Assembly (NCBI GenBank): GCA_947169235.1
Contig: CAMVOY010000021.1
Coordinates: 1 to 37,825, forward strand
Origin: an uncultured Lachnospiraceae bacterium
Lineage (GTDB): Bacteria > Bacillota > Clostridia > Lachnospirales > Lachnospiraceae
DNA: 37,825 bases
Reading direction: 5' to 3'
Position numbers and translations under genes: made by a program. The notes under the pieces are model-generated. The model was not told the origin of the DNA and did not search any database. It saw only the letters and a list, made by a program, of their open reading frames with translations. Below, in pieces: positions 1-37,825 of this stretch (the first letter of the stretch is position 1; each line of letters opens with the position of its first letter).

Positions 1-53
1 GTGCACATGACCATCACAAGTGCCAGTACGATAGATAACAATCTTTTTCTCAT
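1..53 (-). CDS. N-terminal fragment of a secreted protein
   Basis: Reading leftward from the ATG at 53-51, the visible 17 codons give MRKRLLSIVLALVMVMC, a positively charged start followed by a hydrophobic stretch, which is the start of a signal peptide or lipoprotein signal. An AAAGGA ribosome site lies about 8 bases upstream. The rest of the gene is beyond the window edge, so the product and function cannot be told. It is transcribed divergently from the thiamine-related operon, with its own promoter at 168-196. Confidence 0.7.
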   Translation of the reverse strand, partial: MRKRLLSIVLALVMVMC

Positions 54-167
54 AACGTTTATCCTTTCTTTGTTCAGCAAGTATTATTTCAATACAATAA
101 CCGTTTTAAACCTAATAACTATCAACACCGCTGTCCACATCCCCGGTCAACATAGCTATTTCTGAAC

Positions 168-196
168 ATTATACACTACTTTTACGGATTTGTCAC
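168..196 (-). promoter_or_regulatory. Sigma-A promoter of the left-edge secreted-protein gene
   Basis: On the minus strand GTGACA (196-191), 17 bases, then TATAAT (173-168). It leaves a leader of about 110 bases before the ATG at 53, in which I see no strong hairpin. Together with the TPP riboswitch leader this accounts for most of the gene-free stretch 54-448. Confidence 0.6.
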
Positions 197-244
197 TATA
201 AAACTGTACGAAGCTCTGATATCCTCATCATTTTTAAAATATAG

Positions 245-273
245 TTGACAACTACACATTCATCGTATATAAT
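245..273 (+). promoter_or_regulatory. Sigma-A promoter of the thiamine-regulated operon
   Basis: TTGACA at 245-250, a 17-base spacer, and TATAAT at 268-273, a perfect consensus match. Transcription would begin near 280, just before the riboswitch, so control is expected to be at RNA level rather than at promoter strength. Confidence 0.85.
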
Positions 274-293
274 GCTTTTTGATTTAATAATGA

Positions 294-382
294 GATGCTG
301 GGGGAGCGCATTATTTGTGCTGAGAGATCTTTGATCGACCCTTGGAACTTGAACCGGCTAATACCGGCGTAAGGAAGCTTCC
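294..382 (+). ncRNA. TPP (THI-box) riboswitch
   Basis: The leader contains the hallmark THI-box segments in order: GGGGGAGC near 300-306, GCTGAGAG at 319-326 (the T-loop that binds the pyrimidine ring), ACCCTTGGAACTTGA near 338-352, then CCGGCTAATACCGGCG at 354-369 and AAGGAAGC at 371-378 closing the aptamer. It senses thiamine pyrophosphate and precedes a hairpin with a T-rich tail (399-430), which fits transcription attenuation. The downstream genes are a thiamine-binding protein and a ThiXYZ-like importer, so the ligand assignment fits the context. Confidence 0.92.
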
Positions 383-398
383 GAACATGACTTCATAG

Positions 399-430
399 CC
401 TCGGGTGTTTCCGCTCGGGGTATTTTTATT
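399..430 (+). terminator. Riboswitch expression-platform terminator
   Basis: CCTCGGGT and GCTCGGGG (399-406 and 413-420) can form an eight-pair stem with G-U pairs and a six-base loop, followed by TATTTTTATT. It lies between the TPP aptamer and the ribosome site AAAGGAGG (433-440), where a ligand-dependent terminator is expected. The G-U content makes it a moderate hairpin. Confidence 0.65.
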
Positions 431-448
431 GCAAAGGAGGTTACAAAT

Positions 449-748
449 ATGAACGCTAGTGTAGCAATCCAGGTTTTACCAAACACTACAAGTGATGATG
501 AGGTTATCCGTATCGTCGACGAGGTTATCGCTTATATCAAAAGCTTTGGCCTGTCAACCTATGTCGGTCCCTTTGAGACAACGATCGAGGGAGACTATGA
601 TCAGCTCATGGACATAGTCAAAGGATGCCAAAAAGTTGCGATAGATGCAGGCGGCATCGATGCGGTATCGACCTATGTAAAGATTGTTTATAAGCCTGAT
701 GGCGATGTACTTACCATCGACAAGAAAGTATCAAAACATCATAAGTAA
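449..748 (+). CDS. Thiamine-binding protein, MTH1187/YkoF family
   Basis: A 99-residue cytoplasmic protein of the MTH1187/YqgV type (DUF77, COG0011), a small ferredoxin-like fold whose YkoF relative binds thiamine. Visible family features are the N-terminal beta strand with IQVLPN (residues 7-12), the central segment STYVGPFETTIEGDYDQL (36-53) and a terminal strand VSTYVKIVYK (73-82). Length equals the single-domain family. It starts at 449 with AAAGGAGG eight bases upstream. It is the first gene behind the TPP riboswitch and ends 19 bases before the permease gene, so it is likely a thiamine or pyrimidine carrier or sensor linked to the importer. The exact ligand is inferred from context. Confidence 0.82.
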   Translation: MNASVAIQVLPNTTSDDEVIRIVDEVIAYIKSFGLSTYVGPFETTIEGDYDQLMDIVKGCQKVAIDAGGIDAVSTYVKIVYKPDGDVLTIDKKVSKHHK

Positions 749-767
749 TACGATCGGGATACGAAAA

Positions 768-1553
768 ATGAAAAAGGATATACCTGAAAACAGAAACAAA
801 AATACCGGTATCAGTGATTATCTGATACCGATAGGCACGATCATAGGGTTGATCATTATATGGCAGCTGGCCCATATGGCCGGATGGTTGCCAAAGTATA
901 TGCTTCCCTCTCCCATGGATGTAGCAAAAGCATTTGTAAATGATTTCCCCCTTCTTATGAAACATGCCTCTACGACTCTGTACGAGGCATTCGCAGGACT
1001 CGGGATCGCAATAGTATTGGCTCTGTTGTTGTCAGCACTGATGGACAGATTTTCATTCTTATACAAGGCACTAAATCCTATCCTTGTCCTGACACAGACC
1101 ATTCCGACTGTTGCGATAGCACCGCTGTTGGTATTGTGGATGGGATATGAAACAGCACCAAAGATCACTCTTGTCGTGATCGCGGGATTTTTCCCTTTGG
1201 TAGTGAATCTCATCAACGGATACCGTGCGGCGGACAATGATGCCATACGAATGATGCGCGCCATGGGTGCAGGTCCATGGCAGATATTCTTTCACGTAAA
1301 ACTGCCCGGTAGCATGACTCACTTTTTTTCAGGATTGTATATCGCAACATCCTATGCGATAGTCGGAGCCGTGATATCCGAATGGCTCGGTGGGTTTTCC
1401 GGACTCGGTGTTTACATGACGAGAGTCAAAAAAAGCTTTTCGTATGACAAGATGTTTGCAGTTATCTTTCTGATATCATTTATCAGTCTGATACTGTTAA
1501 AAATAATAAAAATAATAAGAAACAAAACAGTTTCTTGGGAGGAAGAAAAATGA
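768..1553 (+). CDS. thiX: ABC importer permease, ThiX-like
   Basis: A 262-residue inner-membrane permease of the BPD_transp_1 (SsuC/TauC/ThiX) family with about six membrane segments. The cytoplasmic EAA-type loop AMGAGPWQIFFHVKLPG lies near residues 165-181, where the ATPase docks. I placed the start at the ATG at 768 because the earlier in-frame starts lie inside the preceding gene; the ribosome site there is weak (CGGGA), so coupling to the upstream gene is likely. Its stop overlaps the next ATG (ATGA at 1550-1553). With the binding protein and ATPase that follow it should form an importer for a thiamine precursor, probably a formylated aminopyrimidine, as described for ThiXYZ. Confidence 0.82.
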   Translation: MKKDIPENRNKNTGISDYLIPIGTIIGLIIIWQLAHMAGWLPKYMLPSPMDVAKAFVNDFPLLMKHASTTLYEAFAGLGIAIVLALLLSALMDRFSFLYKALNPILVLTQTIPTVAIAPLLVLWMGYETAPKITLVVIAGFFPLVVNLINGYRAADNDAIRMMRAMGAGPWQIFFHVKLPGSMTHFFSGLYIATSYAIVGAVISEWLGGFSGLGVYMTRVKKSFSYDKMFAVIFLISFISLILLKIIKIIRNKTVSWEEEK

Positions 1554-2545
1554 AAAAAATAGTTGCATTATTATTGGTGCTTGTTATGTCACTATCTCTC
1601 GCAGGCTGCGGTGATAGCAATGACACCCCGGCTAAACCGGCAGAGACTGCGGATATAACAATGGTCCTCGACTGGACGCCGAACACCAATCACACCGGTT
1701 TATATGTAGCGCAGGAAAAAGGCTTTTTCAAAGACAACAACCTCAACGTTACTATCGTGCAGCCACCGGATGGCGGAGCTACTCAGATGGTAGCATCAGG
1801 CGATGCTCAGTTCGGTATCGAGTTTCAGGATACCATGGCGCCTGCCCTTGCGCAGAGCGAGCCGCTCCCGATAACCGCTGTCGCTGCAGTATTGCAGCAC
1901 AATACATCCGGCCTTGTATCACTGAAAAAAACAGGCATCGACAGCTTCGGAAAAATGGAAGGACATTCCTACGCAACATGGGATTCTCCTACCGAGCAGG
2001 CCATCCTGAAGACTCTTTGCGAAAAAGACGGTGGTGATTTCAGCAAGGTAAACATGATCTCAACATATGTTGAGGATATCGTCGCAGGACTCAACTCAGA
2101 TATCGAAAGTGTTTGGATCTATGCCGGATGGGATAAGATAAAACTTGAGATGGAAAACATCGATCACAACTTCCTTCTTTTCAAGGATGCCGACCCGGTA
2201 TTTGATTACTACACTCCGGTACTGATCGCGAACAATGATTACCTGGAGAAGAACGCAGATGCTTCCAAAGCGTTTATCGCAGCAGTAAAAAAAGGCTATG
2301 AGTACGCAGCAGAGAATCCTGATGAAGCAGCGGATATTCTTTTAAAAGCCGCACCGGAGCTTGACAAGGACCTCGTCAAAAAGAGCCAGGCTTACCTCAG
2401 CACCCAGTATATCGCAGATGCGAAGAGCTGGGGCGTGATCGATCCGAAGCGTTGGAATGCGTTTTATGATTGGTTAAACGAAAACAAACTTGTAGAGAAT
2501 GAGCTCCCGGAGAATGCAGGACTCTCTACTGATTATCTGTCATAA
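1550..2545 (+). CDS. thiY: Pyrimidine-precursor binding lipoprotein, NMT1/THI5-like (ThiY)
   Basis: A 331-residue substrate-binding protein. Residues 1-21 form a lipoprotein signal with lipobox LAGC before Cys21, so it should be anchored outside the membrane. The mature part starts with the family signature DWTPNTNHTGLYVAQEKGFF, followed by GDAQFGIEFQDTMA, typical of NMT1/THI5-like proteins that bind hydroxymethylpyrimidine or its formylaminopyrimidine precursor. The eukaryotic Cys-rich suicide motif is absent, as in bacterial transport proteins. The ATG at 1550 is chosen because GGGAGGA lies directly upstream at 1538-1544. It overlaps the permease stop by four bases. Riboswitch control and neighbours support a thiamine-precursor role; the precise ligand is inferred. 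Confidence 0.88.
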   Translation: MKKIVALLLVLVMSLSLAGCGDSNDTPAKPAETADITMVLDWTPNTNHTGLYVAQEKGFFKDNNLNVTIVQPPDGGATQMVASGDAQFGIEFQDTMAPALAQSEPLPITAVAAVLQHNTSGLVSLKKTGIDSFGKMEGHSYATWDSPTEQAILKTLCEKDGGDFSKVNMISTYVEDIVAGLNSDIESVWIYAGWDKIKLEMENIDHNFLLFKDADPVFDYYTPVLIANNDYLEKNADASKAFIAAVKKGYEYAAENPDEAADILLKAAPELDKDLVKKSQAYLSTQYIADAKSWGVIDPKRWNAFYDWLNENKLVENELPENAGLSTDYLS

Positions 2546-2598
2546 TAACGGAATAACAGTACAGATGCTATATTATAATAAAAGAGTGGAAAACAATC

Positions 2599-3327
2599 AT
2601 GCATGAGTTAAGTATCAAAAATATAAGTAAATCATTTGACGGCAGGCAGGTGCTGCATGACGTCAACTTAACTCTGCATGCGGGTGAGATAGTAGCACTG
2701 CTCGGTGTGAGTGGAGGAGGAAAAACCACTTTATTCAACATCATCGCAGGGCTGCTTTCGCCCGACGAGGGCGATGTTCTTCTCGACGGACAAAGTATAC
2801 TCGGTCAACCCGGACGGATCAGTTATATGCTGCAAAAAGACCTTTTGCTTCCGCATAAAACTCTTGTAGATAACATCGCTCTTCCCCTCATCATAAGAGG
2901 TATGAAAAAAAAGGAGGCCAGAGAAGTGGTTTCCGCTCACCTGGAACAATTCGGACTTAAGGGGCATGAAAAACAACATCCTTCTGAACTGTCCGGAGGT
3001 ATGCGCCAGCGCGCGGCGCTGTTGCGTACCTACCTTTTTTCAGGCGAGGTAGCACTACTCGATGAGCCTTTTTCCGCACTTGATACCATCACCAGGTCAG
3101 CGATGCACATCTGGTATCTGTCCGTGATGGAGGAGCTGAAGCTTCCGACTATCTTTATCACTCACGACGTGGATGAGGCTATCCTTCTGGCGGACCGTAT
3201 AGCGATCCTTTCAAAAAAAACGATCAGTGATGTCATCCCTATAGAGAATCGTCCTCAAAAGACAAATGAATATTTACTTACGGAAGAGTTTCTGACTTAT
3301 AAAAGAAGAATAGTAAATCTTATTTAA
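2599..3327 (+). CDS. thiZ: ABC importer ATPase, ThiZ-like
   Basis: A 242-residue ATP-binding subunit of the SsuB/TauB/ThiZ group. Walker A is GVSGGGKTT (residues 36-44), the Q-loop is MLQKD near 76, the signature is LSGGMRQR near 132-139, Walker B is ALLDEPF near 151-157, and the H-loop is ITHDVDE near 186-192. It powers the permease encoded at 768-1553. It begins 53 bases after the binding-protein stop with a weak ribosome site (GAGTGGA) and is the last gene of the riboswitch-controlled operon; a separate promoter starts just after its stop. Confidence 0.88.
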   Translation: MHELSIKNISKSFDGRQVLHDVNLTLHAGEIVALLGVSGGGKTTLFNIIAGLLSPDEGDVLLDGQSILGQPGRISYMLQKDLLLPHKTLVDNIALPLIIRGMKKKEAREVVSAHLEQFGLKGHEKQHPSELSGGMRQRAALLRTYLFSGEVALLDEPFSALDTITRSAMHIWYLSVMEELKLPTIFITHDVDEAILLADRIAILSKKTISDVIPIENRPQKTNEYLLTEEFLTYKRRIVNLI

Positions 3328-3334
3328 AAAATGC

Positions 3335-3363
3335 TTGCATTCCACGATATGTTGTGGTATAGT
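3335..3363 (+). promoter_or_regulatory. Promoter of the Big_2-domain secreted protein
   Basis: TTGCAT at 3335-3340, 17-base spacer, TATAGT at 3358-3363. The spacer contains the small inverted repeat CCAC...GTGG. It lies directly after the thiZ stop, so the next gene is a separate unit. Confidence 0.7.
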
Positions 3364-3371
3364 TAAGTTCC

Positions 3372-3403
3372 AACCACTCCTGCTCCTGTGCAAAGGAGGG
3401 GTT
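3372..3403 (+). promoter_or_regulatory. Leader hairpin that includes the ribosome binding site
   Basis: AACC-A-CTCCT (3372-3381) pairs with AGGAG-G-GGTT (3394-3403), nine base pairs with one internal mismatch and a 12-base loop. The 3' arm contains the AAAGGAGGG ribosome site of the gene at 3408, so folding would hide it. Confidence 0.5.
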
Positions 3404-3407
3404 TCTC

Positions 3408-4529
3408 ATGAATAATTCTTTATGTGCGGAGTATTTTTCCGCCAATCGAAGACAAGTAAATAAGCACAGGTTATGTCGAAAAGTGATTTCCATTTTAGGT
3501 TTGTTATTATTGCTCGTTGGCAGTGTTCTTTTTGCGCCTCCGAATGCAGTTTCGGCAACGGATGTAACTTTACCTCCGCCAAACGATTCGGATCCGGTAA
3601 CTATCGCGGCTTCAAGAAAAGGATTTGAGATCATTATTCTTTCCTCTTACCAGGAAACCATGAAAATAGGTGAGTCTAAAATAATCATTGCCGCCTCGAC
3701 CGGCGGTCTCGATATCTCATGGAAAAGTTCCAATTCAAAAGTAGCAAGTGTGGACATGTACGGCGTAGTGACCGCAAAAAAGGATGGATCCTGCCAGATC
3801 ACCGCCAAAACAAAAGGCGCCGAGGCAAAATGTACCATCCTTGTTGAAAAAACCACGATAACGCTGAACACAAAAAGAGTGTCAATGGAAGGCGGCGCGA
3901 CCTATCAGATGAAAGCTGACACCTCATCAGGTTCACCGGTTAGCTGGAAGTCGTCAAAGCAGAGCGTAGCTATCATAAGCGACGACGGTTTGATCCAGGC
4001 TATCAAGCCCGGTACCTCCATCATCACGGCAACTGCAGACGGCGTAAAGGAAACATGTACCCTGACAGTTCTGAAGCCATACATCAAACTTTCCGCTGAC
4101 GAAATAAAGATGTATCGCGGTCAGACAGCCAGACTCAGTGCCATGGTCACTTCGGGTCGTCCCGTGACGTGGAAGTCCGCCAGGCCAAGTGTCGCGACCG
4201 TGGACGAAGCGGGGCGTGTCACAGCAGTAAAGCATGGTGAAGCCAGGATCAGCGCCAGTGTGGACGGAGTCACCAGATACTGCACGATCACTGTCGCATC
4301 TCCCACGATACGTCTTAACAAAACCTCAGTAACCATTAAAAAGGGAAAGACATTTGAGCTGAAAGCGACTGTCAGTTCGGGAAACACACCGACGTTTACC
4401 TGTAGCGGAAAAAAAGTTGCCAGCGTCAATTCATCAGGAGTGATCACGGCTAAGTCTAAGGGAAACTGTACCGTGACAGTCAAAGAGGACGGCGCTGTGG
4501 CAAAGTGCAAGGTCAAAGTAACTGATTAA
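3408..4529 (+). CDS. Secreted protein with four Big_2 (Ig-like) repeats
   Basis: A 373-residue exported protein. A basic stretch to residue 24 is followed by a hydrophobic segment (26-43) and a likely signal-peptidase site near AVSA (47-50). The rest is four bacterial Ig-like group 2 repeats, about 73 residues each (75-147, 149-222, 225-297, 300-373), each with the pattern WKSS...VASV...G.VTA...G...ITA...G....C.I.V. Big_2 domains act as surface or adhesion modules and as spacers. There is no catalytic domain, sortase motif or S-layer domain, so it is probably released or loosely wall-bound. The start at 3408 has a strong AAAGGAGG site. It is monocistronic, with its own promoter and a terminator at 4632-4665. 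Confidence 0.85.
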   Translation: MNNSLCAEYFSANRRQVNKHRLCRKVISILGLLLLLVGSVLFAPPNAVSATDVTLPPPNDSDPVTIAASRKGFEIIILSSYQETMKIGESKIIIAASTGGLDISWKSSNSKVASVDMYGVVTAKKDGSCQITAKTKGAEAKCTILVEKTTITLNTKRVSMEGGATYQMKADTSSGSPVSWKSSKQSVAIISDDGLIQAIKPGTSIITATADGVKETCTLTVLKPYIKLSADEIKMYRGQTARLSAMVTSGRPVTWKSARPSVATVDEAGRVTAVKHGEARISASVDGVTRYCTITVASPTIRLNKTSVTIKKGKTFELKATVSSGNTPTFTCSGKKVASVNSSGVITAKSKGNCTVTVKEDGAVAKCKVKVTD

Positions 4530-4631
4530 TTATGTTTTATGGCAGGAGCAGGAGCGGTAAACATCTAAATGTTTCAAAGATTCTCCAAAATGCATTGGTA
4601 GACATACTTGGAGTTAAATAACCTATAAAAC

Positions 4632-4665
4632 ACCGGGGCGGCGATGCCGTCCCGGTTCATTTTTC
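4632..4665. terminator. Bidirectional terminator between the Big_2 gene and the nuclease-fold gene
   Basis: ACCGGGGCGGC (4632-4642) and GCCGTCCCGGT (4646-4656) form an 11-pair stem with loop GAT. On the plus strand it is followed by TCATTTTTCT; on the minus strand by GTTTTATAG. It can end both converging transcripts. Confidence 0.85.
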
Positions 4666-5400
4666 TCACTCAATCACTTCGTATATATATCCCTTCTTCG
4701 TCCTGTCTACGCGCTCGACCACGCCCATCTCATGCAATATCTGCATCGCCGTGGTTCCTTCTTCCTTATATATCCCCGTCGCCTTGGCAAACTCGGCTGA
4801 TGTGAAATGTTCAAGCTCAATAGGTATCAGCATGCGATAATCATCGGGACAGTCAAGATGTATTTCCTCTACGAGTCTCAGCGGCAACCGGTCATACTTG
4901 GTCGCCCTCTTTTTCTTGTCTTTTCCGTAGCCGTCCAAAAGCTTCATCTCTTCCATATCGATGAGAAGTATCACGATAGACAGGTTCGGATCGGAGAGAT
5001 ATGGTCTGATTGCATACAGTTCAGAAAAGATCATCTGAGGCGTGCCATGCTTATTAGATCTTCGACGTTCCTTTATCTCGCCTGTATCGGGATCTACCCA
5101 GCAAAGCGTCTTGTTCGCAGGGATGGGATGCACGACCGTCACATGGTAGTTCGGTAAAAACGTACCGAGCTTCCCGCGCAGTTTTTCAAAGCTTCCGGTC
5201 TGGATCTCTGTTACCTTATCATCGCGAAAGATATCGGCAACATATCCGTCGATCGGAGTCTCGTGATAATCCTCATCCGGCTCCATATACAACTTAACCA
5301 CGGCATGGACACTCTTCTCACCGAGAGTGCCTATGCCGTGGTTCTCATGATTTCTGGTTATGATTGTAGCTATCGCCCGATCGAATCTGTCTGCATCCAT
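4666..5400 (-). CDS. Predicted PD-(D/E)XK-fold protein with C-terminal winged helix
   Basis: A 244-residue protein not matching any named family I know. Residues 24-70 hold a plausible PD-(D/E)XK core: Glu28 in TLGEKS, Asp56 in YVADIF, and Glu65-x-Gln67 in VTEIQTGS, with alternating strands and helix between them. Residues 198-242 (FTSAEFAKATGI ... GYIYEVIE) resemble a winged helix-turn-helix. So it may bind and cut, or only bind, nucleic acid; this is a fold-level inference without proof of activity. Its ATG follows the araD stop by three bases with no clear ribosome site, so it is probably translated by coupling to araD. It ends at a bidirectional terminator. Confidence 0.6.
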   Translation of the reverse strand: MDADRFDRAIATIITRNHENHGIGTLGEKSVHAVVKLYMEPDEDYHETPIDGYVADIFRDDKVTEIQTGSFEKLRGKLGTFLPNYHVTVVHPIPANKTLCWVDPDTGEIKERRRSNKHGTPQMIFSELYAIRPYLSDPNLSIVILLIDMEEMKLLDGYGKDKKKRATKYDRLPLRLVEEIHLDCPDDYRMLIPIELEHFTSAEFAKATGIYKEEGTTAMQILHEMGVVERVDRTKKGYIYEVIE

Positions 5401-5403
5401 GTA

Positions 5404-6093
5404 TCAGTTCTGTCCGTAGTACGCATTTGCACCGTGTTTACGATAGTAATGCTTGTCCATCAGGTACTGAGGAGCACGCTTAACATCAGGATTCAGCGTC
5501 AATGTATGATGAGCCATTTCCGCAACTTTGTCAAGTACGACAGCGTTATATACGGCGTTTGCCGGTGATGTGCCCCATGTGAAAGGACCGTGGTTTTTAA
5601 CAACGATTCCCGGAACCTCCATCGGGTCTTTGTCACCGAGTGTCTCGATGATCACGAGTCCCGTGTTTCTCTCGTATGCCTTGTTGATCTCATCAGCAGT
5701 GAGGTCTCTCGTACATGGTATATCTCCGAAAAAATAATCCGCATGAGTTGTTCCGAGAGCCGGTATATCCATACCCGCCTGAGCGAATGTGACTGCCCAT
5801 GTCGAATGAGTGTGAACGACACCCGCGATCTGCTCGTATTTTTTATACAGCTCGATATGAGTAGCAGTATCGGATGAAGGACGGTACTTGCCCTCTACTA
5901 CGTTCTGGTCGAAATCTACAACGACCATATCATCCGGTCCCATCTCGTCGTATTCCACACCGCTCGGCTTGATCACGACATAATTGTTTTCTCTGTCGAT
6001 ACCGCTGACGTTCCCCCAGGTATAGATAACAAGTCCCTTTTCAACAAGTTCCATATTTGCTTCATAAACTTCCTTTTTCAGTGCCTCAAGCAT
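5404..6093 (-). CDS. araD: L-ribulose-5-phosphate 4-epimerase
   Basis: A 229-residue class II aldolase-fold enzyme that converts L-ribulose 5-phosphate to D-xylulose 5-phosphate in arabinose catabolism. The zinc ligands are visible as His94 and His96 (VVHTHSTW) and His168 ([10 protein letters not shown]); the catalytic Asp119 lies in TTHADYFFG and the C-terminal GANAYYGQ carries the catalytic Tyr. Length fits E. coli AraD (231). AAGGAGG at 6107-6101 sits seven bases before the ATG. It lies 33 bases behind the ArsR-type regulator with no promoter between, and three bases before the nuclease-fold gene. No araA or araB is in the window. Confidence 0.92.
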
Positions 6094-6126
6094 GGCGCTA
6101 CCTCCTTGATATTTTTAAAAATGATC

Positions 6127-6411
6127 CTACTCCATGATATGCTCAACACCCTTCTCGATGATATCGCGAACATGTTCATCATCCAGGGCATAATAAACGG
6201 TTTTTCCATCTCTACGTGACCGTACCAAACGACTTGTCTTTAATACCCTGAGCTGATGTGAGATCGCGCTCTGCGTCATGGAAAGCTTTTCCGCTATATC
6301 GCCCACGCACAATTCTCCTCCGAACAATTCATAAAGAATTCGGATCCTGGTAGTGTCTCCAAATACCTTGAACAGCTCCGCCAGATCGTAGAGTTCTTCT
6401 TCTGATGGCAT
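6127..6411 (-). CDS. ArsR/SmtB-family metal-responsive repressor
   Basis: A 94-residue winged-helix regulator. The recognition region runs through ELCVGDIAEKLSMTQSAISH (33-52). The C-terminal helix carries the complete alpha-5 metal site of the zinc sensors SmtB and CzrA: Asp78-x-His80-x10-His91-x2-Glu94. Only one Cys (Cys35) stands at the alpha-3 site, so a CadC-type Cys cluster is absent and zinc (or a similar borderline metal) is the likely signal. It heads an operon with araD and the nuclease-fold gene and faces a DUF5662 gene across a shared promoter region, so it probably represses both directions until metal binds. It begins after GGAGGCGAC upstream of the ATG. Confidence 0.88.
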   Translation of the reverse strand: MPSEEELYDLAELFKVFGDTTRIRILYELFGGELCVGDIAEKLSMTQSAISHQLRVLKTSRLVRSRRDGKTVYYALDDEHVRDIIEKGVEHIME

Positions 6412-6433
6412 TTTTGTCGCCTCCTTTTTTCAT

Positions 6434-6462
6434 AGTATATATTTTTTTGATTGAAATGTCAA
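6434..6462 (-). promoter_or_regulatory. Promoter of the arsR-araD-nuclease-fold operon
   Basis: On the minus strand TTGACA (6462-6457), 17 bases, TATACT (6439-6434): almost full consensus. Its -35 box is one arm of an inverted repeat whose other arm is the -35 box of the divergent gene. Confidence 0.85.
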
Positions 6463-6482
6463 TTCTGGTTGACATAAATGTC
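6457..6482. promoter_or_regulatory. Candidate ArsR operator between the two -35 boxes
   Basis: TGTCAA-N6-TTGACA (6457-6474) is a perfect inverted repeat formed by the two divergent -35 boxes. A second palindrome, GACAT-AA-ATGTC (6471-6482), overlaps its right end. A dimeric repressor bound here would close both promoters. That the neighbouring ArsR binds it is inferred from position. Confidence 0.55.
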
Positions 6483-6497
6483 GTAAAACGATAGAAT
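6469..6497 (+). promoter_or_regulatory. Promoter of the DUF5662 and LRR-protein genes
   Basis: TTGACA (6469-6474), 17 bases, TAGAAT (6492-6497). It is divergent from the arsR promoter, with the two -35 boxes only six bases apart. Confidence 0.8.
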
Positions 6498-6529
6498 AAA
6501 AGCAGTATAAGGTTATTTGCGGAGGTCGT

Positions 6530-7081
6530 ATGCTGTACATCAAGGAGCATTTTTTGACGATTACCAGACATCGTCATCTCGTGATAAAGCATTGTTATAA
6601 ATGTGGGATACTGTGGCAGGGGTTACGACATGACCTTTCGAAATACTCACCTACTGAGTTTCTCGAGGGCATCCGATACTACAGACCCGACAGAAGCCCG
6701 AACGTAGGGGCCAGGGATGCAAACGGGTATTCGAGAGCCTGGATGCATCACCAGGGGCGAAACAGACACCATTTTGAGTACTGGATTGATTATAATTCCA
6801 AATCGAAAAAGAGAGAGCCTGTACCGATGCCTGTTCGTTATGTTGTGGAAATGTTCTGCGACAGGATAGCTGCGAGTAAGATTTATTTTGGCAAAGAATA
6901 CGACGATTCAAAAACCTACATGTACTTTGAAAAAGGAAAGGGCAAGCATTACATGCATCCCCGTACTGCGGCGATGCTCAAGAAGCTATTGATAATGCTT
7001 GAAAAAGAGGGAGAGGATAAAACATTTTCATATATCAGAAGGGCGGTTAAGCCCCAGGCAAAGAAAAAGCATATCTGGTAA
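6530..7081 (+). CDS. DUF5662 family protein with HD-like metal motif
   Basis: A 183-residue soluble protein resembling the DUF5662 family. It is rich in conserved His: an N-terminal helix with His14, His16 and His21, His34-Asp35 in GLRHDLSKYSP, His73-His74 and His80-His81 in WMHHQGRNRHHFEYW, and Asp111 in EMFCDRIAAS. The spacing His...HisAsp...Asp resembles an HD phosphohydrolase metal centre, which is my inference; no activity is established. GCGGAGG precedes the ATG at 6530. It is divergent from a zinc-type ArsR gene and followed after 12 bases by a secreted LRR protein, with which it shares a transcript. Confidence 0.75.
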   Translation: MLYIKEHFLTITRHRHLVIKHCYKCGILWQGLRHDLSKYSPTEFLEGIRYYRPDRSPNVGARDANGYSRAWMHHQGRNRHHFEYWIDYNSKSKKREPVPMPVRYVVEMFCDRIAASKIYFGKEYDDSKTYMYFEKGKGKHYMHPRTAAMLKKLLIMLEKEGEDKTFSYIRRAVKPQAKKKHIW

Positions 7082-7093
7082 AATGGAGGGGTT

Positions 7094-8314
7094 ATGAAAA
7101 AACAAAACAAAAAACGGATCAGCATCATTCTCGTCCTGACGTTGATTGTAGGAACGGCTTATTCGCCGTTTTCGAAAATAGATGTCCGGGCCGTAAAGGT
7201 CGAAGAAGATCCTCCTATAGTTGTTATAGGTGATGATCCGTCGGCCAGTGATACCCCGCTCCCAACGCTCAGTCCGGAAGAAGAAAAGATCAGAAAAAAG
7301 GCAGCCGATGCCATGGAAAAAACCAAGAGCATGCCTATACTCGGGTGTCGCGCTCCTATAGGTGGAGGAGGCAACTCTGAAACCGGAAAGGTCACAATTT
7401 TCGCGGATATCGTTCAGGATTTCAATACTAAAGTCAGACATGAGACAGAGGTTCATGTCAATGAAAACGACAAACTGCTAAACCAAAACGAAGCATGGTA
7501 TGATATCAATACAAAAAACTACTATGCTTATGACAAAAAAAGCGGACAATACATTTTCGAACCGGGCGGAGAGGATTACTCTCGACTGGAATACCTGTCA
7601 TTAGATTTTTATCTTGATTATGTTCCAAATGTATCAGGCTTTTCCAAAGATACTCCCGCAGAGGTAGATCTGTATGACGGACGCAAGGTAAAATGTGATG
7701 TGATCAGACACATGCACTCAGTATCAGTTAACCCTTACATAAACGATACAACCATTGAGCCGAATGCCGAGAAAAGGTATGTCAGCTACGCATACTATAT
7801 AGGGCAAGAGGACGGACTTATCTACCGTATCGAGCATCACAGCGGAAGCCTCGGAAGCGTGTATGAGATGGCACATGTGTTTTATTATCCGAAAGAAAGT
7901 CTCTCAATTCCTAAAGAGTACACGGATAATCCCGTTCTTGCTGACGGAGTAGGTTTGCTCAGGAAAAACTTTTGGTATGTTTCATACAGCAAGGGTAAAA
8001 AAACATATCTAAGTGCTTATGAGTATGAAAAGCAAAACTCCAAGGAGATCAAACTTATTTCATCCATAAAACTGGGCAAGCGTACCTATACCGTAAATGC
8101 CATTGACCAAAAGGCGTTTTTCGGAATGGAAAAACTGAAAAAAGTCACGATCCCGAAATCCATAACTTCCATAGGTAAAGGAGCCTTTGCAGCCTGCATC
8201 AATTTGGAAACGTTGGTTGTAAAGAATAAAACTCTTAGGAATAAACTGAAAAAGAGCAAGAAACTCAGAAAAAAAATAGCGTTTGATGGAAAGACAATAA
8301 AAGGAATCGAGTAG
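7094..8314 (+). CDS. Exported protein with C-terminal leucine-rich repeat
   Basis: A 406-residue protein of unknown function. The N-terminus has a signal peptide (basic residues to 8, hydrophobic 9-22, likely cut near DVRA). A Pro/Thr/Ser-rich linker follows (35-60). The middle part has many Tyr and Asp and resembles no family I can name. The C-terminal segment near residues 345-385 (AFFGMEKLKKVTIP, then AFAACINLETLVV) is one BspA-type leucine-rich repeat (LRR_5), often found in surface or secreted proteins of gut and rumen Clostridia. TGGAGGGG precedes the ATG. It sits 12 bases after the DUF5662 gene and is followed by a terminator. Confidence 0.78.
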   Translation: MKKQNKKRISIILVLTLIVGTAYSPFSKIDVRAVKVEEDPPIVVIGDDPSASDTPLPTLSPEEEKIRKKAADAMEKTKSMPILGCRAPIGGGGNSETGKVTIFADIVQDFNTKVRHETEVHVNENDKLLNQNEAWYDINTKNYYAYDKKSGQYIFEPGGEDYSRLEYLSLDFYLDYVPNVSGFSKDTPAEVDLYDGRKVKCDVIRHMHSVSVNPYINDTTIEPNAEKRYVSYAYYIGQEDGLIYRIEHHSGSLGSVYEMAHVFYYPKESLSIPKEYTDNPVLADGVGLLRKNFWYVSYSKGKKTYLSAYEYEKQNSKEIKLISSIKLGKRTYTVNAIDQKAFFGMEKLKKVTIPKSITSIGKGAFAACINLETLVVKNKTLRNKLKKSKKLRKKIAFDGKTIKGIE

Positions 8315-8330
8315 GGGGAATTTAATTAAA

Positions 8331-8359
8331 ATGACCGTCATCACTGGCGGTCATTTTTC
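8331..8359. terminator. Terminator after the LRR protein gene
   Basis: ATGACCGTCA and TGGCGGTCAT form a ten-pair stem with loop TCAC (8331-8354), followed by TTTTTC. On the minus strand it is followed by TTTTAATT, so it may also end the converging 65-residue gene. Confidence 0.85.
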
Positions 8360-8365
8360 ATTTCA

Positions 8366-8563
8366 CTATTCGTTCTTTACAAAAGCAACTTCATCTTCCG
8401 TCATCGGATTCGCGCTCGTGCGTTCACGAATCTGCATAAAAAGGGCTTCATCGTCCATATGCGGTCCCGCCATACTCAAATGGTCAATCAAATCCATGAC
8501 CATAGAATAGTCATTTGCCTGAAGAGAATCCAGTTTTTCAATTGTTGCAGCTGTTGTTGTCAT
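8366..8563 (-). CDS. Small acidic protein, possibly antitoxin-like
   Basis: A 65-residue soluble protein I cannot assign. A Thr/Ala-rich start is followed by a helix YSMVMDLIDHLSMAG (19-33) and an acidic helix with a terminal NPMTEDEVAFVKNE. This two-helix pattern resembles the C-terminal part of short type II antitoxins, but no toxin partner is adjacent. GGGGGTG precedes the ATG at 8563. It is monocistronic with its own promoter, whose -35 box overlaps a perfect palindrome, which hints at autoregulation or an unlinked regulator. Confidence 0.65.
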   Translation of the reverse strand: MTTTAATIEKLDSLQANDYSMVMDLIDHLSMAGPHMDDEALFMQIRERTSANPMTEDEVAFVKNE

Positions 8564-8609
8564 GCTAACACCCCCTGATCCCAGATGATCTTCTGCTTCT
8601 TGTGATAAT

Positions 8610-8638
8610 ATTATACAAAAAAACCTTGCATATGCAAG
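8610..8638 (-). promoter_or_regulatory. Promoter of the 65-residue gene with overlapping palindrome
   Basis: On the minus strand TTGCAT (8637-8632), 16 bases, TATAAT (8615-8610). The perfect 14-bp palindrome CTTGCATATGCAAG (8625-8638) covers the -35 box and looks like an operator. Confidence 0.65.
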
Positions 8639-8774
8639 ATTTTTTTCACATAAATCGTAACTTTTACAAGCTTTTGGAATAACGAAACCGAAGGCTCAAG
8701 ATTTAAAACTGATGTTCATTTTTTGCCCGTTACATACTTAAGACAATCAAGCAGGAAAAAAAGATTTAAAAATT

Positions 8775-8799
8775 CAAAAAAAGCACTCCGAAGAGTGCT
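8775..8799 (-). terminator. UUCG terminator of the DUF234-type ATPase gene
   Basis: On the minus strand AGCACTC-TTCG-GAGTGCT (8799-8782) followed by T7. A stable UUCG tetraloop and a T tract make this a strong factor-independent terminator. The rest of 8564-8850 shows no gene. Confidence 0.92.
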
Positions 8800-8850
8800 C
8801 ATAAATGTTATTCTGTTGTTTTTATAGCTCAGATATCAAGGATCCCTTCC

Positions 8851-10269
8851 TTATCTCGCAAACAATTCCTCACCCGTCAAATCATGCACAACTACATTTT
8901 TATATGCATTATGCTTTATTCCGGAGAAGGAAATCATAGTAAGCTGAAGCGATTTTTCACTGCCTGTTTCCTCTCGGAACACTTCAACTTTTCTCCTAAG
9001 ATCCTTTTCATACGCTGCTGTAATCTCAAATTCGTTTTCCGTGAACTTGGTTTCACAGATATTTATCACATCATCCTTTCGATCAATCAAAAGGTCGATC
9101 TGTACACCGGGCGAACTCTTCCTACTACTCCATGAGTATTCCCACGAAGAAATCCCTGTGATACCAAGTGCATGTTTTATCTGCTTTGTATGTAGCAGGC
9201 AAACATTTTCAAATGCGAGTCCGGACCAGCTATGATACCCGGGCGTGTTTATGTAGTTCAACCATGAATCTGTTTTTCCACTTTCCAAAAAAGCCAGATG
9301 GAATAAGCAAAAAGGATCAATCAGCTGATACCTGCAACCATTTTTCTTTTGTGCAAAGTCCCGATATTTTCGTATAAACCCGCACTGCTCAAGACTCTCC
9401 AGACATCCTGTCAGCTCTTTCCCCGTTACTGTTTTTCCGCTGTCAAGTAACTCCTGTCTGGTAACTCCTCTCTTTCTGGAAAATATCTCACGAACTATGG
9501 AAACATATTGTTCGGAGTTTTTGAACAGCGAAGAAAACAACGTTTTAAACTCATATTTAAACGGACTATTCTCACGGAAAAACAGTATATCTATGTTTTG
9601 CTCGATACTGTACCTCCGATCAAAATAGTCCAGATAATATGGTATCCCACCGAAAACCATATAGCTTTCTACAATTTGTTTTCTGGTAAACTCAATATTA
9701 TTCTGTAACAGAAATTGTTCGCATTCATTCAGACTGAATGGCAGAAGATGTATCTGCTTGGTTATTCGGTTATAGAACCCTCCCGTATCATTTATTATAT
9801 TTTTGATAACCCATGTAGTTGCCGATCCGCAAACAATAAGAAATACATCCTTTTTCGCAGATCCCCAAGCATTCCAAAAGTAATCCAAAGCACTTTTAAA
9901 ATCGGACCTTGCTCTGTCCATCCAAGGAAGCTCATCTAAAAAAATCACCCTTTTGCCCGCTCGATAATCACGCCGGACATCGTCCTTTTCCAGTAATTTT
10001 TGCAACCTCGAAAAAGCTTCAAACCAATCATTAGGAATCGATCTCTCCTCATCCCCATACTTGATCAGCGATTCACGGAATGCCTTTAACTGTTCCTTTG
10101 TATTCCCATTCTGCACACCTGTTGCATAAAATGAAAATGTTTCATGGAAGAATTCCTTTATCAGGTAAGTCTTTCCAACTCTCCTTCTCCCATAGAGTGC
10201 GAGAAACTCAGGCTTATTGCTTTCAGAACAATCTTCAAGAATCTTTATTTCTTCTTTTCTCCCTACCAT
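8851..10269 (-). CDS. P-loop ATPase with C-terminal DUF234 nuclease-like domain
   Basis: A 472-residue protein of the ATPase_2 plus DUF234 architecture. Walker A is GRRRVGKT (27-34) and Walker B VIFLDELPW (108-116). A winged-helix region lies around residues 265-320. The C-terminal domain carries Asp392 in IDLLID and Glu406-x-Lys408 in ICETKFTENE, the pattern of a PD-(D/E)XK nuclease core. The role of this family is not known; DNA repair, mobile-element and defence roles have been suspected. GGAGG precedes the ATG. It is monocistronic, AT-rich relative to neighbours, with a repeat-covered consensus promoter, which suggests an acquired, tightly regulated gene. Confidence 0.85.
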   Translation of the reverse strand: MVGRKEEIKILEDCSESNKPEFLALYGRRRVGKTYLIKEFFHETFSFYATGVQNGNTKEQLKAFRESLIKYGDEERSIPNDWFEAFSRLQKLLEKDDVRRDYRAGKRVIFLDELPWMDRARSDFKSALDYFWNAWGSAKKDVFLIVCGSATTWVIKNIINDTGGFYNRITKQIHLLPFSLNECEQFLLQNNIEFTRKQIVESYMVFGGIPYYLDYFDRRYSIEQNIDILFFRENSPFKYEFKTLFSSLFKNSEQYVSIVREIFSRKRGVTRQELLDSGKTVTGKELTGCLESLEQCGFIRKYRDFAQKKNGCRYQLIDPFCLFHLAFLESGKTDSWLNYINTPGYHSWSGLAFENVCLLHTKQIKHALGITGISSWEYSWSSRKSSPGVQIDLLIDRKDDVINICETKFTENEFEITAAYEKDLRRKVEVFREETGSEKSLQLTMISFSGIKHNAYKNVVVHDLTGEELFAR

Positions 10270-10307
10270 AGAGCACCTCCGTATCAGGGATTCTCTGATT
10301 TATCCTT

Positions 10308-10336
10308 ATTATACACCCTGGGGAATTATATGTCAA
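10308..10336 (-). promoter_or_regulatory. Perfect consensus promoter of the DUF234-type ATPase gene
   Basis: On the minus strand TTGACA (10336-10331), 17 bases, TATAAT (10313-10308). The -35 box straddles the loop and right arm of the inverted repeat at 10320-10355, so a repressor bound to the repeat would block RNA polymerase. Confidence 0.85.
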
Positions 10337-10355
10337 TAACAACATATAATTCCCC
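10320..10355. repeat. 14-bp inverted repeat over the ATPase promoter
   Basis: GGGGAATTATATGT (10320-10333) and its exact reverse complement ACATATAATTCCCC (10342-10355), separated by CAATAACA. It overlaps the spacer and -35 box of the ATPase promoter and is best read as an operator, although a transposon-end relic is possible. Confidence 0.85.
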
Positions 10356-10383
10356 AAAACATACTCTTTAAGGGGGTATCTTT

Positions 10384-10397
10384 GGGGAATTATATGT
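10384..10397. repeat. Third copy of the 14-bp GGGGAATTATATGT element
   Basis: An exact copy of the operator half-site, in the same orientation as the first copy and 64 bases away from it, upstream of the ATPase promoter. The remaining 80 bases to the S1-protein stop contain no gene or clear terminator. Confidence 0.85.
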
Positions 10398-10477
10398 CGG
10401 TTTTTGCTTATAACCTCTCCATCCACGACAACTCCGGTACGTATAACCATATACTTTTGTATAATCCTTCAAAAATT

Positions 10478-11389
10478 TTAATCATCCAGCTTTATCCCTG
10501 CAAACAATCCCGCGAGTGTTCCGCCACCTTCGTCCTCATCATGGTACTCGAGTGGCTCATGTTCCTCATCCTCCAGTTCCGGAGCATCGCCCTCTATCGC
10601 CTGCTTCATACTGAGTTTGATCTTTCCTTCTTCGACAGATATGATCTTTACCTTTACGCGGTCGCCGTACTTGACGACTTCCTTCGGAGATTTCAAAAAC
10701 TTATTTGTGATCTCGGAGATATGAACGAGACCTGTCAGGCCGTCCCCGATATCTACAAAGCATCCGTAAGGCTCGATCCTTACGACCTCCCCCTCGGTGA
10801 TGTATCCTTTTTGAAGAGCGTTTATCTTTTTATCATGCGCCGCTGCCGCAAGCTCTCTTTCCACTTCCTTCGCGGAAAGTACCAGCTTGTCGTGCTCGGG
10901 ATCACAGGTGATCACTACGACCCGGAGACTTTTTCCGACGTACTCATCCACATCCTCCACATAGTCAAGTGCTAACTGCGATGCCGGTATAAAGGCACGC
11001 TGCCCCTCTACGTAGGTGATCACACCGCCGTTTACGGATGTCTGTACTTTAACTTTAAAGACCTCATGAGTATCCATGGCTTCCTTAAGTCGCTCCCATG
11101 CACTTTCTCTGACTGCTTCTCTTCTGGAAAGTAAAACTCTGCCCTGTCCGTCATCGCTGTCCAGAACTACCGCAGTGATCGGATCGCCGGTCTTAAGTTC
11201 ATCCATCGCATGAAAGCTCGGATCATCACTGTACTCATCGGGCATGATCACGCCCTGAGAAAATGTGTGAAGATCGACCAAAACCTCTTCCTCCTCCACA
11301 CTTATGATCGTGCCGTGAACGACATCTCCTTCTTTAAACTTTTTTAATGAAGCGTTTATCTCGTCCTCAAAATCTGCCATTGATTCCAT
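10478..11389 (-). CDS. Ribosomal protein S1-like RNA-binding protein (three S1 domains)
   Basis: A 303-residue cytoplasmic protein with three S1 OB-fold domains at about 18-85, 103-172 and 193-262 (the last with GYITEGEVVRIEPYGCFVDI and GLTGLVHISEI), then an acidic tail. Short S1 proteins of this kind in Bacillota bind mRNA and may help translation initiation. I placed the start at 11389 because GAGGAGGA lies eight bases before that ATG; a further ATG nine bases later is also possible. It is the last gene of the acyl-CoA synthetase, fabF, S1 operon, separated from fabF by a hairpin. No ispH is attached, unlike some clostridial S1 genes. Confidence 0.85.
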   Translation of the reverse strand: MESMADFEDEINASLKKFKEGDVVHGTIISVEEEEVLVDLHTFSQGVIMPDEYSDDPSFHAMDELKTGDPITAVVLDSDDGQGRVLLSRREAVRESAWERLKEAMDTHEVFKVKVQTSVNGGVITYVEGQRAFIPASQLALDYVEDVDEYVGKSLRVVVITCDPEHDKLVLSAKEVERELAAAAHDKKINALQKGYITEGEVVRIEPYGCFVDIGDGLTGLVHISEITNKFLKSPKEVVKYGDRVKVKIISVEEGKIKLSMKQAIEGDAPELEDEEHEPLEYHDEDEGGGTLAGLFAGIKLDD

Positions 11390-11421
11390 TACTGCATCCT
11401 CCTCTACACATAATATCATAA

Positions 11422-11443
11422 GGAGCTCTCTTTCGAGAGCTCC
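11422..11443 (-). terminator. Intercistronic hairpin between fabF and the S1 gene
   Basis: GGAGCTCTC (11422-11430) and GAGAGCTCC (11435-11443) form a perfect nine-pair stem. On the minus strand it is followed by TTATGATATTATG, not a T tract, so it is more likely a weak terminator or an RNA-processing/stability element that sets fabF against S1 expression. Confidence 0.5.
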
Positions 11444-11455
11444 CTTAATTCCTGA

Positions 11456-12787
11456 TCATACCTTTCCAACTATAATGCTTGAGTTCTGTCCTCCGAAACC
11501 AAATGAGTTACTCATGGCGTACTCAGTGTCTATCCTCTGAGACTGCTTTGGCACATAGTTAAGCTCATAGCACGCCTCGTCGAGATTATCCAGGTTAAGT
11601 GTCGGCGGTACAACTCCCGTACGTATCGCCTGGATGCATGTGATCACTTCCGTGATACCGCCTGCGCCCATCATATGCCCCGTGGCACCCTTGGTCGAGG
11701 TCACTGCCATCTTTTTTAAAGTCTCACTTGATGCCGGATCATCTCCTCCGAACACCTTTGCGATGGCATTTGTCTCTATCGGATCTCCGACCGGAGTCGA
11801 TGTCCCGTGTGTATTTATATATCCTATATCCTCCGGTTTTATGCCGGCATTTTTGATGGCCTGCTCCATGCAAAAGATCGCTCCGATCCCTTCGGGATGC
11901 GGGCTCGTCACATGATAACCATCGGTACAGTTTGCAAAACCTGCTATATTTGCAAGAGCTGCAGCTCCTCTTTTCGCCGCATTCTCAGCGGTCTCAAGTA
12001 CGAGCGCTCCTCCGCCCTCACCGATGACAAATCCGTCTCTGTCCTTGTCGAAAGGCCTTGATGCACCCTGCGGATCATCGTTGTTCGTAGAAAGCGCATG
12101 CGCAGATACGAGGCCCCTGATGAATAGCGGACAAAGTGCTGACTCTGCTCCGACCACGAGTACCGCGTCAGCCTGACCGCTCATAAGGAGCATACATCCT
12201 GTTGCTATCGCATCACCACCTGATGAGCAGGCTGTGCTCACGGTAAGTGACGGTCCGAGATATCCTCTTGCAATGGCAAGCTGTGCTGCCACTTCATTTC
12301 CTATTATTTTCGGAACAAACCTGGGGCTTACTTTTTTATGCTCGCCCTTTGATATTCCGTCCTGAGTCTCACTGATCGGGGTGATACCTCCGAGTGCTGT
12401 TCCGATAACGATACCCATGCGTGTAGGCTCAGCTATTCTTTTTTCCGACGATCCCGCTGCCTCACCGCTGTCTGATGATGCATCAGAAGCTCCGAGAGCG
12501 CTATCATCTGCCAACACCTCACCTGCCTGTGCGAGCGCCTCGATAGCAGCAGCATATCCGTACTGCATAAAGGGATCCATCTCCCTGGTAAGCTTCTTCG
12601 GCATGTAGTCAGTCGGCTCAAAATCCTTGATCTCAGCGGCAATCTTAACCGGCAGGTCAGATATATCAAATCGGGTGATGGAACCCACGCCGCAGACGCC
12701 GTCCGTGACATTTTTCCAATACTCCTCTACACTGTTTCCGATCGGAGTGATCGCTCCCATACCGGTAACCACTATCTTTTTACTCAT
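11456..12787 (-). CDS. fabF: Beta-ketoacyl-ACP synthase II
   Basis: A 443-residue thiolase-fold condensing enzyme that extends acyl-ACP with malonyl-ACP. The catalytic triad is complete: Cys187 in VSTACSSGG, His327 in NTHGTST and His371 in GATGHMMGA; the start MSKKIVVTGMGAITPIG is typical. It is some 30 residues longer than usual because of an Ala/Ser/Asp/Gly-rich insertion at about residues 93-119, which should be a surface loop. Its ATG overlaps the acyl-CoA synthetase stop (ATGA), with GAGG six bases upstream. It stands apart from any fabD/fabG/fabZ cluster, suggesting a special role or an additional KAS II. Confidence 0.93.
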   Translation of the reverse strand: MSKKIVVTGMGAITPIGNSVEEYWKNVTDGVCGVGSITRFDISDLPVKIAAEIKDFEPTDYMPKKLTREMDPFMQYGYAAAIEALAQAGEVLADDSALGASDASSDSGEAAGSSEKRIAEPTRMGIVIGTALGGITPISETQDGISKGEHKKVSPRFVPKIIGNEVAAQLAIARGYLGPSLTVSTACSSGGDAIATGCMLLMSGQADAVLVVGAESALCPLFIRGLVSAHALSTNNDDPQGASRPFDKDRDGFVIGEGGGALVLETAENAAKRGAAALANIAGFANCTDGYHVTSPHPEGIGAIFCMEQAIKNAGIKPEDIGYINTHGTSTPVGDPIETNAIAKVFGGDDPASSETLKKMAVTSTKGATGHMMGAGGITEVITCIQAIRTGVVPPTLNLDNLDEACYELNYVPKQSQRIDTEYAMSNSFGFGGQNSSIIVGKV

Positions 12788-14496
12788 TTATTATCCTCGT
12801 TTTTTTCTGAATTATAATCGCGGTTTCTGATCTCCTTGCGCTGGATCTTTCCTGAAAAAGTCTTAGGAAGCTCCGACTGGAAATCAAGTACCTTTGGCCA
12901 TTTGTATGAAGCGATACTCTTTTTCAGAGATTTCATGATATCGGCACGAAGCTTGTCCGATGCCTCGATCCCGTTTGCAAGAACGATACTTGCCTTGATC
13001 GCCTGACCTCTGATCGGATCCGGAACTGCTGTCACGGCGCACTCAAGTACGTATGGCAGCTTCATGATCTCATTCTCTATCTCAAATGGGCCGATACGAT
13101 AACCGCTTGACTTGATCAGGTCATCGGTACGTCCGACATACCAATAATATCCCTCATCATCTATGTATGCGGTGTCGCCTGTATGATAGTAACCATCATG
13201 CCATACTGACGCGGTCCGCTCTTCATCCTCGAAATATCCGAGGAAAAGCCCGCACGGCGGATGCTCCTTTCCGAGAGCCGGATCACCGACATAGATGACG
13301 ATCTCGCCCTCTTCGTAGGACTCAGCCATCGTACCGTCAGGAAGCATCAGCTGTATATCGTAAAGAGGAGACGGCTTGCCAAGTGACCCCGGATGCGGTT
13401 CGGTCCCGATAAGGTTTCCGATCGTAAGCGTGGTCTCTGTCTGGCCGAGCCCCTCCATGATGGAAAGGCCTGTCTTTTCTTTGAATCTGTTAAAGATCTC
13501 CGGATTCAGTGCTTCTCCTGCTGTCACCACATACTTAAGTGATGACAGATTATACTTCTCCAGCTTCAGATGCACCATCACGCGGTACACCGTCGGCGGC
13601 GCACAGAACGTAGTGATCTTGTATTTATCTATCATGCGAAGTATCTCCTTCGCATCGAACTTGTCAAAATCGTATGTAAAAATGCAGGCTTCGCACATCC
13701 ACTGTCCGTAGATCTTCCCCCAGAGAGCTTTTGCCCAGCCCGTATCAGATATAGAAAAATGTACCCCCTCCGGATCGACGTTCTGCCAGTACTTCGCAGT
13801 GATATAATGTCCGAGAGGATATTTGAAGCTGTGTGCCGCGAGCTTGGGGTACTCTGTTGTCCCCGATGTAAAAAACATTACCATCGGATCATCGCCGCAG
13901 GCATAATCATCACCCTCCGGCTTCGGGAAGTGAGACGAAAAATACTTTACGTCCTTATTCAGACTTCTCCAGCCGGCTCTGCGTCCGCCGACCATGATCT
14001 TGTGCTTTATGTTTTTATTTCCTCTGGCTGCCTTATCAATCTCATAGGAAACATCGCCGTCAGCAGTACAGATAACAGCGTCGATCCTTCCTTTTTTAAA
14101 ACGATATTCGAAATCGGATTTAAGAAGAAGGTTTGTCGCAGGCACTGCGACAGCTCCTATCTTATGCAGGGCCAAAAGCGTAAACCAGAACTGATAGTGA
14201 CGCTTCAAAACGAGCATCACGCGATCGCCCTTTTTGATCCCAAGGAAACTCAAATAATTGGCCACACGCGATGAATGTCGCTTCATGTCGCCAAAGGTAT
14301 AGACTCGCTCCGTGCCGTCCTTTGCAATGTGGATCATCGCACGTCTGTCCGGCTCACGATCAGCGATAGCGTCTACTATATCAAATGCAAAATTGAAGGT
14401 ATCCTCATTCTTGAATGAGATTTCCTTCAATGCGCCGTTTTTATCCTCCTTCACTGATACAAAGTTGGATATGGGCATCTTTTTGGGAATGTTCAT
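12784..14496 (-). CDS. AMP-forming acyl-CoA synthetase (medium-chain type)
   Basis: A 570-residue ANL-superfamily ligase that activates a carboxylate with ATP and joins it to CoA. The P-loop is TSGTTEYPK (210-218), with Glu where Gly is usual; later motifs are GLGQTETT, YYHTGDTAYID, the hinge region GRTDDLIKSSGYRIGPFE, and Lys550 in KTFSGKIQR that makes the adenylate. Overall it resembles medium-chain acyl-CoA synthetases more than acetyl-CoA synthetase, but the substrate is not settled. GAGGA precedes the ATG. It is the first gene of an operon with fabF (four-base overlap) and an S1 protein, behind a good promoter at 14539-14567. Confidence 0.87.
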   Translation of the reverse strand: MNIPKKMPISNFVSVKEDKNGALKEISFKNEDTFNFAFDIVDAIADREPDRRAMIHIAKDGTERVYTFGDMKRHSSRVANYLSFLGIKKGDRVMLVLKRHYQFWFTLLALHKIGAVAVPATNLLLKSDFEYRFKKGRIDAVICTADGDVSYEIDKAARGNKNIKHKIMVGGRRAGWRSLNKDVKYFSSHFPKPEGDDYACGDDPMVMFFTSGTTEYPKLAAHSFKYPLGHYITAKYWQNVDPEGVHFSISDTGWAKALWGKIYGQWMCEACIFTYDFDKFDAKEILRMIDKYKITTFCAPPTVYRVMVHLKLEKYNLSSLKYVVTAGEALNPEIFNRFKEKTGLSIMEGLGQTETTLTIGNLIGTEPHPGSLGKPSPLYDIQLMLPDGTMAESYEEGEIVIYVGDPALGKEHPPCGLFLGYFEDEERTASVWHDGYYHTGDTAYIDDEGYYWYVGRTDDLIKSSGYRIGPFEIENEIMKLPYVLECAVTAVPDPIRGQAIKASIVLANGIEASDKLRADIMKSLKKSIASYKWPKVLDFQSELPKTFSGKIQRKEIRNRDYNSEKNEDNK

Positions 14497-14538
14497 TCGT
14501 TTCCTCGCTAGTGGTTTTCAAAACTACATGACATCGTT

Positions 14539-14567
14539 TATAATACACTATACGCTTATACTTGTCA
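14539..14567 (-). promoter_or_regulatory. Promoter of the acyl-CoA synthetase, fabF, S1 operon
   Basis: On the minus strand TTGACA (14567-14562), 17 bases, TATTAT (14544-14539). I see no FapR-type palindrome next to it. Confidence 0.75.
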
Positions 14568-14590
14568 ACAGATTTTCTTCTTATTTTTAT

Positions 14591-14623
14591 AGAAAGAGGG
14601 TGTGTAGACAACACCCTCTTTCT
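14591..14623 (-). terminator. 13-bp hairpin after nfnB
   Basis: AGAAAGAGGGTGT (14591-14603) and ACACCCTCTTTCT (14611-14623) pair perfectly around a seven-base loop. It lies eight bases past the nfnB stop, where a terminator is expected, but the T-rich side is on the plus strand; on the minus strand ATAAAAATAAG follows. Stem strength with its U-rich arm may suffice. Confidence 0.6.
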
Positions 14624-14631
14624 GAATATTT

Positions 14632-16020
14632 TTATTTTGATTTGATATACTCGTCAATCGCCGCTGCAGCTGACTTTCCTGCTCCCATGGCAAGGATGAC
14701 CGTAGCCGCTCCAGTGACCGCATCTCCACCGGCATAGACACCCTCGCGAGTCGTAAGACCGGAGTCGTCCTGAGTGATGAGACAACCTCGCTTGTTTGTA
14801 TCAAGTCCCGGTGTCGTTGATGAGATGAGCGGGTTAGGTGAAGTTCCGATCGCCATGATCACCGAGTCGCACTCGATCTCGAACTCGCTTCCCGGCACCT
14901 CGATCGGGCGACGGCGTCCGCTCTCGTCGGGCTCGCCGAGCTCCATCTTTATACAACGGATACCGCAAACATTTCCGTTTTCATCACCGAGTATCTCAAC
15001 AGGGTTGTGAAGCGTCTTGAAGATAACGCCCTCCTCCTCTGCGTGCTCAACCTCTTCTTTACGGGCCGGAAGCTCTTCCATACCACGACGGTAAACGATA
15101 TATACCTCATCGCTTCCCAGACGCATTGCCGATCTCGCCGCATCCATGGCCACATTTCCACCGCCGACCACGACAGTTTTCTTTGCATGCTGAATAGGAG
15201 TCTTTGAATCCGGCTTATATGCCTTCATCAGATTGATACGTGTGAGGAACTCGTTTGCCGAGTACACACCGTTCAAGCTCTCGCCCGGGATGTTCATAAA
15301 TCTCGGAAGTCCGGCTCCTGATCCTACGAAGATAGCTTCATTTCCCATCTCAAAGAGCTCGTCGATGGTGAGGACCTTGCCCATTACCATATTGGTCTCG
15401 ATGTCAACACCTATATCAATAAGGTTCTGAACCTCTTTGTTTACTATAGCCTTCGGGAGACGGAACTCAGGGATTCCGTAGCTCAAAACTCCTCCTGCCA
15501 CATGAAGTGCTTCATATATAGTGACCTTGTAGCCGAGTTTTGCAAGATCTCCCGCTGCCGTAAGTCCCGAAGGACCTGCACCGATGATCGCAACCTTGTG
15601 ACCGTTACTCTCCGGTGCTACCGGCTTCTCCGTGGAGTGCTCTCTGTGATAGTCTGCAACGAATCTCTCAAGACGTCCGATACCTACCGGCTCGCCCTTG
15701 ATACCGCGCACGCACTTCTGCTCACACTGAGTCTCCTGCGGACATACACGACCGCAAACGGCCGGAAGCGATGTGGATTTGTTCAGGACATCAAACGCTC
15801 CCTCCATATCCTCATTTGCCACGCATGCGATGAAATCAGGAATCTGTACCGATACGGGACATCCCTCCACACACGGTCTGTTCTTACAATTCAGACATCT
15901 CTGCGCTTCCTCAACTGCTATCTCATAAGTATAGCCAAGTGCTACCTCTTCAAAATTCTTGTTTCTGACGTTCGGCTCCTGCACCGGCATCTCGTGTTTT
16001 TTCGGATCCATATTAGGCAT
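14632..16020 (-). CDS. nfnB: NADH-dependent ferredoxin:NADP+ oxidoreductase, large subunit
   Basis: A 462-residue flavoprotein of the GltD/sulfide-dehydrogenase type. N-terminal Cys45-type clusters are seen in CLNCKNRPCVEGCPV (42-56) and CGRVCPQETQCEQKC (89-103), ligands for two [4Fe-4S] centres. An FAD-binding GAGPSGLTAAGDLAKLG follows near residue 147, and GGGNVAMDAARSAMRLG marks the NADP(H) site. With NfnA it couples NADH and reduced ferredoxin to NADP+ reduction by flavin-based bifurcation. Length fits NfnB; a glutamate-synthase small subunit would look similar, but the nfnA neighbour decides. AAGGAGGTG precedes the ATG, which lies one base after the nfnA stop. Confidence 0.9.
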   Translation of the reverse strand: MPNMDPKKHEMPVQEPNVRNKNFEEVALGYTYEIAVEEAQRCLNCKNRPCVEGCPVSVQIPDFIACVANEDMEGAFDVLNKSTSLPAVCGRVCPQETQCEQKCVRGIKGEPVGIGRLERFVADYHREHSTEKPVAPESNGHKVAIIGAGPSGLTAAGDLAKLGYKVTIYEALHVAGGVLSYGIPEFRLPKAIVNKEVQNLIDIGVDIETNMVMGKVLTIDELFEMGNEAIFVGSGAGLPRFMNIPGESLNGVYSANEFLTRINLMKAYKPDSKTPIQHAKKTVVVGGGNVAMDAARSAMRLGSDEVYIVYRRGMEELPARKEEVEHAEEEGVIFKTLHNPVEILGDENGNVCGIRCIKMELGEPDESGRRRPIEVPGSEFEIECDSVIMAIGTSPNPLISSTTPGLDTNKRGCLITQDDSGLTTREGVYAGGDAVTGAATVILAMGAGKSAAAAIDEYIKSK

Positions 16021-16021
16021 A

Positions 16022-16864
16022 TCACTGCACCTCCTTTTTCAGAAGGTTGCACGATGCTTCGCGAGCCTTCGCTTCAAACTCTTTATATACACCGCCACGC
16101 TTCATGGCTTCATCGAAATCAACCTCGTGTCCGTCGAAATCCGGTCCGTCAACACAGGCAAATACCGTCTTGCCGCCTACCGTCAGTCTGCAGCATCCGC
16201 ACATGCCGGTACCGTCAACCATGATCGGGTTCATGCTGACGATGGTCTTTATGCCGTACTCCTTCGTGGTCAGGCACACGAACTTCATCATGATAAGGGG
16301 TCCGATCGCGATAACCTCGTCGTACTCGTTGCCCTCCTCGATAAGCTTTTTCAGAGCATCGGTAACAAGTCCCTTCTCTCCGTAGCTACCGTCATCGGTC
16401 ATCATAACGTATTTATCACAAGCCGCTTTAAACTCATCCTCGAGGATCACAAGATCTTTGTTTCTGAATCCTACGATGGCATGTACCTCACAACCGAGGT
16501 CATGGAGCTTTTTTGTCACCGGATATGCGATGGCACAGCCGACTCCGCCGCCGACTACAGCAACTTTTTTCAGACCATCGGTCTCCGTCTCCTTGCCAAG
16601 CGGTCCCACGAAATCATGGATATACTCACCTTCATTCAAAGAATCAAGCTCCATCACGCCCGCGCCCACGATCTGGTAGATAATGGTGACTGTACCCTTA
16701 TCCGGATCTGTGTCCGCGATAGTCAGCGGGATACGCTCGGAGTCCTCCTTTGCCCTGAAAATAATAAACTGCCCCGGCTCCGCCTTCTTCGCGATCAGCG
16801 GCGCATCGACTACCATACGTACAACGGTAGGATTCAGGGGCTCTTTCTTTACGATCCTGTTCAT
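16022..16864 (-). CDS. nfnA: NADH-dependent ferredoxin:NADP+ oxidoreductase, small subunit
   Basis: A 280-residue subunit of the dihydroorotate-dehydrogenase electron-transfer type. The N-terminal half binds FAD (RIPLTIAD near 44-51), the middle part NAD(H) (VAVVGGGVGCAIAYPV, 101-116), and a [2Fe-2S] cluster is held by Cys222, Cys225 and Cys237 in CGCCRLTVGGKTVFAC, followed by DGPDFDGHEVDF. It is the first gene of the nfnAB operon, with AAAGGAA 17 bases before the ATG, a rather long spacing, so a GTTGAAAGACG leader is present. A lone copy could be read as a PyrK-like or sulfide dehydrogenase beta subunit; the adjacent nfnB settles it. Confidence 0.9.
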   Translation of the reverse strand: MNRIVKKEPLNPTVVRMVVDAPLIAKKAEPGQFIIFRAKEDSERIPLTIADTDPDKGTVTIIYQIVGAGVMELDSLNEGEYIHDFVGPLGKETETDGLKKVAVVGGGVGCAIAYPVTKKLHDLGCEVHAIVGFRNKDLVILEDEFKAACDKYVMMTDDGSYGEKGLVTDALKKLIEEGNEYDEVIAIGPLIMMKFVCLTTKEYGIKTIVSMNPIMVDGTGMCGCCRLTVGGKTVFACVDGPDFDGHEVDFDEAMKRGGVYKEFEAKAREASCNLLKKEVQ

Positions 16865-16941
16865 CGTCTTTCAACTTCCTTTCACTCTCGGAGAGCCTGA
16901 TTTTGCGGCGCTCCTTAAAAAATATCAAGTTTAACTCATAC

Positions 16942-16970
16942 ATTCTATCACACATATAATAGGAAATCAA
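16942..16970 (-). promoter_or_regulatory. Promoter of nfnAB
   Basis: On the minus strand TTGATT (16970-16965), 17 bases, TAGAAT (16947-16942). It lies immediately downstream of the ppiB terminator and gives a leader of about 70 bases. Confidence 0.65.
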
Positions 16971-16971
16971 G

Positions 16972-16997
16972 AAAAAAATGCCCCGCATGCGAGGCAT
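16972..16997 (-). terminator. Terminator of the malQ-ppiB unit
   Basis: ATGCC-C-CGC and GCG-A-GGCAT (16978-16997) form a stem with one mismatch; on the minus strand T7 follows. The plus-strand side also has T5, so it could act both ways. Confidence 0.85.
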
Positions 16998-17014
16998 TTT
17001 TGTATTTGGCTATA

Positions 17015-17536
17015 TCATGACTTCTCCGGTTCCGGATAGTCCACTCCGAAAGTCTCTACGGTAACGGTCTTCATTACCTGATTCTCATAAGGTCTGTCCG
17101 TGCCAAACTCTGTCGAAACAGTTGCGATCCTGTCAACGACATCCATACCCTCGATCACCTTTCCGAAAGCTGCGTACTCACCGTCGAGGTGCGGTGAAGT
17201 CTTATGCATGATGAAGAACTGACTGCCGGCTGAGTCCGGCATCATAGAACGCGCCATCGAAAGAACTCCCGGTGTGTGCTTTAAGTTATTCTCGAATCCG
17301 TTGCTGCTAAACTCTCCCGGAATCTGGTATCCCGGACCGCCCATGCCGGTACCCTCGGGATCTCCACCCTGGAGCATGAAACCCTCGATCACGCGGTGAA
17401 AGATCAGGCCGTCATAAAAGCCTTTTTTCACCAGCGAGATAAAGTTGTTAACAGTGTTCGGTGCGATATCCGGATAAAGCTCCGCCTTCATCACATCGCC
17501 ATTTTCCATGGTAATGGTTACTATAGGGTTACTCAT
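17015..17536 (-). CDS. ppiB: Cyclophilin-type peptidyl-prolyl cis-trans isomerase
   Basis: A 173-residue cytoplasmic cyclophilin that speeds prolyl bond isomerisation in folding proteins. The active-site groups are in FHRVIEGFMLQGGDPEG (Arg52, Phe57, Met58, Gln60 approximately), SAGSQFFIMH and HLDGEYAAFGKV. There is no signal peptide, and the length is usual for bacterial PpiB. CGGAGG precedes the ATG. It follows malQ by 64 bases without a visible promoter, so co-transcription is likely although no functional link is evident. Confidence 0.93.
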   Translation of the reverse strand: MSNPIVTITMENGDVMKAELYPDIAPNTVNNFISLVKKGFYDGLIFHRVIEGFMLQGGDPEGTGMGGPGYQIPGEFSSNGFENNLKHTPGVLSMARSMMPDSAGSQFFIMHKTSPHLDGEYAAFGKVIEGMDVVDRIATVSTEFGTDRPYENQVMKTVTVETFGVDYPEPEKS

Positions 17537-17600
17537 GTGTATTTCCTCCGTTTCTATTATTTCTGTGCGTATTCCTGTCTTTCAGAAACAACACTCTTTA

Positions 17601-19205
17601 TCATTTATCCTCAGGTTCTTTTGGTATTCTGCTGTATACTTCCGCCAGCCCTCTGATGCTTGAAGCGAGTTCCTGAGATAAGAAGTTCGGTCTCAGCCTC
17701 CACTGCCAGTTTCCGTCCGGCGCTCCCGGTGTATTTATCCTCGCCTCACGGCCGAAGCACAGATAATCCTGAAGCGGGATGATACACAGATCGGCAACCG
17801 ATCGGTACGCCTCGCGGATCAGATCCCATGTCAGGCCGCCGAAATCAGTGTTCATCGAGTTGATATAACGACGGGTGAAATCGCGCTCGCCCTCGCTGAT
17901 CTCCTCACACCATGCACGTGTAGGTGTGTTGTCGTGAGTTCCCGTGTATACAACACAATTGTTTATATGCCTGTGGTTCACATAATAGCTGTCCCAGCTG
18001 GTGAAACCATACTGAAGCACCTTCATCCCCGGGAATCCCGTATCTTTAAGGAGTTTCTCGTTCTCAGGGGTATTGTTCCCGAGGTCCTCCGCGATGATCC
18101 TGAGGTTATCAACCTTAGCCTTTAACGTATTGAAAAGATCGATGCCCGGGCCTTTTTTCAGTTTGCCCTTCTCCGCGGTCTCGTCACCGTACGGGATCGC
18201 ATAGTAATCGCAGAACCCGTGGAAATGGTCGATCCTGATGACATCGTAGAACGCATATGTCCTGTACATACGTCTGAGCCACCAATCGTAATCGCGCTTT
18301 TTCTCGGCATCCCAGTCATAGATCGGGTTGCCCCAAAGCTGTCCGGTAGGAGAAAAAGCGTCCGGCGGACACCCTGCAACTACGGTCGGCTTTAAATCCT
18401 TATCCATCTGGAATACCTCCGGATGTGACCAGGCATCCGATGAATCCATCGCAACATAGAACGGGATATCACCAATGATCTTTATGTTTTTCGCATTCGC
18501 ATAAGCACGAAGCGCTCTCCACTGACGGTCGAACTCGAACTGCTCGAAATAGTAGAGTCCCATCTCATCGGCAAGCTCTTTCTTCGCAGCATCTATCGCA
18601 GATGCCTTTCTTTTTCTGAGGTCGTCCTCCCAGTCAAGCCAGGAAGCTCCGCCTGCCTTTTCCTTGAGAGCCATGAAAAGAGCGTAGTCCTCAAGCCAAT
18701 AGCTCTCCATCTCCAAAAATGCCGCGAACTCCTCGGCGAGTGACTTCTGTTTAGGCTCTTTTGCTGACTTTTTTTCGGGCATCGTGATCCCGTTCGGGAT
18801 GGCAGAGCCCGCAGTGATCGTCTTGTCTTTTTTTGATGCCTCGAGTTTCTCGGAGAACTTCTCGTAAGCCTTTTTCAGTATCTCCCTGCGACTCATATAG
18901 ATTGCACCGTAATCAACCTTGGTCTCGTCAGAACCGAAATCACAGGCATTCACCTCGTCCCAGGTGAGCAGTCCGTCCTCTATAAGTGTCTCGAGGGAAA
19001 TAAAGTAAGGGTTTCCCGCAAACGCTGATACGTTCTGATAAGGCGAATTCCCAAATCCTGTGGGCCCAATCGGAAGTATCTGCCAGAAGCCCTGTCCTGA
19101 TCTCTCGAGGAAATCAGCAAATTCATATGCCTCTCTTGAAAAACTCCCGATACCGAACTTCGACGGAATGGAAAAGATCGGGAATAATATTCCGCTTTCT
19201 CGCAT
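17601..19205 (-). CDS. malQ: 4-alpha-glucanotransferase (GH77)
   Basis: A 534-residue cytoplasmic amylomaltase that transfers maltooligosaccharide units in starch and glycogen use. Catalytic residues are visible: nucleophile Asp326 in RIDHFHGF, acid/base Glu373 in IAEDLG, and Asp425 in GTHDNTP; the start SGILFPIFSIPSKFGIGSF and GFWQILPIGPTG are typical. It is about 30 residues longer than usual owing to a Lys/Ser-rich insertion around 123-153. GAGGAG precedes the ATG. It has its own promoter at 19248-19276 and is followed by ppiB. No maltose transporter or phosphorylase is present nearby. Confidence 0.95.
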   Translation of the reverse strand: MRESGILFPIFSIPSKFGIGSFSREAYEFADFLERSGQGFWQILPIGPTGFGNSPYQNVSAFAGNPYFISLETLIEDGLLTWDEVNACDFGSDETKVDYGAIYMSRREILKKAYEKFSEKLEASKKDKTITAGSAIPNGITMPEKKSAKEPKQKSLAEEFAAFLEMESYWLEDYALFMALKEKAGGASWLDWEDDLRKRKASAIDAAKKELADEMGLYYFEQFEFDRQWRALRAYANAKNIKIIGDIPFYVAMDSSDAWSHPEVFQMDKDLKPTVVAGCPPDAFSPTGQLWGNPIYDWDAEKKRDYDWWLRRMYRTYAFYDVIRIDHFHGFCDYYAIPYGDETAEKGKLKKGPGIDLFNTLKAKVDNLRIIAEDLGNNTPENEKLLKDTGFPGMKVLQYGFTSWDSYYVNHRHINNCVVYTGTHDNTPTRAWCEEISEGERDFTRRYINSMNTDFGGLTWDLIREAYRSVADLCIIPLQDYLCFGREARINTPGAPDGNWQWRLRPNFLSQELASSIRGLAEVYSRIPKEPEDK

Positions 19206-19247
19206 GTTATCATCTCCTCACTGAATTGATATACATAAACGCTTTAT

Positions 19248-19276
19248 ATTGTACCTCAAAAATAATAAGAGGTCAA
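19248..19276 (-). promoter_or_regulatory. Promoter of malQ
   Basis: On the minus strand TTGACC (19276-19271), 17 bases, TACAAT (19253-19248). It is divergent from the promoter of the small gene and Nudix hydrolase. Confidence 0.7.
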
Positions 19277-19303
19277 GTTTTTGCGGTTTTCTTTTTTATA
19301 TGC

Positions 19304-19332
19304 TTGCGTTTACGCACGGACTTATGTATAAT
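19304..19332 (+). promoter_or_regulatory. Promoter of the 56-residue gene and Nudix hydrolase
   Basis: TTGCGT (19304-19309), 17 bases, TATAAT (19327-19332). The inverted repeat TGCGT-TT-ACGCA (19305-19316) overlaps the -35 box and may be an operator. Confidence 0.7.
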
Positions 19333-19392
19333 ATATCTGTAACCGAAACGCTTAGGAGCAGGAGAGACCACGCTCCGGATTTGGAGGTATAT

Positions 19393-19563
19393 ATGACAGA
19401 TAAGGAAAGATGCGCACATGAGTTTGCGTTGATGTATGCCAGGTTTGCGCTGGACAAAACAAATGATGCTTATGCAAGCAAGCCCGGTGAGACTGCGATC
19501 GATTACGCGATCCAATCATATCTGGCAGCAAAGAGTCATTTTGAGAATGCTTCACCGAGATAA
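19393..19563 (+). CDS. Small conserved-looking helical protein
   Basis: A 56-residue soluble protein beginning MTDKERCAHEFALMYARFAL and ending in a helix DYAIQSYLAAKSHFENASPR. It looks all-helical. I do not recognise a family. The start at 19393 is chosen over longer versions because GGAGG (19383-19387) sits six bases upstream and the promoter lies between. It ends 12 bases before the Nudix gene, so they share a transcript. Confidence 0.72.
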   Translation: MTDKERCAHEFALMYARFALDKTNDAYASKPGETAIDYAIQSYLAAKSHFENASPR

Positions 19564-19575
19564 CGGAGTTCCTAT

Positions 19576-20139
19576 ATGAAGTTTAAATCGATCAAAAAAG
19601 TCCACGATGGCCATTATATACATCGTTATGATATCACGTACGAAACCGCATCAGGACATGAAAAGGTGTATGAGATGATCAGCAGAAAGCCTGATATCAA
19701 CAGTCTCAGCACCCTGCATTGCGAACGCCCTGATGCTGTTGTTTTGATCCTTACGGACGAGCCGGAGGAACGTATCTTGCTGAATCGTGAGTTCAGACTT
19801 GCGACCGGACAATGGATCTACAATTTTCCGGCAGGATTGATAGACGGTGACGAAACACCTGAGGAGGCTGCGAAACGAGAGCTTTTTGAGGAGACCGGGC
19901 TCACACTCTGCGATGTTTCGGATGTCATTCCACTGAGCTACAGTGCTGTCGGCTTTGCCAATGAAACAAATGTCTGTGTTGTAGCTCACGCTTCAGGGAC
20001 CATACGCCCGAGCGATTCGGAGGTAGAGGAGATCGAGGCCGGGTGGTACACCAAAGACGAGGTTTCCGATCTTCTTAAAAAGGAACTGTTCGCTGCGAGG
20101 ACACAGGCATACTGCTATATGTGGGCACGTTCTTCATAA
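19576..20139 (+). CDS. Nudix hydrolase, ADP-ribose pyrophosphatase-like
   Basis: A 187-residue Nudix enzyme that likely cleaves ADP-ribose or a related nucleoside diphosphate linkage with Mg ions. The Nudix box is perfect: Gly87-x5-Glu93-x7-Arg101-Glu102-LFEE-x-Gly108-Leu109. The preceding part QWIYNFPAGLID and the final WYTKDEVSDLL are typical of ADP-ribose pyrophosphatases such as NudF. The substrate is not proven. GGAG lies ahead of the ATG, 12 bases after the small helical gene. No terminator of good quality follows, only a short ACGA-TATT-TCGT hairpin. Confidence 0.9.
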   Translation: MKFKSIKKVHDGHYIHRYDITYETASGHEKVYEMISRKPDINSLSTLHCERPDAVVLILTDEPEERILLNREFRLATGQWIYNFPAGLIDGDETPEEAAKRELFEETGLTLCDVSDVIPLSYSAVGFANETNVCVVAHASGTIRPSDSEVEEIEAGWYTKDEVSDLLKKELFAARTQAYCYMWARSS

Positions 20140-20176
20140 AAAACACGATATTTCGTATTGTTTCGCACATATACGC

Positions 20177-20205
20177 TTGACAAACACTTGAAATTTCGTT
20201 ATAAT
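20177..20205 (+). promoter_or_regulatory. Perfect consensus promoter of the small membrane protein gene
   Basis: TTGACA (20177-20182), 17 bases, TATAAT (20200-20205). It gives a leader of about 90 bases with the palindrome TTCCGTACGGAA (20257-20268) and the ribosome site TAGGAGG. Confidence 0.9.
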
Positions 20206-20301
20206 TCGAGTGTATGCGTGAGTTCTGACATCCAGAAGGGGATGAAAAGAGGAGCTTCCGTACGGAAACCATTAATCAATATCTATATTTAGGAGGAAAT
20301 C

Positions 20302-20721
20302 ATGGAGCAGAACAACAACAACGTTTCACCACTTGGTATGATCTTCGGTATCATCAGTTTGGTAGTATCCATCGTTGGTGGTATTACTTTTGGTGTCATC
20401 GGTGCAGGTATCGCACTTGTATGTGGTATCCTTGCTATCGTAATGAGCGTTAAGGTTAAGAAAGAGACTGACGGCGCAAAGGGTACAGGCGGTATGGTTA
20501 TGGGTATCCTTGGTATCGTATTTGGAGCTCTCTTCGCAATCGGATGTACTGTATGTGGAGCATCTGTAATGAGCGAGGCTGGTACAAGCGGCGGTACATG
20601 CTACGGATGTGTAGGTATCAAATGCTTCGTAGACAGCAAAACTAACGAGTTTCAGGACGCGCTTAAGGACGCAGCTGAGAATATCGATTGGGGCGAGCTT
20701 GCAGATCAGCTCGATCAGTAA
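20302..20721 (+). CDS. Small DUF4190-like integral membrane protein
   Basis: A 139-residue membrane protein. After a polar Asn-rich start (MEQNNNN), two Gly-rich membrane hairpins are seen at about 11-50 and 63-92, joined by a basic loop KVKKETDGAKGTGG; a Cys-rich part (CYGCVGIKC, 100-108) and an acidic helix (115-139) follow. The pattern of GxxxG-rich segments resembles DUF4190-type proteins of unknown role. A perfect promoter, a strong ribosome site and codon use dominated by GGT, GTA and ATC suggest it is among the most strongly expressed genes of the window. It is followed by a strong terminator. Confidence 0.8.
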   Translation: MEQNNNNVSPLGMIFGIISLVVSIVGGITFGVIGAGIALVCGILAIVMSVKVKKETDGAKGTGGMVMGILGIVFGALFAIGCTVCGASVMSEAGTSGGTCYGCVGIKCFVDSKTNEFQDALKDAAENIDWGELADQLDQ

Positions 20722-20734
20722 TATATGTACTCAA

Positions 20735-20769
20735 AGGGTTGTCGTCTGATGGCGGCAACCCTATTTTTT
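20735..20769 (+). terminator. Terminator of the small membrane protein gene
   Basis: AGGGTTGTCGTC (20735-20746) pairs with GGCGGCAACCCT (20751-20762), 12 pairs with two G-U, loop TGAT, followed by ATTTTTTAT. Confidence 0.92.
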
Positions 20770-20799
20770 ATATAACAATGTTTTACTAAGGAGAAAACC

Positions 20800-21633
20800 A
20801 TGTTTCCATCATTTCATATAGGCGACTTGGAAATACCTCTTTATGGTATTATTTTTCTTGCAGGTATTGCCTTGGCCGTTCTTATCGCCAGGAAATTCTG
20901 CATGCGTGCATCCCTACCGAAAGCGGATCTTTTATACGGAACTCTGTATTCCTTTATAGGAATCCTGATCGGATCAAAGATCGTATACTGTATCACCATG
21001 CTCCCGAAACTGATAAAGTTATGGGACCTGGTCGAAAAGGCTTATCCGAATTTTTTCAGCAGAATGGCATTTGTACTTACCTACCTGTTCGGAGGATATG
21101 TTTACTATGGCGGGCTCATCGGCGCCGTGATTTTTGTATACATCTACTGCAGACAGTACAAAGTTGATTTCCTCGCATTCATAGATGTGTTTGCAGTGAT
21201 GATACCATTCGTTCATGGCATCGGCAGGATCGGTTGTTTTCTGGCGGGATGCTGTTATGGAATAGAGTATCACGGACCTTTCGCGGTGCATTTTCCATAT
21301 CAGAGTGGAGTTCCGGAGCTGTCAGAAGTTCCGAGATTCCCTGTCCAATTGTTTGAGGCCGGTCTGAACTTCATCTTTTTTGGAGTGCTGTTGTTCCTGT
21401 TTTTAAAAATAGGACTCCGCAAGGGAAAAGTATTAGGCGTTTATCTTATCTACTATTCCATAGTAAGGTTTATACTGGAGTATCTCAGGGGCGACGCGAT
21501 CCGCGGTGGTATCGGCGTACTGTCTACGTCACAGATCATAAGTATCATACTCCTGCCGATAGGTATATTCCTCACCGTAAAGGGACTGCCGAAGTTGAGA
21601 AAAGCAAAAGAAGAGTCGGAAGCGCAACAATAA
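20800..21633 (+). CDS. Lgt-like membrane protein (prolipoprotein diacylglyceryl transferase family)
   Basis: A 277-residue protein with about seven membrane segments of the LGT family, which transfers diacylglyceryl from phosphatidylglycerol to the Cys of prolipoproteins. The signature region is HGIGRIGCFLAGCCYG (139-154): Arg143 and Gly154 are kept, but E. coli Asn146 is Cys146 and Glu151 is Cys151. The E. coli His103 position is Tyr103 (VYYGGLIG). A C-terminal RFILEYLRGD keeps the Arg/Glu pattern. Such divergence suggests a paralogue that may not act as classical Lgt. AAGGAG precedes the ATG. No promoter is seen after the upstream terminator, so it may depend on read-through. Confidence 0.75.
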   Translation: MFPSFHIGDLEIPLYGIIFLAGIALAVLIARKFCMRASLPKADLLYGTLYSFIGILIGSKIVYCITMLPKLIKLWDLVEKAYPNFFSRMAFVLTYLFGGYVYYGGLIGAVIFVYIYCRQYKVDFLAFIDVFAVMIPFVHGIGRIGCFLAGCCYGIEYHGPFAVHFPYQSGVPELSEVPRFPVQLFEAGLNFIFFGVLLFLFLKIGLRKGKVLGVYLIYYSIVRFILEYLRGDAIRGGIGVLSTSQIISIILLPIGIFLTVKGLPKLRKAKEESEAQQ

Positions 21634-21655
21634 TAACAACAATAGTAATAACAAT

Positions 21656-21682
21656 AAAAAGGCACCCGATGGGTGCCTTTTT
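21656..21682. terminator. Bidirectional terminator between Lgt-like and GH43 genes
   Basis: AAAAAGGCACCC (21656-21667), GAT, GGGTGCCTTTTT (21671-21682): a perfect stem flanked by A5 and T5 that serves both converging genes. It is preceded by a low-complexity AAC/AAT run at 21626-21655. Confidence 0.93.
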
Positions 21683-23288
21683 ATTCAAACTCTATATCCT
21701 TTATCTGTATCTTTTTTGTTCCGTGATATACAAAGAACAACGGATGTACACCGTCGGGGATATCCACATCTCCTTCACATCTGATCCACTCCATAGGATC
21801 AGCTGATTTTTTGACGGATATCTGCCCTACACTCTCTCCGACCGGCGAAAGGTAAACATCTAAAACTCCCACGATGCCTTCACCGAAATCCGCATCGGGA
21901 GCATCGCCCGGTCCGGCCTCCGCTCTTTCGAATCCCTTCTGATCATACCTTTCATCCTTACGTAAAGGCACATCCAAAACTACTTTATTATCCTTTGTTT
22001 CTTCTCTTGCTATGACGATTAATTTTTTATTATTAACAAATGAAAAATACTTGTAACCGATCAAAGTATCATCCTCGATCTCACCGATAAATCTGTCCTC
22101 GCCCAAGTGAGTTACATTCGGAAATGCATCATCAAAAATACAGTTTGACCCGTGTGGCATATGATGATTTGTAAGGTTACAGCAGATCACCGAAGGATAG
22201 CTTCCCTGAGCAGGCAGTGGCCCTCCGTTAAGCCCGCAGCTCGTGATCTCCACCTGGTGTATGCTTCCGTCCTGCTCAATAAAAATCTCCTCGGCACATG
22301 CCTGCCTGCTGTAGTCAGACTTGTGTGTGAGCCTGTGGAAAAATACATACCATTTTCCATTTATATTCTCAATACTTCCGTGCGTGGTTCCGGTCATATT
22401 GAGGCGATCCTTTGCCTTGCGTCCATCCAGGCCTATATCACCGTTTGAAACTATAGTACCGCCAAAAGTGAAATCTCTGTCAGGCTTGTCGCTCGTCGCA
22501 TAGCACAGCTCGTGGTTCAGCCACGAGGAGTATATAAAGTAATACGTGCTGTTTATTTTTCTGATGGAAGCACCCTCAAAGAACGGATGCTCCTCAAAGC
22601 CGGTTCCTTTCACACGATACGGTATGATGAGCTTCGCTTCTTCTTTTACGGTCAACATATCATCTGCGAGAACGAGCATGGCAGGACCGTTTATCGACTC
22701 TCCGGAGTCCATGTATGAAAGGATCTCCTCCCGGGAGCGGTTAAACATCTTTACCTCATCGTCAAGACGCCCGTTCGTCATGAAATCATCTTCCTCTTCA
22801 TAGCCGTAACGGGTCCCGTAATAAAGGCGGATCACTCCATCATCATTTATTACCGCAGGGTCAAAACAGATGTATTTCTGCATCGGAGTGCCGTCGGCAT
22901 TCCTCACGAATCCGAGATACTCATAAGGACCGGCCGGCTTATCAGCCACCGCTACACTTATCGGTCCATCGTAACCTCCGTAGCCGTAATCTCCGCCCAT
23001 GCCGTAGTACAGATAGTATCTGCCATCATTTCCGCAGACCACATCCGGCGCATACATGTATTTACGATTCGGATAATCAGGATCCTGATTCGAACGATAG
23101 ATCACGCCCTCATACCGCCAATCCGTCAGATCAGTGACAGGTGCGGAATAAGTCACATAGTCTCGCATGCAGTATGTATATCCACCCTCTGCATCATGTG
23201 ATCCGAAGATATATACACGATCACCGAACACATGCGGTTCCCCATCAGGGATGTATTCGTCGATTGGTAGATACGGGTTAAAAACCAT
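21681..23288 (-). CDS. GH43 family glycosidase with C-terminal CBM6-like domain
   Basis: A 535-residue protein without signal peptide, so it should act inside the cell on imported oligosaccharides. The GH43 triad can be read as Asp15 (IPDGEPHVFG), Asp143 (CFDPAVIND) and Glu238 (FFEGASIRKI) in a five-bladed propeller filling residues 1-310. The C-terminal 120 residues (IVGVLDVYLSPVGES, GVHPLFFVYHG) resemble a CBM6 module. Likely activity is beta-xylosidase or alpha-arabinofuranosidase. Its ATG overlaps the stop of the PutP-like symporter gene (TAATG), so translation is coupled. AraD elsewhere in the window would fit release of arabinose. Confidence 0.87.
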   Translation of the reverse strand: MVFNPYLPIDEYIPDGEPHVFGDRVYIFGSHDAEGGYTYCMRDYVTYSAPVTDLTDWRYEGVIYRSNQDPDYPNRKYMYAPDVVCGNDGRYYLYYGMGGDYGYGGYDGPISVAVADKPAGPYEYLGFVRNADGTPMQKYICFDPAVINDDGVIRLYYGTRYGYEEEDDFMTNGRLDDEVKMFNRSREEILSYMDSGESINGPAMLVLADDMLTVKEEAKLIIPYRVKGTGFEEHPFFEGASIRKINSTYYFIYSSWLNHELCYATSDKPDRDFTFGGTIVSNGDIGLDGRKAKDRLNMTGTTHGSIENINGKWYVFFHRLTHKSDYSRQACAEEIFIEQDGSIHQVEITSCGLNGGPLPAQGSYPSVICCNLTNHHMPHGSNCIFDDAFPNVTHLGEDRFIGEIEDDTLIGYKYFSFVNNKKLIVIAREETKDNKVVLDVPLRKDERYDQKGFERAEAGPGDAPDADFGEGIVGVLDVYLSPVGESVGQISVKKSADPMEWIRCEGDVDIPDGVHPLFFVYHGTKKIQIKDIEFE

Positions 23289-24826
23289 TATGCCTCCGCT
23301 TCTTCTTCCTTATACTCTTTTACCTTTTGGAAATCATCAAGCACTTCCTGACTTGGCTTCTTGGTAACAAGGCTAACGATGATGATAGCAAAAAGACTGA
23401 TAAAGAAACCAAGCAGCAGTGAGTAAAGACCTGTCTTTGCATACAATGTCTCACCGCCAAACGGGATGTAATCCCAGATGATAACGAATGCTCCACCAGT
23501 AAAAATACCTGCAAACGCGCCGGCAATATTTGTTCTCTTCCAGAAGAGTGACAATACTACCAAAGGACCGAATGCACATCCAAGACCTGCCCACGCGTCA
23601 GACACCAGATTCATGATCGATGAGTTCGGATCCCAGGCGATGACAGTAGCGATCACTGCTACGATAACGACCGTAATACGGCTTACCCAAAGCACCTTTT
23701 TATCCGGTGCATCCTTTTTTATAAGGTTTTTATAAATATCCTTCGATACCGATGACGCACAGACAAGAAGCTGTGAATCTGCGGTCGACATGATAGCCGC
23801 AAGGATTCCGCAGAGGAAAATACCTCCGATAAATATAAATACCATATTATCCGAGAACACTTTCTGGATCATCTCGATAAACACATTCTCTGAATCCTCA
23901 AGTCCCGGGATATATCCGCGTCCTATGATACCGATCACACATGCGGCTGCAAGTGAAACAGCCACCCATACTGTCGCGATGGTCGTGGATTTTTTGATCT
24001 CCTTCTCGCTACGTACCGCCATGAAACGAACAAGGATATGAGGCATTCCGCAGTATCCGAATCCCCATGCGAGGTCAGACAGGATGGATGATAACGGATA
24101 CGGCTCTCCTCCGGCATACATCATATTCAGATAATCAGGATCGGTTACACCACCGGCTGTAAGTGCACCTGCCACATCTCCACCGATTGCAATATATGCA
24201 AGGATCGGCACTGTAAGAAGTCCGATAAACATCAGCGCGCCCTGTACAAAGTCCGTCTTGCAGACCGCAAGGAATCCACCCATGAAGGTGTACGCCAGGA
24301 TAACCAACGCTCCGATAACCATAGCCACATGATAGTCAAGTCCGAATACACGGTTGAAAAGCTTTCCTCCCGAAGCAAGTGCGGATGCAGTATACACCAG
24401 GAAGAATATGGTGATAACGATGGATGACAGAGTCATCAGGACTCTTTTCTTGTCATGGAAACGATTGCTGAAAAACTCAGGCAATGTCATAGAGTTGTTC
24501 GCCACGATAGTATAACGACGAAGCGGCTTTGCAATAAACACCCAGTTAAGAACCGTACCTATGAAAAGACCAATCGCGATCCATACTCGGCCGGTACCGC
24601 CGATATAAATCGATCCCGGAAGACCCATCAAAAGCCATCCACTCATATCGGATGCCTGAGCTGACAGAGCTGCTACCCAGCTGCTGAGTCCTCTTCCGCC
24701 AAGGAAATAATCCTCGGTTGTCTTTGTTTTTTTCATGTTGAATACACCGATGCTGACCATCATCATAAGATAGCACACAAATGCGATCAGTATCAGGATT
24801 CCCTTTGATGAAAATACTGTTACCAT
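23288..24826 (-). CDS. putP: Sodium/solute symporter, PutP type
   Basis: A 512-residue SSS-family symporter with about 13 membrane segments. The start of the second segment has SSWVAALSAQASDMSGWLLMGLPG (reported here as residues 48-71), close to the sodium/proline site of PutP, and the end of the chain is acidic (EEEAEA). Proline is the likely substrate by sequence type, but its tight coupling to a GH43 glycosidase leaves open a sugar or other solute. AAGGAGA precedes the ATG. The promoter at 24898-24926 is divergent from glpK. Confidence 0.85.
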   Translation of the reverse strand: MVTVFSSKGILILIAFVCYLMMMVSIGVFNMKKTKTTEDYFLGGRGLSSWVAALSAQASDMSGWLLMGLPGSIYIGGTGRVWIAIGLFIGTVLNWVFIAKPLRRYTIVANNSMTLPEFFSNRFHDKKRVLMTLSSIVITIFFLVYTASALASGGKLFNRVFGLDYHVAMVIGALVILAYTFMGGFLAVCKTDFVQGALMFIGLLTVPILAYIAIGGDVAGALTAGGVTDPDYLNMMYAGGEPYPLSSILSDLAWGFGYCGMPHILVRFMAVRSEKEIKKSTTIATVWVAVSLAAACVIGIIGRGYIPGLEDSENVFIEMIQKVFSDNMVFIFIGGIFLCGILAAIMSTADSQLLVCASSVSKDIYKNLIKKDAPDKKVLWVSRITVVIVAVIATVIAWDPNSSIMNLVSDAWAGLGCAFGPLVVLSLFWKRTNIAGAFAGIFTGGAFVIIWDYIPFGGETLYAKTGLYSLLLGFFISLFAIIIVSLVTKKPSQEVLDDFQKVKEYKEEEAEA

Positions 24827-24897
24827 TTTACTTCTCCTTTTTCATAACTAAGGACACACCGAAAAAGTGCATCCTTAAGCTTTTTTATACGTGTAAT

Positions 24898-24926
24898 ACT
24901 ATACCATATGTCGTAAACAAACGCAA
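24898..24926 (-). promoter_or_regulatory. Promoter of the putP-GH43 operon
   Basis: On the minus strand TTGCGT (24926-24921), 17 bases, TATAGT (24903-24898). It stands 33 bases from the divergent glpK -35 box. Confidence 0.65.
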
Positions 24927-24958
24927 GAAAAATATGTATGATCGGCATGTACGTCCTG

Positions 24959-24987
24959 TTTACAATCCGGGCTCTTTATGGTATAGT
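24959..24987 (+). promoter_or_regulatory. Promoter of glpK
   Basis: TTTACA (24959-24964), 17 bases, TATAGT (24982-24987). I see no clear glycerol antiterminator hairpin (GlpP-type) in the 40-base leader. Confidence 0.7.
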
Positions 24988-25033
24988 TGAGTCGTGATAT
25001 TTTTATGGAAAAATATCCCCAAGGAGGAGATAC

Positions 25034-26530
25034 ATGAGCAAGTACATAATGGCACTCGACGCCGGCACTACGAGTAACCGCGCCATACTTTTTGACAAAA
25101 ACGGAAAAGTCTGCGCGATGGCGCAAAAAGAGTTTACGCAGTATTTCCCGAAGCCGGGATGGGTTGAGCATGATGCCGGAGAGATCTGGTCGACAATGCT
25201 CGGTGTAGCCGTAGAGGTGATGAGTAAGCTCGGCGCCACAGCCTCAGATATCGCCGGGATCGGAATCACGAATCAGCGTGAGACTACCATCGTGTGGGAC
25301 TCATCAACAGGAGAGCCCATCGGACCCGCCATCGTGTGGCAGTGCCGCAGGACAGCCGAAATCTGTGATGAACTGAAGGCCAGAGGACTTACGGAAAAAA
25401 TCCGCGCCAAGACAGGCCTCATCCCTGATGCCTACTTCTCCGCCACGAAACTCAAGTGGATCCTTGATCACTACGAAGGCGCCAGAGAACGCGCGAGAAA
25501 AGGGGAGCTTAAGTTTGGCACAGTCGAGACCTGGCTCATCTGGAAGCTGACCGGAGGAAAGGTCCATATAACCGACTACTCAAACGCCTCCAGAACCATG
25601 ATGTTCAACATAAACAAACTAGAATGGGATGATGACATCCTGAGACTTCTTGATATACCCAAAAAAATGCTCCCCACCCCGAAGCCATGCAGCAAGATGT
25701 ACGGAAGGACAGATGCGAAGCTTCTCGGCGGACGAATAAAAATAGCAGGCGCAGCCGGAGATCAGCAGGCCGCTCTCTTCGGTCAGGCATGTTTCAGAAA
25801 AGGAGATGCAAAAAACACGTACGGGACCGGATGCTTTTTACTTGCAAATATCGGAGACAAACCGGTATTTTCTAAAAACGGTCTTGTCACGACTATAGCA
25901 TGGGGTATTGACGGAAAAATATGCTACGCCATGGAAGGCTCAATCTTTATCGCAGGCGCTGCCATACAGTGGCTGCGCGATGAGCTGCATATGATAGACT
26001 CTGCCGCCGAGACTGAAGAGCTCGCGAGCAAGGTCCCTGACTCAAACGGCTGCTATGTCGTGCCGGCATTTACCGGGCTCGGCGCTCCGTACTGGGATCC
26101 TTACGCCCGAGGCGTGATAGTCGGACTCACCAGAGGAGTGAACCGAAATCATATCATACGTGCGACGCTCGAGTCCATCGCCTTTCAAACCAATGATGTG
26201 ATCGAAGCGATGGAGGCTGATCTGGGAGAGAGTATCACCGTCCTTAAGGTCGACGGCGGCGCCAGCGCCAATAACTTCCTGATGCAGCAGCAGTCAAACA
26301 TCTCTGGGAAAAAGGTCATCCGCCCGGCATCCGTCGAAAGTACAGCTTTAGGCGCAGCCTATCTCGCCGGACTTGCCGTCGGCTACTGGAAGAGTATAGA
26401 TGAGATACTTGCAAACAGAACTCTAGACAGGACTTTTGAACCCGAGACCGATGATGAGTGGAGAGCGGCGTCACTCAAGGGCTGGATATCAGCTGTGGCT
26501 TCCGCCCGAGTTACTGATTCTTCTCAATAA
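25034..26530 (+). CDS. glpK: Glycerol kinase
   Basis: A 498-residue FGGY kinase that makes glycerol 3-phosphate. The N-terminal [11 protein letters not shown] (7-17), [10 protein letters not shown] (80-89), the glycerol-site segment around YSNASRTMM (182-190), [14 protein letters not shown] (238-251) and [11 protein letters not shown] are typical. Length is normal. The loop that in enterococcal GlpK carries the HPr-phosphorylated His (in DYHFYG) reads TDAKLLGG here, with Lys229, so that control is probably missing. AAGGAGGAG lies before the ATG. Neither glpF nor glpD/glpO is adjacent; the gene is monocistronic. Confidence 0.96.
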
Positions 26531-26560
26531 AAAAAAGGCCGGCGGATCAATCCGTCGGCC
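26531..26560. terminator. Terminator shared by glpK and the coiled-coil gene
   Basis: GGCCGGCGGA (26537-26546), TCAA, TCCGTCGGCC (26551-26560), ten pairs. On the minus strand T8 follows, a strong terminator for the coiled-coil gene; on the plus strand only GTTTGT follows, so glpK termination may be partial. Confidence 0.88.
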
Positions 26561-26581
26561 GTTTGTCATATCATACTCAAA

Positions 26582-27463
26582 TCACCTGATCAGGAACCCG
26601 AAATCGTTTTGCCACTGAGCATAAGCTCTCTGCTGCTGTTCACGCTGATTGTTCTGCTGAACGGTAGTGTTTTGCTGAGGATTCTCGAGATTCTGTACGA
26701 TCTCTGCTCTCGTTTCAGCGTTTATGTTTTGATTTGATTCTTCGTCAAAGGCAGTCTCTACAGCTCCTGTCTGGCGCTCTACCTTATCAATACGGCTGGT
26801 GTTCTCAGCCATATCCTTCTCTGTCTGCGACAGACTCTGTTGAGTGTTCTGCAGCTTTTCTTCACGCTTCTCGATCTCAGCCTTGTAGTCGTTCTGTGAG
26901 ATCTCACCCTTTTGAGCCATCTGCTGAAGCTGAGCATTTGTGTAACCCGCGTAGTTTGTGATGTTCTGCTTGCGAGCCTCATCCTCACCCTGAGCTATCT
27001 TCTCACGGCTTGTCTCCTGCTCTTTTTTATCTTCCTCGCGGCGCTCTACCTGTTTTGCTTCTTTTTCTTCGTCATCGAGCTCTTTTTCAACCTGCTCTTT
27101 TATGCGCTCTCTGACCTTCTGCTGCTCCTCGACTCTCTGCTCGGTAGCACTCTTCTGATCAGCAGCCTTATTATCCTGAGCCTTTGCATCCCGCTCTGCG
27201 GCGAGTCCCTTTTTGCTGATCTCAAGCTCGATACCCTCTTCGGGCTTATCGGTACGCGCAATGTTCTCCTTGCGCATCTGCTCGGCAGCAGACTTGCCGG
27301 CCTCCTCGCGCTTGACATCGGACTCGACTCTGGTTTCAACCTTCTGCTCAACCGCTGCACGGTTGGTCTCGGTACTCTGTGTAGTTTGCGTCCTTGCTGT
27401 CTGCGCTGCAGACTGAGCGGCATTTGTATTTACCTGGAATGAATTTGCATTTGTCCCTATCAT
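26582..27463 (-). CDS. Coiled-coil, Gln/Glu/Lys-rich protein of unknown function
   Basis: A 293-residue hydrophilic protein. After MIGTNANSFQVNTNAAQSAA comes a Thr/Gln/Ala-rich region, a long charged helix with heptad character (about 85-165, rich in E/K/R/Q), the segment ITNYAGYTNAQLQQMAQKGEIS (seen in parts at 167-188), another coil (190-245) and a Gln/Asn-rich tail ending YAQWQNDFGFLIR. There is no signal peptide or membrane segment. It resembles no family I know; the short motif YTNAQLQQMAQKGEIS recalls flagellin-adjacent or phage scaffold coils but not decisively. I chose the ATG at 27463; a TTG at 27484 with AGGAAG upstream is an alternative. Confidence 0.75.
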   Translation of the reverse strand: MIGTNANSFQVNTNAAQSAAQTARTQTTQSTETNRAAVEQKVETRVESDVKREEAGKSAAEQMRKENIARTDKPEEGIELEISKKGLAAERDAKAQDNKAADQKSATEQRVEEQQKVRERIKEQVEKELDDEEKEAKQVERREEDKKEQETSREKIAQGEDEARKQNITNYAGYTNAQLQQMAQKGEISQNDYKAEIEKREEKLQNTQQSLSQTEKDMAENTSRIDKVERQTGAVETAFDEESNQNINAETRAEIVQNLENPQQNTTVQQNNQREQQQRAYAQWQNDFGFLIR

Positions 27464-27553
27464 AGCAAACACCCCGCTTTCCAACAGGCTTCCTATCCTG
27501 TCATGTTGACCCGTGCCGGTAAACGCCTTCTCAAAAAACGCTTACATCAAAAT

Positions 27554-27599
27554 CGGCACACATACTTATACTTACTATCAGTATAAGCCATATGTGCCG
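27554..27599 (-). terminator. Imperfect long inverted repeat after the ABC ATPase gene
   Basis: CGGCACA (27554-27560) and TGTGCCG (27593-27599) with inner CTTATACT and AGTATAAG form an extended hairpin. On the minus strand ATTTTG follows, so it may end the ABC operon. Confidence 0.6.
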
Positions 27600-27632
27600 A
27601 AAAGTCAAGCCTTTCAGAAGATTTTTTTGCTC

Positions 27633-28397
27633 CTACCACCCGAGCTCCATAAGCCAGTTGTTCAGTGCTCTGTCTCTGTCCTTCTCACTCATATTCTCAT
27701 CCTTCGGGCTCTCGTACTCGCCTTTGATATTTCCGTCAACGAGATAGAGAACACGGGAGCATCTCGCAGCTACCTTTGCGTCATGTGTGACCATCATCAC
27801 GGTCGTGCCTTCTTTGTTCAACTTTACAAGCTCGTCCATAACCTCATTTGATGATGTGCGGTTAAGAGCACCCGTCGGTTCATCCGCAAAGATAACGCTT
27901 GGCTTGTTGATCATCGAGCGGCAGATACATGCTCGCTGGAGCTGACCGCCGGAAACCTCGTTGATATCGTTATCCGCAACCTCGATGATCCCAAGCTTCC
28001 TCATCAGCTTCTCACCGTCTTCGTATTTTTCTTTTTTGGTTCTTTTATCCTTCTTGCTCTGAACCGCAGGAAGTGTGATGTTGTCAAGGATCGTGAGATT
28101 TTTCATCATATACATCTGCTGGAAGATAAAGCCCATCTTGTCAAGTCTGAGTCCTGCGAGCTTTTTATCCTTCATCTGTGTGATATCCTCGCCGTCAAAT
28201 CTGACCTCACCGCTCGTCGCTCTGTCCATACCGGAAATCGCATACAGAAGCGTCGACTTGCCCGATCCCGACGGCCCCATGATCGCCACCATCTCGCCTT
28301 CCTCCACATCGAAGCTCACGTTGCGAAGCACGTTGTTCTGCCTCTTGTTCACCACGTAAGTTTTGCAAACATCCTTAACCTCTAAAAGCTTACTCAT
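27633..28397 (-). CDS. ABC transporter ATPase, MacB/BceA type
   Basis: A 254-residue ATP-binding subunit for an FtsX-type permease. Walker A is GPSGSGKST near residues 41-49, the Q-loop is IFQQMYMM near 90, the signature is EVSGGQLQRA near 149-158, Walker B is VIFADEPTGAL near 168-178, and the H-loop is MVTHD near 200. The start at 28397 has the ribosome site GGAGG (in a 9-bp duplication, see the repeat at 28400-28543); a longer reading frame exists upstream but runs through the inserted structure. It is the last gene of the permease-ATPase unit controlled by the response-regulator promoter upstream of the permease. Confidence 0.9.
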   Translation of the reverse strand: MSKLLEVKDVCKTYVVNKRQNNVLRNVSFDVEEGEMVAIMGPSGSGKSTLLYAISGMDRATSGEVRFDGEDITQMKDKKLAGLRLDKMGFIFQQMYMMKNLTILDNITLPAVQSKKDKRTKKEKYEDGEKLMRKLGIIEVADNDINEVSGGQLQRACICRSMINKPSVIFADEPTGALNRTSSNEVMDELVKLNKEGTTVMMVTHDAKVAARCSRVLYLVDGNIKGEYESPKDENMSEKDRDRALNNWLMELGW

Positions 28398-28399
28398 AT

Positions 28400-28543
28400 T
28401 AACCTCCATTCCGGAGCGTAGCGACGGAGTGGCGACGAGAACATCCAGTTCTCGTCTGCCATCAGTGGCTATTTGTGACGCTCCGGCACAAATAGCCGTG
28501 TGAAAAATCAGCATATCAGTGTGATTTTTCACACTAACCTCCA
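28400..28543. mobile_element. 126-bp structured insertion flanked by 9-bp direct repeats
   Basis: TAACCTCCA occurs at 28400-28408 and 28535-28543 and would be the target-site duplication. Between them lie three perfect stems: GACGAGAAC/GTTCTCGTC (28434-28456), GGCTATTTGTG/CACAAATAGCC (28467-28497) and GTGTGAAAAATCA/TGATTTTTCACAC (28498-28534). The loop ACGCTCCGG of the second stem is the exact complement of CCGGAGCGT at 28411-28419, so a pseudoknot is possible. No terminal inverted repeats or coding sequence are seen, so this is a MITE-like or RNA-derived element by inference. Confidence 0.55.
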
Positions 28544-28584
28544 ATCTGATTAATTACAGTAACTAATTTTGTTGATGCGTATTT

Positions 28585-30960
28585 CTATTCGATATTAGCA
28601 GTATCCCTGGCAGTAATCTTTTTGGTAAACGTCGCTGTGATCGCCGCCACGACTACCGTCACCACGAGCACCGCGCCCGGATACATGAAAAACGTCTTGA
28701 ACACATCGATCTTGTACGTCACATCGGTCTTCCCGACCATAGTATAGATCGGATCCCCGAAAAGTTTGGTAAGCGGTATACTAAGCGCTGCAGACAGCAC
28801 CGCAACCACGATCCCGACTATAACAAACCTCCAGGTATGCCACCTCACTATCGCCCCGTTCGAAAAGCCTATCGCCTTCAACGTAGCTATCTGAGTAACC
28901 TCACCCGCGATAAGCGTCCTCTCGGTAAGTATCGTCACGAGAAGTATCACCACCATCGTGATCGCCAGGAGCAGATAAGCCAAAGTCTCCATCATCGGCG
29001 CCACCTTCATGCAATCGACACAGTACTCCTCGGCATTCATAACCTCATCTGTGTCAAGTGCCTTTGATACTTTGTCTTTGCGCGCTTCGATCGTCTCGGC
29101 ATCCGGATGATCATCAAAGTTTATCTGGAGCCCCATCGCAGAGGAATAATGCATGATATCCACCGGCGCATCCGTATGAAACCTGATAAGCTCACCCATA
29201 TTGTTCATGGTCTCATACAGCTGAGTGACTATACAGTCCATATCCTTGTCAGCGAAGTGGACCGTGATCCTGTCACCTATACCGATATCCAAAAACTTCG
29301 CAACAGCCGGTGTGATCGCGATCTCGTCCGGCGCTGACGGAGCCGAACCTTCGATGTAGGCATAATCATTGATATCTGTTCCCATACCGCACTGGAAGGT
29401 ATAACTGTAATCCTTTCCCTTTACGGTGATGGGATATTTGTACTGCAACTCCACACATACATGCGCAGGCATGCCTTCATCCGCGAGCTTCTTCTCAAAA
29501 CCTTCCAGCTTATCCCGTATACCCTCCAAAGATCCGCTGCTCATATAATCCATGGTTTTATCCACATCCATGATATACAGATCCGATACTGTTCCAAAGC
29601 TGTCCGCAAATGCATCACTACGCATGGTCGACGATATATTTACCATGATGAGCACCAGCGCGGTACACAGGAAAAATGTCAAGACAATCGTGAAAAATCT
29701 TTTCGGTGCACTGATGACATCGTTAAGTGCCAGATAACCTCCGGTCTTAAGATGTGTTTTTCTCAAGTGGTACTTATTTTTCTTTTTAAAACGCTCTCCG
29801 CTCTGACCTGATCTGATCGCATCGAGCGGTGTAAACTTTTTAACCCGTCCGGTAAACAAAAGTCCAAAGAGCAAACATATAAGCACTATGCATATCGCCC
29901 CGATGATATTCCAGATGATATCATTTGAGTTTTTCAGCATGATCGCTTTTGAGCTTTCCTTCAAAAGGAAACTTCCGAACGGAATACTGATACCAAATCC
30001 GATCGCTGATCCGATCAAAGCCATCGCCAGATACTTGACTATATAGAGTGAGCGAATACGGGCATTTTTTATACCGATCGCCTTCATGACTCCGATCTCT
30101 CTGAACTCCTCTTCGATGGAAAACCTGATCGAGAATCTCAGTATCACGAGCGACACGATGATCAGGCATGCACTCATGATAAGCATCACTATCGCTAAGA
30201 TCATATCCATGAGATAAGATGTTTTTATAAGGTTTCTGTCACCGTCAAACGCAACGTTGCTGGCGTTCGTCAGTGCCGACTTGATCGCCTTCGTATCATC
30301 CGTGTCGATGTAGCAGGCCTGTCCCATATATGAATCCTTGACGACCTGCTTTTCTATAATCTTATTATAATCATTATCATTTATTATAAATCTTCTGTTG
30401 CCGACGATCGCTCCTCCGAGGAATGCATCCTTGCAGATGCCGATTATTTTTTCCTTTAATTCGACACCGTTGTGCATGATCTTTATCGTATCGCCGACCT
30501 TTTTTTCGGAGTCATTCAAAAATCCGTTTGATACATAAACCTCGCCTTCCTTCGGCTCGCTTATCATATCATTGTTTTCGTCGTAGAACTTTAATACCGT
30601 CTTTTTCCCCGACATGATCAGATTCGCACCCGACGTGGAAGCGTAGTCAATATATGACCCGTCTTCATTTCTGATGTTTTTCTGAGACGCATAGATCGTC
30701 TCCTCGATGCGGTAATCTTTGATCTCGGGTGTGTCCTTCAAAAAATCATCCAAGGCCCCCACTGCGTGATCGCCCATCGTAAGGATGTTGTAATCTCCGA
30801 CACCCGCCTCATCAAGGTAGTTATCAAGTCCCGATGTAACTGCCGTGATGTTGTTTAAGCCGCTCGCCATAAACATAGATGCGATGATGATGAAGATAAA
30901 AAGGATCGTGTTCATCGTCTTTTTTCTCTTCAGATCGCGTTTTAACATACGTAAGAACAT
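28585..30960 (-). CDS. FtsX-type ABC transporter permease
   Basis: A 791-residue membrane protein of the MacB/FtsX class with two halves. TM1 is at about 18-38, followed by an outer domain (40-248), FtsX domain 1 (250-385, with REIGVMKAIGIKNARIR), TM5 (422-442), a second outer domain (445-655) and FtsX domain 2 (655-785, with TLKAIGFSNGAIV), giving eight membrane segments. Such mechanotransmission transporters handle antimicrobial peptides or cell-envelope substrates. GGGAGG precedes the ATG. It follows the histidine kinase gene after 168 bases that contain an own promoter and a terminator, and precedes its ATPase gene by 187 bases, most of which is the structured insertion. Confidence 0.9.
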   Translation of the reverse strand: MFLRMLKRDLKRKKTMNTILFIFIIIASMFMASGLNNITAVTSGLDNYLDEAGVGDYNILTMGDHAVGALDDFLKDTPEIKDYRIEETIYASQKNIRNEDGSYIDYASTSGANLIMSGKKTVLKFYDENNDMISEPKEGEVYVSNGFLNDSEKKVGDTIKIMHNGVELKEKIIGICKDAFLGGAIVGNRRFIINDNDYNKIIEKQVVKDSYMGQACYIDTDDTKAIKSALTNASNVAFDGDRNLIKTSYLMDMILAIVMLIMSACLIIVSLVILRFSIRFSIEEEFREIGVMKAIGIKNARIRSLYIVKYLAMALIGSAIGFGISIPFGSFLLKESSKAIMLKNSNDIIWNIIGAICIVLICLLFGLLFTGRVKKFTPLDAIRSGQSGERFKKKNKYHLRKTHLKTGGYLALNDVISAPKRFFTIVLTFFLCTALVLIMVNISSTMRSDAFADSFGTVSDLYIMDVDKTMDYMSSGSLEGIRDKLEGFEKKLADEGMPAHVCVELQYKYPITVKGKDYSYTFQCGMGTDINDYAYIEGSAPSAPDEIAITPAVAKFLDIGIGDRITVHFADKDMDCIVTQLYETMNNMGELIRFHTDAPVDIMHYSSAMGLQINFDDHPDAETIEARKDKVSKALDTDEVMNAEEYCVDCMKVAPMMETLAYLLLAITMVVILLVTILTERTLIAGEVTQIATLKAIGFSNGAIVRWHTWRFVIVGIVVAVLSAALSIPLTKLFGDPIYTMVGKTDVTYKIDVFKTFFMYPGAVLVVTVVVAAITATFTKKITARDTANIE

Positions 30961-30974
30961 CGCTTTCCTCCCTT

Positions 30975-31022
30975 AAAAAAAAGATAGTCTCATACAGCTT
31001 CTTTTCTGTATCTGAGGCTATC
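30975..31022 (-). terminator. Terminator between the histidine kinase and permease genes
   Basis: GATAGTCTCATACAG (30983-30997) and CTGTATCTGAGGCTATC (31006-31022) form a stem of about 15 pairs with small interruptions; on the minus strand T8 follows. Its 5' arm overlaps the -10 box ATCATA (31020-31025) of the permease promoter. Confidence 0.88.
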
Positions 31023-31053
31023 ATATCAGATCAATTCTTAAACAAACCTTAAA
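31020..31053 (-). promoter_or_regulatory. Permease promoter with response-regulator direct repeats
   Basis: On the minus strand two copies of TTTAAG, 11 bases from start to start (31053-31048 and 31042-31037, spacer GTTTG), are followed 11 bases later by TATGAT (31025-31020). There is no good -35 box. This arrangement is typical of promoters activated by OmpR/PhoP-type regulators, and such a regulator is encoded just upstream at 32354-33016. Confidence 0.6.
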
Positions 31054-31128
31054 TCGTTTTAATTATTTTGCAAAAATCCTCCGAACTGCATAGGTACAGT
31101 ACTTTTTAGGACTGAACATACAGCCGTA

Positions 31129-32352
31129 TCATGCCTTTTTTACGACGACTACACCCGCAAAGGTTTCATCACCTGCTGTAGCATATATATCTCCGTCCAT
31201 TCTCTTCATCAGCTCTTTGCTTATATAGAGACCCAGTCCCGAACCCTTTTTTTCACCGACGTTACTGCCCCTGTAAAATGAATCAAAGAGATGGACCATC
31301 TCATCGTCCTTTGGGGACTCACCCGTGTTTGTTACATGGATAAGTAAAGCACCATCCTCCTCGGAAAAACTGATCGTGACCTTCTGACCGTCGCCGTATT
31401 TGATGGCGTTTTCAAGGAGGTTCTGGATGACCTCGACAAGTCTGTCCTTATCACCCTTAAGCAGAGGATTAGCGTGATCAGCCACCGTATACTCTGTGTG
31501 AAGTGATGCAAACTTATCTATATAATAATCATTTATTTCACCTATCACATCCGACAGATAGTACTCTTCATCTTTCACCTCGAGCGCGATAAAATCTTCT
31601 CTTGAAGCCGCAGTGATCTCATCGATATAGCGGCGGAGTTCCTCGGCATTTTTCTTGATACCGGCATAAGCATCGGCCTGCTTTTCGGGTGTATCGTAGA
31701 GTCCGGATGAGAGCGCTTTTTCGTAAAGCTCGATCGCAGAGAGTGGGGTTTTTATATCGTGAGAGAGTGAGAGCATCAGAGTTTTTCGCTCCTTCTGATA
31801 AGCCTTCTCTCTTTCTCTGCCCTCTTCGAGCTGTTCACGGAGCATATCCATACCCCAGATGAACTTCCCGAATACTCTGCTCTTTTCTTCGTTTATCGGC
31901 GCAGAGAGATGGCCTTTCGCGAGGTCGACTGTAAGTCTTTCCATCTCAGCAAACGGTTTTATCACCTTTTTATGGATAATATAGAATAAGATCAGAGTTA
32001 TGATCAGCATCATGAAAAAACCTATATTCATGTAAATAAGTGCGTCATAGGAAGGATCTTCTTTATATTCAAAACGATAGAACTCACCGTTTATCTCAGA
32101 GACTATATATTTTTCATTCGTCGTATCGGCGTTTTTTAATGGCTTCACTTCGATAATATGCGGATACAGGGTGCGGTCAAAGCTGACCTCACCCTGATCT
32201 TTGATATCCTTATTTTTCAACTCATCGCCCAGTCTTTTTGCTTCGACCAGATACATCCTACCGGCACTGTCTGAGGAGGATACATACATCCAATTTCCCA
32301 GACCGATCAGAATTATCTCTGCGATGATTATTATTATCAGTATCTTTTTCAT
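31129..32352 (-). CDS. Membrane histidine kinase
   Basis: A 407-residue sensor kinase. TM1 is at 3-22, a small outer sensor domain of about 80 residues (24-105) follows, TM2 at 106-126, a HAMP segment (127-180), the HisKA helix with His198 in LSLSHDIKTPLS, and a HATPase domain with an N-box NLLENAIKYG and a G-box GSGLGLYISKEL. The sensor part resembles no named domain, so the signal is unknown. Its ATG lies one base after the response-regulator stop. With the regulator it probably controls the FtsX-type ABC genes that follow. Confidence 0.92.
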   Translation of the reverse strand: MKKILIIIIIAEIILIGLGNWMYVSSSDSAGRMYLVEAKRLGDELKNKDIKDQGEVSFDRTLYPHIIEVKPLKNADTTNEKYIVSEINGEFYRFEYKEDPSYDALIYMNIGFFMMLIITLILFYIIHKKVIKPFAEMERLTVDLAKGHLSAPINEEKSRVFGKFIWGMDMLREQLEEGREREKAYQKERKTLMLSLSHDIKTPLSAIELYEKALSSGLYDTPEKQADAYAGIKKNAEELRRYIDEITAASREDFIALEVKDEEYYLSDVIGEINDYYIDKFASLHTEYTVADHANPLLKGDKDRLVEVIQNLLENAIKYGDGQKVTISFSEEDGALLIHVTNTGESPKDDEMVHLFDSFYRGSNVGEKKGSGLGLYISKELMKRMDGDIYATAGDETFAGVVVVKKA

Positions 32353-32353
32353 A

Positions 32354-33016
32354 TTACTCGAATCTGTAACCTACTCCCCATACCGTAACTATATGCTTTG
32401 GATTTTTGGGATCTTTTTCTATCTTTTTTCTGAGACTGTTTATATGTACGTTTAGCGTCTGTGGTTCCGACTCGGAATCACTACCCCAGATAGTATTGAA
32501 AAGGTATTCTTTTTTCATCGTAGTACCTTTATTCTCTATAAGTATTTTTAAGAGCTCAAACTCTTTACCGGTAACGGGGACATCTTTATCCTTTACGGTA
32601 AGTGTCTGCTTGGCAGAGTTCAGTACAAGGTCTCCCTCTTTCATCTCCTCAACCTCGTATTTGCGGCGGAATATTCCCTTTATCTTTGCAAGCAATATGT
32701 CGATGTCATAAGGCTTTTCAATATAGTCATCAGCGCCGAGTTCAAGTCCGGTAAGCTGGTCTGACTTATCTGTCCTAGCGCTCGCTATGAGTATGGGGGT
32801 GTTTGCTTTTTCGCGGATTTTTGAGCATACGGAAAAGCCGTCCATACCCGGCAGATTGATGTCGAGTACGACCAGCTTTGCTCCATACATCTCAAATATT
32901 TTTAATGCTTTTTCACCACTGTCGGCGATGCTCACCACGTAGCCCTCACGCTCGAGAAAGTCATTTAGAAGCGTGGCTATTTCCTTGTGATCTTCTACTA
33001 TCAGGATATCAAGCAT
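32354..33016 (-). CDS. OmpR-family response regulator
   Basis: A 220-residue regulator. The receiver domain has acidic residues VEDH near the start, phospho-acceptor Asp52 in VVLDINLPG, and KPYD near 101-104. The winged-helix effector domain covers about 130-218, with TGKEFELLKILIENKG and VWGVGYRF. AGGAGAG precedes the ATG at 33016. It follows the HMA gene by 19 bases and overlaps closely with the kinase gene, so all three share a transcript. Direct repeats upstream of the permease gene are its likely target. Confidence 0.94.
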   Translation of the reverse strand: MLDILIVEDHKEIATLLNDFLEREGYVVSIADSGEKALKIFEMYGAKLVVLDINLPGMDGFSVCSKIREKANTPILIASARTDKSDQLTGLELGADDYIEKPYDIDILLAKIKGIFRRKYEVEEMKEGDLVLNSAKQTLTVKDKDVPVTGKEFELLKILIENKGTTMKKEYLFNTIWGSDSESEPQTLNVHINSLRKKIEKDPKNPKHIVTVWGVGYRFE

Positions 33017-33035
33017 CGTTACTCTCCTACTCAGA

Positions 33036-33260
33036 TCATCCTTCTATCTCGGCGGAAACATAGGTGTATCCCGTCGAATCGATAATATTTTTCAGCACCT
33101 CTTCATCAGGTGCATTCTCCGTAACGAAGGTCACAATATCTTTTTTATGAGAGGCCTTTACCTTCTTTGCATCCGTGAAAACACGACGGATCGCATCAGC
33201 CACGTGAGCCTCGCACATCCCGCACATCATTCCCTCTACATGAATTGTTGTCTTTGCCAT
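33036..33260 (-). CDS. Heavy-metal-associated (HMA) domain protein
   Basis: A 74-residue cytoplasmic protein with a single HMA ferredoxin-like fold, the size of CopZ-type copper chaperones. The metal-binding motif is EGMMCGMCEAHV with Cys13 and Cys16, followed by VADAIRRV and later strands to residue 71. It could carry copper, zinc or a similar ion. It starts with AAGGAGGG before the ATG and is the first gene of an operon with a two-component system, an unusual position that suggests metal involvement in the signal. No metal-transport ATPase is nearby. Confidence 0.88.
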   Translation of the reverse strand: MAKTTIHVEGMMCGMCEAHVADAIRRVFTDAKKVKASHKKDIVTFVTENAPDEEVLKNIIDSTGYTYVSAEIEG

Positions 33261-33295
33261 TATAAGCCCTCCTTTTCATGGTTTCTGCTTCATAC

Positions 33296-33324
33296 ATTAT
33301 ACAATGCCGGGAGCGAAATAACAA
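33296..33324 (-). promoter_or_regulatory. Promoter of the HMA, regulator, kinase operon
   Basis: On the minus strand TTGTTA (33324-33319), 17 bases, TATAAT (33301-33296). Confidence 0.72.
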
Positions 33325-33377
33325 GCATTTTGTTCCGCTACACTCCTCTTGAGATTCTGTCAGAAGGAGCAATTCTT

Positions 33378-34553
33378 CTATGGGATCGGATGAAGCGTAT
33401 CGATCGTAGAAAACAGCTTTTTCTTCGCCTTACTTATCACCGGTTTCCTGAGCACATTCGGGACTGTTGGCGATGTCGCTATACCACGGATAAACTTTAT
33501 CTGCGAATATCCCGCGATGATCCGGTTTATCTCTTCGAGCTCTTTTTTATCCGATGTATTAAAATACTTCGCCAGGATGATTTCCCATACCCTTGCAAAT
33601 TCCTTTGGTCCGAGGACTCCCTTGATCTTTCCCCATCCGTGCTTTGCAGCCGTCACATATACCAGATGCATTGATGACAGGTCAAGTATGGGATGTCCCA
33701 AACCGGAGTCTTCGACATCTATAAGAACGATCTCCCCGTTTTGATACATCATGTTTCCGGGATGAAAATCCTGATGGATAAACGTGTTTCTCTCCGGAAT
33801 ATCATCAATCAGCTTCATCAGCCTTGCCGTCTCATCTTCGGTGTAGTAGCCACGATCCGCCGCGGCGCGTATGTCAGCTCGCGCATTATTCCTGGCATCC
33901 TGCAGAGAACCCGGCTCCAACTCGATCTGATGGAGTTTGATGAGTGTATCCGCTATCATATTTGCATACCTGTCTAAGTCGTCCGGATGAGACCCCATTT
34001 CCTGAAGCATGGACTTTGCATCGATCATCTCATATACAACTCCGTAATCCTCTCCGACTTTGACAACATCAAATGCGATAGCCGAAGGAATCCCTTGTAC
34101 AAAAACGCTTTTGGTAACCTCTTTGTTCTTGCGTATCTTCTCAAGACTGTTGCGTTCTCCGTAGTACACCTTGGCTATGGTTTCCGGATCCAGTCGGTAA
34201 ACAACTCCGTTTCCGCCTTCGCCGATCATCTCACATCCTTCAACACTGATCTCTCGAAGTCTCTTTTGAACGTCAAAAAGATCCGTAAACCCGGTCGTAT
34301 CAAAAATGTCAAAAACCTCAGGAGAAACCTCGGTAACAGCAATCTCCGCTCCCACACTCTTTCTCACCTTCATCAACACACGGAGACCGGCGCTTGAGAT
34401 GTAGGCAAGCTCTGAGGCATCAAAAACCGGATTTGCCCCCTCGTTCTCGGAAAGGATTCTCTGGATTTCTTCATCAATCTGAGATGCATTGTTGGTATCG
34501 ATCCTTCCCTCAAGAAAAATAGTTATTTCCTTTTCTTTTTTTTCTGATTTCAT
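33378..34553 (-). CDS. STAS domain fused to phosphotransferase-type kinase
   Basis: A 391-residue fusion. Residues 1-100 form a STAS domain of the anti-anti-sigma kind, with the phosphorylation loop AYISSAGLRVLMKV and Ser54 at the place phosphorylated in SpoIIAA and RsbV. Residues 105-330 form an aminoglycoside-phosphotransferase-like kinase: GEGGNGVVYRL (111-121), Lys128, HQDFHPGN (His260-Asn267) and DVED (279-282). The kinase substrate is unknown; an antibiotic is unlikely. Its ATG directly abuts the stop of the MATE gene with AGGAGGTG upstream. It lies in an operon with a MATE-HATPase fusion whose ATPase could be its partner. Confidence 0.85.
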   Translation of the reverse strand: MKSEKKEKEITIFLEGRIDTNNASQIDEEIQRILSENEGANPVFDASELAYISSAGLRVLMKVRKSVGAEIAVTEVSPEVFDIFDTTGFTDLFDVQKRLREISVEGCEMIGEGGNGVVYRLDPETIAKVYYGERNSLEKIRKNKEVTKSVFVQGIPSAIAFDVVKVGEDYGVVYEMIDAKSMLQEMGSHPDDLDRYANMIADTLIKLHQIELEPGSLQDARNNARADIRAAADRGYYTEDETARLMKLIDDIPERNTFIHQDFHPGNMMYQNGEIVLIDVEDSGLGHPILDLSSMHLVYVTAAKHGWGKIKGVLGPKEFARVWEIILAKYFNTSDKKELEEINRIIAGYSQIKFIRGIATSPTVPNVLRKPVISKAKKKLFSTIDTLHPIP

Positions 34554-35882
34554 TTACACCTCCTGTACTTTGCACATTCCATAGCTAAACAGCTTTTCCT
34601 TTTTAATAAAACGAACATATCCATACATCAGCCCAATCGCCACCACCGGTCCTGACGCTATACCTGCCGCTATTCCCTCAAGTGCGATCTGCCCGAACAG
34701 CATCGAAAAAAGTATCGGCAACACAGCAATAGCCATACCGATCATTACGATCGCGCGAAGCACTCTTCTCGTGTATTGGTAGAATACTCCTGCAATACGT
34801 GAAAAGCATATAAAGATTGTTGCAGGAGCCAGTATTATGAGCATTATAGTTGCGCGCCCGGCAGTCTCGGCATCATCGATATCAAAAGCCGCCGGCATAA
34901 TGAATGACATACACAGTATGATGGCGGTCAGCACAATACCCTCTATCATAGCTGCACGTTTTGTGATCTTTATGGAATAATCCATACGTTCACTGCTGTT
35001 TTTACCTATACTGTCATTCATCGCAACAATTTCATATTCACTTATTCCTTCGCTCAGATAAAACACGATCTCAAAGACATTTATCACTATTGCTACGGCT
35101 GCGACTCCGGATGCTCCGTAGTTTTCAAGAGTATTGGTATTTACCAACATTTCAAACAAAATCATAAATATAGCAAGTGCGCTTTCCGGGAAACCTACCC
35201 TTGCTATCTCCAGTACTTCCCGGAAGTTCAGGTGCCATCTGAACCTGATCCCGTGTTTTTTTGTGAATAAAAATGTGCATACTATAAGGAGCTCAACCAT
35301 GTTCGATATTACCGAAGCTAATCCCACTCCAAAAAGTCCCATCTGAAGACCAAGCTGCCAGGAGAGCAAAGCATTTATGCCTACTCTGGATACGCCCGCA
35401 ACATAATACTGCACATAGCCACCGCGATACAACACATATGTAAGTAAAAAGGTATCAAACAAAACCACAAGCGGATCGAACCGCATCGCGTTGAAGTAAT
35501 CCAGCGCACCATCATACACAGCCGGATCATCCGCCACAAGCCGGACAAGATCGGGCGTAAAAAGAGTATAAATCGAAGTCAGAATAACCCCGCAAATACC
35601 GCACACTATCAACGTCTGGCTGAATAAATCTCCCATTTTTTTGTGGTCGCCTGCACCATGTGCCCTTACTACAAACGCTGCTGCAGCTACACTTATGAGA
35701 TATCCGATAAACACTTCAAAATACATGTACGGTTCTATTAGATTGACAGATGCAAACGCCTCATCCGTAGAGATATTTCCGATCACAATCTCATCTACTA
35801 AAATCCCTATCTCTTCAAGTAAAACGCCAACAGTTGCCCCGATGAATAACGGGAAGAATCTTATATCTCTTTTATCCGGCAT
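34554..35882 (-). CDS. MATE-family transporter
   Basis: A 442-residue membrane protein with about 12 segments and two MatE halves, typical of Na+- or H+-driven multidrug or metabolite exporters. No extra domain is fused. AGGAGG precedes the ATG, 18 bases after the stop of the MATE-HATPase gene, and its stop is directly followed by the STAS-kinase ATG, so all three are co-translated from one mRNA. Substrate unknown. Confidence 0.86.
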   Translation of the reverse strand: MPDKRDIRFFPLFIGATVGVLLEEIGILVDEIVIGNISTDEAFASVNLIEPYMYFEVFIGYLISVAAAAFVVRAHGAGDHKKMGDLFSQTLIVCGICGVILTSIYTLFTPDLVRLVADDPAVYDGALDYFNAMRFDPLVVLFDTFLLTYVLYRGGYVQYYVAGVSRVGINALLSWQLGLQMGLFGVGLASVISNMVELLIVCTFLFTKKHGIRFRWHLNFREVLEIARVGFPESALAIFMILFEMLVNTNTLENYGASGVAAVAIVINVFEIVFYLSEGISEYEIVAMNDSIGKNSSERMDYSIKITKRAAMIEGIVLTAIILCMSFIMPAAFDIDDAETAGRATIMLIILAPATIFICFSRIAGVFYQYTRRVLRAIVMIGMAIAVLPILFSMLFGQIALEGIAAGIASGPVVAIGLMYGYVRFIKKEKLFSYGMCKVQEV

Positions 35883-35900
35883 GAAATAAATCCTCCTATC

Positions 35901-37643
35901 TTAATTTTGATCATATTTTACCAGAAAAGAACTTCTGTTAAAACTCATTGTTGTCAGGTGTCGGTTGTCGAAATCTCTCTTCTCCAGATAAGACGCAACA
36001 GTATAAGCAGAAAGAGATTTGATGCTTAAGTCCTCATCTGCCATATCGAAAGAAACCCCTCCGTCCTTTGAGATGAGTTGAACCCCCTCAGGTCTGATAA
36101 ATACCGTACATTCGGCAAGAACTGCTTTGTTATCATTCATCTGCCTTATGAACATATTCATCTCTTCTACAAGCAGCGTGACGCGACCGATCGTTCGGTT
36201 ATCTACGCTGTGATCATGTAAAAGCGTCTCAATCTCGTGCTGCACCCTTATGATATCCTCCGGATCAGTACTCAGATTATAGATATAACCGGTTTCGTCC
36301 CCGAAAGTCCTATTCAGAAGCAACGGACTATCCTCCTTGCCATAACGGAGCCTTAAGAACAGGACCACGGCAAAGTATGCAACAATCGGTCCTCCTAAAA
36401 GACCGACAAATACGCCGAATATATCCAGAACTACTCCAAATATAACAACAAGAGGTACACTGAAGATGATATCTCGCATGGCACAGGCGATAAGTCCCAA
36501 TAGTATCCTCTCTATGATCAGATAGTAGGATGTAACAAGATATAACAGACTGACAAAAACAGAGCCAAGTGCCGTCACACGTACAGTCTCCTGCACATAA
36601 TGGGCGAGTTCGGGCGATGTTACGTCCAAAATAGACGGCACAAATGGTGCAAAAATTATCAATGCGACCGATACTGCTATTCCCTCTATGATAGCCGTTT
36701 TCCGCGCAAGCGCATAGATGTAGCGCAAACCATCTTTGCTGTGTTCCCCGTAGTATACGCTCAGAATAGGTGAAACCGCCTCTCCGATGCCGTCAAAGAG
36801 TAACTGAAACTCCCTACACAGTGTTATGGTTGAGACTATGATCAGATACTGTGAACCGAACCTCGCACTGATAAAAACATTAAGTATCGCAGCGAAAGCA
36901 GCGAGGAAAAGGTATGAACTGGAATCGATGATGCTGTAGCGCACCACATCCTTTAATACTCTAAACGAAAAATAAAGATTGAACCGAAGAGAATTGCTCT
37001 TCTTCAAAAAGTGGATCAGATAGATCAGCAGAGAAACGGCATCAAATATGAATGAAGCAAGCCCGATGCCCCTGATCCCCATAAACTGACTCAACACAAC
37101 TGAAAAAACGATGTTACCAAGACCCTGCACACCGCTTGCAATGGTGGAGATAGTCTCATCACCATCGCTGTATACCGCTTCACCTATGAACATCTGTACG
37201 GGCATGATCAGGATCGTAAATCGCATCCAGGAAAGATAACCCGAAGCCTGCGAAAAAATCTGGCCGGTAACACCATCGCTTTTTAAATATGCCTCTCCAA
37301 ACAGACTTATCGCTACAAACATAATTACTCCGACCACAATGGACATAAGTAACCCCAGACCGAAAACCTGATCGGCTCTTTTCTTGTTGAACTTGCCCAT
37401 CTCGGTAGAGTAAAGGATCGGTACTCCTAACGATATCACAGATCCGAAAAACGCTGCAAGCGAATACATCGGAGTCACCAACGTGACGCCTGCTACAGCA
37501 TCTGAGCCAACAACGATACCGGCAATAATGGAATCCGACATCAAAAGCAAGGAAACCACTGTCATGGTCAAAGTACCGCCAAGCAGCATGGAATAAAACT
37601 TTTTTGACATCAGCGTGGGCCGGTTTTTCTTTAATAGACTCAT
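35901..37643 (-). CDS. MATE transporter with C-terminal RsbW-like ATPase domain
   Basis: A 580-residue fusion. Residues 1-432 are a MATE transporter with about 12 membrane segments. A short linker leads to a C-terminal HATPase_c_2 domain (450-578) of the anti-sigma-factor kinase type. Its ADP/Mg G-box is visible as Asp527-x-Gly529 in SKDGGVSFDM, while the N-box is LLVEEMNMFIRQMN (490-503), where the usual Asn five residues after Glu is not in its place. The domain would be cytoplasmic and could bind or phosphorylate the STAS domain encoded at the end of the operon. GGAGG precedes the ATG and a promoter lies at 37694-37722. Confidence 0.85.
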   Translation of the reverse strand: MSLLKKNRPTLMSKKFYSMLLGGTLTMTVVSLLLMSDSIIAGIVVGSDAVAGVTLVTPMYSLAAFFGSVISLGVPILYSTEMGKFNKKRADQVFGLGLLMSIVVGVIMFVAISLFGEAYLKSDGVTGQIFSQASGYLSWMRFTILIMPVQMFIGEAVYSDGDETISTIASGVQGLGNIVFSVVLSQFMGIRGIGLASFIFDAVSLLIYLIHFLKKSNSLRFNLYFSFRVLKDVVRYSIIDSSSYLFLAAFAAILNVFISARFGSQYLIIVSTITLCREFQLLFDGIGEAVSPILSVYYGEHSKDGLRYIYALARKTAIIEGIAVSVALIIFAPFVPSILDVTSPELAHYVQETVRVTALGSVFVSLLYLVTSYYLIIERILLGLIACAMRDIIFSVPLVVIFGVVLDIFGVFVGLLGGPIVAYFAVVLFLRLRYGKEDSPLLLNRTFGDETGYIYNLSTDPEDIIRVQHEIETLLHDHSVDNRTIGRVTLLVEEMNMFIRQMNDNKAVLAECTVFIRPEGVQLISKDGGVSFDMADEDLSIKSLSAYTVASYLEKRDFDNRHLTTMSFNRSSFLVKYDQN

Positions 37644-37693
37644 CTGTCTTCCTCCGAAATATTATTCATTTCCCCTGTACTCAATATACGGCC

Positions 37694-37722
37694 ATTATAC
37701 CATTTTCTTTTCTGATTATCAA
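37694..37722 (-). promoter_or_regulatory. Promoter of the MATE-HATPase, MATE, STAS-kinase operon
   Basis: On the minus strand TTGATA (37722-37717), 17 bases, TATAAT (37699-37694). Confidence 0.8.
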
Positions 37723-37744
37723 CAGATTATTCCTTCCCGGAATC

Positions 37745-37773
37745 TAAAAAGAAAACGACGCCCGATCGGACGC
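37745..37773 (-). terminator. Terminator of the gene beyond the right edge
   Basis: On the minus strand GCGTCC-GATC-GGGCGT (37773-37758, two G-U pairs) followed by CGTTTTCTTTTT. It separates the MATE operon from an upstream minus-strand gene. Confidence 0.75.
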
Positions 37774-37777
37774 AATG

Positions 37778-37825
37778 TCATTTAGTTAAGATGACAAACG
37801 AAAGAGTTCTATACCAAAACTGGTA
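37778..37825 (-). other. Probable 3' end of a truncated minus-strand gene
   Basis: A terminator right after it implies a gene end here. Two frames stay open to the edge: one ends SFGIELFRLSS with TAA at 37788-37786, the other ends FVILTK with TGA at 37780-37778. I cannot decide, and the product is unknown. Confidence 0.4.

Follow-up and report, generated by a model that had tools for sequence, protein, structure and literature searches.

A MATE transporter with an RsbW-like tail and a STAS-APH fusion in one operon: a possible transporter-tethered branch of partner switching

Introduction

Partner switching is known chiefly for the control of sigma factors, and a few other outputs are known. 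In the RsbW/SpoIIAB HATPases that take part in it, the N-box Asn and the G2 Gly serve ATP and Mg binding. In SulP/SLC26 and MlaFEDB, STAS acts directly on the SulP or ABC transporter. That STAS domains act on transporters is described, for SulP/SLC26 and for MlaB on MlaFEDB, in two papers (PMC8256260, PMC7367683).

Then, could a transporter be the output of a partner switch? Here, we explore a stretch of 37,825 nucleotides (the window) of contig CAMVOY010000021.1 from an uncultured gut Lachnospiraceae bacterium, for which an earlier note had proposed that a MATE transporter with a tethered HATPase may control, by its state or substrate, the phosphorylation of a STAS-kinase fusion encoded in the same operon, or that this fusion may gate efflux. 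That overall interpretation is partly supported by the results below.

The operon and its RsbW-like tail

Open reading frames and profile searches confirm the three-gene operon as first described, in the order MATE with a C-terminal tail, second MATE (MATE-2) and STAS-APH, with the ATG of STAS-APH abutting the stop of MATE-2. Its features are as follows.

37694..37722, minus strand: promoter-like site TTGATA-17-TATAAT, 5' of the MATE-tail gene (11/12 matches)
35901..37643, minus strand: MATE transporter with C-terminal RsbW-like tail, 580 aa (ORF and profile)
35904..36326, minus strand: the tail, residues 440-580, predicted RsbW/SpoIIAB fold (profile comparison, structure model)
36138..36167, minus strand: N-box region of the tail, EEMNMFIRQM, without the Asn (alignment)
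34554..35882, minus strand: MATE-2, 442 aa, without a tail (ORF and profile)
33378..34553, minus strand: STAS-APH fusion, 391 aa (ORF, profiles, fold)
34260..34553, minus strand: STAS domain, residues 1-98, SpoIIAA/RsbV-like
34392..34394, minus strand: codon of Ser54, the STAS acceptor position (alignment)
33717..33776, minus strand: APH catalytic stretch, His260 to Asp279 (alignment)

Promoter-type matches across the region are, in total, no more numerous than in shuffled sequence. Both MATEs pass the MatE profile PF01554 (80.2 and 67.2 bits, against a curated cut-off of 24.9). Profile searches found neither a PP2C phosphatase nor an active RsbW kinase in the operon, and the PADLOC anti-phage defence profiles gave 0 families at E <=0.01 for all three proteins.

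The tail comprises 140 residues, and the best structural matches of its model are SpoIIAB, RsbW and UsfX, which bears out the RsbW-like fold as a prediction. The Pfam profile HATPase_c_2 (PF13581) gave no match on it at E up to 10, nor at E up to 0.01 in a repeat search. The alignment shows that the Asn of the N-box and the G2 Gly are both missing, the sites reading EEMNMFIRQM and LSAYTV. The N-box Asn is absent from the tails of the window and of loci L070, L128, L189 and L192, and the G2 Gly from those of the window, L070 and L128. Among the aligned rows, in which L070 nearly duplicates the window and L090 nearly duplicates L023, the Asn is kept in 27/28 non-MATE HATPases versus 11/27 MATE-HATPases. 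Judging from these residues, the tail is probably a pseudokinase, and phosphorylation of Ser54 by it is therefore unlikely in this genome.

The kinase role given to the tail by the earlier note consequently does not hold up well here. That the tethered HATPase is active and phosphorylates Ser54 according to the state of the transporter would agree with the predicted fold and with the intact Ser54. It would also agree with two MATE-HATPase paralogues of the same genome, on contigs C3 and C7, which keep the N-box Asn and pass PF13581, that on C3 being the second gene downstream of a STAS-APH gene; for these two paralogues such a role is still plausible. For the window, the residue losses shared with its relatives and the missing Pfam match make it unlikely.

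The tail might also be a vestigial or purely structural extension. The tree requires at least three changes to account for the lost ATP-site residues, and in a plus-strand MATE on contig C54 the tail is too eroded for our own profile to detect. However, the tail is kept across genera at 46-66% identity, compared with 60-70% for the MATE part (window versus L128, L192 and L189), differs from that of the close relative P6B14 by 1 nonsynonymous and 3 synonymous changes, and in L128 and L192 still stands beside genes for PP2C and STAS, all of which renders this reading highly improbable.

The STAS-APH protein

The N-terminal part of the fusion matches the STAS profile and the SpoIIAA/RsbV fold and has the acceptor Ser that had been claimed for it, Ser54 being intact. 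Among the matches listed, 136 of 138 STAS-APH ORFs carry the SS-x-G motif with this Ser, 124 of them as ISSAGL. The remainder is an APH-type kinase (PF01636) by profile, by fold and by the Lys, Glu, His-x-Asp, Asn and Asp residues, all intact in the alignment. The NCBIfam family TIGR02172 matches residues 104-299 (E 6.7e-28), that is, the APH part alone, with a score of 98 below the curated 228. In addition, at least six STAS-APH proteins include a fused RsbW domain that retains its N-box; Pfam confirmed two of these proteins.

An APH fold with intact catalytic residues beside two efflux pumps may suggest drug resistance or self-protection, with APH phosphorylating an antibiotic and the STAS domain and tail as accessories. 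Some MATE-HATPase genes indeed adjoin very large NRPS-like genes (confirmed by Pfam at L226, by eye and size at the others). Such an operon is nevertheless very improbable here. The APH-fold matches listed are only 11-18% identical, STAS is fused with its Ser kept in nearly all members, and PP2C, RsbW, STAS, Y_phosphatase3 and HD_4 genes recur beside STAS-APH. The window, whose first 26 kb is unannotated, contains no ORF longer than 791 aa and hence no large synthetase.

The rest of the genome and the relatives

Elsewhere in the genome, profile searches found one free RsbW, on contig C5, and three SpoIIE-type PP2Cs above the cut-off, on C13, C5 and C10. Contig C5 carries a MATE-HATPase, a GNAT, a dCache-PP2C, the RsbW and a STAS match, and C13 a STAS, a PP2C and an SDF transporter. 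The SDF transporter has an RsbW-like stretch at its N-terminus, and SDF is thus a second transporter family with such a stretch.

The nearest relatives do not keep this exact three-gene linkage. In P6B14 (L070), a Lachnospiraceae rumen isolate whose proteins are 97-98% identical, two genes lie between STAS-APH and MATE-2, and MATE-2 is broken into two frames. In RUG381 (L071), the 107 bases 5' of the STAS-APH ATG are unlike the end of the window MATE-2, and the upstream context differs. Synonymous divergence from P6B14 is 0.28 for STAS, 0.11 for APH and 0.04 for the MATE gene, which points to separate histories of STAS-APH and the MATE gene in this lineage.

The MATE-tail proteins of the window, L189 and L192 form a supported clade, and that of L128 is 56% identical overall to the window's. 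PP2C and STAS genes lie directly downstream of the MATE-tail gene in two of the three more distant orthologues, L128, L192 and L189 (PP2C called with a profile built in this analysis), the gene runs being STAS-APH, MATE-tail, PP2C, STAS, MATE in L128 and MATE, MATE-tail, PP2C, STAS in L192; the L189 orthologue has only a second MATE beside it, and no PP2C or STAS. At L072, the gene immediately after a MATE-HATPase encodes a STAS-APH of 69% identity, with PP2C and RsbW upstream of the pair.

STAS-APH and the MATEs may also, though less probably, be merely co-transcribed, STAS-APH using a free RsbW and the tail pairing with something else, for instance a STAS protein encoded on its own. The gene orders of P6B14 and RUG381, the unequal synonymous divergence and the stand-alone STAS genes following the orthologues in L128 and L192 favour this, as do the STAS-APH paralogues on C11 and C33, near which no MATE was found within the stretches read. 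Against it, close placement of MATE-HATPase and STAS-APH recurs in distant lineages, including Treponema (L107), and the two families co-occur across genomes.

Co-occurrence and neighbourhoods

The linkage that the earlier note had made a test of its proposal finds support for the two families but not for the exact operon. Among the matches listed, a MATE-HATPase lies within three genes of STAS-APH at 12/109 anchors, one per neighbourhood, from 126 non-redundant of 138 STAS-APH in total; the set is biased, comprising genome stretches of the first survey and at least 80 loci chosen by similarity to the query. The near-versus-far comparison (12/580 versus 3/432 genes, p 0.11) is not significant, the window being represented by L070, whose MATE-HATPase is counted among the far genes. 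Near neighbours served to build the PP2C, RsbW, phosphatase and HD_4 profiles, a bias toward the near genes.

In a strict recount of the matches listed in 299 genomes, 19 have both families, 26 MATE-HATPase only, 10 STAS-APH only and 244 neither (Fisher p 4e-11, ignoring kinship between genomes). This recount gives at least 82 MATE-HATPase places in at least 45 genomes, 41 STAS-APH in 29 genomes and, among the matches listed, 5 pairs within 10 kb versus 0.63 expected. At most four MATE-HATPase candidates were scored per genome, so that these are undercounts, and the pair in the window itself is not among them. The recount supersedes a first, loose count (7 pairs versus 0.84 expected), in which, of 35 genomes with a match, 6 matched through APH alone, and in which no MATE-HATPase ORF was present at 2 of at least 84 MATE-HATPase places (L245, L248).

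We re-fetched 73 of the at least 84 places, leaving out 7 near STAS-APH or APH, 3 more in the window's genome and G137:C40. Among the matches listed, a gene for PP2C, RsbW or STAS occurs within four genes of 27 out of 71 MATE-HATPases (PP2C 23, RsbW 13, STAS 15). Against a small control of 119 far genes, PP2C is enriched (p 0.007), and RsbW (p 0.08) and STAS (p 0.05) are not significantly so. STAS-APH or APH occurs within four genes at only 2/71 of these loci, seven known pairs having been excluded beforehand. In other genomes, both families often sit in a partner-switching setting. Sigma-like ORFs are rare near the MATE-HATPase and STAS-APH loci, in line with the earlier note, which saw no adjacent sigma factor, at 5 in 194, a rough count since 3 of the 12 query ORFs (L154, L156, L160) look like wrong picks.

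We also considered whether the Asn loss is a consequence of a separate RsbW or PP2C. A PP2C lies within four genes of 18/31 Asn-lost versus 6/45 Asn-kept MATE-HATPases (raw p 5e-5). The idea was dropped as unproven, because the losses group by clade and no more than 3 independent pairs fall on supported branches of a quick tree made without a mixture model, in which long branches meet.

Proposed mechanism

Directly established are the genes and domains, the predicted fold, the catalytic residues lost and kept, and the recurrence beside PP2C, RsbW and STAS. The best reading is that the transporter is the output or the membrane anchor of a partner switch whose kinase and phosphatase are supplied elsewhere. 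More specifically, we lean, with somewhat less than even confidence, to the operon encoding a branch of partner switching that is tethered to a transporter, in which a dead RsbW-like tail docks STAS-APH. The tail of the first MATE would be a catalytically dead docking site for a STAS protein, and STAS-APH, made from the same mRNA, would bind it while Ser54 is unphosphorylated. Docking may alter transport by this MATE, alone or with MATE-2, and may also, or instead, recruit the APH kinase to the membrane. Ser54 would probably be phosphorylated by a free RsbW, the one on C5 being a candidate, and dephosphorylated by a SpoIIE-type PP2C encoded elsewhere in the genome, and the APH domain may phosphorylate a different target, either a small molecule or a protein.

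Similar arrangements in relatives suggest that the signalling switch may control a transporter, not gene expression. More tentatively still, there may be a widespread, undescribed class of partner switches in gut and rumen bacteria with the transporter as direct output. RsbW-like domains on MATE or SDF would bind STAS or STAS-APH; active forms would phosphorylate STAS, and with pseudokinase forms, as in the window, that task would fall to free RsbW and the domain would be a gate sensitive to phosphorylation. If true, an RsbW-like receptor on a transporter would be a route for a phosphatase-kinase-STAS relay to control export, and a function would be found for the common STAS-APH family and for MATEs with unexplained tails of 140 residues.

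Comparison with known systems

Among the papers listed in the one open-licence library searched, we found no description of MATE-HATPase or STAS-APH proteins, in agreement with the novelty first claimed for this make-up. In the SulP/SLC26 and MlaFEDB transporters, we know of no RsbW-like domain. The output of SiaABCD in Pseudomonas aeruginosa is a diguanylate cyclase, without a transporter fusion. With RsbU-RsbW-RsbV and SpoIIE-SpoIIAB-SpoIIAA the present system has in common the RsbW fold, the STAS acceptor Ser and, in relatives, an adjacent SpoIIE-type PP2C. However, the RsbW-like domain is here fused to a transporter and catalytically degenerate, sigma-like ORFs are seldom near, and STAS forms one protein with an APH kinase.

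Operon in the window

Gene calls and Pfam searches of the proteins confirm the three minus-strand genes claimed by the earlier note at 33378..37643. Both transporters are named as MATE, and the third protein as STAS plus APH (STAS-APH). For the HATPase tail claimed on the first transporter (MATE-tail), Pfam supports the MATE part, but matches no HATPase in the tail. Since the window is the whole contig of a 2.37 Mb draft genome, the region further upstream of the operon is unreadable there. The counterpart of the operon in P6B14 is preceded by a gene identified from its sequence as encoding a ribosomal protein. After STAS-APH, a small CopZ-like heavy-metal-binding protein was recognized by eye (33035-33260, minus strand), with its own promoter-like box at 33324-33296, and downstream of it are a two-component pair and then an FtsX-type ABC transporter.

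Gene neighbourhoods

We counted the neighbours of 109 STAS-APH genes (anchors) among the matches listed, within a radius of three genes, naming families by Pfam on example proteins.

Families within three genes of STAS-APH (anchors of 109)
Stand-alone STAS: 25
Y_phosphatase3-like (PF13350) phosphatase, e.g., L020:5744-6562: 25
PP2C: 18
RsbW, alone or PP2C-fused: 18
HD_4-like: 15
MATE-HATPase (MATE fused to an RsbW-like HATPase domain): 12
SDF-type transporter, with or without HATPase: 8
Tail-less MATE: 5

PP2C, RsbW, STAS, the phosphatase and HD_4 are commoner here than at least five genes away (p 6e-4 to 1e-5), in a test where all profiles except STAS were built from near genes, which favours their enrichment. 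The phosphatase often found beside STAS-APH hints at reversible phosphorylation. MATE-HATPase shows no significant enrichment in the same comparison (p 0.11; 109 anchors). Among the matches listed, 5 of 82 MATE-HATPases have a STAS-APH no more than 10 kb away, versus 0.63 expected under uniform placement, and 7 of 84 versus 0.84 when APH-only genes are counted. The MATE-HATPase at L043:8733-11387 (884 aa) carries a C-terminal HD-CE domain and is convergent to a STAS-APH gene. In six of the 109 anchors RsbW is fused to STAS-APH itself; these triple fusions (L031, L033, L034, L041, L046, L027) have an intact N-box, with PP2C called nearby in 5/6 and stand-alone STAS in 5/6.

For MATE-HATPase, 73 of 84 places were re-fetched, two without a MATE-HATPase ORF, giving 71 distinct loci, with pairs near STAS-APH left out. 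Within four genes, PP2C occurs in 23/71, RsbW in 13/71 and STAS in 15/71; any of these in 27, all three in 8 and none in 44. Contig C5 of the window's genome has the order MATE-HATPase, GNAT, dCache-PP2C, RsbW, then a STAS match flagged by the search with one internal stop. Very large NRPS-like genes adjoin MATE-HATPase in L217, L220, L225, L226 (Pfam-checked), L230 and others, and the run in L217 also includes PP2C and RsbW; regulated peptide export is possible for such loci.

On contig C13 of that genome, STAS, PP2C and an SDF symporter form one run (L250:3646-7222), and the N-terminal part of the symporter matches the tail/RsbW profiles made for this analysis. At other loci, five SDF-type proteins encoded near STAS-APH have a comparable N-terminal stretch. 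Pfam names only the SDF part of the L047 and C13 proteins, leaving this stretch unmatched; by eye, the N-box Asn is missing from the SDF-type stretches as well as from MATE-tail. A response regulator precedes the C13 run, whose neighbours also include AMP-binding, carrier-protein-like and MBOAT-like genes (by eye).

Sigma-like ORFs are rare near the loci (5 in 194, a rough count), in agreement with the earlier observation that no sigma factor is adjacent. The genome has 16 Sigma70_r2 proteins above the cut-off; therefore, transcriptional output is still conceivable.

Conservation of the operon

In the tree, the window's MATE-tail groups with L189 and L192 in a supported clade. The order is MATE, MATE-tail, PP2C, STAS in L192, and PP2C, two other genes, STAS-APH, MATE-tail, PP2C, STAS, MATE in L128, whose MATE part is 60% identical to the window's; PP2C and STAS of these two loci are 56% and 61% identical. 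In L189, MATE-tail follows MATE, and neither PP2C nor STAS was found in the stretch read. In L072, a MATE-HATPase is immediately followed by a STAS-APH that shares 69% identity with the window's; upstream of this STAS-APH are also PP2C, RsbW, a gene that by eye resembles a phosphatase, and a second STAS-APH. Given the fuller gene sets of L192, L128 and L072, the window's operon appears to be a pared-down form of a module that recurs.

Across genomes the two families co-occur, but the exact three-gene operon is not conserved. Among the matches listed, 19 of 299 genomes have both MATE-HATPase and STAS-APH, 26 only the former, 10 only the latter and 244 neither, a strong co-occurrence (p 4e-11) in which shared ancestry and habitat are still included. 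P6B14 keeps MATE-tail and the second MATE (MATE-2), followed by two unrelated genes ahead of STAS-APH; in RUG381, the 107 bases 5' of the STAS-APH ATG show no match to the window's MATE-2 end; and the operon genes differ from one another in synonymous divergence. These sequence comparisons count against a fixed three-gene unit. In P6B14, MATE-2 is also split in two frames (L070:3237-4566), and the order downstream differs too. Of 39 genomes in the genus, 13 contain a match to STAS-APH (E <=1e-40), and a close MATE-tail copy occurs only in the window's genome, G299 and G317.

Proposed mechanism and comparison with known systems

In partner switching, dephosphorylated STAS binds an RsbW-type protein, and phosphorylated STAS releases it. 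An RsbW-like domain that is catalytically dead and joined to a transporter would sense the phosphorylation state of STAS, but would not reset it. By this rule, we propose the MATE tail as a putative docking gate for STAS-APH, on which free RsbW and PP2C may act in trans. The earlier note knew of no described system of such make-up, and likewise the literature searched gave no description of the MATE/RsbW-like tail/STAS-APH combination. The component parts are already known, and both the action of STAS on transporters and partner-switch outputs other than sigma factors have precedents.
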